A DNA stretch of 64,000 bases from Acinetobacter sp. ANC 5054. GTDB taxonomy: Bacteria; Pseudomonadota; Gammaproteobacteria; Pseudomonadales; Moraxellaceae. A model generated the notes under the pieces. The model was not told the DNA's origin. It saw only the letters and a list, made by a program, of their open reading frames with translations, and ran no database searches. Below are positions 1 to 64,000 of this stretch, piece by piece; position 1 is the stretch's first letter; each line of letters opens with the position of its first letter. The DNA lies in NCBI RefSeq assembly GCF_002135295.1, contig NZ_NEGG01000009.1, forward strand, positions 1 to 64,000. Direction: 5' to 3'. Both the position numbers and the translations under genes were made by a program.

Positions 1-616
1 TTCCTACGCCTGGAAGTTCAGCCGTTTCACCTGGCTGATAAGTTTTATCCCCAACAGTGAAGTCTTTTAACACTAATGGATCATTTTCAGGGTCAGTATC
101 GTTTGTAAGGATGTTCTTCTCAACTGGCGTACCGTGCTCCGTGGTCACTGTATCATTTTCAGCAACTGGTGGCTTATTCGGTGCAGCTGGAACATCTTCA
201 TTTGACTCGTCATCATCATCCGTCGCTGCAATAATTCCCCCAGCAACTAAACCACCACCGACGATCCAAGGTAAAAGGCCAATTAATTTACTGCCTTCGA
301 CTGCTGGTAATAACGCCTCCAGTCCCGGAATATCTTTAAAACCGGATACCCCATCAAACCAATATAGAGCACAGTTATCTTCTTCAAACACTAAGTCCGA
401 AGCAACTTCGTCGTATTGAACAAAGAAGTTTTCAATAACAACAACTTCACCATTTTTGAGTTTTAGTACCAAGTTATTGCCATCACGGATAAACTCAGCC
501 ACATCATCGCGATGCATTTTGGTGTGAACAATAGACGCTTCGGTTAATGTGATATTCGCAGAATTAACCGTTGATTTACTTAATGAGTCTTTTTCAATAA
601 CAATAAAATTAGACAT
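1..616 (-). CDS. BapA-prefix Ig-like repeat adhesin, N-terminal part (runs off left edge)
   Basis: The ATG at 616 opens a frame that stays open to the window edge, giving about 205 residues. The first ~95 residues (MSNFIVIEKDSLSK...) look like the BapA prefix domain of type I-secreted biofilm adhesins. A Gly/Ile-rich hydrophobic stretch near residues 110-132 (LLPWIVGGGLVAGG) follows, then an acidic run (DDDDESNED) and the start of a bacterial Ig/cadherin-like repeat (VAENDTVTTEHGTPVEKN, then NDTDPENDPL). Proteins of this class are usually very large surface adhesins exported by a type I system. It lies 40 bp downstream of the OmpA-like lipoprotein on the same strand, so the two are probably co-transcribed. 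An AGGT-type ribosome site precedes the start. Total size, repeat number and secretion signal lie outside the window. Confidence 0.85.
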   Translation of the reverse strand, partial: MSNFIVIEKDSLSKSTVNSANITLTEASIVHTKMHRDDVAEFIRDGNNLVLKLKNGEVVVIENFFVQYDEVASDLVFEEDNCALYWFDGVSGFKDIPGLEALLPAVEGSKLIGLLPWIVGGGLVAGGIIAATDDDDESNEDVPAAPNKPPVAENDTVTTEHGTPVEKNILTNDTDPENDPLVLKDFTVGDKTYQPGETAELPGVG

Positions 617-656
617 ACTTTACCTACAATGACTGTATTAATTTTTTAAATGTTAA

Positions 657-1511
657 TTACTTAGCAATACCTGTGATTTCAACAGTTACACGACGATCTG
701 GTTGTAAGCAAGCTTTTAATGCTTCGCGCTCTTTTACAGCAAAGCAACCATCTGTCACAGGCTGTTGTTCACCTGCACTTGCAGTGCTTACGACATTCGC
801 AGCCACACCATTTTGAACCAACAGGTTGCGTACAGTATCTGCACGGCTTTGACCAAGTTTTTGGTTATATTGATCATTACCTAAACGGTCAGTATGTCCG
901 ACCAATTTAATTTCTCGTACAGTGGCATAACCAGAAGTAATTTTAGAAGCTAAATCAACGACCTCTTGGCGGCCTTTTGGCAATAAGTCATTTAATGAAG
1001 AACCATTAAATTTAAACAAGGTATCGGCTGATAAATTGACCTGCATTGTGGTTTCTTGTGTAGCTAAAACAGGAGGTTTATCTTCTGTCTTACAAATTAA
1101 AGCTTGCCCAGCATTAGAAATAAAAGGTTTACCTTCTGCATCCACAGAAAGTGTAAAGTCGCGTGAAGTCAACTTTTCAGGGTTTAAGTCCACATCACAG
1201 CTTTGACATGTATCTGTGGTACAGTTTTTCACTTTAAAATTATAATTCTCTGGTTTTAATTGATAATTCGCTGAATTATTAATATAAAAAGTGCCTGCTT
1301 GAATACTGTCTATATAAAACTCAATCGGACAGTTTTGTTGATCTGCTGTATCTTCGGCACAAAGCGCAGCATCACGTTTGACCTGAATCTTTTGGCTATT
1401 TTCAGCTTGTTCTTTTTGAAAACGTAAATTTGTCGGTTGTGAATATTGATTTGAGACACAAGCAACCATCCCCAACGACACAGCACTCACTAATAACGGC
1501 ATTTTAAACAT
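657..1511 (-). CDS. OmpA-family lipoprotein, 284 aa
   Basis: The N-terminus MFKMPLLVSAVSLGMVAC is a lipoprotein signal with a lipobox (GMVAC), so the mature protein starts at about Cys18. The C-terminal ~115 residues form an OmpA/MotB peptidoglycan-binding domain: LFKFNGSSLNDL, then VREIKLVGHTDRLGNDQYN, then SRADTVRNLL and a final DRRVTVEI. The region between is unrecognised and Cys-rich. Eight cysteines are present after the lipid-bearing one, including a CTTDTCQSC cluster, which suggests periplasmic disulfides. GGAG lies 9 nt before the ATG. The gene sits directly upstream of the BapA-like adhesin on the same strand, so a role in anchoring or displaying the adhesin at the outer membrane is plausible but inferred. 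Confidence 0.88.
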   Translation of the reverse strand: MFKMPLLVSAVSLGMVACVSNQYSQPTNLRFQKEQAENSQKIQVKRDAALCAEDTADQQNCPIEFYIDSIQAGTFYINNSANYQLKPENYNFKVKNCTTDTCQSCDVDLNPEKLTSRDFTLSVDAEGKPFISNAGQALICKTEDKPPVLATQETTMQVNLSADTLFKFNGSSLNDLLPKGRQEVVDLASKITSGYATVREIKLVGHTDRLGNDQYNQKLGQSRADTVRNLLVQNGVAANVVSTASAGEQQPVTDGCFAVKEREALKACLQPDRRVTVEITGIAK

Positions 1512-1828
1512 ACAAAAAAACTCCGATTAACGTTCTATTAAATAATTATTCACCCCAATATCATAAACAAAAAAACACAAAAAAGTAACCCAAATAACCA
1601 TAAAAAGCGAAATCAATCACACTTTTGTTCACAATAAATATTCAGCTTATTTGACGATTTTTCACCAAAAATTAAAAACCAATTGACAACACTCAGAAGT
1701 AGTAGAATGAGACTTATTAAAATAGCTGAACGATAATAATTCCGTGTAAATATTAAGTTTTATCAATTTCAGACTTTTGGACAGCAACGCGATAAAATAT
1801 ACTTAACCTTATTTTTTCTACTTAAGCC
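1512..1828. other. Divergent intergenic region, OmpA-like / fthC
   Basis: AT-rich 317-bp spacer between divergent genes. It holds the likely fthC promoter at 1776-1803. No open frame or stable RNA was recognised. I looked for 6S RNA, which precedes this gene in many gammaproteobacteria, and did not find it. Confidence 0.6.
1776..1803 (+). promoter_or_regulatory. Putative sigma-70 promoter of fthC
   Basis: TTTGGA, a 16-bp spacer and TATACT are seen at 1776-1781 and 1798-1803. Transcription would start near 1810, about 19 nt before the fthC ATG. The assignment rests on motif match and position only. Confidence 0.4.
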
Positions 1829-2416
1829 ATGCAGTTGAATACTCAAACCTTACGTGCTCAATTACGCCGTCAACGTCGACAGGTCCCCAAGCATCCGCAA
1901 TTACAATCCGAGTATCAAATTTTACAGCGCTTAATCAGGTTTAGTCCGTTCCAACACGCGAAACATATTGGCATTTACCTGCATGCATTTGGTGAAATTC
2001 ATACCAGTAAAATCATTCATTACTGCTTGAACCATAACAAACATGTATATTTACCGATGATTTGTAGTATGAATCAACAATTGGTGTGGGTCGAAATTAC
2101 ACGCAACCAATATTGCAACCAACGATTTTCTCATCACCCACTGGGCATGAAAGAACCGATGGCCAGTCGTGGTCAACATGTCGCCCATTTAGATCTACTT
2201 ATTTTACCTTTACTTGCTTGTGATCACTTCGGCACGCGGATTGGGATGGGTGGCGGTTTTTATGATAAGACCCTTGCGACTGCACCCACTCAGCCCTATC
2301 GCCTAGGTCTTGCACATGACTTTCAATTGATTAATGAAACATTAAAGCGGGAAACTTGGGACCAGCCTTTAGATGCCCTGTTAACCCCTTCTCAACTGTT
2401 ACGCTTTAAACGCTAA
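1829..2416 (+). CDS. fthC: 5-formyltetrahydrofolate cyclo-ligase, 195 aa
   Basis: ATP-dependent cytosolic enzyme that converts 5-formyl-THF to 5,10-methenyl-THF and so returns a storage or inhibitory folate to the C1 pool. The 195 residues match the usual family length. The N-terminus is basic (LRAQLRRQRRQ). The C-terminal half carries LLILPLLACDHFGTRIGMGGGFYDKTLA, whose GMGGGFYD loop is the family nucleotide/substrate signature. It is monocistronic here, transcribed away from the OmpA-like gene, with lon following after 140 bp in the same direction. The folD gene of the same pathway lies at 35.4 kb. The ribosome site is weak (TTAAG), so the start is set by homology length. Confidence 0.92.
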   Translation: MQLNTQTLRAQLRRQRRQVPKHPQLQSEYQILQRLIRFSPFQHAKHIGIYLHAFGEIHTSKIIHYCLNHNKHVYLPMICSMNQQLVWVEITRNQYCNQRFSHHPLGMKEPMASRGQHVAHLDLLILPLLACDHFGTRIGMGGGFYDKTLATAPTQPYRLGLAHDFQLINETLKRETWDQPLDALLTPSQLLRFKR

Positions 2417-2562
2417 TTTGTTATTTTTGAAGCAAACCAACACTTTAAAATCAAATATTTAGTCATTTTTTATAGATTTTAATTCGCCTTACCCTTGTAA
2501 TTTAAAAAATACACATCACTATAAAAACATGGCAACACCGTTGTCACTCATTAGGAGTGCCC

Positions 2563-4989
2563 ATGTCTGAGATTATTATGAATGAAGAAAGCTTGGAAAC
2601 AACAATTCCAAGCGTATTACCGCTTTTAGCGCTACGAGATGTGGTTGTATATCCTCACATGCAAATTGCGCTGTTTGTGGGTCGCGAGAAATCGATCAAT
2701 GCAGTCAATGTCGCACGTGACAGTGACAATCTAGTATTTGTAGTTGCACAAAAAGATTCGCTAACAGAAGAAATTGATCACGACAATTTATATCAATACG
2801 GTACTGTCGCGAAGATTGTGCAAGTTGTGAATCATGAGAATGATGAAAACTGTATAAAAGTATTAATTGAAGGCTTACACCGTGCCAAACTTGAGAAAAT
2901 CATCGATACAGATGAATACCTCACCGCTGAGCACTCGTTAAGCCCAATGACTGTCACAATTGATGCTGACACTCAACAAACACGTGTTGAAGAATTACGT
3001 GCCCTTTTCGCTCAATATGCAGAAGCGAAACTTCGAAATGCACGCGAACTTATTGCTGCAGCAAATAAAATTGATGACTTACTTCAATTATTATTTTTCG
3101 TTGCGACACGAGTGCCATTAAACATCGATATCAAGCAAAAATTCCTTGAACACGATGAGTTTGAAGCGCATTTAACTGAACTGATGACTTATTTACTACA
3201 ACAGTCAGAAGAACAGCAAATTGAACAAACATTACATGATTCTGTAAAACGCCAAATGGAAAAGAATCAGCGTGAATACTTCTTAAATGAAAAAATGAAG
3301 GTCATTCAGCGCGAACTTTCCGACATGAATGGTGGTGCAGAAGACGACGTTGCAGAGATTGAAAAACGCCTAGCTGAAGCCGATTTACCTGAACATGTAC
3401 GTAAAAAGGCTGAAAATGAATTCCGTAAGCTTAAAGCAATGCAGCCTGCTTCAAGTGAAGCTGCCGTGGTGCGTAATTACTTAGAAGTAATTCTAGATAC
3501 GCCTTGGAATAAAGCGAGCAAAGTGAGCATTAACCTTGCTAAAGCTCAAGATATTCTGGACGCAGACCACTATGGTTTAGACGACGTGAAAGACCGCATT
3601 GTGGAATACCTTGCAGTACAGTCACGTGTGAAAAAACTCAAAGGCCCAATTTTATGTTTGGTTGGTCCTCCGGGTGTGGGTAAAACCTCTCTAGGTGAGT
3701 CTGTAGCGAAAGCGACAGGTCGTGAGTTTGTCCGTATGGCACTTGGTGGTGTACGTGATGAGGCGGAAATTCGTGGTCACCGTCGTACCTACATTGGTGC
3801 GATGCCAGGTAAAATTGTGCAATCACTGTCTAAAGTTGGCGTGAAGAACCCACTGTTCTTACTCGACGAAATTGACAAAATGGCACAAGACTACCGCGGC
3901 GACCCTGCTTCGGCTTTACTTGAAGTATTGGATCCATCACAAAACAGTAAGTTCAATGATCATTACTTAGATCTTGATCTCGATCTATCTGAAGTGATGT
4001 TTATCTGTACTGCAAATAGCATGAACATTCCTGAGGCATTACTTGACCGTATGGAAGTTATTCGTCTACCGGGTTATACTGAAGATGAAAAGATCAATAT
4101 CGCTGAGCGCTACCTTGTTCCTAAAGCAATTAAGAACAATGGTCTACGTGCCAAAGAATTGACTGTTCATGAAGAAGCAATTCGCGACATCGTACAGCGT
4201 TATACACGTGAAGCTGGTGTACGTAGCCTTGAACGTGAAGTGTCGAAAATTGCACGTAAAGTTGTGAAAGAAGCAGTCAGCAAAAAATCGAAAAATCTTC
4301 AAATTGAAGTCAATTCGAAAAATCTTCCTGACTACTTAGGTCCGCACAAATTCGACTTCGGTATGGCTGAAGAAGAAGCACAAGTGGGTCGCGTGAATGG
4401 TCTTGCTTGGACTTCTGTTGGTGGTGAATTACTGACTATTGAAGTTGCAGCTGTCAAAGGTAAAGGTAAATTCATTACAACAGGTTCACTTGGTGATGTA
4501 ATGAAAGAGTCTATTACCGCTGCAATGACTGTCGTACGTACACGTGCAGATGAACTTGGGATTGAAGCGGCTCGTTTTGAAGAAACGGATGTCCATGTTC
4601 ACTTACCTGAAGGTGCGACACCGAAAGATGGTCCATCAGCAGGTCTGGCTCTGACTACAGCCCTCGTTTCAGCATTCACAGGTATCGCGATTCGTCCAGA
4701 TATCGCAATGACAGGTGAAACCAGCTTGGGTGGTCGTGCAATGCGCATTGGTGGCCTAAAAGAGAAACTGCTTGCTGCACACCGTGGCGGTATCAAGTTA
4801 GTCTTCATTCCACAAGAAAACGTACGTGATTTGGCTGAAATTCCAGAAAACGTTAAAGAAGGTTTAGAAATTAAACCGGTTAAATCAATCGATGAAATTC
4901 TACCTTTAGCTCTTGTTGATATGCCTAAACCATTGGTCAAAGCGCCGATTGTCAAAGCATCTGAAGGCGGAAAAGCCGCACGTCATTAA
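2563..4989 (+). CDS. lon: ATP-dependent protease Lon, 808 aa
   Basis: Cytosolic hexameric AAA+ serine protease that degrades misfolded and regulatory proteins. Domains in order: N-terminal substrate-recognition domain (LPLLALRDVVVYPHMQIALF), a helical segment, an AAA+ module with Walker A GPPGVGKTS at about 368-376 and Walker B LFLLDEIDK, and a C-terminal protease domain with catalytic Ser near 692 (PKDGPSAGLALT) and Lys near 735 (GGLKEKLLAAHRGG). The length is normal for bacterial LonA. An in-frame GTG lies at 2557, but AGGAG at 2553-2557 is placed 5 nt before the ATG at 2563, so that ATG is chosen. A strong terminator follows directly, so the gene is monocistronic. No clear sigma-32 promoter was seen upstream. 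Confidence 0.97.
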   Translation: MSEIIMNEESLETTIPSVLPLLALRDVVVYPHMQIALFVGREKSINAVNVARDSDNLVFVVAQKDSLTEEIDHDNLYQYGTVAKIVQVVNHENDENCIKVLIEGLHRAKLEKIIDTDEYLTAEHSLSPMTVTIDADTQQTRVEELRALFAQYAEAKLRNARELIAAANKIDDLLQLLFFVATRVPLNIDIKQKFLEHDEFEAHLTELMTYLLQQSEEQQIEQTLHDSVKRQMEKNQREYFLNEKMKVIQRELSDMNGGAEDDVAEIEKRLAEADLPEHVRKKAENEFRKLKAMQPASSEAAVVRNYLEVILDTPWNKASKVSINLAKAQDILDADHYGLDDVKDRIVEYLAVQSRVKKLKGPILCLVGPPGVGKTSLGESVAKATGREFVRMALGGVRDEAEIRGHRRTYIGAMPGKIVQSLSKVGVKNPLFLLDEIDKMAQDYRGDPASALLEVLDPSQNSKFNDHYLDLDLDLSEVMFICTANSMNIPEALLDRMEVIRLPGYTEDEKINIAERYLVPKAIKNNGLRAKELTVHEEAIRDIVQRYTREAGVRSLEREVSKIARKVVKEAVSKKSKNLQIEVNSKNLPDYLGPHKFDFGMAEEEAQVGRVNGLAWTSVGGELLTIEVAAVKGKGKFITTGSLGDVMKESITAAMTVVRTRADELGIEAARFEETDVHVHLPEGATPKDGPSAGLALTTALVSAFTGIAIRPDIAMTGETSLGGRAMRIGGLKEKLLAAHRGGIKLVFIPQENVRDLAEIPENVKEGLEIKPVKSIDEILPLALVDMPKPLVKAPIVKASEGGKAARH

Positions 4990-5004
4990 GTATTTCAACA
5001 ATAA

Positions 5005-5032
5005 AAAAGTCCTGCTTGCAGGGCTTTTTTTT
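5005..5032 (+). terminator. Rho-independent terminator of lon
   Basis: Stem AGTCCTGC / GCAGGGCT followed by eight T, starting about 15 nt after the lon stop. Confidence 0.85.
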
Positions 5033-5195
5033 ACCTTCTAAATCAATTAATTAATATTCAAAGTTTTTTGATCCACAACAGCATTTAAAAATTAACACTC
5101 AATCTTACAATAAATAAAGATTGCATCTACACGGCTCACGCATAATTAAAATTGACTGTTTTTCAAATAATTCAAATTCGAAAAGGAAGAGTACG

Positions 5196-5573
5196 ATGCT
5201 AAATCCTGTTTGCTGGTTTGAAATGTATGTCGATGATATGGACAGCGCCAAGAAGTTTTATGAAACTGTATTAAATATTCAACTGAGCCAACTCAGCAAT
5301 CCAGCTGATACAAGTATGATCATGTGGTCATTTCCCTCAGACATGAACCAATATGGTACTTCTGGTGCATTGGTCAAAGTGGATGGTATCTCTGCTGGTG
5401 GCAATAGCACATTGATTTACTTTAGTAGTGAAGATTGCGCGATCGAACAAAGTCGTATAGAAGCAGCGGGCGGCACCATTCATCAAGCTAAAATGTCAAT
5501 TGGAGAGTTTGGTCAAATTGTTTTAGCTGTAGATACTGAAGGTAATTTATTTGGCGTTCACTCAATGAAATAA
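5196..5573 (+). CDS. VOC (glyoxalase-fold) family protein, 125 aa
   Basis: Single vicinal-oxygen-chelate domain: WFEMYVDDMDSAKKFYETVL at the start and GQIVLAVDTEGNLFGVHSMK at the end, the usual paired beta-alpha-beta-beta-beta layout. Such proteins act as dioxygenases, lyases or antibiotic-binding proteins. The substrate cannot be told. The frame extends upstream to 5121, but AAGGAAG at 5183-5189 lies 6 nt before the ATG at 5196, and the protein then begins at the domain edge, so this start is preferred. It is a single-gene unit between lon and a long geneless stretch. Confidence 0.88.
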   Translation: MLNPVCWFEMYVDDMDSAKKFYETVLNIQLSQLSNPADTSMIMWSFPSDMNQYGTSGALVKVDGISAGGNSTLIYFSSEDCAIEQSRIEAAGGTIHQAKMSIGEFGQIVLAVDTEGNLFGVHSMK

Positions 5574-5778
5574 GGTTTTACTGCGAGTCTTAGCGACACA
5601 ATTTCCAGATATGCCCTTTTTCTAAATTATGCCTGTCGTGTTGATTATGACAGGCATATTGACATGAGATGTCGATAAACATTTCAGCATCATTTTATAA
5701 ATTTTTACAAAATAATAGAATGCTGATTGCCCAATTTAAATAGCTTTGCTTCTTCCATTGCTAAATTTACCGTTTAAC

Positions 5779-5807
5779 TTGTGAACAAATATTTGTAAAA
5801 ATACAAT
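5779..5807 (+). promoter_or_regulatory. Putative promoter of candidate small RNA
   Basis: TTGTGA, exactly 17 bp, then TACAAT, inside a geneless interval. The predicted start is near 5814. Confidence 0.45.
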
Positions 5808-5813
5808 TTAAGT

Positions 5814-6142
5814 GTAGATTAAATCTATATATGCGCTTTAGAGAACATTGTTTTCAAATCAAGTTTAGATTTGACCAATAGGCCATATCACTAAACTATG
5901 CTTAATCTAATTGGACAGATGAAAGATCCATCTTCTCATTCTGAGTCGTGTATCTATTCAGCATGAAAATCCAAACACTTTAACAGTGAAAATTACCGCA
6001 ATCATTAGCTTGAAAAAATGGATTGCTCCCCCATCTAATATTGTAGATGTATACACGCTGTATGTTTCTAATCTATTCGGCACTTAGTATTAATTTGTCT
6101 AAGTCCAAATGGTCATCTACATCTCCAGGTAGATGACCTTTT
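5814..6142 (+). ncRNA. Candidate small noncoding RNA, about 330 nt
   Basis: Inferred from a promoter-like element at 5779-5807 and a strong terminator at 6111-6142, with no coding frame between them. No known RNA family was recognised: it is not tmRNA, RNase P or SRP RNA by sequence. Expression and exact ends are unknown, and a transcript reading through to the second terminator at 6177 is also possible. Confidence 0.35.
6111..6142 (+). terminator. Strong hairpin terminator, first of two
   Basis: Perfect 10-bp stem GGTCATCTAC / GTAGATGACC with an 8-nt loop, then TTTT. The T-run is on the plus strand only, so it does not serve the minus-strand peptidase gene. Confidence 0.7.
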
Positions 6143-6144
6143 AT

Positions 6145-6177
6145 CGCAGTCCAAAGGCTTTCAGGGCTGCGTTTTTT
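6145..6177 (+). terminator. Second tandem terminator
   Basis: Stem CGCAGTCC / GGGCTGCG (one G-T pair) followed by six T, 2 nt after the first terminator. Orientation is plus strand. The pair gives tight termination facing the convergent peptidase gene. Confidence 0.65.
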
Positions 6178-6206
6178 ATGTCTTTACACTTTCTAACAAA
6201 ATCTGC

Positions 6207-7175
6207 TTACTTTTTAAGGTCTAGCACCATTTTCACCACACCATCAATAACCTGAGCCATTTTATCCAAATTCAATTTATCCAAAGTATCTTGTTCAGTG
6301 TGATAATGCTTATTACGATAAAATGCTGTATCTGTAATCATCATCGCAGGCATTTCAAACTCCCAATAATTCATATGATCTGAAAAATCGACACCTTGAA
6401 TAAACGAAGGTGAAATTAAACGCTCACACTGTAGCTGATTTAATTCTCCCATCGCATTGCAATACGATGCTGTCAAATCTCTAGACTGAAGATTGCCCAC
6501 TGCTGCAATAAAATTGCTATGGGATGGATAAATCCATTTCAAACCCACTGGATAATCTTGCTTTGCTTTACTATCAAAATAACCAATCATTTCTAAAATA
6601 TATACGCCACTAATTTTATCTTTGCTTTTAGCGACTGATTTGGCATGTACATAACTCCCCATATATTCAGTTCTAAAATAAGGGGGTTCTTCTAAGGTAT
6701 AAAAAACGAATTCGACATTTTGTTTTAAACGTGACTTTTCTGCCGCCAAAATACGTGCAGCTTCCAATACACCCGCAACACCTGAAGCATTGTCATCGGC
6801 ACCATGCTGCTCTTCAAAAACATCATAATGCGCACCAAGAATCACTTTGTTACTATGCCCTGCATTGAGCGGACATACCACGTTACGATAAGGCAGACTG
6901 TTCACCGTATAGGTTTGAAAACTACAATTCACACCAAACAAGCGCATTTGCTCACGTATCCAAGCTGACACGCGGTTGAGCTCTTGAATATTTTTATAAT
7001 TGCGGTATTCACTTTCACTGCCAATAATTTGCTCCAAGTAGACTTTCAAATTAGCAGGCTCAGCTGTTTTTAAACTATTTGCCTGTGCAGAAAATGGCAA
7101 CAAATAAGCGGTCAAAAATGCCATAAAGCTGAATAAGTGTAAGCAAAGCCGACGAGTACTTTGTAAATGTGTCAT
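6207..7175 (-). CDS. Exported M28-family zinc aminopeptidase, 322 aa
   Basis: The N-terminus has a signal peptide (basic start, then LHLFSFMAFLTAYLLPFSAQAN) with probable cleavage after about residue 32, so the enzyme should be periplasmic or secreted. Metal ligands of the M28 fold are visible: HYD in ILGAHYDVF, the bridging Asp in GADDNASG, the EE pair in YTLEEPPYF, and a C-terminal His in NKHYHTEQDTLDKLN. These match the two-zinc site of aminopeptidase Y/S-like enzymes. It removes N-terminal residues from peptides in related proteins; specificity is unknown. It stands alone, divergent from rlmH. Confidence 0.9.
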   Translation of the reverse strand: MTHLQSTRRLCLHLFSFMAFLTAYLLPFSAQANSLKTAEPANLKVYLEQIIGSESEYRNYKNIQELNRVSAWIREQMRLFGVNCSFQTYTVNSLPYRNVVCPLNAGHSNKVILGAHYDVFEEQHGADDNASGVAGVLEAARILAAEKSRLKQNVEFVFYTLEEPPYFRTEYMGSYVHAKSVAKSKDKISGVYILEMIGYFDSKAKQDYPVGLKWIYPSHSNFIAAVGNLQSRDLTASYCNAMGELNQLQCERLISPSFIQGVDFSDHMNYWEFEMPAMMITDTAFYRNKHYHTEQDTLDKLNLDKMAQVIDGVVKMVLDLKK

Positions 7176-7329
7176 TGTTATTATTCCAATTTTTCAATCT
7201 AGATTTGCAACGTATATGTTGGGTATTTAAGCAGCAACTAAATCACGATTTCAATTGCAAATTGTGTCTGATATTACAAAGTAGTACTGAACCGTTATAA
7301 TAATGACTTTGCATCATTTCAGGCGTTGT

Positions 7330-7812
7330 ATGAAAATCCGTATTCTGACCATTGGTCAAAAAATGCCAGCATGGGTACTCACGGGCTTTGAAGATTATTT
7401 CAAGCGGATTCAACCCTTTGTGCAAACCCAAATTATTGAATTACCCATGGCGAAACGCGGTAAAAATGATTCGGAAGCCGACATTTTAAAATATCGTCAA
7501 ATTGAAGGTGACAGTATTTTAAATGCCATGAAAGGCAATGAAGTTTTGATTGCTCTTGAAGTCGGTGGCAGAGAATTCAGTACCGAAAAGTTAGCTGAAA
7601 CCATGAAAGGTTGGATGCTTGAAGGTAATGATGTGGTCTTGGCGATTGGAGGTCCTGATGGGCATTCAGAAGCCGTACGTAAAGCAGCTGCATGGCATTG
7701 GTCTTTATCTAAATTGACCTTGCCCCACCCGATGGTTCGTGTCATGTTAATTGAACAACTCTACCGTGCGATGAGTATTAATCACAATCATCCTTATCAT
7801 CGTGCTGGATAA
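7330..7812 (+). CDS. rlmH: 23S rRNA (pseudouridine1915-N3)-methyltransferase RlmH, 160 aa
   Basis: SPOUT-class methyltransferase that methylates pseudouridine 1915 in helix 69 of 23S rRNA on assembled 70S ribosomes. The protein follows the E. coli enzyme end to end: MKIRILTIGQKMPAWVLTGF at the start, GKRGKN-like basic segment (MAKRGKND), the knot/SAM loop IGGPDGHSE, then LPHPMVRVMLIEQLYRA and the terminal NHPYHR. An upstream in-frame ATG at 7303 would add nine residues absent from the family, so 7330 is chosen. A terminator follows at 7850. Confidence 0.95.
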   Translation: MKIRILTIGQKMPAWVLTGFEDYFKRIQPFVQTQIIELPMAKRGKNDSEADILKYRQIEGDSILNAMKGNEVLIALEVGGREFSTEKLAETMKGWMLEGNDVVLAIGGPDGHSEAVRKAAAWHWSLSKLTLPHPMVRVMLIEQLYRAMSINHNHPYHRAG

Positions 7813-7849
7813 AATTAGTCTGAACATGCGTCGCATTTATAGAACAAAC

Positions 7850-7882
7850 CGTTGAGTTTCTATGAATTGTTCAACGTTTTTT
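7850..7882 (+). terminator. Terminator of rlmH
   Basis: CGTTGA / TCAACG stem with a 15-nt loop that can pair further, followed by six T. Confidence 0.55.
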
Positions 7883-7930
7883 AATACAGCAAAATAGTAC
7901 TATTCTTTCCACTTAGTTCCGGCGGTTGCT

Positions 7931-8707
7931 ATGAATTTACAAACACTTCCAAGTTTATTTATTTCCCATGGCTCACCTATGCTTGCACTCAATCCTGAGC
8001 AAGTGGGTCCTGCGCTGGAACGTTTAAGTCTCAATCTGCCTAAGCCACAAGCCATTATTGTCATGTCTGCACATTGGGAAAGTAATGTACTCGAAGTTAG
8101 TACCAGCAATCGTCCCGACACGTGGCACGACTTTCGTGGCTTCCCAGCAGAACTTTATGAAATACGCTATCCAGCACCAGGGAATCCTAAGCTTGCTGAG
8201 GAAATACTACAGTTACTTGCCGATGCGGGTCTAGCTGCGCATGCCAACAGTACGCGACCACGAGACCATGGTGTATGGATGCCGTTATTACATATGTACC
8301 CAGAAGCAGATATTCCTGTGGTGGAAATATCGCTGCCTATGACAATGAGTGCTCAAGAAATTTACAAAATTGGGCAAACCCTCGCACCTTTACGTGATCA
8401 ACAAATATTGCTCATTGGCTCAGGCAGTATCACTCACAATTTACGTGAACTGGCTTGGGATGGTCGTCATGCATCTGTCCCAGAGTGGGCCTCTAGCTTC
8501 CGCAATTACGTCGTGAGCAAACTCACCCATCAAGATTATGATGCCGTTTTAGATTGGCAAAGCATTCCACACGTACAACGTAATCACCCAACCATTGAGC
8601 ACTTTGCCCCATTATTTTTCGCAATGGGTGGAGGGTCACGTTTTTCAGTCGTACATAGTAGTTTTAGTATGGGCTCACTTGGTATGGACCTTTATCGATT
8701 TGACTAA
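7931..8707 (+). CDS. ygiD: DODA-type extradiol ring-opening dioxygenase, YgiD-like, 258 aa
   Basis: LigB-superfamily nonheme iron/zinc enzyme. The family includes E. coli YgiD and plant 4,5-DOPA dioxygenase, which open catechol rings. Landmarks: LFISHGSPMLAL near the N-terminus (metal His), VMSAHWES (second His), RPRDHGVWMPLLHMYPEAD (catalytic His) and LIGSGSITHNLREL. The length of 258 matches the family (about 260-270). The gene is isolated on the plus strand 118 bp after rlmH and separated from it by a terminator. The natural substrate in this organism is unknown. Confidence 0.92.
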   Translation: MNLQTLPSLFISHGSPMLALNPEQVGPALERLSLNLPKPQAIIVMSAHWESNVLEVSTSNRPDTWHDFRGFPAELYEIRYPAPGNPKLAEEILQLLADAGLAAHANSTRPRDHGVWMPLLHMYPEADIPVVEISLPMTMSAQEIYKIGQTLAPLRDQQILLIGSGSITHNLRELAWDGRHASVPEWASSFRNYVVSKLTHQDYDAVLDWQSIPHVQRNHPTIEHFAPLFFAMGGGSRFSVVHSSFSMGSLGMDLYRFD

Positions 8708-8860
8708 TCCAAACCACTTATAGATAAAATATATTTATAAGTTAACAAATAAATATTTATGGATACATTTTGATACTTAATCGTATGGAATGTATTCATA
8801 TTATTTTAAAATGAATAGGTTAAGATCAACACGTCATTCAAACAAAGAATTATTTGCCTA

Positions 8861-9637
8861 ATGAAACTTAAATATTTAGCGATTGCGCTCTTCCCTTTAG
8901 CCCTTGCAGCTTGTCAATCAAGTGATATTCAAAAAGCTGGAGATTTAGCTGTGAGTGTTTTACAACAACAAAATGCCGATAAAACCCTTGCTTCTTATCA
9001 ATGGAGCACAAACACAGAAAATGCGCCAAAACCTCTCGTTTTAAACTTTAATGACAACGGCACCTTAAGTATTGCCACCAGTTGTAATGGTATGTCAACT
9101 TCATGGAAAGTTGAAAACAACCTCATCAGCACGGGCAATATCATGGCAACTCAAATGGCGTGCGAAACAAATGCCATGAAACAAGAAGGTGTTGCTTCTG
9201 CCCTCTTTAGCAATCGTAAAGCACCATTTGTCCTAAACACTACGGATACGCAAAATCCAACACTCACCATCATTTCGTCTACTGGTGAAAAACTCGTCTT
9301 TACAGGAAAAATGACACCTGAAACGCTTTATAGTTCACAGGGCGAAACGATTTTCTTAGAAATCAGTCCAGAAACGAAGAAATGTACTGGCGTTGCGCCG
9401 CAAACATGCTTACAAGTGCGTGAAGTAAAATATGCAGACAATGGCGTGAAAACCCAAGTTGATAAAGACTGGACCTTATTTTACGATCAAATCGAAGGTT
9501 TTACCCATAGCGCATCGGAACGCCAAATTATTCGCGTTAAACGCTTTGAGCGTAAAAACCCAGCCGCAGATCAATCTAATTACGCCTATATCTACGATAT
9601 GGCTGTTGAGCGTGAAGCAGTCAAAGGCACGCTCTAA
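8861..9637 (+). CDS. META and DUF4377 domain lipoprotein, 258 aa
   Basis: The N-terminus MKLKYLAIALFPLALAAC is a lipoprotein signal (lipobox LAAC, mature from Cys18). Residues ~45-150 fit the META domain of HslJ-like proteins: YQWSTN, LSIATSCNGMSTSWKVENN, GNIMATQMACE. Residues ~165-250 fit DUF4377, with IFLEISPETKKCTGVAPQTCLQVRE and WTLFYDQIEGFTHSASERQIIRVK. META proteins such as HslJ are linked to heat or novobiocin response; a mechanism is not known. It is convergent with gdhA and shares its terminator. Confidence 0.88.
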   Translation: MKLKYLAIALFPLALAACQSSDIQKAGDLAVSVLQQQNADKTLASYQWSTNTENAPKPLVLNFNDNGTLSIATSCNGMSTSWKVENNLISTGNIMATQMACETNAMKQEGVASALFSNRKAPFVLNTTDTQNPTLTIISSTGEKLVFTGKMTPETLYSSQGETIFLEISPETKKCTGVAPQTCLQVREVKYADNGVKTQVDKDWTLFYDQIEGFTHSASERQIIRVKRFERKNPAADQSNYAYIYDMAVEREAVKGTL

Positions 9638-9744
9638 TATGCATTTAAATAATGAATATAGAACTGTAGATATCTATTTTTAATATGTGTTGATGAACAT
9701 TCGTCACTTATATTTCAGGTTGTTATAGCTAGATATTCAAACAT

Positions 9745-9775
9745 AAAAAAACCGAGGCGAATGCCTCGGTTTTTT
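9745..9775. terminator. Bidirectional terminator between META lipoprotein and gdhA
   Basis: ACCGAGGC, GAAT tetraloop, GCCTCGGT with an A-run before and a T-run after. It serves both convergent genes. Confidence 0.85.
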
Positions 9776-9794
9776 AGTTCAACCTAAGTAGAAC

Positions 9795-11471
<1,677 letters not shown>

Positions 11472-12266
11472 ATGACTTCTGAAATTTCACTCATCCAACA
11501 AATTGATGCCTTATTGCCACAAACTCAGTGCGGCTTATGCGGTCACCGTGATGGATGTCTGCCCTATGCCAAAGCTATCAGTGAAGGTGAAGAAGCCAAC
11601 AAATGTGTTCCTGGTGGTCAACCAGTAGCCGATGCCCTTGCTGCTTTGTTACAGCGCGAATATCTAGTTGCTGAGGAAAGTGTGTGGCCAGTCCAAGTGG
11701 ATGGTCGACCACAACGCGTTAAAGCGGTCATTCGTGAAGATGAATGTATCGGTTGCACCAAATGCATTAGTGCATGCCCTGTCGATGCGATTATTGGATC
11801 TGGCAAACTCATGCATAGTATTTTAGCGGATTTGTGTACGGGCTGTGAGCTGTGTATCCCTCCTTGCCCAGTCGACTGTATTGACCTTGTTGAAGACGTT
11901 CAATCTGTACCTGTGGAAAGCGCACGCATAGTGGAACAAAATGACTTGCGTCGTCGATATTATGCCCATATACAACGTGAAGAAAAACGTCGAATTAACC
12001 GTAAAGGCCCAGTCGTACGTGCCGAAATTGACACCGATCTTTTTGCACGTTTTTCGTTACAAACCAATGCAGTACCAAATATAGAAATCACCGAAAAACC
12101 AAGTACACCAACAACAAATTTAGACGCAAAAACTACGATTGAACTTGCAAAAATTCGTACACAAATTAAGAAATTAGAAAAACAATTGAGTGTGCGTGAA
12201 GATGCCAAAAAACGTGATTTATTAAACACGCTCACTGCTCAATTAGCACAGTTACAGGGAGCTTAA
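11472..12266 (+). CDS. rnfB: Orphan RnfB-like ferredoxin, 264 aa
   Basis: Iron-sulfur protein related to subunit B of the Rnf/Rsx electron-transport complex. A four-Cys cluster ([17 protein letters not shown] ... NKC) lies at residues ~18-46, followed by two [4Fe-4S] motifs, [13 protein letters not shown] and [13 protein letters not shown] (~95-140). The C-terminal ~100 residues are charged and end in a predicted coiled coil ([17 protein letters not shown]). Unlike E. coli RsxB it lacks the N-terminal membrane helix, and no rnfA, C, D, G or E is present here, so it is probably a soluble electron carrier. It is followed 2 bp later by nth, an [Fe-S] DNA glycosylase, which suggests a functional link. 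Confidence 0.9.
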
Positions 12267-12268
12267 TC

Positions 12269-12958
12269 GTGACTGTAAAAAATATGACCAAAAAGCAAAT
12301 TCAAACCTTTTTTGAACGCTTAAGAGAACAACGTCCCAACCCTAAAACTGAACTAAATTACAGCAGTCCATTTGAGCTATTGGTTGCCGTGACACTTTCT
12401 GCTCAGGCTACAGATGTTAGTGTCAATAAAGCCACAGATAAGCTCTTTCCAGTGGCAAATACCCCAGAAACCATTTATGCCTTAGGTGTCGATGGTTTAA
12501 AGAAATATATTAAAACCATTGGTTTATATAATTCTAAAGCCGAGAACGTCATCAAAGCCTGTAAAATGCTCATAGAGAAGCACAACAGCGTCGTTCCGAA
12601 CAATCGTACAGATTTAGAGGCATTACCTGGTGTCGGGCGTAAAACTGCCAATGTGGTGCTCAATACAGCCTTTGGTCAACCCACGATGGCTGTGGATACC
12701 CATATATTCCGTTTAGGTAATCGTACAGGATTAGCTGTCGGCAAAAATGTCTTGGAAGTTGAACATCGACTCGTCAAAGTCATCCCCAAAGAGTTTATTG
12801 TTGATTCACATCATTGGTTGATTCTGCATGGGCGCTATACCTGTATTGCCCGCAAACCGAAATGTGGTGAATGTATTGTTTCAGATGTCTGCAACTGGCC
12901 AGACCGTTTTGAATTTGGCGCTGCACGCCCAATTAAAGTGACCAATATAGACGCTTAG
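12269..12958 (+). CDS. nth: Endonuclease III, 229 aa
   Basis: Bifunctional DNA glycosylase/AP lyase that removes oxidised pyrimidines. Helix-hairpin-helix LPGVGRKTANVVLN carries the catalytic Lys, the following TMAVDTHIFRLGNRTG the catalytic Asp, and CIARKPKCGECIVSDVC ligates [4Fe-4S]. Start choice: GTG at 12269 has GGGAG 7 nt upstream, inside the end of rnfB. ATG at 12284 aligns with the E. coli start but lacks a ribosome site. I keep the GTG; five residues are uncertain. It is coupled to rnfB. A terminator stem overlaps the stop codon. Confidence 0.95.
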   Translation: MTVKNMTKKQIQTFFERLREQRPNPKTELNYSSPFELLVAVTLSAQATDVSVNKATDKLFPVANTPETIYALGVDGLKKYIKTIGLYNSKAENVIKACKMLIEKHNSVVPNNRTDLEALPGVGRKTANVVLNTAFGQPTMAVDTHIFRLGNRTGLAVGKNVLEVEHRLVKVIPKEFIVDSHHWLILHGRYTCIARKPKCGECIVSDVCNWPDRFEFGAARPIKVTNIDA

Positions 12959-12978
12959 TCACGTCTATATCGTTTTTT
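12945..12978 (+). terminator. Terminator overlapping the nth stop codon
   Basis: Perfect 9-bp stem ATATAGACG / CGTCTATAT, whose loop contains the TAG stop, then CG and six T. The hairpin therefore includes the last codons of nth. Confidence 0.75.
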
Positions 12979-13009
12979 GGAAGCTGAAATAGTTGTTGAA
13001 ATTTATTAT

Positions 13010-13225
13010 TTAATCTGCTGAATCTTGCTTATCTTGTATTTTTTGACGCTGCTTTTGCTCTAATTCTTGCTTTAATTTCGGATGTAACTGATATTCTTTT
13101 TTCGTTGTTCGACCTTGCTGAGCTTCTTCAACTTGTACCTTACGCAGCATTTTAAAGCTCACAAATAACAAGCCTAATAACACCGCAATTGCGACGATCA
13201 CCATTAAAACCAACACAACTTTCAT
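13010..13225 (-). CDS. Small single-pass membrane protein, 71 aa
   Basis: Unrecognised. One N-terminal membrane helix (VVLVLMVIVAIAVLLGLLFV, about residues 3-22) followed by a highly charged Gln/Lys-rich cytoplasmic tail (KLKQELEQKQRQKIQDKQD). It lies downstream of adk on the same strand, but the adk terminator separates them. The organisation (helix plus charged tail) is like many small DUF membrane proteins. No function is proposed. Confidence 0.65.
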   Translation of the reverse strand: MKVVLVLMVIVAIAVLLGLLFVSFKMLRKVQVEEAQQGRTTKKEYQLHPKLKQELEQKQRQKIQDKQDSAD

Positions 13226-13251
13226 GATCAGATCGTCCTACATATACACAT

Positions 13252-13286
13252 TAAAAAAGGAGTCCCACTATGCAGTAGGACTCCTT
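13252..13286 (-). terminator. Terminator of adk
   Basis: Long stem AAGGAGTCC / GGACTCCTT with inner ACT/AGT pairing. On the minus strand it is followed by six T. Confidence 0.85.
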
Positions 13287-13310
13287 AATTGTCAAAAATT
13301 CAAAAATGAA

Positions 13311-13982
<672 letters not shown>

Positions 13983-14045
13983 TCATTTAAACAATTTGTA
14001 TGACGCCACGACCACAATCCTTGGACTGTGTCCCCCGGCATCTCA

Positions 14046-15362
14046 TTATAAGAAAGCCACAAACAAATGTATTGTACCTGCGATAAAACCAGTTACCCCA
14101 CCCAAGACAATCAAAATCCATTCGTCTTCCTGAAATGCAGGACGTAATAGATTTTGGAATTCTTTCGGCGTGAGCTCACGAATCCGGTCTCTAAACATTT
14201 GAAAGATTTTCTGTGCACGGCTCGCATTAAACGCAGGGTCGCATACAGGCACCATCGTAATTTCAATTGAGCGATCGATCAAGTCTGTCTTGAGTTTTGC
14301 ATACTCTTTTGGACCTAAAGATAACTGTAATGACGTACGAACCAGTGGAGATTCCATAATTTCATTAATATGACGTTTCACGATGCGGCGAGTCTTATCT
14401 TTTTTCCCGCCATACATCATTTCAGTCATAATTGATTTTAACGTAATTAGGTCTTCTGTGACTACACTTGCGAATACATCTGACACTTCTTCTTGGCGTT
14501 TCATGAATGCGCCTTGGACATTATAAGTCCCAATGCGTGGAATCACAGGTTTAACCCAAGGAAATTTACGATCCTTTGTTAATTCAAACAATTGCAGGTA
14601 TTTTACAGGATGCGCTTCAATTGGATTAAAGACCATCCAGATCGCAATCCAGTTGGTCAAAAAGCCCCAGATTGCTGCCCAAAATGGGACGGTCCAATGC
14701 CATGGCACAACAAACCAAACGATCATTTGGAAAATACCAAAGAACATCCCGATTAAGGCACTTATATGCCAAATAAAATTAATTTCTTTTTGACCGACTT
14801 TCAGGAACATACGAACCATTAAACGTCGATCTGCTTCCATTTGGCTCACCACCATTTCACGCATATCGACAAGTGACTCGACGTTCATGGTCAGTTCGGT
14901 CACAAGTTCTCTTAATGTACCTGGTAGTTGTTTCTGTGCTTGAGCATAAATACGACGTTTAATGGAATATGGTAGATTTTCCCAAAGTACAGCATTGCGA
15001 TCTAACATGACCTCGTCAATGAGATGCTCAAGTTCAAATCCAACTTGTTCACCAATGATCCGCGCCATATCTTCTGGGTCCATCGCATCTAAAAACTCTC
15101 GAAGCGAACCCAACTTAGACAATGTGTTATCGGTAATAATACCCGAAATGCGCCCAGCTTTTCTTGGCACAATCCCCTGCCAACCCACAGGTATTGGTCC
15201 CAAATGGAATCCCCAAAAGGTAATTGGGTAAAACACCATTTTCAGAGCCATCCAAACGTGTGCCCAGGTAACGAATGCGGTAACAGGGATAATACTTAGC
15301 ACCGCCCAAAAATCGGGTCGTCGCAAAAAGGCTTGCCACAATTCGTTCACGTACTCAAGCAT
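14046..15362 (-). CDS. DUF445-type membrane protein, 438 aa
   Basis: Two N-terminal hydrophobic segments (FWAVLSIIPVTAFVTWAHVWMALKM and a following one), a long helical part (residues ~70-190, DPEDMARIIGEQVGFELEHLIDEV and LPGTLRELVTELTMNVESL), two central membrane helices (ISALIGMFFGIFQMIVWFVV, FWAAIWGFLTNWIAIWMVF), a second soluble helical part and a C-terminal helix (WILIVLGGVTGFIAGTIHLFV). The duplicated G-x-x-TNWIA / NxxxxP motifs are typical of DUF445 / YheB-like proteins. The function is unknown. GGAAG lies 6 nt before the ATG. It precedes adk on the same strand. Confidence 0.8.
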   Translation of the reverse strand: MLEYVNELWQAFLRRPDFWAVLSIIPVTAFVTWAHVWMALKMVFYPITFWGFHLGPIPVGWQGIVPRKAGRISGIITDNTLSKLGSLREFLDAMDPEDMARIIGEQVGFELEHLIDEVMLDRNAVLWENLPYSIKRRIYAQAQKQLPGTLRELVTELTMNVESLVDMREMVVSQMEADRRLMVRMFLKVGQKEINFIWHISALIGMFFGIFQMIVWFVVPWHWTVPFWAAIWGFLTNWIAIWMVFNPIEAHPVKYLQLFELTKDRKFPWVKPVIPRIGTYNVQGAFMKRQEEVSDVFASVVTEDLITLKSIMTEMMYGGKKDKTRRIVKRHINEIMESPLVRTSLQLSLGPKEYAKLKTDLIDRSIEITMVPVCDPAFNASRAQKIFQMFRDRIRELTPKEFQNLLRPAFQEDEWILIVLGGVTGFIAGTIHLFVAFL

Positions 15363-15426
15363 GCATAACTTCCATATTTAATTTTATTCAGTGAGTGCGG
15401 TTATAAAATAAAGTTGAATATTTTCA

Positions 15427-15954
15427 CTACAAACCGAAACTTAGAGTATATGAAATTTGTAGTCTCGGTTCAGTTTCAGCAATCACATTACCTGATTTAT
15501 CTTCTAATTTTTCACCTGCACCCATGCCAACACTAAACGTACTAATACGCTCAGAACTCAACATCACATAAGCAAGATCGATACCACCACCTAAGCGTAC
15601 TTCATCTTCACCATCGACTTTTTTAGAATCGATATGACCTGCATAAGCCCCGATATAATAACCATTTTTATCCTTACCCGTGAAATGAACTGGGTAACGA
15701 AAGCCGACCTGGCCAGCCGGTGATTTATCATCGTTTAGAAAAACACCAGCCTTGGCATAGGCTATACCGTAGGGATTGGCCCATTCACCATTCACGTGAA
15801 TGATTTTTTGGGTAAATCCTGCGCCGACATTCCAAGGTTGATAACCCTCACCCGTTAATTTTGCCTCAGGTAAAAATGAATTGTCATTGGCATGTGTGAT
15901 GCTTCCAAGCATCATTAACGCAAGCAATGGATAAAATTTATTCATTGTTTTCAC
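15427..15954 (-). CDS. Exported beta-barrel-like protein, 175 aa
   Basis: Signal peptide MNKFYPLLALMMLGSITHAN (cleavage near THA-N). The mature part has alternating polar and aromatic strands (GYQPWNVGAGFTQKIIH, AGQVGFRYPVHF, NGYYIGAYAGHI, EVRLGGGIDLAYVML, ISTFSVGMGAGEK) and ends EPRLQISYTLSFGL, which looks like a small outer-membrane barrel of about eight strands. No specific family was recognised. Start: GTG at 15954 has AAGGA 5 nt upstream; ATG at 15945 would remove three residues and leaves an overlong spacing. It is on the same strand as the DUF445 gene, 64 bp upstream. Confidence 0.7.
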   Translation of the reverse strand: MKTMNKFYPLLALMMLGSITHANDNSFLPEAKLTGEGYQPWNVGAGFTQKIIHVNGEWANPYGIAYAKAGVFLNDDKSPAGQVGFRYPVHFTGKDKNGYYIGAYAGHIDSKKVDGEDEVRLGGGIDLAYVMLSSERISTFSVGMGAGEKLEDKSGNVIAETEPRLQISYTLSFGL

Positions 15955-16178
15955 TAACTTCCTTAATATTATTTTTGGATTATTCCTTTTTTATGACTAC
16001 TGACTTTATCAGAATAATATGAACTGTTATACACAAGCCCCCATATTTTTAATGTCTATAAAGTCAAAGTTTGAACGACTTTCATGCTTGTACTGTTTTT
16101 CTTTATCAAAAAAATGCCAGTTGCGCTAGAATATGTCCCTTCGGTTATTTCAGTTCTTTGTCCTTAAGTCGATCGCGT

Positions 16179-18239
16179 ATGAAGCAGCACTTTCCTTTAA
16201 AAAATGTCCAGCAAGAAAAGCGGATTTATCGTAATCGTGTAGTGATTTCGATCGGGATCGTTTCTGTCTTTATGCTGTTGCTCATTGCACGTTATGCATA
16301 TTTGCAAATCAATAGCTACCAAACCTTTTCCACTGCCGCAGATCAAAACCGAATCCGCTTGCAACCACTTGCACCATCACGCGGTTACATCTATGACCGT
16401 AATGGTGTTTTGCTCGCAGATAACTACCCTGTGTTCTCTGCCACCATGAGCCGTGCAGATGTGGAAGATATAGACGATACGGTTCACCGATTAACCCCTT
16501 TACTTGAACTGACTGACGAAGATATTCAACGTTTTAAATCACGCATTAAAACGTCGAAAAAGACTGAACGTGTTTCGATTAAATTAAATTTGAATGAAAA
16601 CGACATTGCACGTTTTAGTGAAGTGAAATATCAGTTCCCAGGCGTAAATATTGAAACGCAAATGACACGCTATTACCCACATGGAGAACTGTTTGCTCAT
16701 GTGATTGGTTATGTCGGACGTATTAATGACAAAGAACTGAAATCGATCGATAAAGACTTGTATGCGGGTTCTAACCTGATAGGTAAAATTGGGGTTGAAA
16801 AATCCTACGAAGAATTATTGCATGGCATGCCCGGTAATGAATCTGTTGAAGCCGACGCCTTTGGTAATGTCCTGCGTCATTTAGGTCGAAAAGATCCTGT
16901 TCGTGGTAACGACCTTTATTTATCTTTAGATTATGGTTTACAAACCGTTGCTTCAGAGCAATTGGCAGGTCGTCGTGGTGCAATCGTTGCTATGGATCCA
17001 CGTACAGGTGAAATTTTGGCTTTGGTTTCTAGCCCGAGCTTTAACCCAAATCTATTCGTAACTGGGATTAGTAGCAAAGACTATTCAGGTTTGCGAGATA
17101 GCCTCGATCAACCCCTTTATAACCGTGCTGTACAAGGGGCTTATCCTCCCGGCTCAACCATTAAACCAATGTTTGGTTTAGGTGGAATACACTATGGTTT
17201 GGTGGATTGGAGTACAGCAATTTCAGATCCAGGCTACTTTACTTTACCGGGTGATAGTCACCGTTTCCGTGACCATAAAAAAACTGGACATGGCGCTGTA
17301 AACTTACATAAAGCGCAAGTCGTATCTTGTGATACCTATTTTTATGTACTGTCTTATCGTATGGGTATCGAGAAGATGAATTCATGGATGCGTCAGTTTG
17401 GCTTCGGAGAAAAAACCGGTGTCGATTTACCGAGTGAAAGTACTGGGCTTTATCCAAACCCCGAATGGAAACTCCGTACACGTAAATCTAACTGGCTCAA
17501 AGGTGAAACCATTTCTGTCAGCATTGGACAAGGTGCATTTACTGCCACGCCATTACAACTGGCCATGGCAACTGCAATTACCGCCAACCAAGGCTCCCAT
17601 GTGACACCTCACGTATTACGCGAGAGTAAAGGCGTGAAAGTACATACAGTACATAATGCCCCGAATGGGCGAATTCAATTTAACGGAAAACCTGAAGATT
17701 GGATTAAGATGCGTGATGCCATGATTGACGTGGTACAAACAGGTACAGGTCGTGGTATTCGTACACCGATGTATCAAATTGCAGGTAAAACAGGTACAGC
17801 ACAGGTGAAAAGTATTGCGCAAGGTAAACGCTATAACGAATCCCTACTGACTGAGCGACAACTGGATCATGGCCTTTTTGTCGGTTTTGCACCTGCTGAA
17901 AAACCTGAAATTGCGATTGCTGTGGTTTGGGAAAATGGTCGACATGGTGGTTCTGCTGCGCAAATTGCTAAACCAATTTTTGATTATTGGTTACTTACGC
18001 GTAAAAAGAATCCAATCCGTCCTGAGGGTCACCAAATTAGTGGTGGTTTAATGACGGCAGGTATTAAACCAGGTGAATTACCAAGTGGTTCAAATATTTT
18101 GGCTGCTGATCCAAATGCAAATCCAAATCAGCCAAATGCGAATGCAGCCCAACCTCATACATCAACCAATACAACACAAAATCCTGCTACGCATGCCACT
18201 CGTGCAGCAAGTTCTGCAACCACTTCCGATGGAGAATAA
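16179..18239 (+). CDS. mrdA: Penicillin-binding protein 2, 686 aa
   Basis: Class B PBP, the transpeptidase of the rod elongation complex. An N-terminal cytoplasmic tail and membrane anchor (VVISIGIVSVFMLLLIARYAYL), the dimerisation domain (SRGYIYDRNGVLLADNYPVF), and the transpeptidase domain with Ser326 in PGSTIKP, SCD at 383-385 and KTGTAQ at 537-542. The last ~60 residues form an Asn/Pro/Gln/Ala/Thr-rich tail beyond the catalytic domain. An in-frame ATG at 16071 would add 36 residues unlike the family, so 16179 is used. It is followed by rsmD rather than rodA. Confidence 0.95.
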   Translation: MKQHFPLKNVQQEKRIYRNRVVISIGIVSVFMLLLIARYAYLQINSYQTFSTAADQNRIRLQPLAPSRGYIYDRNGVLLADNYPVFSATMSRADVEDIDDTVHRLTPLLELTDEDIQRFKSRIKTSKKTERVSIKLNLNENDIARFSEVKYQFPGVNIETQMTRYYPHGELFAHVIGYVGRINDKELKSIDKDLYAGSNLIGKIGVEKSYEELLHGMPGNESVEADAFGNVLRHLGRKDPVRGNDLYLSLDYGLQTVASEQLAGRRGAIVAMDPRTGEILALVSSPSFNPNLFVTGISSKDYSGLRDSLDQPLYNRAVQGAYPPGSTIKPMFGLGGIHYGLVDWSTAISDPGYFTLPGDSHRFRDHKKTGHGAVNLHKAQVVSCDTYFYVLSYRMGIEKMNSWMRQFGFGEKTGVDLPSESTGLYPNPEWKLRTRKSNWLKGETISVSIGQGAFTATPLQLAMATAITANQGSHVTPHVLRESKGVKVHTVHNAPNGRIQFNGKPEDWIKMRDAMIDVVQTGTGRGIRTPMYQIAGKTGTAQVKSIAQGKRYNESLLTERQLDHGLFVGFAPAEKPEIAIAVVWENGRHGGSAAQIAKPIFDYWLLTRKKNPIRPEGHQISGGLMTAGIKPGELPSGSNILAADPNANPNQPNANAAQPHTSTNTTQNPATHATRAASSATTSDGE

Positions 18240-18242
18240 TCT

Positions 18243-18797
18243 GTGAAAAACCAATTAAGAATCATCGGTGGTGAATGGAAGCGTCGTCAACTGCCTTTTG
18301 CCAGTATTGAAGGCTTACGCCCTACACCAGACCGGGTACGTGAAACCTTGTTTAACTGGCTCATGTGGGATGTACAAAATGCCAAAGTCCTTGACCTATG
18401 TACGGGTTCAGGAGCATTGGCATTTGAGGCTTTATCTCGTGGAGCTGCACAAGCTGTATTGATTGAACCTGATCGCACCCAAGCAAAATTTCTAACAGAC
18501 AATCTTGAACTTTTACGTATCAGCAAACAGCAAGTTCAATTAAAAAATATGACTGCGCAACAAGCTTTACCAAGTTTAAAAGATGAGTTTGATTTGGTCT
18601 TTTTAGATCCGCCCTATAGCCTCGACTTGTGGCAAGAATTAGCTGCCTTAGCAGATCCTTTGATAGCTGAAAATGGCTTTATTTATGTCGAGGCAGATCG
18701 AGACTTAGCACAGCTAAAGCTTCCAACAACATGGAAACAAATTAAACAAACCAAAGCAGGTACTGTGCGTGCTGGGCTATATCAAAAAACGATTTAG
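18243..18797 (+). CDS. rsmD: 16S rRNA (guanine966-N2)-methyltransferase RsmD, 184 aa
   Basis: SAM-dependent methyltransferase acting on G966 of the 30S subunit. Motif I is VLDLCTGSGALAFEALSRGA, the adenine-nucleobase acid lies in VLIEPDRTQ, and the catalytic motif is VFLDPPYSL. The N-terminal LRIIGGEWKRRQLPF and GLRPTPDRVRETLFNWL are family hallmarks. GTG start with GGAG 8 nt upstream, 3 nt after the mrdA stop, so the two are co-transcribed. The length is close to the family's usual ~190. Confidence 0.95.
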   Translation: MKNQLRIIGGEWKRRQLPFASIEGLRPTPDRVRETLFNWLMWDVQNAKVLDLCTGSGALAFEALSRGAAQAVLIEPDRTQAKFLTDNLELLRISKQQVQLKNMTAQQALPSLKDEFDLVFLDPPYSLDLWQELAALADPLIAENGFIYVEADRDLAQLKLPTTWKQIKQTKAGTVRAGLYQKTI

Positions 18798-18822
18798 TCA
18801 TTTGATTGCATAAACCACGTAC

Positions 18823-18855
18823 AAAAAAGGACGCGATTGCGTCCTTTTATTTTTT
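18823..18855. terminator. Bidirectional terminator, rsmD / lipoprotein
   Basis: AAAAGGACGC, GATT, GCGTCCTTTT followed by more T. Symmetric A/T-runs serve both convergent genes. The end overlaps the last codon of the minus-strand gene. Confidence 0.8.
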
Positions 18856-19309
18856 AAACCTGAGGTCGAAGGGGTCGTTGACTATTAAAGCCTGCCCCAC
18901 CTTTAGTTTTATCAATCGGTGTTATTTTCGGGCGCTGAGACTGAGGTTTATTGGTACTCGGTTTTGCCTGATTTGGCTTAGTCGGTTGTGGTCGACTCAC
19001 ATTTGGTTTGTGCTGATCATTCGGTTTTGAATTATGCTCAGGACGCTTATTCATATCAGGTCGTTGTGTCGTTGGACGCTGCTGATGTGAATGGTCTCGA
19101 TCATAGGGACGATCATAGCGATTTGCATTGTTATAGCGGTGCCCATTATCAATCCGTTGCCCGTAAGCATATCGTTGACCGTAATCATAACGCTGTGCGT
19201 ATGTACCGCCATATTGGCCAGAATAGTAAGGACCATCATCATAAGGTGCTACCATACAACCGGTTAATGCAACGGCAGCAACAGACAACCAAGCAACTTG
19301 TTTAAGCAT
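18854..19309 (-). CDS. Low-complexity lipoprotein, 151 aa
   Basis: Lipoprotein signal MLKQVAWLSVAAVALTGC (mature from about Cys18). The mature chain is strongly biased: a Tyr/Gly/Arg-rich part with repeated YGQRY/NNANRYDRPYD units, then a Pro/Lys/Asn/Gln/Arg-rich part (RPTTQRPDMNKRPEHNSKP and similar), ending KTKGGAGFNSQRPLRPQV. No domain was recognised. A GTG at 19318 is also in frame, but AGGAG is 8 nt before the ATG at 19309. It may be a periplasmic spacer or cell-wall-associated protein; this is a guess from composition. Confidence 0.7.
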   Translation of the reverse strand: MLKQVAWLSVAAVALTGCMVAPYDDGPYYSGQYGGTYAQRYDYGQRYAYGQRIDNGHRYNNANRYDRPYDRDHSHQQRPTTQRPDMNKRPEHNSKPNDQHKPNVSRPQPTKPNQAKPSTNKPQSQRPKITPIDKTKGGAGFNSQRPLRPQV

Positions 19310-19514
19310 GTGTAGCACTCCTATTAGGTCTGAATAGATTGTCTATTGACGAGATGTATTCAATCGGCAGCTAATGTATGAATGCTGTGTTTATTTATTC
19401 ATGCTTTATCCATTATTTGATCTTTCATCTATTTTTATTGCTTTATTGCTAAACACCCCACCTACGCTGAAAAATTCACTACAATAGCCCCTCGCTTCTC
19501 ACTGTATTCATTTC

Positions 19515-20252
19515 ATGACTTGGCTGATCTTTATTCTTGGGGCAATCTTTGCAGGTTTCGTGCAGGGATTAACAGGTTTTGCTTTCGCCCTCATCGCCAT
19601 GTCATTTTGGGTATGGATTTTACCGCCACAAATTGCCGCACCTTTAGTCGTGTGTGCATCTGTTTACAGCCATTTCATTTCCTTATCATCTGAACGTAAA
19701 TCCATCCACTTTGATAAACGTATTATTTTGCCTTATTTGGTTGCGGGTATTTTAGGCGTTCCACTGGGTACTTATTTACTCGACAGCATCAATCAAGACA
19801 GTTTTAAATTGGTTTTGGGCGGTTTTTTGGTCTTCTGGTGCCCGATCCTATTTTTTAACCCGAAATTCAATATCATTCAAAAATCTGGAAAATGGGCCGA
19901 TTCCGTAATTGGTTATATTGCAGGGATCTTAGGGGGCTTAGGCGGTTTTTGTGGTGCTTTGCCATCAGCATGGCTCATGCTAAAAAATAAACCCAAAAGT
20001 GAACAACGCTACATTTTGCGTCATTTTAATTTAGCCATTCAGCTCGTCACTTTGGTGAGTTATTTAATACAAGGACTCATTCATAAAGAACACCTGCCTT
20101 ATCTTGGCGTATTGTTGGTTATTATGGCTTTTCCTGTAATATTTGGTGCTCGTTTATTTTATAAAATTTCAGAACGCCAATTTAAAAATATTGTCTTGGG
20201 CTTATTATTTGCATCAGGATGCTTCTTGGTCACGATGAGCCTTATCACCTAA
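19515..20252 (+). CDS. TauE/SafE-family membrane permease, 245 aa
   Basis: Polytopic inner-membrane protein with about eight hydrophobic segments. The N-terminal repeat opens with LGAIFAGFVQGLTGFAFALIAMSF and the second half repeats the pattern (GYIAGILGGLGGFCGALPSAWLML). These G-rich paired repeats mark the TauE/SafE (DUF81) family of sulfite/organic-anion exporters. The substrate cannot be told. No sulfur genes are adjacent; cysND is 20 kb away. It is a single-gene unit. Confidence 0.87.
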   Translation: MTWLIFILGAIFAGFVQGLTGFAFALIAMSFWVWILPPQIAAPLVVCASVYSHFISLSSERKSIHFDKRIILPYLVAGILGVPLGTYLLDSINQDSFKLVLGGFLVFWCPILFFNPKFNIIQKSGKWADSVIGYIAGILGGLGGFCGALPSAWLMLKNKPKSEQRYILRHFNLAIQLVTLVSYLIQGLIHKEHLPYLGVLLVIMAFPVIFGARLFYKISERQFKNIVLGLLFASGCFLVTMSLIT

Positions 20253-20411
20253 ACTACCAATGTACTTCTGTTTAGAAAATAAACCTTTTTTCTTACAAAA
20301 AATGATATTGGTCTCATTTTAATATTTTTTAGCCAAATGGCAAAAAATAGATTAATTTTTTCTGTAAAAGTTTATAGAATACTGCACCCCATCATGACTT
20401 AAAACAAAACC

Positions 20412-20741
20412 ATGAATAAGTTCATCCTGCTTGCAGGTGTAACTCTGCTAAGCGGCTGTATGTTTGGCACATCAAGTGAAATAAAAAAAGCCGAAAAACT
20501 ACTGACACATTTTCAGTGTAATAATATTGAAAGCGCACATATGGCGCATAGTTCAATCACCAGTTTTCATGAACAAAAGCTGGCTTCAAGTAAGCAAAAA
20601 GTCGTTTCATATATTGATAGCTATAAAGACGGTGAAAAGCTATTTACCATTCCTTTATCTGAAGTAGTAGACCAGCAATATATAATTTACAAAGCTGCAT
20701 GCCAAAACCTTGGTGGAATTCAACCTGATTTTAAAGACTAA
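20412..20741 (+). CDS. Small lipoprotein, 109 aa
   Basis: Signal MNKFILLAGVTLLSGC with lipobox LSGC, mature from Cys16. The mature 94 residues (KKAEKLLTHFQCNNIESAHM ... LFTIPLSEVVDQQYIIYKAACQ) contain two further cysteines and no recognised domain. It is 160 bp downstream of the TauE-like gene. Unknown function. The coding evidence is the clean signal and a plausible terminator after it. Confidence 0.72.
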   Translation: MNKFILLAGVTLLSGCMFGTSSEIKKAEKLLTHFQCNNIESAHMAHSSITSFHEQKLASSKQKVVSYIDSYKDGEKLFTIPLSEVVDQQYIIYKAACQNLGGIQPDFKD

Positions 20742-20763
20742 AATATTGGGCTTCTTACAGAAC

Positions 20764-20796
20764 CTGCTTCTCATCCAAAAGAGCAGCTAATTTTTT
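20764..20796 (+). terminator. Weak terminator after the 109-aa lipoprotein
   Basis: CTGCT(T)CT / AGAGCAG bulged stem, then CTAA and six T. Confidence 0.4.
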
Positions 20797-20888
20797 ATTA
20801 ATAATTTAATGGTTTAATCCTAAATTTTTTTAACTTTTATAAGAGATCCACTATTCGTTTTTTATTTCATTTTTATAAAAAAAATCAA

Positions 20889-20918
20889 TAAAAAAGGACA
20901 GTAATCACTGTCCTTTTT
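20889..20918. terminator. Terminator of the acyltransferase gene
   Basis: AAAAAGGACAGT, AATC, ACTGTCCTTTTT: a perfect stem with T-runs in both orientations. Confidence 0.8.
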
Positions 20919-20934
20919 ATTCGCTAAATAAGAT

Positions 20935-21522
20935 TTAATTCACGTCAAAATAGCGAGTATCTACACTAAACTTTTCTGGGAATTTAGCATTAATTTGAGC
21001 ATAGAAACCCATAATTTCCGCCATATCTTTTTCATAATCCCCTGTCGGATAGACAATCTTACCTACACCAGTTTTCTTATTGGCATAATCCATATATGCC
21101 AAGGCTATCGGCACACCTGCTTGAATAGCAACATGATAAAAGCCCGTTTTCCATTTTTCTTGTTTGGCACGTGTTCCTTCGGGTGTAACCAACATCACCA
21201 ATTTAGGATGAAATTTAAATAGGTCAGCCATGAGATCAACCATGCTTGGACGTGGTTCACCAGCCTGTTTTGGACGACGATTAATCCCGATTCCCCCCAT
21301 AGCACGAACAAATGGACCAAAGGGTAATTTCATATAACTGTCTTTAATGGTAATACGTACATTTACCCCTAAAGCTTTCAGTGCAAGTCGTGCGTACAAA
21401 GCATCCCAATTGCTGGTATGTGGTGCGGCAATCATTACACATTGATCAATATCAAAATCCCAATGATTATCGATTTGCCAACCCATCAAATTCAGACTTT
21501 TTTCTGCCGTTTTTTCAAACAC
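20935..21522 (-). CDS. PlsC-like 1-acylglycerol-3-phosphate acyltransferase family protein, 195 aa
   Basis: Acyltransferase domain with the HX4D motif in AAPHTSNWDALYA, a GIGINRR segment and the TPEGTR motif in MLVTPEGTRAKQEKWKTGF. This is the catalytic and phosphate-binding set of glycerolipid acyltransferases. At 195 residues it is shorter than PlsC (about 240) and lacks an obvious N-terminal membrane helix, so it belongs to the short, poorly characterised branch. The acyl acceptor is uncertain. Stands alone. Confidence 0.85.
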   Translation of the reverse strand: MFEKTAEKSLNLMGWQIDNHWDFDIDQCVMIAAPHTSNWDALYARLALKALGVNVRITIKDSYMKLPFGPFVRAMGGIGINRRPKQAGEPRPSMVDLMADLFKFHPKLVMLVTPEGTRAKQEKWKTGFYHVAIQAGVPIALAYMDYANKKTGVGKIVYPTGDYEKDMAEIMGFYAQINAKFPEKFSVDTRYFDVN

Positions 21523-21824
21523 AACTTATACCGCACATTTTTTTAGACGTGCAGAGTTTAACAATACAAAAAAATTATAACAGCGAAGATCGATCACATA
21601 TTGATCAATTAATATATGATTGTACTTTAGCGTTCAGTTTTAGAAGTTAAACTTAATTTTAAATAACACTATTCTCATTATTCATACATTAATATTTTTA
21701 ACTCATCATCTTCACTCCAAACTTTAAAAACAACGAAGCAAACAAGAATTTACAGGAATAGACTTTTTTTGTTTTTTATTTAACGCCAAGCTAAAACTAC
21801 AACTTAGCCAGTCAGGTGAATATT
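21523..21824. other. Divergent intergenic region, acyltransferase / nlpE-like
   Basis: 302-bp spacer. It holds a near-perfect dyad ATCACATATT / AATATATGAT (about 21593-21619, one mismatch, 8-bp gap) that could be an operator, and long A/T runs before nlpE. No gene was seen. Confidence 0.5.
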
Positions 21825-22304
21825 GTGAAAAAACTTATTTTTGCGTTATGTATTGTCAGCACAACATTGGTGGCTTGCTCTAAAACCAGTGACTCTGAAC
21901 ATGCCACACCACCTGATAATAATGTCATTGCCAATACAGATAGCGCATCCCAAAGCACAACATTAAGCAGAGATACCACCGAAAACGCACTTGATTGGGC
22001 GGGTGAATATAAAGGAATCTTGCCCTGCCATGATTGCAAAGGTATTGAGACCGAATTGGAATTAAAGCTTGATAAGAGCTTTGAACTTACTCAAAAATTC
22101 TTGGGTAAACCTGCAAATAGTGAAAATAAAGTGAAAGGTGTATTTAAATTTTTACCCGATCAGCCGGGCATGATTCAACTAGATGCTGAAGGTGATCATC
22201 GTATTTATTTTATTGGCGAAAATTATATTGAAATGCGTGGTGATAAAGGTGAAAAACTCGAAATGCCTGAGCTAAATTACCGTTTAACTAAAGATTTGAA
22301 TTAA
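21825..22304 (+). CDS. nlpE: NlpE-like copper-resistance/stress lipoprotein, 159 aa
   Basis: Signal KKLIFALCIVSTTLVAC with a lipobox, then a Ser/Thr/Asp-rich linker (~45 residues), then an NlpE N-domain: DWAGEYKGILPCHDCKGIETELEL with the CxxC pair, and IQLDAEGDHRIYFIGENYIEMR. It lacks the C-terminal domain of E. coli NlpE. In E. coli NlpE senses surface contact, copper and lipoprotein-trafficking faults for Cpx; whether that applies here is unknown. AGGTGA at 21814-21819 sits 5 nt before GTG 21825; a GTG at 21816 is in frame but has no site. Confidence 0.85.
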   Translation: MKKLIFALCIVSTTLVACSKTSDSEHATPPDNNVIANTDSASQSTTLSRDTTENALDWAGEYKGILPCHDCKGIETELELKLDKSFELTQKFLGKPANSENKVKGVFKFLPDQPGMIQLDAEGDHRIYFIGENYIEMRGDKGEKLEMPELNYRLTKDLN

Positions 22305-22327
22305 ACATTCTAAATCTTTAAGCAATA

Positions 22328-22357
22328 AAAAATCCCCGCAAATGCGGGGATTTTTTT
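22328..22357. terminator. Bidirectional terminator, nlpE / groEL
   Basis: ATCCCCGC, AAAT, GCGGGGAT flanked by A and T runs. It serves the convergent pair. Confidence 0.85.
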
Positions 22358-22379
22358 AGATCAAATGATCGGTGATGTA

Positions 22380-24017
<1,638 letters not shown>

Positions 24018-24074
24018 TTACTCCAAAAATTTCTAATATATTTTCAAATCAAATTCGGGATGAAAGATCTGAGC

Positions 24075-24365
24075 TTAGCCTTCTAGTACAGCTAAAATGT
24101 CAGACTCTTTCATTACAAGAAGTTCTTCACCATCAACTTTTACTTTAGTACCTGCATAAGCACCAAAAAGTACATTGTCACCCACTTTTACATCTAGTGG
24201 GCGTACACCGTTGTCAGTTACTTTGCCATTACCTACAGCAATAATTTCACCTTGAGCAGGTTGTTCAGCAGCAGAAGTACTCAAGATTAAACCACCAGCA
24301 GTTTTAGTTTCTTTCTCTACACGGCGGATCACAACGTTGTCATGTAACGGGCGAATGTTGCTCAT
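24075..24365 (-). CDS. groES: Co-chaperonin GroES (Hsp10), 96 aa
   Basis: Heptameric lid of GroEL. Starts [20 protein letters not shown], with the mobile loop [21 protein letters not shown] and the [15 protein letters not shown] core. The frame is open upstream to 24458 but GGAG lies 6 nt before the ATG at 24365 and the protein then has the canonical ~96 residues. First gene of groESL. Confidence 0.98.
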
Positions 24366-24462
24366 TTGGAACTCCATCAGACTAAGTCTATTTATAGATG
24401 AAAGACGATGACATTTTGATTTCCATAAGCCATCGTCAAAAAATAATTTCGATGACACTTTT

Positions 24463-24490
24463 GTGGGGATGGAATAAAACGCTTCAAGGG
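24463..24490 (-). promoter_or_regulatory. Sigma-32 (heat-shock) promoter of groESL
   Basis: On the minus strand: CTTGAA (24488-24483), a 14-bp spacer, CCCCAC (24468-24463). This matches the sigma-32 consensus CTTGAAA-N13/15-CCCCAT closely and lies about 100 bp upstream of groES. No CIRCE element was seen. Confidence 0.8.
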
Positions 24491-24550
24491 CAAATCTTAA
24501 TTTTTTTCATCTTTTTGTGCTTTTTTTATTCGAAATTACACTTTAAATAA

Positions 24551-25336
24551 TTAGAGCTCATCTAAAACATGTGTGCTGACATTTTCCTCAAATATTTTTA
24601 GCTTAGAATGATAAAAATAGTGGCGCACATTCATCTGCTCATTAATGACATTAAAACTGTTCGCCAAATTTTCATGTAATCGATACGAAGTTGCAGTTCC
24701 CGCATGAATATCCCAAACAGGATGCCCAACACCTAAATCATAAATTTGGTTTAAATCATAACTGGCAGGCACATGTAAATGCCCATGCAATAAGCCATTC
24801 AAGCCATGCCGACTCCATTGCTCTAAGGCTAATCTTCCCTGTACTGGACAATCTTTGACACCATGAGGATCATTTGGCGGCGTATAAAATGGTTGATGCG
24901 CAATCACCAATTTAAGCTTATTGACTGGGGCCTGCTTTAATAGCTGATCTACGTGTTGAATCTGTTCTAGGGAAATATGCCCACGCGTATGATAACGCCG
25001 CCGAATACTATTTAGCCCAATCATATAAAAATGTTCAGTTTCCAATACATTTTCTAAAGCACCAAAGAATAATTGGTATCGGGTAAACGGGCTAAATATA
25101 CGATCCCACAGATGATACAGTGGTATGTCATGGTTACCGGGCACCACGATATAAGGCAATTTTAGGCTGTCCAAAAATTGCTTACAGGCATAAAACTGCA
25201 TATAACGTGCACGCTGAGTTAAATCCCCACTCGCAACCACCGCTTCAATAGCATGTTGCGCACAAAACTGTTGGATTGCTTTCATACATTCGGGCTTTTC
25301 AGTCCCAAAATGTAGATCAGACAGATGCAGAATCAT
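24551..25336 (-). CDS. Calcineurin-like metallophosphoesterase, 261 aa
   Basis: Metallophosphoesterase core motifs are all present: HLSDLHFG (D-x-H), VVASGDLTQRA (GDLT), VVPGNHDIPLY (GNHD), LVIAHQPFY and LLHGHLHVPA (GHxH). Such enzymes cleave phosphodiesters or nucleotides such as cAMP or UDP-sugars; the substrate is unknown. The chosen ATG at 25336 starts directly at the domain (MILHLSDLHFG); an ATG at 25351 is in frame. It overlaps the end of the upstream lipid-kinase gene by about 20 nt, so the two are translationally linked. A phospholipid- or sugar-phosphate-related role is possible. Confidence 0.88.
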   Translation of the reverse strand: MILHLSDLHFGTEKPECMKAIQQFCAQHAIEAVVASGDLTQRARYMQFYACKQFLDSLKLPYIVVPGNHDIPLYHLWDRIFSPFTRYQLFFGALENVLETEHFYMIGLNSIRRRYHTRGHISLEQIQHVDQLLKQAPVNKLKLVIAHQPFYTPPNDPHGVKDCPVQGRLALEQWSRHGLNGLLHGHLHVPASYDLNQIYDLGVGHPVWDIHAGTATSYRLHENLANSFNVINEQMNVRHYFYHSKLKIFEENVSTHVLDEL

Positions 25337-26255
25337 GTGGCACCCGTACATTTAACGCATTTTTCTGCACAGAAATATTTAACGGTGGCTGCATCGTGAC
25401 AATTTCTCCATCTATTGCCACGGTCATTTTTTTACGTTTGGAATGAATCGCAACCTGATCTGCCGCAAAGCTGTACACATCTGGTGCTTTATCAATATTT
25501 CCACGAATGAGCTGCCACAATATTTTAAATAATGTGCGCTTATCGCTTTTGGCGACAACCACACCTGCAACTTTACCCTCTGCTGCATCTTTGGCTATTT
25601 GTAGATTTAAATCTGCAAGTTGGAGTTGATTATTTCCAAAAAAGATTAAGGGCGTTTTAACGGGATAAATTTGATGATCAACTTCTATTTCAAGTTTAAG
25701 TTCTTTTCGATCTCGAATGAGCACATCCAAACCAGAGGTATAAGCATGTAAAGGAAATCGCCCAAATTTTTGATTGTAATGTTCACGCTTTTGAATAAAT
25801 AACGGATATAGCCCTAAACTGGCATTATTGAGGTAAATATAATCATTAATTTGTGCTACGTGGACTTTTCGATTTTCACCTGTCGCGATCACTTTAGCTG
25901 CATCTATAAGATCCAAAGGTATATTTAAGACGCGTGCAACGTAATTAAACGTCCCTAAAGGGAAAATTCCCATTGGAATGTTACTATGCATTAAACGCTG
26001 TGCAACGGCATTTAAAGTACCATCCCCACCTGCCGCAACGACGATACCTACATTATTTTGATCTTGATGGCGCTCTAAAACTTTGCTGATCAGTTCTTCA
26101 AAACTGGACTCTTGTCCCAGTTCGAAAGATTGTATTTCATAGTCATATTCGGATAATAAGCGAACAAGTTCCTCATAGACTTCATCTTTATTTGCCGCAT
26201 GAAATCCTGATTTTTTGTTATAGATAATAGATAATGGCTTGGCTTGTTTAGACAT
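25317..26255 (-). CDS. Diacylglycerol/sphingosine kinase-like lipid kinase, 312 aa
   Basis: DAGK catalytic domain, YegS/DgkB type. SIIYNKKSGF is the N-terminal phosphate loop, VVAAGGDGTLNAVAQRL the nucleotide loop, PMGIFPLGTFNYVARVL the follow-on signature (FNYVAR replaces the commoner NDFAR). A beta-rich C-domain ends in VAIDGEIVTMQPPLNISV. It transfers phosphate from ATP to a lipid acceptor such as diacylglycerol. First gene of a two-gene operon with the metallophosphoesterase, whose start lies inside this gene. Confidence 0.9.
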   Translation of the reverse strand: MSKQAKPLSIIYNKKSGFHAANKDEVYEELVRLLSEYDYEIQSFELGQESSFEELISKVLERHQDQNNVGIVVAAGGDGTLNAVAQRLMHSNIPMGIFPLGTFNYVARVLNIPLDLIDAAKVIATGENRKVHVAQINDYIYLNNASLGLYPLFIQKREHYNQKFGRFPLHAYTSGLDVLIRDRKELKLEIEVDHQIYPVKTPLIFFGNNQLQLADLNLQIAKDAAEGKVAGVVVAKSDKRTLFKILWQLIRGNIDKAPDVYSFAADQVAIHSKRKKMTVAIDGEIVTMQPPLNISVQKNALNVRVPHDSASV

Positions 26256-26668
26256 TTTTTATACACCGATAGCGCCTTAGTTTCTATTTTGTCGAATTTA
26301 GCAACAAATAATAGCCCCTTTATGTAAAATTCGAATTACCACCATTTATTTAATCAATAATAATTCTCATGTAAGAAATTATTTCAAGATCTTGATTTTA
26401 TTAAAAATAAATATATAAAATATTGTCCATTAATTTTGTGAATAAAATAAAAAACACACATTATTTTTAATATCTTTTTGATTTATATGTATTTATTACA
26501 TAAATAACATTAACTACCAAAAAAAATCTACCACTTCTTTAGTCTTATTTTTTTTATGATTTTATGCTTTAATACAGCGACTTTTTTTTCATATTTTATC
26601 TGCATGGTGCAACCCACGATGCAGATTAGACTTTGTACGGTTAGTACATATTTGAGATAGGCCTCACC
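26256..26668. other. 413-bp divergent spacer, lipid kinase / pckG
   Basis: Very AT-rich (runs of A and T throughout). It presumably holds the pckG promoter and leader, but no clear -35/-10 pair, hairpin or small gene was identified with confidence. Confidence 0.5.
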
Positions 26669-28498
26669 ATGACCCAAGTGAACGCACCAGAATTCGTTCG
26701 TCACCCTAAGCTTATTGCTTGGGTGGAAGAAATTGCCAAATTAACCAAACCAGCAAAAATCGAATGGTGTGACGGTAGCGCAGAAGAATATCAACGTTAT
26801 ATCGACTTGATGATCGCTAACGGCACTATGCAAGAACTTAACCAAGAAAAACATCCTGGTTCTTACCTTGCTAATTCTGATCCTTCTGACGTTGCTCGTG
26901 TTGAAGGTCGTACTTTTATTTGTTCAGAAAAGCAAGAAGATGCTGGCGCAACTAACAACTGGGAAGCTCCAGCTGAAATGCGTACTCGCCTTAACGGTTT
27001 ATTCGACGGTTCAATGAAAGGTCGTACTTTGTACGTTGTTCCTTTCTCTATGGGTCCTTTAGGTTCTCATATTGCTCATATCGGTATCGAACTTACTGAT
27101 TCTCCTTACGTAGCTGTAAGCATGTCAAAAATGGCTCGTATGGGTAAAGCTGTTTATGACGTTCTTGGTACTGACGGTGAATACATTCCTTGTGTACACA
27201 CTGTAGGCGCTCCGCTTGAAGAAGGTAAAAAAGACGTTGCATGGCCTTGCAACCCTGAAAAATACATCGTTCATTACCCAGAAACTCGTGAAATCTGGTC
27301 TTACGGTTCTGGTTACGGCGGTAACGCATTGTTGGGTAAAAAATGCCTAGCTTTACGTATTGCATCTTCTATGGGTCGTCAACAAGGCTGGTTAGCTGAA
27401 CACATGTTAATCCTTGGTGTGACAAATCCACAAGGCGAAAAACACTACATCGCAGCTGCATTCCCTTCTGCTTGTGGTAAAACAAACTTCGCTATGTTGA
27501 TTCCACCAGCTGGCTACGAAGGTTGGAAAATTGAAACTGTAGGTGACGATATTGCTTGGATCAAACCAGGTGAAGATGGCCGCTTATACGCAATCAACCC
27601 TGAAGCTGGTTTCTTTGGTGTGGCACCTGGTACAAACACCAAAACCAACCCGAACTGTATGGCTACATTGACTAAAGATGTCATCTATACAAACGTTGCT
27701 GTAACTGACAACGGCGAAGTTTGGTGGGAAGGTCTTTCTAAAGAAGCGCCTGCTAACCTTACAAACTGGAAAGGTCAACCACACGTTGCTGGTGAAAAAG
27801 CTGCGCATCCAAACGCTCGTTTCACAGTTTCTGCTGGTCAATGCCCTTCTATTGATGCTGACTGGGAAAATCCAGCGGGTGTTCCAATTTCTGCGTTCAT
27901 CTTCGGTGGTCGTCGTGCAGACACAGTGCCTCTAATTTCAGAAGCATTTGACTGGGTTGATGGTGTTTACAAAGCTGCAACTATGGGCTCTGAAACAACT
28001 GCTGCGGCTGTTGGTCAACAAGGTATCGTTCGTCGTGACCCATTCGCAATGCTTCCATTTGCGGGTTACAACATGGCTGACTACTTCTCTCACTGGTTAG
28101 AACTTGGTGAAGAAGTTGCTGCTAAAGCTGCGGCTCATGGCAACAAACTTCCTGGTATCTACAACGTGAACTGGTTCCGTCGTGATGCTGAAGGCAACTT
28201 TGTATGGCCTGGTTTCGGTCAAAACATGCGTGTTCTTGAGTGGATCATTGACCGTTGTGAAGGTCGTGCAACTGCTGTTGAAACTCCAATTGGCCGCGTT
28301 CCAACTTTCGAACAATTAAACTGGACTGGTTCAGACTTCACTAAAGAACAATTTGACCTTGTTACTTCTCAAGACAAAGATCAATGGATCAAAGAACTTG
28401 AAAGCCACACTGAATTGTTCAACAAACTAGGTGATCGCCTTCCAGAAGCGCTTAAAGCTCGTCAAGCTGAGTTAATCGCTGCTGTTAAATCTGCTTAA
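26669..28498 (+). CDS. pckG: GTP-dependent phosphoenolpyruvate carboxykinase, 609 aa
   Basis: Converts oxaloacetate + GTP to PEP + CO2, the committed gluconeogenic step from TCA intermediates. The kinase-1a P-loop is [15 protein letters not shown]. The N-terminal [21 protein letters not shown] and the [13 protein letters not shown] active-site stretch are typical of the GTP class (about 600-620 aa), unlike the 540-aa ATP class. Codons strongly favour T-ending GCT, ACT, TCT and CTT, a sign of high expression. A terminator follows directly. Confidence 0.97.
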
Positions 28499-28516
28499 TC
28501 CTTGATTAAGTAATTT

Positions 28517-28546
28517 AAAAAGACCGCTCAATGCGGTCTTTTTTTC
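28517..28546 (+). terminator. Terminator of pckG
   Basis: AAGACCGC / GCGGTCTT with a 5-nt loop, followed by a T-run. Confidence 0.85.
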
Positions 28547-28608
28547 AACTTTACAATTTCGTGAGTTGAAATTTATAACCATAACTTTGAATATAAGGGG
28601 GAATTCAA

Positions 28609-28989
28609 ATGCTTAAAATTCTTAGCGCATCTATTCTTTTACTCAGTGCATCAAGCATTGCAACTGCCAATCCGCAAGAAGCAGCAAATCAAGTAACCGC
28701 ACAACCTAAATTAAAAGTTTGTGTAATTGAAGGAATTCCAGATTCTAGTCAATATCAAATCAAAAAGCATATTAAAGCGGCTAAAGGCACCTATGGCAGC
28801 GTGGTAGAAGTTTATCCGCGTTTTGTTGAACGTGCGCATCAAGTCGGCGGTAATGTTGTGATTAATTACCATGCTAGCCAGCGCTTTGGTTTTTGGCCTT
28901 GGCGCGTTGTCCGTCCAGTGGTTTGGGGCACTGCGGTAAAATGGAATACTCCTGTCGACTGCAAAAACATTGGCGGTGTAGAACTTTAA
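28609..28989 (+). CDS. Small exported protein, 126 aa
   Basis: Signal peptide MLKILSASILLLSASSIATA, cleavage near ATA-N. The mature domain alternates strand and helix (LKVCVIEGIPDSSQYQIKKH, GSVVEVYPRFVERAHQVGGN, VVINYHASQRFGFWPWRVV). The Ala/Gly-Gly-x-x-Val-Ile-Asn segment recalls small periplasmic DUF4156/YbjQ-type folds, but the match is weak. Two cysteines could form a disulfide. Ribosome site GGGGG 7 nt before the ATG. Monocistronic with its own terminator. Confidence 0.72.
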   Translation: MLKILSASILLLSASSIATANPQEAANQVTAQPKLKVCVIEGIPDSSQYQIKKHIKAAKGTYGSVVEVYPRFVERAHQVGGNVVINYHASQRFGFWPWRVVRPVVWGTAVKWNTPVDCKNIGGVEL

Positions 28990-29002
28990 TTTCTACAGCC
29001 TT

Positions 29003-29029
29003 AAAAAAAGCCGCATTTGCGGCTTTTTT
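29003..29029. terminator. Bidirectional terminator, 126-aa gene / glpD
   Basis: AAAGCCGC, ATTT, GCGGCTTT with flanking A and T runs between convergent genes. Confidence 0.85.
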
Positions 29030-29053
29030 ACATTCAAAGAATTCTTAACTCAC

Positions 29054-30574
29054 CTAAGCAGCATCACCTTGTGCGCGGCGTGCATGCAAGGAAGCCAGAT
29101 AAAGCTCTAATTCAACCGTTTCAACTTCTGTAAACTGTAAATACAATTTAGTGCGCCGTTTTAAAATATCTTCGCTCGACTTCGCCCATTCCTGCTCAAC
29201 TAAATAGTCAATTTCCTGCGCATACAAACCATGCCCAAAATATTGTCCAAGATCTTGCATTTTTGTTGTGCCGTCCAGTAATTGCCAAATACGTGTGCCA
29301 TAGGCCTGTGCCCAACGATAGGCAATATCAGCATCAACGCCTTTCAACCGACCTTGAATTTCTGCAACCAAATAATCAATGAATTTAAAATTTTCAGCAC
29401 CGGGTAATACCGCATGCTCTGTCCAAGCCTTGGTCATCTGAGGAAAAAAGGGTTTCAAACTCATCATTGCCGCTTCTGCCAATTTTCGATAAGTCGTTAA
29501 TTTCCCACCAAAGATTGACAGCAAAGGTGCAAACCCTTCCTCCTCATCACTCAAAGCTAAAGTATAATCTCGCGTTACCGCTGCGGGGTTATCCGACTCA
29601 TCATCACACAATGGCCGCACACCAGAATAGCTTGCAACGATATCGCTTGAGCTTAACTGGACTTTAAAATGATCATTAGAAACATCGAGCAAGTAGTCTA
29701 TTTCTTGTTGACTAATTTCGACCTGATTCGGATCCCCCTTATATTCACAATCCGTCGTTCCAATTAATGTGTATTTATTTAAATACGGAATCGCAAAGAC
29801 GATTCGTTGGTCGTCATTTTGCATAATAAAGGCTTTATCACCTGTATACAGTCTAGGAACAATAATATGACTACCTTGAATAAGCCGAATACCATAAGGT
29901 GATTTTTTCTTTAAACTCTTCTGAATAAATTCAGCCACCCAAGGTCCTGCTGCATTAACCAATACTTTGGCATGAACGATTTGAACGCCTTGCTCATTTT
30001 CTAGTTGAACCTGCCAATGACCATGTTCCTGTTGCGCTGAGATACAACACGTATGCGTAAAAATATCAGCACCCAACTCTCTTGCTTGAATCGCATTTAA
30101 TATCACTAAACGTGCATCATCGACTGTACAATCTGAATATTCAAAACCTTTGGTAATGTTCGATTTAAGTGGACTATCTGCATCGCTAAACTCGACAGGA
30201 TTCGAACTAGCCAGTTGTTCACGTTTACCCAAATGATCATAAAAGAACAGCCCTGTCCGAATCAGCCAAGCCGGACGTAAATGCGGCTCATGCGGCATAA
30301 TGAAACGCATAGGGCGAATAATATGCGGTGCTTTTTTTAGTAAAACTTCACGCTCAGCCAATGCTTCACGTACCAACCTAAACTCTTTATGCTCTAAGTA
30401 GCGTAAACCACCGTGTATCAGTTTACTGCTTGCAGATGACGTATGGCTGGCTAAATCGTCTTTTTCACAGAGTAGAACTGAAAGTCCTCGGCCTGCTGCA
30501 TCACAAGCAATCCCGGCTCCATTTATTCCACCACCAATGACCACCATGTCATAAATTGGGTGTTGTGTATTCAT
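29054..30574 (-). CDS. glpD: Glycerol-3-phosphate dehydrogenase, aerobic, 506 aa
   Basis: Membrane-associated FAD enzyme that oxidises sn-glycerol-3-phosphate to dihydroxyacetone phosphate and feeds electrons to quinone. FAD loop VVIGGGINGAGIACDAAGRG, SSKLIHGGLRYLEHKEF, then AKVLVNAAGPWVAEF, and the C-terminal FGGKLTTYRKLAE. The length is near that of E. coli GlpD (501). The ATG at 30574 has GAGG 5 nt upstream; a GTG at 30580 is in frame. No glpK, glpF or glpR lies next to it, so it is an isolated gene here. Confidence 0.95.
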   Translation of the reverse strand: MNTQHPIYDMVVIGGGINGAGIACDAAGRGLSVLLCEKDDLASHTSSASSKLIHGGLRYLEHKEFRLVREALAEREVLLKKAPHIIRPMRFIMPHEPHLRPAWLIRTGLFFYDHLGKREQLASSNPVEFSDADSPLKSNITKGFEYSDCTVDDARLVILNAIQARELGADIFTHTCCISAQQEHGHWQVQLENEQGVQIVHAKVLVNAAGPWVAEFIQKSLKKKSPYGIRLIQGSHIIVPRLYTGDKAFIMQNDDQRIVFAIPYLNKYTLIGTTDCEYKGDPNQVEISQQEIDYLLDVSNDHFKVQLSSSDIVASYSGVRPLCDDESDNPAAVTRDYTLALSDEEEGFAPLLSIFGGKLTTYRKLAEAAMMSLKPFFPQMTKAWTEHAVLPGAENFKFIDYLVAEIQGRLKGVDADIAYRWAQAYGTRIWQLLDGTTKMQDLGQYFGHGLYAQEIDYLVEQEWAKSSEDILKRRTKLYLQFTEVETVELELYLASLHARRAQGDAA

Positions 30575-30874
30575 AAACACCTCGCTTCGCTTCCTTTGTT
30601 CTATTATTCGTTTTACAAACTTTATTTTTCCGAACTCTTATTCCCAATAACAATCATTTTTTATTTTAACTACACTATATAAGCAATGTACGTCTAATCT
30701 CCCACAACTACAATAGTGATTGTTCTCTTTTCAGCCCAACCTATATTCAAAGCAATAACTATGACAAGCGCATAAATCGTACACTTATTAAACAAAACAG
30801 CCTTTTTAGTTTACATTTCATTCTTTTTTATACGCTTAAGATATTTTTACACAATAAAAAAATGGATTTCCAAT

Positions 30875-32182
30875 ATGACCGATCAAACGGTAGTTCAATC
30901 CAATCTGGATACGAAAACACGCGTAAAATCCATTCTTGGCGGTTCTGCAGGTAACTTAGTCGAATGGTACGATTGGTATGTTTACGCAGCCTTTACTCTT
31001 TACTTTGCACATGCTTTTTTCCCTAAAGGCAGCCAAACTGCACAATTACTCCAAGCAGCCGCGATTTTTGCCGTAGGCTTTTTAATGCGACCGATTGGCG
31101 CATGGATTATGGGAGTCTATTCAGATAAAAAAGGACGAAAATCGGGCTTAACCTTATCCGTTACCCTGATGTGTATTGGTTCCTTAATGATCGCTATCTC
31201 CCCAACCCATGATCAGATTGGGATTTTTGCACCGGTCATTTTAGTTGTAGCACGGCTGATTCAAGGCCTAAGTGTTGGCGGCGAATATGGCGCCAGTGCA
31301 ACATATCTTAGTGAAATGGCCGATAAAAACCGACGTGGTTTTTTCTCAAGTTTCCAATACGTCACCTTAATTGCAGGTCAGCTCACTGCACTTTGTGTGC
31401 TATTAATTTTGCAATGGGTCCTTACGGAAGAACAATTACACGACTGGGGATGGCGTATTCCCTTTTTCATTGGTGCGTGTTTAGCCATTGTCGTATTCCG
31501 CATTCGTCGCGGACTGATGGAAACTCAGTCTTTCAAGAATGCTCAAAATGATAAAACCCAGCCTGAATCAGGACTATTTGCACTATTTAAGCATTATCCT
31601 AAAGAAGCTTTTACCGTTTTATTCCTGACTGCTGGTGGTACCTTAGCGTTCTATACCTACACCACCTATTTGCAAAAATATTTGGTCAATACCTCAGGCT
31701 TCAGTAAACCCGCGGCCACGCAGATCACCACACTGGCCTTGTTTATTTTTATGTGTTTACAACCTGCCGCAGGTACACTGTCAGATAAAATTGGTCGTAA
31801 ACCGATTATGATTGCGTTTGGTGTTTTAGGGGTGCTATTCACCTATGTATTGTTTGATGCCATCGCCAATACGCAAAACTATTGGACAGCTTTTTGGTTG
31901 TGTTTGGCTGGATTGGTGATTGTGACTGGCTATACATCCATTAATGCCGTGGTAAAAGCAGAAATGTTCCCCGCTCATATCCGTGCTTTAGGTGTGGCGC
32001 TGCCCTATGCCCTAGCCAATACTATCTTTGGCGGAACAGCGGAATTCTTTGCACTCAGTTTTAAAGAAGCAGGTCACGAATCATGGTTCTTCATCTATGT
32101 GACCATCATGATTTTCATCTCATTATTGGTGTATATCTTTATGAAGGACACCAAACATCATTCAAAAATTATGGAGCATTGA
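30875..32182 (+). CDS. MHS-family dicarboxylate/2-oxoglutarate:H+ symporter, 435 aa
   Basis: Twelve-helix MFS transporter of the metabolite:H+ symporter family, closest by eye to E. coli KgtP. Shared blocks: GGSAGNLVEWYDWYVYAAF, AVGFLMRPIGAW, RLIQGLSVGGEYGASATYLS, SFQYVTLIAGQL, SDKIGRKPIM and KAEMFPAHIRALGVALPYA. It is inferred to carry 2-oxoglutarate or a similar organic acid. A second gene about 70% identical by eye follows 250 bp downstream. A terminator separates them, so each has its own unit. Confidence 0.88.
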   Translation: MTDQTVVQSNLDTKTRVKSILGGSAGNLVEWYDWYVYAAFTLYFAHAFFPKGSQTAQLLQAAAIFAVGFLMRPIGAWIMGVYSDKKGRKSGLTLSVTLMCIGSLMIAISPTHDQIGIFAPVILVVARLIQGLSVGGEYGASATYLSEMADKNRRGFFSSFQYVTLIAGQLTALCVLLILQWVLTEEQLHDWGWRIPFFIGACLAIVVFRIRRGLMETQSFKNAQNDKTQPESGLFALFKHYPKEAFTVLFLTAGGTLAFYTYTTYLQKYLVNTSGFSKPAATQITTLALFIFMCLQPAAGTLSDKIGRKPIMIAFGVLGVLFTYVLFDAIANTQNYWTAFWLCLAGLVIVTGYTSINAVVKAEMFPAHIRALGVALPYALANTIFGGTAEFFALSFKEAGHESWFFIYVTIMIFISLLVYIFMKDTKHHSKIMEH

Positions 32183-32244
32183 CCCCAACTTGAATGAAGA
32201 AAGATCTACGATTTATCGCTAAAAGCTCAATTCAAATACCATAT

Positions 32245-32272
32245 AAAGCCTCATTTCTGGGGCTTTATTCAT
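32245..32272 (+). terminator. Terminator after first MHS transporter
   Basis: AAAGCCTC / GGGGCTTT (one T-G pair) with a 6-nt loop, then a short T-rich tail. Confidence 0.6.
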
Positions 32273-32469
32273 TTTACTTAGTCGCAAAATATACATCTGG
32301 TCAAAAGATTTGCAAACTTAAGACTAAAGTCGCATGAAATTATGCGACAACAGGAGTATAAATTAAATAAATATAGTTCCATCTCCCATTTCGACAAAAT
32401 ATATTGATTTAAACTTTTGCAAAAAGAGTTTAAATGGATATGTTTTGCATTCATTCCTTGGAGAATGAT

Positions 32470-33789
32470 GTGTCAAACGCATCTGAACAAGTTGTTCCAG
32501 AACAACTTGATAGAAAAACTCGTGTCAAATCTATCCTCGGTGGGTCAGCCGGCAACCTCGTAGAATGGTACGACTGGTATGTCTATGCTGCATTTACCCT
32601 CTACTTTGCGCCACAATTTTTCCCTGATGGTGACAACACGGTCAAACTCCTTCAAGCAGCTGCAGTATTTGCCTTAGGTTTCTTAATGCGTCCAATTGGC
32701 GCATGGGTCATGGGTATCTATGCCGACCGTAAAGGTCGTAAAGCCGGTTTAACCGTCTCAGTATCATTGATGTGTCTTGGTTCTCTGATGATTGCCTGCG
32801 CACCAACTTATGATTCTGTCGGTATGCTTGCTCCTGCTATCTTGCTCCTTGCGCGTTTGATTCAAGGTTTGAGTGTGGGTGGTGAATATGGTTCAAGTGC
32901 AACCTATTTGACCGAAATGGCGGGTAAAAACCATCGTGGTTTCTTCTCAAGTTTCCAATATGTGACTTTAATTTCAGGTCAATTATTGGCACTTTGCGTA
33001 CTGATCATTTTACAACGCAATTTCTCTGAACAAGCCTTAACAGATTGGGGCTGGCGTGTTCCATTCTTCATTGGTGCTTTGCTTGCCATTGTGGTGTTCT
33101 GGATTCGTCGTGGTTTAGTTGAAACTCAATCGTCTAAAGAAGCACAAGAACAAGCGAAAAAAGGTGGCCCAAAATCTGGCGCATTGGCCTTATTTACCAA
33201 ATATCCAAAACAAGCCTTCACTGTCATTATGTTGACTGCGGGCGGTACTTTGGCCTTCAACACTTTTACTACGTATCTTCAAAAATACTTGGTCAATACT
33301 TCAGGTTTCGAAAAAACCACAGCAACTGAAATTACCACTGCGGCAATTTTCATCTTCATGTTATTGCAACCTGCTGTAGGTGCGCTTTCAGATAAAATTG
33401 GCCGTAAGCCGATTATGATCGCCTTCGGTGTTTTAGGTGTGCTTTTCACTATTCCAATCTTTAATGGTATTGGCTCAACCACAAGCCCGACGACTGCATT
33501 TATGCTGTGCATGAGCGGTATGGTGATTGTGACTGGTTATACTGCGATTAACGCTGTGGTGAAAGCCGAACTATTCCCTGCTCATATTCGTGCTTTAGGT
33601 GTTGCGCTTCCTTATGCGATTGCCAATACATTGTTTGGTGGTACAGCTGAACTTGTTGCTTTAAGTTTCAAAAATGCAGGCCATGAAAATTACTTCTTCT
33701 ATTACATTACTTTCATGATCGGTTTGTCTTTATTGACTTACGTCTTTATGAAAGATACTAAAAAGCACAGCATGATCACTGACGATTAA
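32470..33789 (+). CDS. MHS-family dicarboxylate/2-oxoglutarate:H+ symporter, paralog, 439 aa
   Basis: Same family and architecture as the gene before it: TRVKSILGGSAGNLVEWYDW, ALGFLMRPIGAWVMG, RLIQGLSVGGEYGSSATYL, SDKIGRKPIM, KAELFPAHIRALGVALPYA. Differences cluster in the loop after helix 6 (SKEAQEQAKKGGPKSGA) and the C-terminal helices. Start: GTG 32470 with GGAG 6 nt upstream gives an N-terminus like the neighbour's; ATG 32434 (AAGAG 5 nt upstream) would add 12 residues and cannot be excluded. The pair looks like a tandem duplication, possibly with diverged substrates. Confidence 0.88.
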   Translation: MSNASEQVVPEQLDRKTRVKSILGGSAGNLVEWYDWYVYAAFTLYFAPQFFPDGDNTVKLLQAAAVFALGFLMRPIGAWVMGIYADRKGRKAGLTVSVSLMCLGSLMIACAPTYDSVGMLAPAILLLARLIQGLSVGGEYGSSATYLTEMAGKNHRGFFSSFQYVTLISGQLLALCVLIILQRNFSEQALTDWGWRVPFFIGALLAIVVFWIRRGLVETQSSKEAQEQAKKGGPKSGALALFTKYPKQAFTVIMLTAGGTLAFNTFTTYLQKYLVNTSGFEKTTATEITTAAIFIFMLLQPAVGALSDKIGRKPIMIAFGVLGVLFTIPIFNGIGSTTSPTTAFMLCMSGMVIVTGYTAINAVVKAELFPAHIRALGVALPYAIANTLFGGTAELVALSFKNAGHENYFFYYITFMIGLSLLTYVFMKDTKKHSMITDD

Positions 33790-33813
33790 TGTCGTTCACA
33801 TGTTGTGAGACTT

Positions 33814-33848
33814 AAGCCCATCAAAGCCTATTTTGATGGGCTTTTTTT
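33814..33848 (+). terminator. Terminator after second MHS transporter
   Basis: AAGCCCATCAAA / TTTGATGGGCTT perfect 12-bp stem, then T-run. Confidence 0.88.
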
Positions 33849-33949
33849 AGCACCATCATTTTATAGAAAACTCTGCTTTCATGATTTTAGCCATCGAGAC
33901 ATTGTATGGACTATGGCATACTAAACGCACAAATACACACGGCGAATGA

Positions 33950-34381
33950 ATGATGAAAAATATTTATAAAGTTTTGAGTTTGGGTATTGTTGCGATGTCT
34001 TTAGCAGCGTGTCAAAGTGGTCCACGCGCTTTTAATGGTCAAACTGGCTTTCAAATTGAATCGCAATCTGCTGATACTGCAACTTTGGCTTACACACTTG
34101 CAGGTCGTCAAAATCAACAACTCGATGCCAACAAATTACAACGCGCTTGCCAAAAAGTTTTAAAAACACAAAAAACATATAAGTTACAAATTCTGAGTGT
34201 GAATGAAATTGCGAATCCAGCTCTTGAAGACACACAATTCGGTCGTCAAATTGGTAATACACGCGCAAGTTTCGGTTTATCCAATACCCCAGACTTACGC
34301 AACTCAGAAAATTTAGGTGCTCGTGATGCACTCAATGCACGTCCCGCAACATTACGTGTCGTTCGCTATACCTGTTCATAA
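33950..34381 (+). CDS. Lipoprotein, 143 aa
   Basis: Signal MMKNIYKVLSLGIVAMSLAAC with lipobox LAAC, mature from about Cys21. The mature part is polar and Gln/Asn/Arg-rich, with one internal cysteine (ACQKVLKTQKTYKLQILSV) and one at the penultimate position (RVVRYTCS), which may form a disulfide. No known domain was recognised. The start could be either ATG of ATGATG. It is convergent with the methyltransferase gene and shares its terminator. Confidence 0.75.
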   Translation: MMKNIYKVLSLGIVAMSLAACQSGPRAFNGQTGFQIESQSADTATLAYTLAGRQNQQLDANKLQRACQKVLKTQKTYKLQILSVNEIANPALEDTQFGRQIGNTRASFGLSNTPDLRNSENLGARDALNARPATLRVVRYTCS

Positions 34382-34399
34382 GCGTATAAACACGCAGAT

Positions 34400-34428
34400 A
34401 AAAAAAGACGCTTTAAGCGTCTTTTTTT
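34400..34428. terminator. Bidirectional terminator, lipoprotein / methyltransferase
   Basis: AAAGACGC, TTTAA, GCGTCTTT with A and T runs on either side. Confidence 0.85.
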
Positions 34429-34438
34429 CATTGAATTC

Positions 34439-35107
34439 TTATAAGGTTTTATAAAAGCTGACATTGCGAAACTCTGGCGATTCATCTAAATCTGGCCATG
34501 TTGTTGCACTACGCTCATCCAACTTTTCATATTTTGGATGACTAAAGTTCTTCACTCGGCTATCTGCCACCCATACTTCTGGGGCAAACTTTAAAAACTC
34601 GTCTAAGAAGAAACGGTTGCATTGGTCATACAGTACATCTGCTGCCAATAATATATCGATCTGTTCTGCCTTATACAGATCATCCAAGTACTCAAGTTCT
34701 ACATCATTTAATTCAGCATTAGCACGACAGGCATCGAGACTCACTTGATCGATATCACAGCAAATAACACGTTTCGCCCCTGCCATTTTCGCGGCAATCG
34801 CGACCACACCCGAACCTGCGCCAAAATCCAACACCACTTTATCTTTCACGTGCTGCGGCTCGGCTAAGAGCCACTGTGCCATTGCTAAACCAGATGCCCA
34901 ACAGAAGATCCAATACGGCGTATCATTCCAAATACGACGAATCACTTCATCGTCCATTTTATCAGTCGGAAAAACGGGCGGGATCAACCAAAGCGAAATA
35001 GGTGTATCAGGCAATTGCTGTGCATGTAGTTCACAATGTGGAATCACCTTATGCAATGCATTAAGTAAATGTTCTGGGGCTTTGGGAAATTGGAAAGTAC
35101 AGCTCAT
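34439..35107 (-). CDS. Class I SAM-dependent methyltransferase, Nnt1/ETFBKMT-like, 222 aa
   Basis: Rossmann methyltransferase: motif I VVLDFGAGSGVVAIAAKMAG, acidic loop ICCDIDQVSLDACRANAELN, post-II LLAADVLYDQ. The upstream YWIFCWASGLAMAQWLL block is typical of the COG3897 group (predicted nicotinamide N-methyase; relatives methylate protein lysines, such as ETF-beta by METTL20). The target here is unknown; protein-lysine methylation is the favoured guess. Stands alone next to a repeat-rich spacer. Confidence 0.83.
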   Translation of the reverse strand: MSCTFQFPKAPEHLLNALHKVIPHCELHAQQLPDTPISLWLIPPVFPTDKMDDEVIRRIWNDTPYWIFCWASGLAMAQWLLAEPQHVKDKVVLDFGAGSGVVAIAAKMAGAKRVICCDIDQVSLDACRANAELNDVELEYLDDLYKAEQIDILLAADVLYDQCNRFFLDEFLKFAPEVWVADSRVKNFSHPKYEKLDERSATTWPDLDESPEFRNVSFYKTL

Positions 35108-35164
35108 ATTAAGCCTTGGAGATAATTTTATTTGAATTTATAAATACATTGGATACGCGACATC

Positions 35165-35312
35165 GTCATCTGCTGCTGTGCGAGACAGAACACAATCGAA
35201 TTAACACCGTTTCTGCGACAACATTAATTCCGAGACAGAACACAATCGAATTAACACCGTTTCTGCGACAACATTAATTCCGAGACAGAATATGTCGAGT
35301 TCAGCAGATGAC
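35165..35312. repeat. 50-bp tandem repeat within 11-bp inverted repeats
   Basis: GTCATCTGCTG at 35165-35175 and CAGCAGATGAC at 35302-35312 are perfect inverted copies. Between them are two identical 50-bp units (35181-35230, 35231-35280) plus the first 10 bases of a third (CGAGACAGAA). Each unit contains its own dyad GAATTAA / TTAATTC. No spacers lie between units, so it is not a CRISPR array. It may be a decayed or expanding miniature element. Confidence 0.85.
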
Positions 35313-35323
35313 AGATGGTTTTG

Positions 35324-35349
35324 GTTACTTTTGCCGAAACAAAAGTAAC
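35324..35349. repeat. REP-like palindrome
   Basis: GTTACTTTTG, CCGAAA loop, CAAAAGTAAC: perfect 10-bp arms. Similar AAAGTAAC palindromes are, from memory, widespread in proteobacterial intergenic DNA. Confidence 0.7.
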
Positions 35350-35370
35350 ATACGAGCTTCTTACATTCTT

Positions 35371-35399
35371 AGTCACAGCGGTAAGACTCCGTTGTGACT
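35371..35399 (-). terminator. Hairpin downstream of folD, possible terminator
   Basis: AGTCACAGCGG / CCGTTGTGACT, 11 bp with one G-T pair and a 7-nt loop, 20 nt after the folD stop. There is no good T-run on the minus strand, so it may act as an mRNA 3'-end stabiliser instead. Confidence 0.35.
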
Positions 35400-35421
35400 T
35401 CAATATCTTTTAATTAAAAGA

Positions 35422-36270
35422 TTAACCCAGCGCTTTTTCAGCAGCTTCAACAGTTTGACGAATCAAAGTGGTAATCGTCATTGGACCCACACCACCCGGT
35501 ACAGGTGTATAAGCAGAAGCCACTTCTTCAATACCGACCAATTGGATGTCACCCACACCGCCGCCATCACGTGGATGGAAACCAGCATCAACAACCACAG
35601 CACCTTGCTTGATCCAATCTTTTTGAATCAATTCTGCTTTACCTACTGCACCAACAATAATATCTGCCTGTTTCACAAAACTCGCTAAATCTTGAGTACG
35701 TGAATGACAAATCGTTACTGTTGCATTGGCTTCAAGGAGCATTGCTGCCATTGGTTTACCCAAAATTGCAGAACGACCAACAACTACAGCGTGCTTACCT
35801 GAAATTTCGATGTTGTTTTCTTTCAAGATCGTCATGATGCCTGCAGGCGTTGCAGAACCATACGCTGCTTCACCCATTGCCATACGACCAAAACCGAGAC
35901 ATGTAACGCCGTCTACATCTTTAGCCAATGAAATTGCATCAAAACATGCACGCTCATCAATTTGAGCAGGTACTGGATGCTGTAAAAGAATCCCGTGTAC
36001 ATCTGGGTTAGCGTTTAATTTTTCAATTTCAGCAAGTAATTGCTCAGTTGTCGTTTCTTTAGAAAGCTCAACTTTCAATGAATCCATACCAACACGGCGG
36101 CAAGCATTCCCTTTCATACGTACATAAGTTGCAGATGCACCATCGTCACCTACTAAAATAGTCGCAAGGATTGGGGTACGACCTGATTTCGCTTTGAGCG
36201 CTTCAACGCGAGTCAACAAGTCAGCTTCAATTTGCTTCGCCAATGCACGACCATCTAAAACTAATGCCAC
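35422..36270 (-). CDS. folD: Bifunctional methylene-THF dehydrogenase / methenyl-THF cyclohydrolase FolD, 282 aa
   Basis: NADP-dependent interconversion of 5,10-methylene-, methenyl- and 10-formyl-THF. The active-site segment [17 protein letters not shown] (Tyr and Lys), [23 protein letters not shown], the Rossmann loop [17 protein letters not shown], and [16 protein letters not shown] are all present. GTG at 36270 with GGAG 7 nt upstream begins the protein as (M)[13 protein letters not shown], the family start; the frame's upstream ATG at 36300 has no site. It complements fthC at 1.8 kb. Divergent from the tRNA genes. Confidence 0.96.
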
Positions 36271-36377
36271 GGCACTTCTCCAAGTGATGATATGAATCAA
36301 TTTTGCACATAATACATGATTATTTTAAATTTTTTATCATGTATGCTGCTTTTCTGCTCATACAGATGAATCTGCTA

Positions 36378-36405
36378 TTGTTTTTTTTTCAGAGCTTGCT
36401 AATAT
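36378..36405 (+). promoter_or_regulatory. Putative promoter of the tRNA-Cys/tRNA-Leu unit
   Basis: TTGTTT (36378-36383), 16-bp spacer, TAATAT (36400-36405). The predicted start, near 36412, is 11 nt before tRNA-Cys. Confidence 0.5.
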
Positions 36406-36422
36406 ACGCATCAACAAGACAT

Positions 36423-36496
36423 GGCGGGGTGGCAGAGTGGTCATGCAGCGGACTGCAACTCCGTGTACGCCGGTTCGATTCCGACCTCCGCCTCCA
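36423..36496 (+). tRNA. tRNA-Cys (anticodon GCA), 74 nt
   Basis: Acceptor GGCGGGG pairs with CTCCGCC (one G-T), discriminator T and encoded CCA. Anticodon loop ACTGCAACT reads GCA. T-loop GGTTCGATTCC is present. Confidence 0.95.
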
Positions 36497-36506
36497 ATCT
36501 TGTTAA

Positions 36507-36592
36507 GCCCGAGTGGTGAAATCGGTAGACACAGGGGATTTAAAATCCCCCGCCCACAAAGCGTGCCAGTTCGAGTCTGGCCTCGGGCACCA
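36507..36592 (+). tRNA. tRNA-Leu (anticodon TAA), 86 nt
   Basis: Acceptor GCCCGAG pairs with CTCGGGC, discriminator A, encoded CCA. Anticodon TAA in GGATTTAAAATCC, a long variable arm (class II) and T-loop AGTTCGAGTCT. Ten bp after tRNA-Cys, presumably co-transcribed. Confidence 0.95.
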
Positions 36593-36623
36593 TTCTTCTA
36601 CTACTGAAGATGGTGTAATAAAG

Positions 36624-36648
36624 AACCCAGCGATAAGCTGGTTTTTTT
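36624..36648 (+). terminator. Terminator of the tRNA unit
   Basis: AACC(C)AGC / GCTGGTT stem with one bulged C, then seven T, 32 nt after tRNA-Leu. Confidence 0.65.
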
Positions 36649-36686
36649 ATGCCTAAATTTTGTGTTCAACGCATTTATTCTCAAAA

Positions 36687-36711
36687 ATAAAAAAGAGGGA
36701 TTGAATCCCTC
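36687..36711 (-). terminator. Terminator of quinone oxidoreductase gene
   Basis: GAGGGA / TCCCTC with a 5-nt loop, followed on the minus strand by TTTTTTATTTTT. Confidence 0.7.
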
Positions 36712-36754
36712 CTCTCTATCAACTTAATTTTTAAATCATTTTTTTTAACAATTT

Positions 36755-37747
36755 TTAAATTACGTTCACCACAACTTTACCAATATGCTCACCTGTATCC
36801 ATGCATGCATGTGCATCTTGGATTTGATCAAAAGCAAATGTTTTATAAATCATCGGTAAGCATTCACCTTTTGCCCATAATGGCGCAACGTGCTGCATTA
36901 AGCCTTGGGCAATTTCCGCTTTCTCAGCAGTATTACGCGCACGCATAGTTGAACCTGTAATGGTCAAACGCTTCATCATAATTTGACCGAGCTTTACATC
37001 TTTGGCTTTAGCACCACCTAAGAATGCGATATACACCAAACGGCCATCACGACGGAGCAAATTCAAGTTCTTTTCTAAATATGGCGCACCCACCATATCG
37101 AGCACCACATCTACACCGCCATTGTCGGTTGCTTCATTAATGACTTGCTCAAAGTCTTGAGTTTTGTAGTTAATCGCAGTGGTTAATTCTGAAATCGCTT
37201 GGACTTTCTCATCTGAACCCACTGTAGCAAATGATTTTAGACCTAATGATTTACATAACATCAGTGCAGTTGTACCAATACCACTTGCACCGCCGTGAAC
37301 TAAAACAGTCTCTCCTGCTTTGGCATGTGCCATTTGGAATACATTCGCCCATACGGTAAAGAATGTCTCAGGAATCGCTGCTGCTTGGGTAAAGCTTACA
37401 CCTTCAGGAATAGTAATGGTTTGGCTTTCAGGCACCACGCAATATTCTGCATAACCACCACCATTGGTCAGGCCACAAACTTTATCACCCACTTTAAATA
37501 AAGTGACGTCCGCACCAACTGCAATCACTTCACCTGCCACTTCCAGACCCGGCACAGGCGTAACACCTTTTGGCATAGGGTATAAACCTTGACGCTGTAA
37601 AATGTCTGGACGGTTAATACCAAAGGCATGGACTTTCACCAAAACTTCATCAGCTTTCGGCTCAGGAACTGCCACCGATTCATAAGCCAATTTTTCTACA
37701 CCGCCCGGCTCTGTAATAATGACCTGCTGCATGGTTTCCTGTGACAT
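36755..37747 (-). CDS. NAD(P)H-quinone oxidoreductase, PIG3/zinc-free MDR family, 330 aa
   Basis: Medium-chain reductase without the structural-zinc cysteine lobe. GroES-like N-domain (VHAFGINRPDILQRQGLYP, PGLEVAGEVIAVG), Rossmann loop VLVHGGASGIGTTALML, then LDMVGAPYLEKNLNLL and the PIG3-type C-terminus GEHIGKVVVNVI. These enzymes reduce quinones or other electrophilic carbonyls with NADPH, as part of detoxification. The length is typical. Stands alone between the tRNAs and a divergent thioredoxin-like gene. Confidence 0.92.
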   Translation of the reverse strand: MSQETMQQVIITEPGGVEKLAYESVAVPEPKADEVLVKVHAFGINRPDILQRQGLYPMPKGVTPVPGLEVAGEVIAVGADVTLFKVGDKVCGLTNGGGYAEYCVVPESQTITIPEGVSFTQAAAIPETFFTVWANVFQMAHAKAGETVLVHGGASGIGTTALMLCKSLGLKSFATVGSDEKVQAISELTTAINYKTQDFEQVINEATDNGGVDVVLDMVGAPYLEKNLNLLRRDGRLVYIAFLGGAKAKDVKLGQIMMKRLTITGSTMRARNTAEKAEIAQGLMQHVAPLWAKGECLPMIYKTFAFDQIQDAHACMDTGEHIGKVVVNVI

Positions 37748-37878
37748 GAGTTTTCCTTTTCAATTATTGACTATTCATCTATCTAAGTGCTATTTGAACA
37801 CAGAAATGCCATCGAATGAACAAGCATGGACTTATGTATAATTCAAAGACTATTTAGCAAATGAATAATAGGCGCAGC

Positions 37879-38220
37879 ATGTTTCAGCTGATTGAATATA
37901 ATGAAGATAATTATAGTGATTATGAGTGGTTTGATGGATTTGCAGTGATTCGCTTCTATGCAGACTGGTGTGCGCCCTGCGTGCAAAACTTCCCTGTATT
38001 TGAACAATGTGCAGAGCAATTGTCAGCACAGCATGCACAGATTAAATTTGGCAAAGTAAATGTTGATCAATCTCCTATTCTGACTTTGCGCTATAACGTT
38101 TATGGCTTGCCTTCAACTTTAATTTTTTACCGCGGACAAATTGTAAAACGAATTGCTGGGGTGAAAACCTTGAGTGAGCTAAGAACCATCATTGAACGCG
38201 CAATGTGTGAACAAGATTAA
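37879..38220 (+). CDS. Thioredoxin-like protein, 113 aa
   Basis: Thioredoxin fold with active site YADWCAPCVQNF (WCAPC instead of WCGPC) and cis-proline in YGLPSTLIFY. KVNVDQSPILTLRYNV fits the central strand. No signal peptide, so cytosolic: a disulfide reductase or a redox partner for a specific protein. ATG 37861 is in frame, but AGG lies 6 nt before the ATG at 37879, and the protein then has thioredoxin length (about 110). Confidence 0.87.
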   Translation: MFQLIEYNEDNYSDYEWFDGFAVIRFYADWCAPCVQNFPVFEQCAEQLSAQHAQIKFGKVNVDQSPILTLRYNVYGLPSTLIFYRGQIVKRIAGVKTLSELRTIIERAMCEQD

Positions 38221-38232
38221 GTTTAAGCTCAC

Positions 38233-38493
38233 TTATTTTGATGCTTCATTTGGCATAGCCACAAATTTCATTAAAAATTTACGCACCAAGGGCAGCATCA
38301 CTAAAATAAGCGGAAATGCCACTAACCACGACATGCTCCACGCGCGTAACCAGATAAAAATAAAGCCTTCAACCAAGCCTTTATTCATCAGCATATTAAA
38401 GCAAGAAATTGATCCGCTCATAATGCCTGAAAGGATTAATGGCATAAGCCAAGTTAAGTGTTTTGGGTGAAATTTAGGAAAGTTATTGCTCAT
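38233..38493 (-). CDS. DUF2798 small membrane protein, 86 aa
   Basis: Two hydrophobic segments (HLTWLMPLILSGIMSGSISCFNML and MSWLVAFPLILVMLPLVRKFL) joined by a short loop, the normal DUF2798 layout. The function is unknown. Its start overlaps the end of the upstream DUF3861 gene by 11 nt, so it is the last gene of the PadR operon and likely under PadR control. Confidence 0.82.
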   Translation of the reverse strand: MSNNFPKFHPKHLTWLMPLILSGIMSGSISCFNMLMNKGLVEGFIFIWLRAWSMSWLVAFPLILVMLPLVRKFLMKFVAMPNEASK

Positions 38494-38821
38494 GTTGTAC
38501 CTGCGTGGATGTTTGCTCTTGGTTTTGTGCTTTGATGGTTTGTTTGAGTGATTTCATAAACTCAATAAACTGCGGCAAAAAGTCTTTAAACAATGGATGT
38601 TGTTTATTTTCTAGTAAGGTTTCACCAAACAATTTTAAACCTACAGCAAAGGCTTTGGCTTTTTCATCTTCGAGCAGATTGCTCTTTTGAATATGTTCTA
38701 AAACCTTAAATAGATCATCATGGTTATAGGCATTGAACTTCAATGCTTCGCTATAAGTGGATGGATTACCTTGTGCATCGGCAATATGTTTTACAGTCAC
38801 TTCATATTGATGTTGTTTCAT
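38483..38821 (-). CDS. DUF3861-like protein, 112 aa
   Basis: Begins KQHQYEVTVKHIADAQGNPS and continues with FNAYNHDDLFKVLEHIQKSNLL, then KAFAVGLKLFGETLLENKQHPLFKDFLPQF, which I recall as the DUF3861 pattern. The Gln/Glu-rich tail is not conserved in general. Soluble, function unknown. It lies 9 bp after padR and overlaps the DUF2798 gene, so it is the middle gene of a three-gene operon. Confidence 0.78.
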   Translation of the reverse strand: MKQHQYEVTVKHIADAQGNPSTYSEALKFNAYNHDDLFKVLEHIQKSNLLEDEKAKAFAVGLKLFGETLLENKQHPLFKDFLPQFIEFMKSLKQTIKAQNQEQTSTQVQHEQ

Positions 38822-38830
38822 GTTTTGCTC

Positions 38831-39340
38831 CTATAAACGACTAATTTCGACAGCAGCTTGATCAATTTTGTCAGCAATCTCTCGCACTTGTTCCGCACTG
38901 AGTTCGCTATGTAGTATTTTCAGGCGCAGTGAGGCTTTCAAGTTTTCCATTGCACGATTGATATCTATGTATTTTTCATTGCTTTGAATCTGTTTACGTG
39001 CATTAAAACGAGTCAGAATGGTATCTAGTGTGGACTGTTCATCCACCAAGTGTTGAATGCCAGATGCTGTAATGTGGTATTGCTTACGTTCATCTGCATT
39101 CACTTCAGCAATGATGTATTGCTGTTCTTCAAGATAGTTCAGCGTTGGGTAAATCGTACCTGTGCTTGGACTGTAGCCACCACCAACGACCGCACCGACA
39201 TCTTTGATAATGTCGTAGCTAAACTTTGGTGCTTGGGAGATCAGATGCAGCACCAACAGCTTCATATGCCCTGCTTCAAACAAGCGCTTACGTGGTTTGG
39301 CAATGCTTTCCAAAGTATCGAGAGAATCTGTCTTTAGCAT
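38831..39340 (-). CDS. PadR-family transcriptional regulator, 169 aa
   Basis: Winged-helix N-domain (MKLLVLHLISQAPKFSYDIIKDV, then YSPSTGTIYPTLNYLEEQQYI and the wing DERKQYHITASG) and a helical C-domain used for dimerisation (EKYIDINRAMENLKASLRLKIL). PadR proteins repress genes for stress and efflux functions and often themselves. AAGGTGG lies 9 nt before the ATG. A perfect 16-bp palindrome 25 bp upstream is a probable autoregulatory operator. First gene of the operon. Confidence 0.9.
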   Translation of the reverse strand: MLKTDSLDTLESIAKPRKRLFEAGHMKLLVLHLISQAPKFSYDIIKDVGAVVGGGYSPSTGTIYPTLNYLEEQQYIIAEVNADERKQYHITASGIQHLVDEQSTLDTILTRFNARKQIQSNEKYIDINRAMENLKASLRLKILHSELSAEQVREIADKIDQAAVEISRL

Positions 39341-39364
39341 AGCAAAGATCCACCTTAAGATTGA

Positions 39365-39380
39365 TTAAGATATATCTTAA
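39365..39380. promoter_or_regulatory. Probable PadR operator
   Basis: TTAAGATATATCTTAA is a perfect 16-bp palindrome upstream of the padR ATG, with an extra TTAAGAT half-site just downstream of it (about 39356). The symmetry and position fit autorepression. Direct binding is inferred. Confidence 0.6.
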
Positions 39381-39533
39381 TGTATTTTTGTAAAAATATA
39401 TAGCTTTTTATATGCAAAACAAAGAACTCTATTAAAAATTTAGGCTAATAAAAAATAATCCAGTAGAATTAGGACATGTTCTTTTTATCTAAAAATATAT
39501 AAAATACATACAAATACTTCAGAATTTTCATCT

Positions 39534-40337
39534 ATGGAAACTATCGTTAAATTTGATGAATCAAAGCTACAAATACACATAGAATATTCAAATAAAATCG
39601 AATTAGCACACTACATTAACAGCTTAAATAGTGTTAACTCTGAATACTCAAATTATATTAGTAAAGCGAACACTCACTTACAACCTAATGATATTAAACT
39701 ATTTGTTAATGAAATACGTTCTGGTTCTATTATTACAGACTTAATCGCTTACAGTCCTACTATGTTAGCTTTTGCTGAACATGCAAATACACTATTGGAT
39801 TTCACAAAACATATCGCTAACACCATCAATCTTTTAAAAAATAATCCAACTCATGAAATTATAAAAGAAGAAAAAATAAACACTACATCTCTAAATAATA
39901 TGCAAGGCTTAGTAGAACCTATTCTTACAGATCGAAATGGTAATATTAGCTTTGAGGGCGTAAATTTTGGCGATAATTGCATTGTCAATGTAACTATTAA
40001 CTCGTCAGATGCTAATGATATCTATAATAAGGCTCAGTCCGTAAAAGATTTTAGACCAACACCTGATACAAATATAAAAGAACAAGTTTTGCTCGTATTC
40101 ACACAAACAAATTCATCAACAAAAAACACTAATAATGATAAGGGCGTAATTGAAAGCATTTCAAAAAACACAATCAAAATTCGATTTGCTAATGATTCAC
40201 TAAAAAAAGAAATGTTTTTCAAACAACACCCTTATGGTGTTGCGTTCATAGTGGATGTTGAGATACAAACTATTAATGATAAACCCTTTATTTATAAAGT
40301 CTTAAAATTACATGAGTGCATAAATATTGATGAATAG
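39534..40337 (+). CDS. Unrecognised AT-rich protein, 267 aa
   Basis: I do not recognise this protein. It has no signal peptide. Residues 1-100 look alpha/beta with a motif DIKLFVNEIRSGSIITDLIA and a hydrophobic helix (SPTMLAFAEHANTLLDFTKHI). A strand-rich middle follows (GNISFEGVNFGDNCIVNVTINSS). The C-terminal ~75 residues (NDKGVIESISKNTIKIRFAND, VAFIVDVEIQTINDKPFIYKVLKLHE) look like a small beta barrel. Its codon use is much more AT-rich than its neighbours, with many ATA, AAT and AAA codons, which suggests recent acquisition. It is convergent with the small exported gene, with 3 bp between stops. Confidence 0.75.
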   Translation: METIVKFDESKLQIHIEYSNKIELAHYINSLNSVNSEYSNYISKANTHLQPNDIKLFVNEIRSGSIITDLIAYSPTMLAFAEHANTLLDFTKHIANTINLLKNNPTHEIIKEEKINTTSLNNMQGLVEPILTDRNGNISFEGVNFGDNCIVNVTINSSDANDIYNKAQSVKDFRPTPDTNIKEQVLLVFTQTNSSTKNTNNDKGVIESISKNTIKIRFANDSLKKEMFFKQHPYGVAFIVDVEIQTINDKPFIYKVLKLHECINIDE

Positions 40338-40340
40338 AGA

Positions 40341-40616
40341 TTACCCTCTTCCCTTATACTCCTTTACCATTCGATCACTCACATCTTCAGAATAACAAAG
40401 TGGAGCATAACCGCCTGCTCGATTGTAAGCACTACGCTTGCCACATCGGCTTCCATTACGCGCCGTATTGTATGGACAAGGACAATTACCGGGATAACTC
40501 TCAATCGATTGCTGAATAATTTTCTGCTTTATTTGCTCAACATTTTGACTACTTTGTTTTGCATCCACACTCAAAGTGACGGCGCATAACCCCATTAAAA
40601 ATAATAGTTTTTTCAT
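40341..40616 (-). CDS. Small exported Cys-rich protein, 91 aa
   Basis: Signal peptide MKKLLFLMGLCAVTLSVDA, cleaved near DA-K. The mature part contains SYPGNCPCPYNTARNGSRCG, then KRSAYNRAGGYAPLCYSEDV: four cysteines (C-P-C, C-G and a last C) in a compact basic domain. I recall the CPCPYN...RCG...SAY pattern from short proteins scattered across proteobacteria and mobile elements, without a known function. It is probably periplasmic and disulfide-bonded. Confidence 0.78.
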   Translation of the reverse strand: MKKLLFLMGLCAVTLSVDAKQSSQNVEQIKQKIIQQSIESYPGNCPCPYNTARNGSRCGKRSAYNRAGGYAPLCYSEDVSDRMVKEYKGRG

Positions 40617-40715
40617 AAATACCCCCTAATAGAATTATTGTATAGAGAAAGTATTTATGTGAATCATCACACACAATTTAAGTGTTTTATTTTTCAACAG
40701 TCAATTTCACAGCAA

Positions 40716-40748
40716 TAAAAAAAACCCGCTTTTCAGCGGGTCTTTTTT
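40716..40748. terminator. Terminator of cysN
   Basis: AAACCCGCT / AGCGGGT stem with a TTTC loop, flanked by an A-run and CTTTTTT. It works for the minus-strand cysN. Confidence 0.8.
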
Positions 40749-40764
40749 AAATCAGCTCAATCTA

Positions 40765-42378
40765 TTACAGACGAACCAACTCAACAATTTTCTCAGCAAC
40801 TTCTTCAGCAGTATCGAATGCATAAGTCACATCAGTGCCTTCAGTCGCATCTGTAATCACAACCACACCAGTTTCACGAACCAGCGCAACTTGATCAGCA
40901 GAAAGACCCGCTTTCGCAATCGCAACCACACCTTGCTGAATCAACAAGCTTTCAATCGCTTGTGCATTTTCAAGGGCTTTTGCAGTCACAGTCACCGCAG
41001 CAGGTTTTTGACCTAAACGTGCAGCACGTGCGTCAACAGTGACAGGCTCGTTGTGTGCAGTCCATTCAACCGCAGACTCAACCATACCCGCACCAACAGT
41101 CACGTTGTTTAAACGGTCAATAAAGATGAATGAACCTGTGTAACGACTGTCTTGGTAACGGTCAAATACCATTGGCGCATCAAATTCAATCGTAACGTCA
41201 GCAATTGAGTTCAATGCAAGCTCTGCAACTTCCATTTTTTCCAATGTGTTTACATTGGTACGATAGTTAATTTTCGCAACTTTCGCAGGAATGGTTTGCG
41301 TACCAAACTTCACGTTATACAGCTTACCAACCACTAAAGGTTGATCTGTCATCCATACCACAGATGCTCGTGCAGAACGTGAAATTAGCGGTTGTTCACC
41401 TGCTTTTACCAACACGTTACCGCGTGAAATATCAATTTCATCGTTCAGTGTTAAAGTCACTGCTTGACCTGCAACGGCATGATCTAAGTTACCGTCAAAA
41501 GTCACGATCTCTTTAACAGTAGATGACTTACCAGATGGCAATGCAGTAATGGTATCGCCAACTTTCACTTGACCGAGTGCAATCGTACCGCAGAAACCAC
41601 GGAAGTCGAGGTTTGGACGGTTCACGTATTGAACAGGGAAACGGAATTCGTGTTTACTGGTATCGCGCGCGATTTCAACAGTTTCCAAAGTCTCCATTAA
41701 GGTTTGACCTTGGTACCACGGTGTATTTGGTGATTTGTTCACCACGTTATCACCGTTCAACGCAGAAATCGGCGTGAAAATAATATTTTCAGGCTTACGC
41801 TCACCCAATTGGTTCACGAACTCATTGTATTCGGCTTGAATTTCATTGAAGCGTGCTTCAGAGAATTCCACCAAGTCCATTTTGTTAATCGCAACCACAA
41901 TATTACGAATACCCAAAAGGCTGGCAATGAACGAGTGACGGCGAGTCTGTGTTTGCACACCATAACGCGCATCAATCAAGATAATCGCAAGATCCGCAGT
42001 AGACGCACCAGTTGCCATGTTACGTGTGTACTGTTCATGCCCTGGGGTGTCGGCAATAATGAACTTACGTTTTTCTGTAGAGAAATAGCGGTAAGCTACA
42101 TCAATGGTAATCCCCTGCTCACGCTCTGCTTGTAAACCATCTACAAGTAAAGCCAAGTCAGGCGCATCGCCTGTTGTACCCACTTTTTTAGAGTCACGGG
42201 TTACGGCTTGCAATTGATCTTCATAAATCAATTTTGAATCGTAAAGTAGGCGACCAATTAAAGTCGATTTACCATCATCCACGTTACCGCAAGTCAGGAA
42301 ACGTAGTAAGTCTTTATTTTCGTGTTGTTTTAAATACGCCAAGATATCTTGGCTAATTAAATCTGATTGATGAGACAT
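40765..42378 (-). CDS. cysN: Sulfate adenylyltransferase subunit 1 (GTPase) CysN, 537 aa
   Basis: GTP hydrolysis by CysN drives formation of APS from sulfate and ATP by CysD. GTPase motifs: [19 protein letters not shown] (G1), [12 protein letters not shown] (G3), [11 protein letters not shown] (G4), then two elongation-factor-like beta domains. After the point where the E. coli protein (475 aa) ends there are about 80 extra residues ([37 protein letters not shown]). They lack an APS-kinase P-loop, so this is not a CysNC fusion. GGAG lies 9 nt before the ATG. It follows cysD with a 163-bp gap filled by a repeat. Confidence 0.95.
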
Positions 42379-42420
42379 TGCTCAAAGCTCCACATATTCT
42401 TTTGAAATCGGTTGAATCTT

Positions 42421-42533
42421 AAATCCCTCTAAATCTCCCTTTAGGAAAGGGAGACTTGGCTCCGCTTTGAAGCCCCTCTTTCTCAAAGAGGTGAGCAGCA
42501 CTGCTGCGCAAGGGAGATTTTAGGGGGAGATTT
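42421..42533. repeat. Miniature inverted-repeat element between cysD and cysN
   Basis: The 113-bp element begins AAATCCCTCTAAATCTCCCT and ends with its imperfect inverse (AGGGAGATTTTAGGGGGAGA then TTT). Inside are perfect hairpins CTCCCTTT-AGG-AAAGGGAG and CCTCTTT-CTC-AAAGAGG and the small palindrome CAGCACTGCTG. It encodes nothing. From memory, related CTCCCTTT-type repeats occur in many Acinetobacter intergenic regions. Here it sits inside an operon, so it is transcribed. Confidence 0.8.
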
Positions 42534-42541
42534 ATTGACTC

Positions 42542-43456
42542 TTAGAAGTAACCTTCCTGCTTTTTCTTTTCCATCGAACCTGCTTCATCATGGTCAATCA
42601 TACGACCTTGACGTTCAGACGTGGTAGCTAAAAGCATCTCTTGGATAATTTCCGGTAACGTTGTCGCAGTTGATTCAACCGCACCCGTTAATGGGTAACA
42701 ACCTAAAGTACGGAAACGTACCGATTTCATTTGTGGTACTTCACCTTCGTTCAAACGCATACGCTCATCATCAACCATGATCAGTGTACCGTTACGCTCA
42801 ACCACTGGACGTTCAGCAGCAAGGTACAAAGGCACCAATTTAATATTTTCGAGGTAGATGTATTGCCAGATGTCTAACTCAGTCCAGTTAGATAGTGGGA
42901 ACACACGAATACTTTCGCCTTTGTTCACTTTACCGTTGTAAAGGTTCCAAAGTTCAGGACGTTGGTTTTTAGGGTCCCAACGGTGTTTGCTATCACGGAA
43001 CGAGTAAACACGTTCTTTAGCACGTGATTTCTCTTCGTCACGACGTGCGCCACCGAAAGCCGCATCAAACTGATACTTATTCAAGGCTTGTTTTAAGCCT
43101 TGAGTTTTCATGATGTCAGTATATTTCGAGCTACCATAATCAAATGGATTCACGCCTGCGTCTTTGCCTTCTTTGTTTTGATGCACGATCAAATCAAAGC
43201 CATGCTCTTTCGCCATGTTGTCGCGGAACGTGATCATGTCTTTAAACTTCCAACCCGTATCTACATGAAGTAGTGGGAACGGCAGTTTGGCAGGATAGAA
43301 AGCTTTCAAGGCTAAATGCAGCATTACAGCTGAATCTTTACCAATTGAATAAAGCATGACTGGGTTTTCAAACTCAGCAGCAACTTCACGGATGATATGA
43401 ATACTCTCAGCTTCTAGCTGTTTAAGATGAGTAAGTCTTTCCTCATTTAACGACAT
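42542..43456 (-). CDS. cysD: Sulfate adenylyltransferase subunit 2 CysD, 304 aa
   Basis: Catalytic ATP-sulfurylase subunit, PP-loop family: the loop reads [52 protein letters not shown] and [15 protein letters not shown] are the family blocks. It makes APS for cysteine synthesis with CysN. The ATG at 43456 gives the usual ~302 residues; a GTG at 43465 is in frame. First gene of cysDN; neither cysC nor cysH is adjacent. Confidence 0.96.
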
Positions 43457-43777
43457 GGACAACACCAGCTTAGAAAAACGTGTACTTATTACACTTTTAA
43501 AGATATATATGCATTATAGTGATTAAGCTTTCATAACGATTGCTTGTTTTGTGATATTGATATGCAAATTCGTCATATACAGATTGGCTGATAGTACTTA
43601 TCAATTTTAATTAATTTAATCATTTGAATGAATTTCATTGCTGGTTATTTTAATCATTTTTACTTATTTTACCCAATTTTTTAGCAATAAACTTATCGTT
43701 TAATTATCTAAACACTCCCTTTCAAAATATGACTAATCACCTTAAATTGGCTAGACCACTCATAATAGTTGCCGATT
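43457..43777. other. Divergent spacer, cysD / orphan gene
   Basis: 321 bp, AT-rich. It contains the likely cysD -10 (see 43513-43541). No gene or stable hairpin was seen. Confidence 0.5.
43513..43541 (-). promoter_or_regulatory. Possible activator-dependent cysD promoter
   Basis: A perfect TATAAT (minus strand, 43518-43513) preceded at 17 bp by a poor -35 (AATCGT). The weak -35 would fit CysB-type activation, but no activator site was identified. Confidence 0.35.
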
Positions 43778-44320
43778 ATGCCATACAGTCATTATACCCT
43801 TGAAACACTTAAGTCGTTGATTGAGGCTGCAGGGCTTGCAGGCTATATCTATCAGCATTCAAATCATATTTTAACCCTACAAGATGCACGCAATGAGGAT
43901 GGCAGCGCACTGAATAACTTCGTGCAACACGAGTTTTCGACCGACCAACTTGGGCTGCAATACGGTCTACGACTTTTGGACAATAAACTCGAATTCTTGA
44001 TTGGCGTGACTCACAGCAACCAAGATCGCGGTTATGAAATTGGTGCTGGCAATTTAAAAGCTGACCAACGCGCCTTTAACTTGCTTTATGCATTTTATAA
44101 TTTTCCAAAAGCCTTTCATTTAATTCATTTACCTTTGGCGGCCAACAGCATTCAATTAGAAGAAGAAATTGATAAACAGCTATTCCAACTCGATAGCATG
44201 AGCTTTTTGGATACTGCCGTGAAGACTAACCCCATGGGTGAGCAAATTAAATGGATGAAAGCATTTATTACGCAAGCTGCACTCGATATGAAGGTCCGAA
44301 TTCAGACATCCTTGCTTTAA
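43778..44320 (+). CDS. Unrecognised protein, 180 aa
   Basis: No family recognised and no signal peptide or membrane helix. The sequence is ordinary in composition for this genome, so it is probably a vertically inherited lineage-specific gene. It starts MPYSHYTLETLKSLIEAAGL and shows alternating strands and helices (LQYGLRLLDNKLEFLIGVTH, RAFNLLYAFYNFPKAFHLIHL). The frame could start at TTG 43769, but ATG 43778 is chosen. It is isolated, followed by 410 bp without genes. Confidence 0.72.
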   Translation: MPYSHYTLETLKSLIEAAGLAGYIYQHSNHILTLQDARNEDGSALNNFVQHEFSTDQLGLQYGLRLLDNKLEFLIGVTHSNQDRGYEIGAGNLKADQRAFNLLYAFYNFPKAFHLIHLPLAANSIQLEEEIDKQLFQLDSMSFLDTAVKTNPMGEQIKWMKAFITQAALDMKVRIQTSLL

Positions 44321-44730
44321 AGCATGAGATATTACTTGCTTCTCAAACATCGATTTTTAGTTTGGCGCTAATTTTGATAATGATTTACATTTGTTAACAT
44401 AGTTTTTTAGGATGAAAATGGAACCAGAGCTGCATAAAAAGCATATAAAGATTCATTTTTATAAAAATAGCGTAGACACAAACACTTAAGTTTTAAAGAA
44501 AATCCTTTTTATCTTTAATCTTGCATTTTAAGTTTTTTATTTATACACAAATTCAACAATTTATTGACTAATTTTTATGCGAAAAGTCTCATAATCTTAA
44601 ATACAGTGTTAATTTTTACTGTAATTTTTTTACACAATTTAGACAGATAGTGTTATTTTAGCCCTAGAAAAAATTCTGCCAGAATTATTTTTTTTATTTT
44701 TTTATAAGCAGAAATATAGAGATAAATATA
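44321..44730. other. 410-bp AT-rich spacer before yqiJ
   Basis: Nothing coding. Near 44666-44700 an ATTCT-GCC-AGAAT mini-hairpin is followed by long T-runs, which could be a weak terminator or part of the yqiJ leader. A 13-of-19 match to a Fur box (about 44375) is too weak to call. Confidence 0.5.
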
Positions 44731-45369
44731 ATGTGGGAATTGTTTACTCACCCCTCTAATATCGTGTTTAGTATCAGCCTTTGCTTGATGTTTCTCTTCG
44801 GCATATTTGAAATATTGCTGACACTACTTGGTGGCGGATCTCAAGGTTTTTTAGATCAGTTCCTACCTGAAGATATTGGCCATAATGCCGAACTTGGCGT
44901 TGATGCCGATGGCAGTGCAATCACCAAAGTTTTGGATTGGCTTTACTTAGGCCGTGTCCCTCTTTTTGTTTGGCTGATTATTTTCCTGTGTATATACAGT
45001 TTACTTGGGTTTGCCATTCAGGCGATCTTCGATCAAATCACTCATATGATGTTTAGTGCATGGATCATTGCTCCTGCCTGTATTTTCCTATGTATGCCCT
45101 TTGTGCGCTTCTGTGCCATGTTTATCGCACGCATCCTTCCACAGGATGAAACCACAGCCATTTATAGTGAAGAATTGATTGGTCGTACTGCTACCATTAT
45201 TTTAGGTGAAGCTCGCCAGCAATACCCTGCTCAGGCAAAAGTACAAGACCAACACGGCTTAACCCATTACATTTTGGTTGAGCCTGAACAAAATGAAATA
45301 TTCAGTCAGGGACAATCGGTGGTACTGACACAAAAAACTACCGTCGGTTTTCAGGCGATTCAGTCATAA
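44731..45369 (+). CDS. yqiJ: YqiJ-like membrane protein with OB-fold tail, 212 aa
   Basis: Three membrane helices (IVFSISLCLMFLFGIFEILL, LFVWLIIFLCIYSLLGFAI, WIIAPACIFLCMPFVRF) and a C-terminal ~55-residue OB-like domain (ELIGRTATIILGEARQQYPA, VQDQHGLTHYILVEP, GQSVVLTQK). This is the NfeD-type YqiJ layout. YqiJ/NfeD proteins pair with flotillin/stomatin-family proteins; the flotillin YqiK follows 188 bp downstream. A membrane-microdomain role is inferred from that pairing. Confidence 0.88.
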   Translation: MWELFTHPSNIVFSISLCLMFLFGIFEILLTLLGGGSQGFLDQFLPEDIGHNAELGVDADGSAITKVLDWLYLGRVPLFVWLIIFLCIYSLLGFAIQAIFDQITHMMFSAWIIAPACIFLCMPFVRFCAMFIARILPQDETTAIYSEELIGRTATIILGEARQQYPAQAKVQDQHGLTHYILVEPEQNEIFSQGQSVVLTQKTTVGFQAIQS

Positions 45370-45557
45370 ATATTCATTGAGGTGATTAAAACTGCCATGT
45401 GAATGAAACTGCATCCTGTTTTAATTACACTTACAGCAATAGATAGAACAAACAATCTGGCAAATGCGCCAAGATTTAAATGAAGCTCAATACTTTTAAA
45501 CTGCTCGTTAACACTCCAGAGGGTTAACGTGAACTACAACAACAGAGATAAACGTCC

Positions 45558-47267
45558 ATGTTAGACATTATTCCAAGCGGTATCCTTGTTTCAGTCGGGA
45601 TAATTTTTGCCGCACTTATTTTTATTGGTTTTATTATTGCTCGACTTTACCGTCGTTCAAGTAAAGAAATTTCATTTGTACGTACTGGTTTTGGCGGTGA
45701 AAAAGTCATTCTAGGTGGTGGTGCGATTGTACTTCCTGTCCTACATGAAATTATTCCAGTCAATATGAACACGCTACGTTTAGAAGTACGCCGCGCAGAC
45801 GACCAAGCGTTGATTACACGTGACCGTATGCGTGTGGATGTAATGGCTGAATTCTACGTGCGTGTAAAACCGACGGCAGAATCGATTGCTACAGCGGCAC
45901 AGACATTGGGTCAAAAGACCATGTCTCCAAATGAGTTGAAAAACTTAGTCGAAGGTAAATTTGTCGACTCGCTACGTGCCGTTGCGGCAGAAATGGCAAT
46001 GGAAGAACTACACGAAAAACGTGTCGACTTCGTGCAAAAAGTACAGCAAGTGGTATCTGAAGATTTACATAAAAACGGTTTAGAACTTGAAACTGTGTCT
46101 TTAACTGGTTTAGACCAAACCGGTTTCAAATACTTCAACCCACAAAATGCTTTCGATGCTGAAGGTTTAACTAAACTGACTGAAACCATTGAAGATCGCC
46201 GTCGTAAACGTAACGCGATTGAACAAGATGCTGACCTCGCAATCAAAACTAAGAACTTGGAAGCAGAACAAGCGCGCTTACAAATTCTACGTGAAGAAGA
46301 ATATGCAAAGCTGCAACAAGAACGTGAAATTTCCGTGCGCCGTGCTGAACAACTTGCTGAAATCGCAACTCAAGAAGCAGCAAAAAAACGTGAAGCCGAA
46401 GAAGCGCGTATTGCCGCAGAACGTGAAGTGGATTTAAAACGTATTACTGCAGCGCGTGACGTTGAAAACCAAAACATTCAAAAATCACAAATTATTCAGC
46501 AAGCACAAGTTGAGCAGAAGAAAACCATTGAGTTGGCTGAACAAGACCGTGCCATTGCGATTGCAGAAAAATCTCGTGCAGAATCTGAAGCCAAAGCACA
46601 TGCCGACCAAGCACGTGCACAAGCAGTAAAAGCTGAAGAAGAAGTGATTACGGTTCGTCAAATTCAACAAGCTGAGCGTCAAAAAGCAGTTGAATTGGTT
46701 TCTGCAAAAGAAAAAGCAGAAAAAGATGCAATTGCCATTACTGTTGCAGCTGAAGCAGGTAAACAAGCAGCTTCTGACGATGCCGAAGCAGTTCGTATTG
46801 CAGCTGAAGCTGAAGCTGAAAAAGTTCGCTTAAAAGCGAAAGGTGAAGCCGATGCGAAAGTTTTACTTGCTCAAGCAATGGAAAAGCAATATCAAGTGGA
46901 TGCAGAAGGTACACGTGCGGTAAACGAAGCGAACAATGTATTGTCTTCTGAACAGGTGGAAATGCAAATTCGTTTAGCCATGCTGAAATACTTACCTGAA
47001 ATCATTCGCGAAAGTGTTAAACCAATGGAAAACATTGATGACATTAAGATTTTGCAAGTGAATGGTTTAAATGGCGGTCACGCAGGTTCTTGCCAAGGTG
47101 ATGCTCACCATGAAGGCGGTAATGTAGCCCTTTCAGATCAAGTGGTGAACAGTGCTCTACGCTACCGCAGCCAAGCCCCTTTAATTGATAGCTTAATGAG
47201 TGAATTAGGCATTCAAGGTGGTGACATTAACGGTTTAACGCAGAGCTTGAATAAAAAAGCGGGTTAA
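45558..47267 (+). CDS. yqiK: Flotillin-family protein YqiK, 569 aa
   Basis: One N-terminal membrane anchor (GILVSVGIIFAALIFIGFIIARL), an SPFH/band-7 domain (~residues 35-230: FVRTGFGGEKVILGGG, VMAEFYVRVKPTA, SLTGLDQTGFKYF), then ~250 residues of Ala/Glu-rich coiled coil (QAEVEQKK-like heptads, EAEARIAAEREVDLKRI) and a C-terminal tail with a GGHAGSCQGDAHHEGG segment. Flotillins assemble oligomeric membrane platforms linked to envelope stress and lipid order. Partner of yqiJ. The His/Gly/Cys cluster in the tail might bind metal. Confidence 0.93.
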   Translation: MLDIIPSGILVSVGIIFAALIFIGFIIARLYRRSSKEISFVRTGFGGEKVILGGGAIVLPVLHEIIPVNMNTLRLEVRRADDQALITRDRMRVDVMAEFYVRVKPTAESIATAAQTLGQKTMSPNELKNLVEGKFVDSLRAVAAEMAMEELHEKRVDFVQKVQQVVSEDLHKNGLELETVSLTGLDQTGFKYFNPQNAFDAEGLTKLTETIEDRRRKRNAIEQDADLAIKTKNLEAEQARLQILREEEYAKLQQEREISVRRAEQLAEIATQEAAKKREAEEARIAAEREVDLKRITAARDVENQNIQKSQIIQQAQVEQKKTIELAEQDRAIAIAEKSRAESEAKAHADQARAQAVKAEEEVITVRQIQQAERQKAVELVSAKEKAEKDAIAITVAAEAGKQAASDDAEAVRIAAEAEAEKVRLKAKGEADAKVLLAQAMEKQYQVDAEGTRAVNEANNVLSSEQVEMQIRLAMLKYLPEIIRESVKPMENIDDIKILQVNGLNGGHAGSCQGDAHHEGGNVALSDQVVNSALRYRSQAPLIDSLMSELGIQGGDINGLTQSLNKKAG

Positions 47268-47289
47268 TACCCTCGATGTAACAAGAAAG

Positions 47290-47317
47290 CCGCAGCCTTA
47301 AAACTGCGGTTTTTTTT
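47290..47317 (+). terminator. Terminator of yqiK
   Basis: CCGCAG / CTGCGG with an 8-nt loop, then eight T. Confidence 0.8.
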
Positions 47318-47372
47318 AAATGAATATTTCAAATCAGTTTACTTAACAGTACCTAATAATAGCTATGGATCA

Positions 47373-47404
47373 TAAAAAAAAGCCCCTCATTTGAGGGGCT
47401 TTTC
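47373..47404. terminator. Terminator of sucD
   Basis: AGCCCCTC, ATTT, GAGGGGCT with a long A-run before, read on the minus strand as eight T after the stem. Confidence 0.85.
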
Positions 47405-47423
47405 ATTCATTTTAGTCGTTAAA

Positions 47424-48314
47424 TTAAACAAGACCTTTGGATTTTAACAAGTCAAACATGGTTGAACCCAATTCAGCAGGACTTCGTGTGTACGCCATAC
47501 CTGCTTTTTCAAAAGCGGCAAATTTTTCTTCCGCTGTACCCTTGCCACCCGAAATAATCGCGCCTGCATGGCCCATACGCTTCCCTTTCGGTGCAGTGAC
47601 ACCTGCAATATAACCCACGACTGGTTTAGTTACATGCGACTGAATATATTCAGCTGCTTCTTCTTCCGCCGTACCACCAATTTCACCAATCATGATGATC
47701 GCTTCAGTTTGAGGGTCTTCTTGGAACAGTTTCAAGCAGTCGATTTGATTCATACCCGGAATCGGGTCACCACCGATACCAATACAAGTTGACTGACCTA
47801 AACCCAGTTTAGTGGTTTGCGCTACGGCTTCGTAAGTCAACGTACCTGAACGTGAGATGATGCCAATTTTGCCCGGTTGATGAATATGCCCCGGCATAAT
47901 GCCAATCTTACATTCACCCGGTGTGATGATGCCCGGACAGTTTGGTCCAATCAGACGTGCATTATTGCCATAGGTTTCTAAATAACGCTTAGCTTTTAGC
48001 ATATCTAAAGTTGGCACACCTTCAGTGATCACCACAATTAACTCAATACCTGAGTCAATTGATTCAATGATGGAGTCCAATACATACGGTGCGGGTACAT
48101 AAATTGAAGTTGCAGTTGCACCTGTTTCACGCACTGCTTCTTTCATGGTATTGAATACCGGCAAATTCAAATGCGTTTGACCACCTTTGCCCGGTGTTAC
48201 CCCACCCACCACTTTTGTACCATAAGCAATCGATTGTTCCGAATGGAAAGTCCCGTTTTTACCAGTAAAGCCTTGAACCAATACAGTTGTGTCTTTATTT
48301 ACTAATACGCTCAT
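47424..48314 (-). CDS. sucD: Succinyl-CoA synthetase alpha subunit, 296 aa
   Basis: Converts succinyl-CoA to succinate with formation of ATP (or GTP). CoA-binding N-domain ([20 protein letters not shown]), [20 protein letters not shown], and the phosphohistidine loop [22 protein letters not shown]. The length is typical (about 290). AGGGG lies 8 nt before the ATG, 11 bp after sucC. Last gene of the suc cluster; a strong terminator follows. Confidence 0.97.
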
Positions 48315-48325
48315 GATTAATCCCC

Positions 48326-49492
48326 TTAAGCTTTAACCGCAGCAACAATTTTTTCTGCTGCATCAGCAAGACCGCTAGCAGAAATGAGTGTCAAACCTGA
48401 TTCATCGAGTAATTTTGCACCCAATTCCGAGTTGTTACCCTCTAAACGGACAACTACAGGAACAGTTACATTTACTTCTTGAACCGCCGCAATAATCGCT
48501 TCAGCAATCATGTCACATCGTACAATCCCACCAAAAATATTAATCAACACGCCCTTAACAGAACCATCCGACAAAATAATTTTAAATGCTTCAATTACAC
48601 GTTCTTTTGTTGCACCGCCACCAACATCAAGGAAGTTAGCTGGTTGGCCGCCATACAACTTGATAATGTCCATCGTCGCCATAGCAAGACCTGCCCCATT
48701 GACCATACAGCCAATATTGCCTTCTAAGGCTACATAGTTCAGGTCAAATTCAGAAGCTTTCAGCTCACGCTCATTTTCTTGCGATTTGTCGCGCATCGCT
48801 GCAATTTCAGGTAAGCGGTACAGCGCATTAGAGTCGATACCTACTTTTGCATCTACACATAAAATTTCCCCATTTTCACGAACTGATAATGGATTGATTT
48901 CAAATAATGCAAAATCATTTTCAATAAATGCTTGATAGGCTGCTGTCATGATTTTAACAAATTGGTTAATTTGCTCATTTTTCAAATTCAGTGCGAAACC
49001 AACTTCACGTGCTTGGAATGGCTGTAAGCCAACTAAAGGATCGACTTCAACTTTAATAATTTTTTCAGGTGTTTCTTCTGCGACTTTTTCAATTTCTACA
49101 CCGCCTTCAGTCGATGCCATAAAAGTTACGCGTCGGCTAGAGCGGTCAACGACCGCGCCCAAATACAATTCACGCTCTACTGGGTAAACATCTTCAGCCA
49201 CCAAAATACTGTTTACAGGCTGACCATTTGCATCAGTTTGATAAGTGACTAAACGCGTACCGATAATGCTGTTGGCGTAATCAGCCGCTTCTTGCGCTGT
49301 TTTAACGACCTTTACACCGCCCGCTTTACCACGACCGCCTGCATGAACTTGGGCTTTTAAAACTGCGAACTTACCGCCTAGTTGTTCAAACGCAGCTACT
49401 GTCTCATCTGCATTTGTGGCAAGAATACCTTCTTGCACTGGCATACCATATTTTTTTAATAACGCTTTAGCTTGATATTCATGTAGATTCAT
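48326..49492 (-). CDS. sucC: Succinyl-CoA synthetase beta subunit, 388 aa
   Basis: ATP-grasp nucleotide-binding subunit. [16 protein letters not shown] start, [34 protein letters not shown] (metal site), [21 protein letters not shown], and [14 protein letters not shown]. 388 residues is the family norm. It follows lpdA after a 179-bp gap with a terminator, so sucCD probably has its own promoter. Confidence 0.97.
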
Positions 49493-49638
49493 TGAACAAC
49501 CTTTTTCTCTTCTTTACTTTGTTATGACCCATTAAAGCCCAGACATCCGTCAAAGCAGCTTTAACCTTTATAAAATTTAAAATATTTCTTATCTTTATTT
49601 TTAGATGATTGTTCAAACAAAAACAACCACCTGAAACA

Positions 49639-49666
49639 AAAAAGAGCGGCCTAAGCCGCTCTTTTG
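49639..49666. terminator. Terminator of lpdA
   Basis: GAGCGGC, CTAA, GCCGCTC with T/A runs. It separates lpdA from sucCD. Confidence 0.8.
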
Positions 49667-49671
49667 TCATC

Positions 49672-51145
<1,474 letters not shown>

Positions 51146-51162
51146 TGCATTATTCTGAAGTA

Positions 51163-52380
51163 TTAAAGATCAAGGATTAGCTTAGCTGGCTCTTCTAACA
51201 ATTCTTTGATTGTTACAAGGAAGCCTACTGCTTCTTTACCATCGATTAGACGGTGGTCATAAGAAAGCGCTAAGTACATCATTGGCAAGATTTCTACTTG
51301 ACCATTTACAGCCATAGGACGTTCTTGGATTTTATGCATACCCAAAATCGCAGTTTGTGGCGTATTTAAGATTGGTGTAGAAAGTAATGAACCGAAAGTA
51401 CCACCATTAGTAATAGTGAATGTACCGCCAGTCATATCTTCAATACCCAATTTACCGTCACGTGCTTTACCAGCATATGCACGGATACCGTTTTCTACTT
51501 CAGCATAGTTCATGCGGTCAGTATCACGAAGAACTGGAACCACTAGACCACGGTCAGAAGATACAGCAACACCGATGTCATAGAAACCGTGATAAACAAT
51601 GTCGTTACCATCGATTGAAGCATTTACAGCTGGGTAGCGTTTAAGTGCTTCAGTTGCTGCTTTAACAAAGAATGACATGAAGCCAAGACGTGCACCATGA
51701 CGCTTTTCAAAAGCGTCTTTGTATTGTGCACGCATTTCCATGATTGGTTTCATGTTCACTTCGTTAAACGTAGTCAACATTGCAGTTTCTTGAGTTGCAG
51801 CAAGAAGACGTTCAGCAACACGTTTACGAAGACGAGTCATTGGAACACGTTTTTCGATACGCTCACCAACAGCAACGCTTAATGGCGCAGCAGCAGGTGC
51901 AGCTGGTTTAGTTTGATGATTTGCAACATCTTCTTTAGTGATGCGGCCACCGCGACCAGTACCTGCAACGTCAGCAGCAGCAATACCAGACTCAGTCAAT
52001 GCTTTACGAACTGCAGGAGCTTGATCAGATACAGGCTGAGCACGTTCAACAACAGGAGCAGCACCCGCTTGAGTTTGCGCAGCAGCTTGTTCTACTTTCT
52101 CTTCTGATTGAACAGCTTGAGTTTGAGCAGCGCCAGAAGCAGCACCTTCTTCAAAAGTCGCAATCACTTCAGCAGAAAGAACTGTATCGCCTTCATTTTT
52201 AACGATTTCAGTAATTGTACCGTCAGCAGGAGCTACAACTTCTAAAACAACTTTATCTGTTTCAATATCACAAATCACTTCGTCACGTGATACTGCTTCA
52301 CCTGGTTGTTTGTGCCAAGTTGCAACTGTACCGTCAGCAACTGACTCTGGGAATACCGGTGCTTTAATTTCGGTTGCCAT
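51163..52380 (-). CDS. sucB: Dihydrolipoyllysine succinyltransferase (E2o), 405 aa
   Basis: Core of the 2-oxoglutarate dehydrogenase complex. Lipoyl domain at the N-terminus with the modified Lys in [11 protein letters not shown], an Ala/Gln-rich linker, the peripheral-subunit-binding domain ([22 protein letters not shown]), and the catalytic domain with active-site His/Asp in [17 protein letters not shown]. It has one lipoyl domain, as is usual for E2o. GGAG lies 9 nt before the ATG. It follows sucA by 16 bp. Confidence 0.97.
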
Positions 52381-52396
52381 TATTAAGAATCTCCTG

Positions 52397-55231
52397 TTAT
52401 TCAGCTACGATAGCTAAAGCATCATTTACGAGCTGAGCTTGTTGTTTTGCGTGCAAATATGGTGAACCACAAGCCGGTGCAGCAGAAGCTTCACGACCTG
52501 CATAACTAATACGAACTTGTTTGCCCGCTTTCATCACGTCGTCATATAGACGCGGAGCGATGAATAACCATGCACCTTGGTTCTTCGGTTCTTCTTGAGC
52601 CCAAACCAATTCTTTAACGTTTGGATATTGTGCAAGAACTTCAGCAAGACGTGCTTCTGGGTACGGATACAATTGTTCAATACGAACGATTGCTGTGTTG
52701 TTCAATTCTTTTTCACGACGTTTTTCAAGTAAGTCGTAGTAAACCTTACCACCACAAAGCACAAGACGAGTTACGTCTGACTTGTTGATGTTGTCGATTT
52801 CGTCGATCACAGTTTGGAATGTACCGTTTGCAAGCTCTTCTAAAGTAGACGTTGCAAGTTTGTGACGAAGAAGAGACTTCGGTGAAGTCACGATCATTGG
52901 CTTACGAATCGGACGAAGTGCTTGACGACGCATCGCATGGTAAATCTGCGCTGGTGTAGTCGGTGTGATCACTTGCATGTTTTCTTCAGCACATAACTGT
53001 AAGAAACGCTCTAAACGAGCTGATGAATGCTCAGGACCTTGACCTTCAAAGCCGTGTGGAAGAAGCATAGTCAGACCGCATACGCGTTCCCACTTGGTTT
53101 CGCCAGACGCGATGAACTGATCGATTACAACCTGTGCACAGTTTGCGAAGTCACCAAATTGCGCTTCCCAAATCACGAGGCTCTTCGGAAGAGTCGTTGC
53201 ATAACCGTATTCGAATGCCAATACCGCCATTTCTGACAATAATGAGTCATAAATTGCAGTACGTGGTTGGTTTTCTTTCAAGTTACATAATGGAATGTAA
53301 GTTGAACCATCTACTTGGTTATGAAGTTTTGCATGACGGTGTGAGAATGTACCACGACCAACGTCTTCACCTGTTAAACGAACAAGGAAGCCTTCATCTA
53401 GAATAGTTGCGTAAGCTAAAGTTTCAGCAGCACCCCAGTTCAATGGCATTTCACCAGTCTGCATTTTCAGACGGTCATCAATCACTTTAGCAACCTGACG
53501 TTGCATCACGAAGCCTTCTGGAAGCTCGCGCATTTTCGCACCAAGCTCTTTTAGACGTTCGATTGGGAAAGTAGTATCCCATTTGTCTGTGTATTCGTGA
53601 CCTAAATAAGGTTTCCAATCCACAAACATTTTTGTATTTGGTTCAAGTACAAGTGCATTCGCAACGTGTTTACCTGCTTCAAGGTCAGAACGATACTGTT
53701 CAACCATTGCATCAGCAGCAGCACGATCAAGCACGCCTTCTTGTACTAGTTTGTCAGCATAAAGCGTACGAGTAGTCGCTTTCTTCGTGATGACTTGATA
53801 CATCATTGGCTGAGTTGCAGCTGGCTCGTCTGCTTCGTTATGACCACGACGACGGTAGCAGAACATGTCAATGACAACGTCTTTACGGAAAGTATGACGG
53901 AAATCATGTGCCAATTGTGAAACGAACAGTACCGATTCAGGATCATCACCATTTACATGGAAGATCGGTGCTTGGATCATTTTCGCAATGTCAGTACAAT
54001 ATTCTGTAGAACGCGCATCACGTGGATCAGATGTTGTAAAACCAACTTGGTTATTTACAACGATATGAACTGTACCACCTACTGTGTAACCACGAGTTTG
54101 TGACATTTGGAAGGTTTCTTGGTTTACACCTTGACCAGCAAATGCAGCATCACCGTGTACAATGATCGGTAATACATCATCACCACCAATGTCTTTACGA
54201 CGTACTTGACGAGCACGTACAGAACCTTCTACTACAGGTCCAACGATTTCTAAGTGTGATGGGTTAAACGCTAATGCTAAGTGAACTTCGCCACCTGGAG
54301 TCATTACGTTTGAAGAGAAACCTTGGTGGTATTTAACGTCACCAGAACCTTTCTTATGAAGTGATTTACCTTCAAACTCACCAAATAGGTCAGCTGGGTT
54401 TTTACCCATGATGTTTACAAGAAGGTTTAGACGGCCACGGTGAGGCATACCGATCACAACTTCTTTACAACCAACAGAACCTGCGCGTTGAATAAGTTCA
54501 TTCACCATAGGAATGAAAGATTCACCACCTTCAACACCGAAACGTTTCGCACCAACGAATTTGTTACCAAGGTATTTTTCAAGACCTTCAGCAGCAGTCA
54601 AGCGTTCTAAAACGTGTTTTTTCTGTTCTACGGTATAACCGAATTGACCACGTGCACCTTCAAGACGTTGTTGAATCCAACGTTTTTCTTTGGTATCAAC
54701 AATGTGCATGTATTCAACACCAATAGAAGCAGTATATGTTGCTTCCATTGCTTGAACCATTTCGCCTAAAGTTGCTTCAGACTTACCGATTGCAAGGTTA
54801 CCTGTATTGAAAACAGTGTCTAAATCAGACTGAGTCAAACCATGCGACGCAAGGTCAAGATCAGGCACGATTTCACGCTTAGCAAGACCAAGTGGATCTA
54901 ATTTTGCGTTTTGATGACCACGGTTACGGTATGCGGCAATAAGTTGTAATACACCGATTTGACGGCGCTCATGTTCAGAGCTTACTGCACTTTGCACTAC
55001 AGGCTGAACACGGCTTGAATTACGACCTAATAATAGGAATTGCTCACGTACATTGCTATGTGGCTGATCACCTTTCGGGAATTTATCGAAGTATGTACGC
55101 CAGTCAGCTTCCACTGAGTCTGGAGCGGTTAAATACTGCTCATAAAGTTCTTCAATATACGCTGCACTGTCAGCGCTAAGTTCAGTGTCAAGACGCAGTG
55201 CGTCAGCAACTTCTTGCATTTGTGGACCCAT
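52397..55231 (-). CDS. sucA: 2-oxoglutarate dehydrogenase E1 component, 944 aa
   Basis: Thiamine-diphosphate enzyme that decarboxylates 2-oxoglutarate. N-terminal E2-binding helix region ([21 protein letters not shown]), active-site block [23 protein letters not shown]/Mg motif [20 protein letters not shown] with [17 protein letters not shown], and FAHRHAKLH-type segment ([13 protein letters not shown]). The length is near 930-945. The ATG at 55231 has AGGAA too close (about 1 nt); an alternative at 55219 (MQEVADAL) is plausible. Preceded by a structured leader. Confidence 0.96.
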
Positions 55232-55282
55232 TTCCTATTGCAAAAACATTTCAGGATGCTTTTTAAGCGAACCCATGATTAA

Positions 55283-55431
55283 TAATGTCAAATTGGTAAC
55301 ATGACATTAGTCCCCATTAGGCTGAAGCCATGAGGCGTTATCACTACATTAGGATTACCCAATGTGATTAATGAACAATAACGCCCTCAGCGGCATCATT
55401 ACTCATTGAGAAATACCCGACAAATATCGGG
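55283..55431 (-). promoter_or_regulatory. Structured 5' leader of sucA, candidate cis-regulatory RNA
   Basis: Three stem-loops in order on the minus strand: CCCGA/TCGGG (55431-55416); a long composite stem pairing ATAACGCCCTC (55378-55388) with GAGGCGTTAT (55332-55341) with one bulged G, extended by GCC/GGC (55394-55392 with 55329-55327) and capped by CACATT/AATGT-type pairing; then TAATGTCA/TGACATTA (55309-55283). Its position just before the sucA ribosome site suggests regulation of sucA expression. The Rfam sucA motifs of other proteobacteria are a precedent, but I could not test a match. Confidence 0.45.
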
Positions 55432-55970
55432 CAATTTTTTGCAAATCGTCTTAGAAAAATTAAATTTAGACTGATTAACTTTTCTAAATCGACTTATCAA
55501 CATTTATATACCGAGTTCAGAGGGTAATTTGTTGAAAAAATGTACCTATTTCAAACTCATTTTTCGCATATAGTGATTCTCTAAATGCTAACACGTCCAA
55601 ACATTTTCAATTGATTTTTTTGACACATACCACCCATAAATTAGCAAAATACATTGTGCGTATTTTCATCTATGATATGGTGCTACAGATAAAAATATCT
55701 TTCAATTGAGACCAAAGTCTACGTCAATAAAACTTTAGCGACAGCACATAAAAATAAAAGAGAGCAGATATTACTATCCCCTCCCTTCTAATTACGTTAC
55801 ATAATAACATTTTCTAATGTTTTTGACAGACTTGAACGAGCGATTCATCAATAAATAACCATATACGCATCGTTTTATACTTTAAATCTATTTCATTTAC
55901 GGTTAAAAGCAGTCCCAAGCGAATCAACCACATTATTTAGCTTGCACAATCATCAATTTTTCTTATGACA

Positions 55971-56006
55971 AAAAAAAAAGCGCACCAACTGGCACGCTTT
56001 TTTTTG
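55971..56006. terminator. Terminator of sdhB
   Basis: AGCGTGCCA / TGGTGCGCT stem (two G-T pairs) flanked by A9 and T9 runs. Confidence 0.75.
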
Positions 56007-56015
56007 AAGAATCTA

Positions 56016-56723
56016 TTAGCCTAGATCTAAAAGCATGTTACGGATGTGACCGATTGCTTTAGTCGGGTTTAAACCCTTAGGACATACAGATACACAGTTC
56101 ATAATACCTTTACAACGGAACAGCGAGAATGGGTCGTCAAGACGAGCCAAACGCTCTTGAGTTGCTGTATCACGAGAATCAATGATGAAACGATATGCGT
56201 TCAACAATGCTGAAGGACCCAAGAATTTGTCAGGGTTCCACCAGAATGATGGGCATGAAGTTGAACAACATGCACAAAGAATACATTCGTACAAACCATC
56301 AAGGTGCTCACGCTCTTCAGGAGACTGTAAACGCTCTTTAGGAGGTGCAGGTTGGTTGTTAATCAAGAACGGATGGATCTTGTCATATTGATCATAGAAC
56401 TGATTCATATCTACAACCAAATCTTTCACTACTGGAAGACCTGGAAGTGGACGAATTGTAATTGTCTCAGGTAAGTCGTTTAGGTTCCAAAGACACGCTA
56501 AACCGTTTTTACCATTGATGTTTACACCATCAGAACCACAAATACCTTCACGGCACGAACGACGGAACGTTAAAGATTCGTCTTGTACTTTTAATGCTAG
56601 AAGCGCATCAAGCAACATACGGTGCTTGTCAGTCAACTCTAGTTTAAAAGTTTGCATGTACGGTGCTGCATCCTTATCAGGATCGTAGCGGTAGATATTA
56701 AATGTACGAGTACCTCTACTCAT
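56016..56723 (-). CDS. sdhB: Succinate dehydrogenase iron-sulfur subunit, 235 aa
   Basis: Carries [2Fe-2S] ligands in CREGICGSDGVNINGKNGLAC (~residues 57-77), [4Fe-4S] in CILCACCSTSCP and [3Fe-4S] in CKGIMNCVSVCPKGL. It passes electrons from FAD of SdhA to ubiquinone in complex II. GGGAG lies 7 nt before the ATG, 14 bp after sdhA. Last gene of sdhCDAB. Confidence 0.98.
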   Translation of the reverse strand: MSRGTRTFNIYRYDPDKDAAPYMQTFKLELTDKHRMLLDALLALKVQDESLTFRRSCREGICGSDGVNINGKNGLACLWNLNDLPETITIRPLPGLPVVKDLVVDMNQFYDQYDKIHPFLINNQPAPPKERLQSPEEREHLDGLYECILCACCSTSCPSFWWNPDKFLGPSALLNAYRFIIDSRDTATQERLARLDDPFSLFRCKGIMNCVSVCPKGLNPTKAIGHIRNMLLDLG

Positions 56724-56737
56724 CTTACTTCTCCCTA

Positions 56738-58636
56738 TTAGAATGTACGTGGTTTAGGTGGAATAGCGTCTACAGATAATGGCTTGTAACGTACTGGTTT
56801 GTACTCAAGACGGTTATCTACAGAGAACCATAAAGTGTGTTTCATCCACTCATCATCACGACGACCATATGGGTAGTCTGCATGATCAGGTGGTAATTCG
56901 AAATCTACCACTGTATGCGCACCACGACACTCTTTACGAGCAGCAGCCGAAATAAGCGTAGCTTTAGCAACTTCATACAAGTTTTCAACTTCTAGAGCTT
57001 CAACACGCGCAGTGTTAAATACTTTAGATTTGTCTTTCAAATGAATGTTACGTACACGAGGCTCAATCGCAAGAATTTGTTTCACGCCTTCTTCAAGAAG
57101 AGCAGATGTACGGAATACACCAGCGTGGTCTTGAACGATGTCACGAATTGCATCAGCAACTTCTTGAGCATTTTCACCTGAAGTAGATTCATCCAGGTGT
57201 TTAATACGTTTGAATGTATTCTCAAGCACAGTTGTAGGAAGCGGTGAATATTCATCACCGTGGTGTTTAGTTACGTAGTCAACAATATGTTCACCCGCAG
57301 CTTTACCAAATACAACCAAGTCAAGAAGTGAGTTTGTACCTAGACGGTTTGCGCCGTGTACAGACACACATGAACATTCACCGATTGCATAGAAACCTTT
57401 CACTGGTTTAGTGAAATTACGGTCGCCCGCATTGTGTGAATACACATCAGTTTCTTTATTGTAGTTCGCAACTAAAGCATCAGTTTCACGTGATACAGGA
57501 ACAACAACTTGACCATGAATGTTTGTAGGAATACCACCCATTTGATAATGGATTGTAGGTACTACAGGAATTGGCTCTTTAGTGATGTCAACGTTCGCGA
57601 ATTTCTTACCAATCTCAAATACAGATGGAAGACGTTTCATGATTGTTTCAGCACCCAAGTGCGTCATATCAAGCAAGATGTAGTCTTTCTTAGGACCACA
57701 GCCACGACCTTCTTTAATTTCTTGGTCCATAGAACGTGATACGAAGTCACGAGGAGCCAAGTCCTTAAGTGTCGGTGCATAGCGTTCCATGAACGGCTCA
57801 CCAGCATCGTTACGAAGGATTGCACCTTCACCACGACAACCTTCTGTCAACAATACGCCTGCGCCAGCAACACCTGTTGGGTGGAATTGCCAGAATTCCA
57901 TATCTTGTAATGGAATACCTGCACGCGCTGCCATACCAAGACCGTCACCAGTGTTGATATAAGCGTTAGTAGATGCACGGTAAACACGACCAGCACCACC
58001 AGTAGCGAACAATGTTGCTTTACCTTGGAATACTGCAATTTTACCAGTTTCTTGGTCAATTGCTGTAACACCAAGCACATCACCAGCTTCGTTACGAATA
58101 AGATCAAGCGCGATCCATTCTACGAAGAATTGAGTACCCATTTTCACGTTGCTTTGATAAAGCGTGTGAAGAAGCGCGTGACCTGTACGATCGGCAGCAG
58201 CACATGCACGTGGAACTGGTTTTTCACCATAGTTCGCAGCATGACCACCAAACGGACGTTGGTAAATAGTACCGTCAGCGTTACGGTCAAATGGCATACC
58301 AAGGTGTTCAAGTTCATATACAACTTGCGGTGCTTCACGAGTCATGAACTCGATTGCATCTTGGTCACCTAACCAGTCAGAACCTTTAACAGTGTCATAG
58401 AAGTGGTAGTGCCAGTTATCTTCTTGCATGTTACCAAGAGATGCACCAATACCGCCCTGCGCTGCTACAGTGTGTGAACGAGTTGGGAATACTTTAGTCA
58501 ATACCGCAACTTTCAAACCAGCTTGAGCAAGTTGGTAAGAAGCACGCATACCTGAACCACCACCACCAACGATGACTGCATCGAAAGTTTGGTGTGGAAT
58601 ATTTGTGTAATCTTCTTTAGGGGTTATAGCGCCCAT
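56738..58636 (-). CDS. sdhA: Succinate dehydrogenase flavoprotein subunit, 632 aa
   Basis: FAD-containing catalytic subunit. FAD loop VIVGGGGSGMRASYQLAQAG, covalent flavin His in RSHTVAAQGGIGASLGN, active-site FWQFHPTGVAGAGVLLTEGCRGEG, and RLGTNSLLDLVVFGKAAGEH. About 40 residues longer than E. coli SdhA (588), mostly N-terminal and internal loops, in keeping with the alpha/mitochondrial-type size. AGGAAA lies upstream of the ATG. It follows sdhD by 12 bp. Confidence 0.97.
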   Translation of the reverse strand: MGAITPKEDYTNIPHQTFDAVIVGGGGSGMRASYQLAQAGLKVAVLTKVFPTRSHTVAAQGGIGASLGNMQEDNWHYHFYDTVKGSDWLGDQDAIEFMTREAPQVVYELEHLGMPFDRNADGTIYQRPFGGHAANYGEKPVPRACAAADRTGHALLHTLYQSNVKMGTQFFVEWIALDLIRNEAGDVLGVTAIDQETGKIAVFQGKATLFATGGAGRVYRASTNAYINTGDGLGMAARAGIPLQDMEFWQFHPTGVAGAGVLLTEGCRGEGAILRNDAGEPFMERYAPTLKDLAPRDFVSRSMDQEIKEGRGCGPKKDYILLDMTHLGAETIMKRLPSVFEIGKKFANVDITKEPIPVVPTIHYQMGGIPTNIHGQVVVPVSRETDALVANYNKETDVYSHNAGDRNFTKPVKGFYAIGECSCVSVHGANRLGTNSLLDLVVFGKAAGEHIVDYVTKHHGDEYSPLPTTVLENTFKRIKHLDESTSGENAQEVADAIRDIVQDHAGVFRTSALLEEGVKQILAIEPRVRNIHLKDKSKVFNTARVEALEVENLYEVAKATLISAAARKECRGAHTVVDFELPPDHADYPYGRRDDEWMKHTLWFSVDNRLEYKPVRYKPLSVDAIPPKPRTF

Positions 58637-58648
58637 GATATTTTCCTA

Positions 58649-59014
58649 TCAATTTGCCCAAAAAATCTGGATCGCCCAGATCGCGTATGCAAATACTGCA
58701 ATAATCACTGCAGAAGTCAGCACCAAACGCAGACCGTTTGCTGATGGACCCATTTGACGAGTAGTTACATAGTCAGTAAATACTTGCCACATACCAATCC
58801 AAGCATGCGCAACAAGAGATAAGACAGACAACAAAGATAAAATCTTCATTGGTGTTGTCATCATAAAGCCATACCATTGTTCAAAATTGAATCCGCCATT
58901 GCATAGGATCCAACCCAGTACAACAATAGTATAAACAGCCAATACAACGGCACTTACGCGTTGGATAAACCAATCGCGTGAACCTGATCCTGTTAAACCT
59001 GTAGCACTTTTCAT
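58649..59014 (-). CDS. sdhD: Succinate dehydrogenase membrane anchor SdhD, 121 aa
   Basis: Three membrane helices (FIQRVSAVVLAVYTIVVLGWIL, MKILSLLSVLSLVAHAWIGMW, LVLTSAVIIAVFAYAIWAIQI). The LVAHAWIGMWQVFTDY stretch holds the heme-ligand His and Asp-Tyr quinone-site residues. The ATG at 59014 shares its A with the sdhC TAA stop (TAATG), a translational-coupling overlap; an in-frame ATG at 59029 would overlap more. The length is near E. coli SdhD (115). Confidence 0.93.
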   Translation of the reverse strand: MKSATGLTGSGSRDWFIQRVSAVVLAVYTIVVLGWILCNGGFNFEQWYGFMMTTPMKILSLLSVLSLVAHAWIGMWQVFTDYVTTRQMGPSANGLRLVLTSAVIIAVFAYAIWAIQIFWAN

Positions 59015-59403
59015 TAGAGAACAATCCATACAAATGCTGCAACAATACCGATTGCAGACAAGATCAATGAAATAGTAGCTGCGATACGACCACTTTGTAG
59101 TTCTTCAGCAACGCCAAGATCTGCAAATAGATGCTTGATACCACCAATGAGGTGATAGATTAAGCCGGCTACAAATACCCATACGACAAAACGCACAATG
59201 AAGCTATCAAACACAGCTTGCACTTGAGCAAAACCTTCAGGCGAAGATAAAGATTTGTCTAAAATCCAAAGTAGGACTGGTACGAGTAAAAATACGATAA
59301 CACCTGATAGACGGTGTAAAATTGATGCAATAGCCACAGGGGATTTTAAGTTTACGTCTAAAACTTGACCCATGGACAAATTGACAGGTCTGTTGCTTTT
59401 CAC
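59014..59403 (-). CDS. sdhC: Succinate dehydrogenase cytochrome b556 subunit SdhC, 129 aa
   Basis: Three membrane helices. SPVAIASILHRLSGVIVFLLVP carries the quinone-site Ser and Arg, and IYHLIGGIKHLFADLG the heme-ligand His and following conserved HL-x-x-D. GTG at 59403 with AGGA 8 nt upstream starts (M)KSNRPVNLS, which matches the family start (KxQRPVNLDL). An ATG at 59412 in the same frame lies on the ribosome site itself. First gene of sdhCDAB. Confidence 0.93.
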   Translation of the reverse strand: MKSNRPVNLSMGQVLDVNLKSPVAIASILHRLSGVIVFLLVPVLLWILDKSLSSPEGFAQVQAVFDSFIVRFVVWVFVAGLIYHLIGGIKHLFADLGVAEELQSGRIAATISLILSAIGIVAAFVWIVL

Positions 59404-60437
59404 AGCGGGCATCCTGTAAGTAAAAACTCCATCCGGAGTTTGTTGGAATTAATTCGTAGGAAAGCTGGCATCGTCAGACAATACAATATAATAAACTCTG
59501 CAGCTGTCTGATCTTATAAACGACAGGGAATTATAAAACGTGAACTATCAAAATACAAACGATCACATTTAGGTTTTTATTAAAAATTCTTTAAATAAGA
59601 ATCATTAACAATAACTTTAACGCAGTAATATACATGTTAATTTAACAAAAAACCGACTATGTTATTGGTTTTAAAAAGTTAAATGGCAATTTCTTTCTTG
59701 TTCTAAAAGACATATTTAGTTGCTTTATATTTAGACTTAAGTTGAACAAAACTAAACCTTTATTTCCCCGCTTCATTTTAAAAGCATCAAGACAATTCGC
59801 CAAGTATTAATCACTAAAATAAATATCTACTATTTTTTTAAAAAATAAATATGAAAGATCATGAAGTGAAATAAGTACTTAGTCTGTGCATAAAAAATGA
59901 TAATGGGTAAAACTCGCATACAAAATAAGCATTTTTGGTAAATTTAGAGAGGAATTTGCTGTCTTTTTAATCATTTCTTACAATCTAATGAGTCATTTTT
60001 TGATCAAACAAACTTTTTTAAAAGCTTCAGTTAGTCGTAATAATTATGAATAAGAAAAGATCAATTTAGATCAAGGAATAGCTGTAAGTTACGAAAAATA
60101 TAATATTTTAGGTAAATCTCCCTCTTGTAAATCCACAATGTCTCAGAGTTTTTATGAATTAAATATTGCTTACAATTAAGACAACAGTCTTTTGAAAATC
60201 TGCACCTCCCCTTTAATTTGACTTATTATACTGCGTCGGCACTGTGATTAGACTCATTTTTTAAGCGGATATTTTGTGATGCAGTTCCATATAGAACTGT
60301 ACTTTTTATCCATAAGTATAATTGACAAAATTTCAGTTCCCTCTAATCTTAGAGCAAATTTTTGATCCGTCTGATTCTCGCATTAAAAGATTAGTACTGA
60401 GTCAGATAAACATTCACCAGGACAGGAGATCTATTGA
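59404..60437. other. 1-kb divergent spacer, sdhC / gltA
   Basis: Long AT-rich interval with no credible gene. Near sdhC: a 7-bp dyad TCAGACA (59474-59480) / TGTCTGA (59505-59511) flanks a TATATT-rich stretch where the sdh promoter should lie. Near gltA: a CAGTTC / GAACTG hairpin (60282-60299) followed by ACTTTTT, within the likely gltA leader. A GATCAAxxxAGATCAAG pair near 60060-60074 resembles the GATCAA sites upstream of gdhA. Confidence 0.55.
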
Positions 60438-61715
60438 ATGTCTGAAGCAACTGGCAAAAAAGCCGTTTTACAGCTTGATGGCAAAGAAATTGACTTACCA
60501 ATTTACAGTGGCACTTTAGGCCCAGATGTAATTGACGTTAAAGATGTGTTGGCCGCAGGTCACTTTACTTTTGATCCTGGTTTTGTCTCAACGGCTGCTT
60601 GTGAATCTAAAATCACTTTCATTGATGGCGGTAAAGGTGTTCTTTTACACCGTGGCTACCCAATCGACCAGCTTGCTACTAAAGCAGACTACTTAGAAAC
60701 TTGCTACCTTCTATTGAATGGCGAGCTTCCAACTGCTGAACAAAAAGTTCAATTTGACGCTAAAGTTCGTAACCACACTATGGTTCACGATCAAGTTAGC
60801 CGTTTCTTCAATGGTTTCCGTCGTGACGCGCATCCAATGGCGATCATGTGTGGTGTTGTTGGTGCGCTTTCTGCGTTCTATCACAACGGTTTCGATGTTG
60901 AAAACATTGACCACCGCGAAATCACTGCTATTCGCTTAATCGCTAAAGTACCTACTTTAGCTGCTTGGACTTACAAATACACAGTAGGCCAACCATTCGT
61001 TTACCCACGTAACGATTTAAGCTACGCAGAAAACTTCTTGTACATGATGTTTGCTACTCCTGCAGACCGTGACTACAAAGTTGACCCTATTCTTGCTAAA
61101 GCAATGGACCGTATCTTTACGCTTCATGCTGACCACGAACAAAATGCGTCTACATCTACTGTACGTCTTGCTGGTTCTACTGGCGCTAACCCGTATGCAT
61201 GTATTGCTGCTGGTATCGCGGCTCTATGGGGACCTGCTCACGGCGGCGCGAACGAAGCTGTTCTTAAGATGCTTGATGAAATCGGCACTGTAGAAAACGT
61301 TGCTCCGTTCATGGAAAAAGTGAAAACTAAAGAAGTTAAACTTATGGGCTTCGGTCACCGAGTTTACAAAAACTTCGATCCACGTGCGAAAGTAATGAAA
61401 GAAACTTGTGACGAAGTGTTAACTGCACTTGGTATCAACGATCCGCAACTTGCTTTGGCTATGGAACTTGAACGTATTGCGCTTTCTGACGAATACTTCA
61501 TCAAACGTAACCTTTACCCGAACGTAGACTTCTACTCAGGTATCATCCTTAAAGCGATTGGTATCCCGACTGAAATGTTTACTGTAATCTTCGCTCTTGC
61601 ACGTACAGTTGGTTGGATCAGCCACTGGTTAGAAATGCACAGCGCTGCTTACAAAATCGGTCGTCCACGTCAACTTTACACTGGTGAAGTTCAACGTGAC
61701 ATCCAAGGTCGTTAA
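60438..61715 (+). CDS. gltA: Citrate synthase (type II), 425 aa
   Basis: Condenses acetyl-CoA and oxaloacetate to citrate. At 425 residues with the N-terminal beta domain ([20 protein letters not shown]) it is the hexameric, NADH-sensitive Gram-negative type. Catalytic His lies in [21 protein letters not shown], the second in [16 protein letters not shown], and the third-residue Asp in [15 protein letters not shown] is 9 nt before the ATG. T-ending codons dominate, as in pckG. Divergent from the sdh operon. Confidence 0.98.
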
Positions 61716-61736
61716 TTCGCAAGAATTGTTCGATTT

Positions 61737-61763
61737 AAAAAACCGCCCTTGTGGCGGTTTTTT
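61737..61763 (+). terminator. Terminator of gltA
   Basis: AACCGCC, CTTGT loop, GGCGGTT, then T-run, 22 nt after the stop. Confidence 0.85.
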
Positions 61764-61930
61764 TATGCTTTGTAATAAGTTCCCATCTTTGATGTAATTG
61801 TTCTTTTTGATGAATCCCCCGCATTACAGCTAAAATTATTCAAATTCATTATGACATACAAGAAATAATATTTTGTTCATGCCTAAATAACTATGCAGCA
61901 TAATCTGTTTTAGCTTTCAAAAAGCCAAAA

Positions 61931-61965
61931 TAAAAAAAGCCTAACTTCATGTTGAAATTAGGCTG
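61931..61965 (-). terminator. Terminator of the monooxygenase gene
   Basis: AGCCTAACTTCA / TGAAATTAGGCT (one mismatch) with a TGT loop. On the minus strand the stem is followed by TTTTTTATTTT. Confidence 0.8.
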
Positions 61966-62002
61966 CAAACAAATTTTTTAGTCATTTTATTAAACGCAGA
62001 AT

Positions 62003-63634
62003 TTAAGCAACAGTGTCGTAATCCTCTAGATTTACCTGAGCTAAACGCTGTTTTAAATGGCTCAGTGACCAAGGCCATGCAGCAAAATTGCGTCCATTGG
62101 CATCAAGGTAATAGCTTTTACATCCCCCACGATTAAATACAGTGGTCTGTAGATGCGTTTGTACTTTCGCATTGTGATAAGCCAATACTTTCGGCTTAAT
62201 TTCTAATCGCTGGATTTTATTTTGCTTCATTTTCACCAAGGCATCGACGATATACCCCACTTGGGCCTCGGCAATACCGATGAATGAGTCATAGACCAAA
62301 ATATTTGGACCAAGGACCAAGAACGCATTTGGCACTTGGGCAATACTGGTGCCCAAGAAGGCTTCAGGTGAACTGTTTTTCCAAAGTTCAGACAGCAACT
62401 GCCCTTGAGCATTTTTGACACGTCGACCAATCGGTGGATGTGACACTTCAAAACCTGTGCCCCAAATAATCACATCCACTTCAAAACGCTCCCCATTGGC
62501 AGCAATCACCGTATTACCTTCAATCTCAACCAGACCATGTGGAATCAAATCCACATTGGGTTGTTGCAGCGCTGGATAATAGTTATTGGCAAACAGTAAG
62601 CGCTTACAACCAATCGAAAAATTTGGCGTGACTTTTTCGCGCAGGTCATCATTTTGAATTTGTAATTTCAGTAATTGACGTCCCAAATAGTTTATCGGCT
62701 CAAGTAAGGTCGGATTACGCAAACCTAAATTTATGCCATTTAAAATTTTTGCGACACTTTTACGCCATGTATCCTGAATTTTGGGGAAACGTGTCATTAA
62801 TCCTTTTGCACGATCATTGAGTGGAAAATCCGCTTTTGGCAACACCCAAGGCGCTGTACGTTGAAATACCACCACATTTTTAGCAATAGGCTGTATTTGA
62901 GGAATAAATTGGATGGCTGAAGCACCCGTACCGATTACCGCAATGCGCTTGTCGGTTAAATCAAATTGATGATTCCAACGTGCTGAATGGAACATCTCAC
63001 CTTTAAAGCTTTCAATACCTTTAATCTTTGGAATTTGTGGTTCTGTAATTGGCCCTGTTGAGAAAATCACGGTTCGAGCAATGTAGGGACCTCTAGACGT
63101 TTCTAATTGCCATTGCTTCAGATCTTCATTCCATTCTGCATGCTTTAATTCGCAGTTAAATTGAATGTTTGGATATAAGCCTTGCTGCTCAGCCACATCT
63201 TCTAAATAATTTAAAATCTCGGGCTGCTTGGCAAATAAGTGGCTCCATTGATGGCTAGGCGCAAAGGAAAAAGAATACAGTGCAGAAGGCACATCGCAAC
63301 CACACCCTGGATAAGTATTGTCACGCCAAGTTCCGCCAACCCGATTGGCTTTTTCTAACACGATATAGTCGTGGTAGCCCTGCTCATTCATGCGATGTGC
63401 CGCAGCCAAACCCGATATACCCGCACCAATCACAATGGTGTCATAGACCCGAATCTCTTGATTCACTTGGTCTTCTTGAACTTGCTGCGGCTTCGTAGTT
63501 TTATTCGTTTCTGATTTTTTACCTGAACTTCGACCAGTTGCCGCTTTTGCAGTAACTTTAACTTCTTTTGGTTGTGGTTTTTCTTGCTCTAATGCTTTTA
63601 CATCTTCTTCATGCAATTGTGTCGGCATATTCAT
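62003..63634 (-). CDS. Flavin-dependent Baeyer-Villiger-type monooxygenase, 543 aa
   Basis: FAD loop TIVIGAGISGLAAAHRMNEQG at about residues 66-86, the BVMO fingerprint FKGEMFHSARWNH (F-x-G-x-x-x-H-x-x-x-W), and the NADPH loop IAVIGTGASAIQFIPQI. GTGFEVSHPP completes the set. BVMOs insert oxygen into ketones to form esters or lactones. Before the FAD domain is an atypical ~60-residue Lys/Gln/Thr-rich extension (PKEVKVTAKAATGRSSGKK). Its ATG overlaps the SDR stop by 4 nt, so they are translationally coupled. The substrate is unknown; a hydrophobic ketone or alcohol-derived compound is plausible. Confidence 0.9.
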   Translation of the reverse strand: MNMPTQLHEEDVKALEQEKPQPKEVKVTAKAATGRSSGKKSETNKTTKPQQVQEDQVNQEIRVYDTIVIGAGISGLAAAHRMNEQGYHDYIVLEKANRVGGTWRDNTYPGCGCDVPSALYSFSFAPSHQWSHLFAKQPEILNYLEDVAEQQGLYPNIQFNCELKHAEWNEDLKQWQLETSRGPYIARTVIFSTGPITEPQIPKIKGIESFKGEMFHSARWNHQFDLTDKRIAVIGTGASAIQFIPQIQPIAKNVVVFQRTAPWVLPKADFPLNDRAKGLMTRFPKIQDTWRKSVAKILNGINLGLRNPTLLEPINYLGRQLLKLQIQNDDLREKVTPNFSIGCKRLLFANNYYPALQQPNVDLIPHGLVEIEGNTVIAANGERFEVDVIIWGTGFEVSHPPIGRRVKNAQGQLLSELWKNSSPEAFLGTSIAQVPNAFLVLGPNILVYDSFIGIAEAQVGYIVDALVKMKQNKIQRLEIKPKVLAYHNAKVQTHLQTTVFNRGGCKSYYLDANGRNFAAWPWSLSHLKQRLAQVNLEDYDTVA

Positions 63635-64000
63635 ACATTTGCTCCCGACTTTTTAATATAAGTATTGAATAGTGGATAACCCACGCCCAGTAAGCGTGTA
63701 TACATTTGCGGTGATAAGCGTTTCAACCACCAAAATAGCTTGGCATCGGGTTGAGGAATGGTATACAGCTTGCCTGCGTCTAAATTATCTAAGCTTTGCT
63801 TTGCCACATCATGACTCGTCGTGAATGCATGGTTCATTAACAACTGATCTGCCAGACCCGAATAACGACTGGGCAAACGACCATTTTTCATTATGTTTGT
63901 TGGTACCAACGTTGGGCAAAGTACATTGACGCGAATATTCGCAGAACGTAATTCGGCAGATAGTGTTTCAGACAATGCCAGTACACTTGATTTCGTCACG
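63631..64000 (-). CDS. Short-chain dehydrogenase/reductase, C-terminal part (runs off right edge)
   Basis: Only the last ~123 codons are in the window. The edge falls just after the catalytic Tyr-x-x-x-Lys: TKSSVLALSETLSAELRSANIRVNVLCPTLVPTNI is the standard alpha-F/beta-F segment after the active site. The remainder (KLFWWLKRLSPQMYTRLLGVGYPL) is typical of longer membrane-linked SDRs. It should oxidise an alcohol or reduce a ketone, and it precedes the BVMO with a 4-nt stop/start overlap, so a joint pathway (alcohol to ketone to ester) is likely. The GTG at 63999 is an internal codon, not a start. Confidence 0.88.
   Translation of the reverse strand, partial: VTKSSVLALSETLSAELRSANIRVNVLCPTLVPTNIMKNGRLPSRYSGLADQLLMNHAFTTSHDVAKQSLDNLDAGKLYTIPQPDAKLFWWLKRLSPQMYTRLLGVGYPLFNTYIKKSGANV

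What the first reader, a model, noticed from the sequence alone, without database searches (positions are those of the whole stretch)
55219..55440. Structured sucA leader, possibly a new cis-regulatory RNA
The minus strand upstream of sucA folds by eye into three stems, the central one long (10-11 bp plus extensions, with a bulged G and paired arms on both sides of a capped hairpin). Related noncoding leaders precede sucA in other proteobacteria (Rfam sucA and sucA-II motifs), so selection for RNA control of this gene is known in principle. No terminator or ribosome-site sequestration is obvious. The sequence did not look like those motifs to me.
Basis: partly seen in the sequence, partly recalled or inferred. 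Interest (0 to 1): 0.55.

Follow-up and report, generated by a model that had tools for sequence, protein, structure and literature searches.

The report
Conserved RNA leader controlling sucA
The messenger RNA of a central energy-metabolism gene (sucA) in Acinetobacter bacteria begins with a long, strongly conserved folded RNA that is not in the RNA family library searched and probably works as a switch controlling how much of the enzyme is made.

Summary
The finding is real and larger than reported. The sucA leader folds far better than shuffled sequence (z = -4.39). Compensatory changes across Acinetobacter support seven helices, P0-P6, at 55254-55492. On a tree, 84 pairs hold 35 same-branch double compensatory events, against 1-6 when slid. 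G-U cells outnumber A-C 786 to 45, so the folded strand is the sucA mRNA. The leader query matched 169 of 175 genomes of the genus. Two loci of a sister genus match both models. No match to Rfam sucA or sucA-II was found. Constraint continues into the coding region: a hairpin at codons 6-10. Near-invariant UUUUUGCA can pair with UGCAAAAA near the 5' end, closing the domain, or with UGCAAGAA at the start codon; the two states lie within 2 kcal/mol in 62 of 82 loci. Best reading: a new class of cis-acting sucA leader that switches translation. The structure is shown; the switch and its trigger are inferred.

The parts
55502..55510 (-). TATATAAAT, possible -10 box; transcript start inferred about 55494-55497
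   Evidence: A TATA-like box within 45 nt upstream of P0 in 54 of 126 loci (29 of them with the box ending 15-17 nt before P0) against 239 of 2640 control 45-mers; the consensus promoter scan does not list it; no start site was mapped
55446..55492 (-). P0, AU-rich hairpin at the inferred 5' end, 17 pairs
   Evidence: 9 of 17 pairs with two-sided change in A1, 10 of 17 in A5; 12 double events on the tree
55436..55444 (-). 5' strand of the closing helix PC (UUGCAAAAA), in the linker between P0 and P1
   Evidence: Near-invariant; pairs with 55238-55246 over 9 or more uninterrupted pairs in 116 of 134 loci, against 162 of 2680 control 16-mers; the linker was located by a sequence pattern, which favours it
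55414..55433 (-). P1 hairpin, 8 pairs
   Evidence: 99.8% of cells paired, 3 of 8 pairs two-sided; 8 double events
55370..55407 (-). P2, long central hairpin, 16 pairs
   Evidence: 2 of 16 pairs two-sided in A1, 12 of 16 in A5; 1 double event
55347..55364 (-). P3 hairpin
   Evidence: 5 of 6 pairs two-sided; 8 double events
55312..55335 (-). P4 hairpin with internal part
   Evidence: 5 of 9 pairs two-sided in A2, cells 84% and 95% paired in its two parts; 9 of 9 in A6; 1 double event
55283..55309 (-). P5 hairpin, loop UUACCAAU conserved
   Evidence: 7 of 9 pairs two-sided, 9 of 9 in A6; 3 double events
55254..55274 (-). P6 hairpin
   Evidence: 3 of 8 pairs two-sided, 6 of 8 in A6; 2 double events
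55238..55246 (-). UUUUUGCAA, shared strand: 3' strand of PC or 5' strand of P7
   Evidence: Near-invariant
55211..55246 (-). P7, possible start-site hairpin UUUUUGCA/UGCAAGAA with nested GGA/UCC
   Evidence: 99.6% and 100% of cells paired in A2, but 10 of 11 pairs never vary and no double event; one outer pair is U-A in 7 and A-U in 5 of the 16 loci of A6
55233..55236 (-). AGGA, Shine-Dalgarno-like
   Evidence: Sequence; in the 132 in-genus loci listed, absent in the sister-genus loci L139 and L140
52397..55219 (-). sucA, start codon 55217-55219 (MQEV...)
   Evidence: The in-frame ATG at 55231 is excluded as a general start: L079 has TAA between the two ATGs and L127 a frameshift
55192..55204 (-). 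P8, coding-region hairpin GACGC/GCGUC, codons 6-10
   Evidence: Stem keeps standard pairs in 133 of 134 loci; codon 8 ends in G in 132 of 132 in-genus loci with amino acids L, S, M, P and W
55160..55175 (-). P9, possible coding-region hairpin CGCUG/CAGCG, codons 15-20
   Evidence: Low third-base variation, but pairing not kept in all loci; weak

Best explanation
The sucA mRNA carries a leader of about 280 nt that folds into a 5' hairpin (P0) and a multi-helix domain (P1-P6) and acts in cis on sucA. Its 3' segment UUUUUGCAAU is shared by two exclusive pairings. It can pair with UUGCAAAAA downstream of P0; the domain is then closed and the ribosome site and AUG are free (ON). Or it can pair with UGCAAGAA at the start codon, trapping AGGA in GGA/UCC (OFF). 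A signal read by the P1-P6 domain (a metabolite, a protein or a folding/translation cue) shifts the balance and so sets translation of 2-oxoglutarate dehydrogenase E1. SHOWN: the helices P0-P6, their strand, their conservation, and the two pairings as possibilities of similar predicted energy. INFERRED: that both pairings form in cells, which state is ON, and the trigger.
For: Fold z = -4.39. Covariation in A1 (58 sequences, 19 of 47 pairs two-sided), in A2 (72 sequences, 15 of 37), in sequences kept out of the A1 seed (A5: 22 sequences, 32 of 47) and in divergent sequences kept out of A2 (A6: 16 sequences, 25 of 37). Tree-aware count: 35 double events in 84 pairs against 1-6 slid. Sense strand: 786 G-U to 45 A-C cells. 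Found by model R2 in 64 of 64 in-genus loci tried and in sister-genus loci L139 and L140; one R2 place in the own genome. Closing helix: 9 or more uninterrupted pairs in 116 of 134 loci, 12 in L141 of another genus. PC and P7 energies: median difference 0.6 kcal/mol, 62 of 82 within 2. Coding-side constraint and P8. In sucA-II the 3' strand of the closing helix likewise can fold onto the ribosome site, 4 of 4 loci.
Against: The two competing helices hardly vary, so covariation says little about them: 10 of 11 P7 pairs never vary in A2, none has a double event, and only one outer pair exchanges in A6. The coding strand of P7, ATGCAAGA, also occurs at the sucA start in L142, L146 and L148, which have no match to model R2, so it was probably not made by the leader. 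PC is short in L128, L129 and L131 (5-pair run), and its linker was picked by a sequence pattern. Both states lie above the unconstrained ensemble (medians 1.5 kcal/mol for PC, 0.9 for P7), the minimum-energy fold of the window's leader has neither, the differences are within the error of the method, and no control set was run for them. AGGA is 13 nt from the start codon and absent in the sister genus. No transcript, ligand or expression data were available.
Confidence: 0.5

Rival explanations
1. A structured leader that sets mRNA stability or processing (5' hairpin P0 as a shield, further stems as RNase barriers) without any switch.
For: P0 sits at the inferred 5' end and covaries strongly; the helices P0-P6 are mostly independent hairpins.
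Against: Does not explain the near-invariant UUUGCAAAA linker, the invariant start-site block, or the constraint within codons 1-23.
Confidence: 0.2
2. A protein-binding leader: a TCA-cycle enzyme, a ribosomal or other RNA-binding protein binds P1-P6 or the start-site hairpins and represses or activates sucA (autoregulation).
For: Several hairpins with conserved loops (P5 UUACCAAU) and possible hairpins on both sides of the AUG suit a protein footprint.
Against: No protein partner is indicated by any search; one strong place only in the genome, so no shared site on a second mRNA was seen.
Confidence: 0.15
3. A platform for small RNAs with Hfq: the A-rich linker and the U-rich 3' strand are Hfq sites, and base-pairing RNAs set translation.
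For: A- and U-tracts are conserved.
Against: The A. baumannii Hfq RIL-seq paper PMC12802169 has no mention of sucA in its main text (term search only; supplements not read); multi-helix covariation is not needed for an sRNA target.
Confidence: 0.1
4. The conserved pairs belong to DNA or to an antisense plus-strand RNA (dyad operator, or a terminator formed by P1 on the other strand).
For: P0 is a long inverted repeat, and P1 followed by CAATTTTTTG reads as a terminator on the plus strand.
Against: 786 G-U against 45 A-C cells; the sense strand folds better in 8 of 8 loci folded both ways, -98 against -73 kcal/mol in this one.
Confidence: 0.03

Closest known systems
sucA-II RNA (Rfam RF01758)
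   Same: Leader directly upstream of sucA in Pseudomonadales; long 5' hairpin, second hairpin, then a helical domain whose closing helix ends next to the ribosome site (alignment). In 4 of 4 loci its closing 3' strand can also fold onto the ribosome site.
   Different: No match at E up to 10 in this leader; other sequence, other number and order of helices; the closing strand embraces P1 here but starts after the second hairpin in sucA-II; found in 4 of 145 genomes drawn from the order, all in one family, not in this genome.
sucA RNA (Rfam RF01070)
   Same: Noncoding leader of sucA; called a probable riboswitch and Burkholderiales-specific in PMC4603805 (passages).
   Different: No match here; other taxon.
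sucC RNA (Rfam RF01759)
   Same: Listed beside sucA-II as a candidate structured RNA of gamma-proteobacteria in PMC2864571 (table passage).
   Different: No match here.
Translation-controlling riboswitches in general (recalled)
   Same: A domain whose closing strand competes with a ribosome-site hairpin.
   Different: No ligand known; switch not shown.

Membership tests
sucA-II (RF01758) | Covariance-model score at or above the gathering score of 70 bits | tested here: not met
   Window: none at gathering, none at E <= 10 in 55100-56020; own genome none, with strict filters; 12 further loci none at E <= 1
sucA-II (RF01758) | Position directly upstream of sucA | tested here: met
   Leader ends at the sucA start codon 55219
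sucA-II (RF01758) | Consensus structure: two 5' hairpins, then a domain closed by GGGGC/GUCCCC next to the ribosome site | tested here: not met
   Different helices and different closing strands; only the general plan is alike. Conversely, models R1 and R2 do not match L135-L138 at E <= 1
sucA (RF01070) | Covariance-model score at gathering | tested here: not met
   Window; 12 further loci:
Cis-acting structured leader of sucA (general kind) | Covarying RNA structure on the sense strand upstream of sucA in many species | tested here: met
Cis-acting structured leader of sucA (general kind) | Effect on sucA expression | not testable with these tools
   Needs reporters
Riboswitch | Direct binding of a small ligand | not testable with these tools
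   Needs in-line probing
Upstream open reading frame (leader peptide) | Reading frame kept across species | tested here: not met
   The 13-codon frame ending at TAG 55235-55237 is broken by indels among species (alignment, judged by eye)

The most novel reading that the evidence does not exclude
The leader is a new riboswitch class, spread through Acinetobacter and its nearest genera, that senses a product or substrate of the enzyme it controls (2-oxoglutarate, succinyl-CoA or a relative) and sets sucA translation by letting one strand choose between closing the sensor domain and trapping the start codon. sucA-II would be an independent or very distant solution with the same logic.
Probability: 0.27. 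Interest if true: 0.82.

Novelty: new variant of a known kind. Interest (0 to 1): 0.64.

Why it matters
2-oxoglutarate dehydrogenase sits where carbon flow meets nitrogen assimilation (established knowledge). Structured leaders of different make precede its E1 gene in Burkholderiales (sucA motif, PMC4603805), in one family of Pseudomonadales (sucA-II; taken to be Pseudomonadaceae, inferred) and, from this work, in Acinetobacter. That makes RNA control of this step look repeatedly selected, and the trigger can be sought directly in a harmless laboratory strain (A. baylyi). The genus includes hospital pathogens, so a large regulatory RNA on a core gene is also of practical interest. The alignments and named helices here are enough to design the decisive probing and mutant-rescue tests.

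Tried and rejected
Upstream ORF: a 13-codon frame just before the ribosome site was considered and dropped because indels break the frame among species (judged by eye).

ATG at 55231 as the sucA start: dropped. L079 has a TAA between the two ATGs and L127 a frameshift.

Antisense or DNA-dyad reading: disfavoured by G-U asymmetry.

Alternative partner for P2 (55334-55341 with 55378-55385): all 8 pairs possible in 45 of 58 loci, 5 or fewer in four, and by eye lost in the clade with a different P2. Left as an observation.

P9: pairing not kept throughout; not claimed.

Rows dropped before counts. Of the 134 loci, L133 and L134 (SucA 57-65% alike, no motif) were left out. Of the other 132, 85 were kept at under 93% identity. 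I left 13 of the 85 out of A1 and A2, and 14 more out of A1, because they looked too divergent for a plain alignment. A5 took these 27 plus L139 and L140 as sources; 22 of 29 passed E <= 1e-6. A6 took the 13 plus L126, L129 and L130; 16 of 16 passed E <= 0.001. A5 and A6 are fitted to the model's structure, which favours it. In one search, 82 of 87 loci were computed, five were skipped by my pattern, and L059 was probably measured at a wrong position. In one search L115 gave no linker.

Results against the reading: R1 found a sense match at E <= 1 in 63 of 64 in-genus loci, not in L128. R1 also scores the P0 inverted repeat on the opposite strand. Double events are uneven: P0 12, P1 8, P3 8, P5 3, P6 2, P2 1, P4 1, P7 0. 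In P0 as many one-sided changes broke a pair as kept one (36 and 36). P4 and P6 have many unpaired cells. One of five measures on A2 (further pair types) was reached by 48 of 500 shuffles. Outside the genus, 20 of 21 genomes gave SucA; among their 20 loci R2 at E <= 10 matched L139 and L140 only (a second L139 match, E 2.9, lies elsewhere), and R1 at E <= 1 matched L139, L140 and weakly L141, L142 and L146. The consensus promoter scan lists no promoter at the TATA-like box.

Literature: PubMed Central searches listed no paper on a sucA leader in Acinetobacter; subscription papers are mostly not covered. The published A. baumannii start-site map that I recall (Kroger and colleagues, 2018) was not seen. 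What was seen: passages of PMC2864571, PMC5295007, PMC4603805, PMC12646401 and PMC12802169; a term search of PMC12455925 with no occurrence (55); search listings only for all others. No supplement was read.

Full report
Setting. The window lies in a genome whose nearest named relatives by SucA are Acinetobacter gandensis and A. amyesii (99% over 116 residues). On the minus strand the sdh genes (sdhB ends at 56016; gene names from my own reading of the ORFs) are followed by a terminator-like stem and T-run (read in the sequence). A gap of 796 bases runs to the sucA start codon at 55219, and the next genes of the 2-oxoglutarate dehydrogenase operon follow sucA. sucA therefore probably has its own promoter. 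A TATATAAAT box lies at 55502-55510. A box of this kind lies within 45 nt upstream of P0 in 54 of 126 loci where P0 was located, against 239 of 2640 random stretches further upstream. The simple consensus scan lists no promoter there. The inferred transcript starts just before P0.

The observation. The region given folds with z = -4.39. Rfam 15 has no match at gathering in the window except two tRNAs, and no sucA-type family at E up to 10 in 55100-56020.

Relatives. A BLAST of the 262-base leader matched 169 of 175 genomes of the genus at E <= 0.001. For the 6 without a match and 21 weak ones, the SucA start region was located in 24 of 27, among them 3 of the 6. One of these three, L127, carries the leader by model R2. 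The other two, L133 and L134, encode a much more distant SucA and have no R2 match. In all, 134 in-genus loci were read.

Structure. From the 5' end: P0 (AU-rich, 17 pairs), linker UUUGCAAAAAA, P1, P2 (16 pairs), P3, P4, P5, P6, then UUUUUGCAAUAGGAAAUGGGUCC and the start codon. On A1 (P0-P3, 58 sequences) 95.1% of cells pair, 19 of 47 pairs change on both sides, and 0 of 500 shuffles reach these values. On A2 (P4-P7, 72 sequences) it is 92.0% and 15 of 37, 0 of 500; one further measure, pair types, was reached by 48 of 500. Sequences kept out of the seeds give still stronger figures: A5, 22 sequences, 32 of 47 pairs; A6, 16 sequences, 25 of 37. Both are fitted to the structure, but the same pairs slid by one to three columns give 6-13 (A5) and 8-16 (A6) pairs with two-sided change. 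Counted on a tree so that inherited changes count once, the 84 pairs hold 35 double compensatory events on single branches. The same structure slid by one to four columns holds 1 to 6, and 6000 random column pairs average 0.021 each. The events fall mainly in P0 (12), P1 (8) and P3 (8), with P5 3, P6 2, P2 1, P4 1 and P7 0. One-sided changes kept a pair 234 times and broke it 101 times, against 58-129 kept and 68-134 broken in the slid versions. G-U cells outnumber A-C cells 786 to 45, so the RNA is the sense strand.

Reach. Models R1 and R2 find one strong place each in the own genome (the second R1 match, E 0.05, is the P0 repeat on the other strand). R2 finds 64 of 64 in-genus loci tried and none of four sucA-II loci nor L133 or L134. 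Over 41 genomes of the genus, 39 have the sucA match, and three weak extra matches (E 0.18 to 0.81) are at chance level. Of 20 loci from other genera of the family and order, R2 matches at the leader only in L139 and L140 of one sister genus. R1 matches these two and weakly L141, L142 and L146. In L141, from a further genus, I read by eye P0, the UUUGCAAAAAUGC linker and GCAUUUUUGCGA before the start.

Into the coding region. Third-base variation is mostly low in codons 1-23 (exceptions are codon 7, at the P8 loop, and codon 17) and mostly higher after codon 24. GTT is used in 130 of 130 valines at codon 4 although it is 33 of 252 valine codons in codons 13-60. GAC is used in 128 of 128 aspartates at codon 6, against 183 of 585. 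Codon 8 ends in G in 132 of 132 loci while encoding L, S, M, P or W. Codons 6-10 form the hairpin GACGC/GCGUC in 133 of 134 loci. Protein sequence alone does not explain this.

The switch hypothesis. UUUUUGCAA next to the ribosome site is complementary to two places: the linker after P0 (PC, closing the whole domain) and the start codon region UGCAAGAA (P7, with a nested GGA/UCC over the AGGA). PC has 9 or more uninterrupted pairs in 116 of 134 loci, against 162 of 2680 random 16-mers of the same leaders, and 12 pairs in L141 (the linker was found by a sequence pattern, which favours the observed side). Constrained ensemble energies put the two states a median of 0.6 kcal/mol apart, P7 slightly favoured, within 2 kcal/mol in 62 of 82 loci; PC is the better one in 28 of 82. 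Both lie above the unconstrained ensemble (medians 1.5 and 0.9), and the minimum-energy fold of this leader shows neither. These figures fit a bistable element but do not prove one. The strands are nearly invariant, so covariation supports P7 at one outer pair only (U-A in 7 and A-U in 5 of 16 loci; probably one evolutionary change). The start ATGCAAGA is also found in L142, L146 and L148, which have no R2 match, so the leader more likely evolved to fit it than the reverse (inference).

Comparison. Rfam's sucA-II, in 4 of 145 genomes drawn from the order and all in one family, has a similar plan. In 4 of 4 loci the 3' strand of its closing helix can also fold onto the ribosome site (local fold -9.0 kcal/mol in three, -6.7 in one). 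The logic may thus be shared while sequence, helices and membership are not.

Verdict. A real, strongly conserved structured leader that the Rfam 15 searches here do not recognise, so a new class of a known kind. The translation switch is the best-supported mechanism at about even odds. The trigger is open.

Noticed in passing
window 55378-55385 with 55334-55341: The 3' strand of P2 (GGCGUUAU) is also perfectly complementary to AUAACGCC between P3 and P4; all 8 pairs possible in 45 of 58 loci but not throughout the genus. A possible second pair of exclusive helices.
   Followed up: partly
window 55530-55545: GTACATTTTTTCAACA about 20 nt upstream of the TATA-like box; GTACAT or ATACAT lies 30-90 nt upstream of P0 in 64 of 126 loci (no control run). 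Perhaps an activator site or -35 region.
   Followed up: partly
window 55160-55175: Possible coding hairpin P9 (codons 15-20): serine codon 15 is TCC or AGC in 121 of 132, both ending in C opposite GCG at codon 20.
   Followed up: partly
window 55229-55231: An in-frame ATG twelve bases before the sucA start is kept in most loci, and in the sister genus, although it cannot be the general start; it may be misannotated as such in public genomes (not checked).
   Followed up: partly
window 55283-55309: The loop of P5, UUACCAAU, is strongly conserved although unpaired; a candidate contact or binding site.
   Followed up: no
window 55970-56000: Strong terminator-like stem with a run of T right after sdhB, separating the sdh and suc operons here (read).
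   Followed up: no
L135-L138: In these sucA-II leaders the stretch around GUCCCCUUACCGAGGGUGAC folds onto the ribosome site using the same strand that closes the domain; I did not see this described in the passages read.
   Followed up: partly
L133, L134: Two genomes placed in the same genus by the tool have a SucA only 57-65% alike and no such leader.
   Followed up: no
L110, 324-392 (-) and 142-353 (+): Sub-threshold Rfam match to the Rhizobiales sRNA Atu_C9 (E 8.8e-05, 31.7 bits against a gathering score of 40), outside the leader.
   Followed up: no
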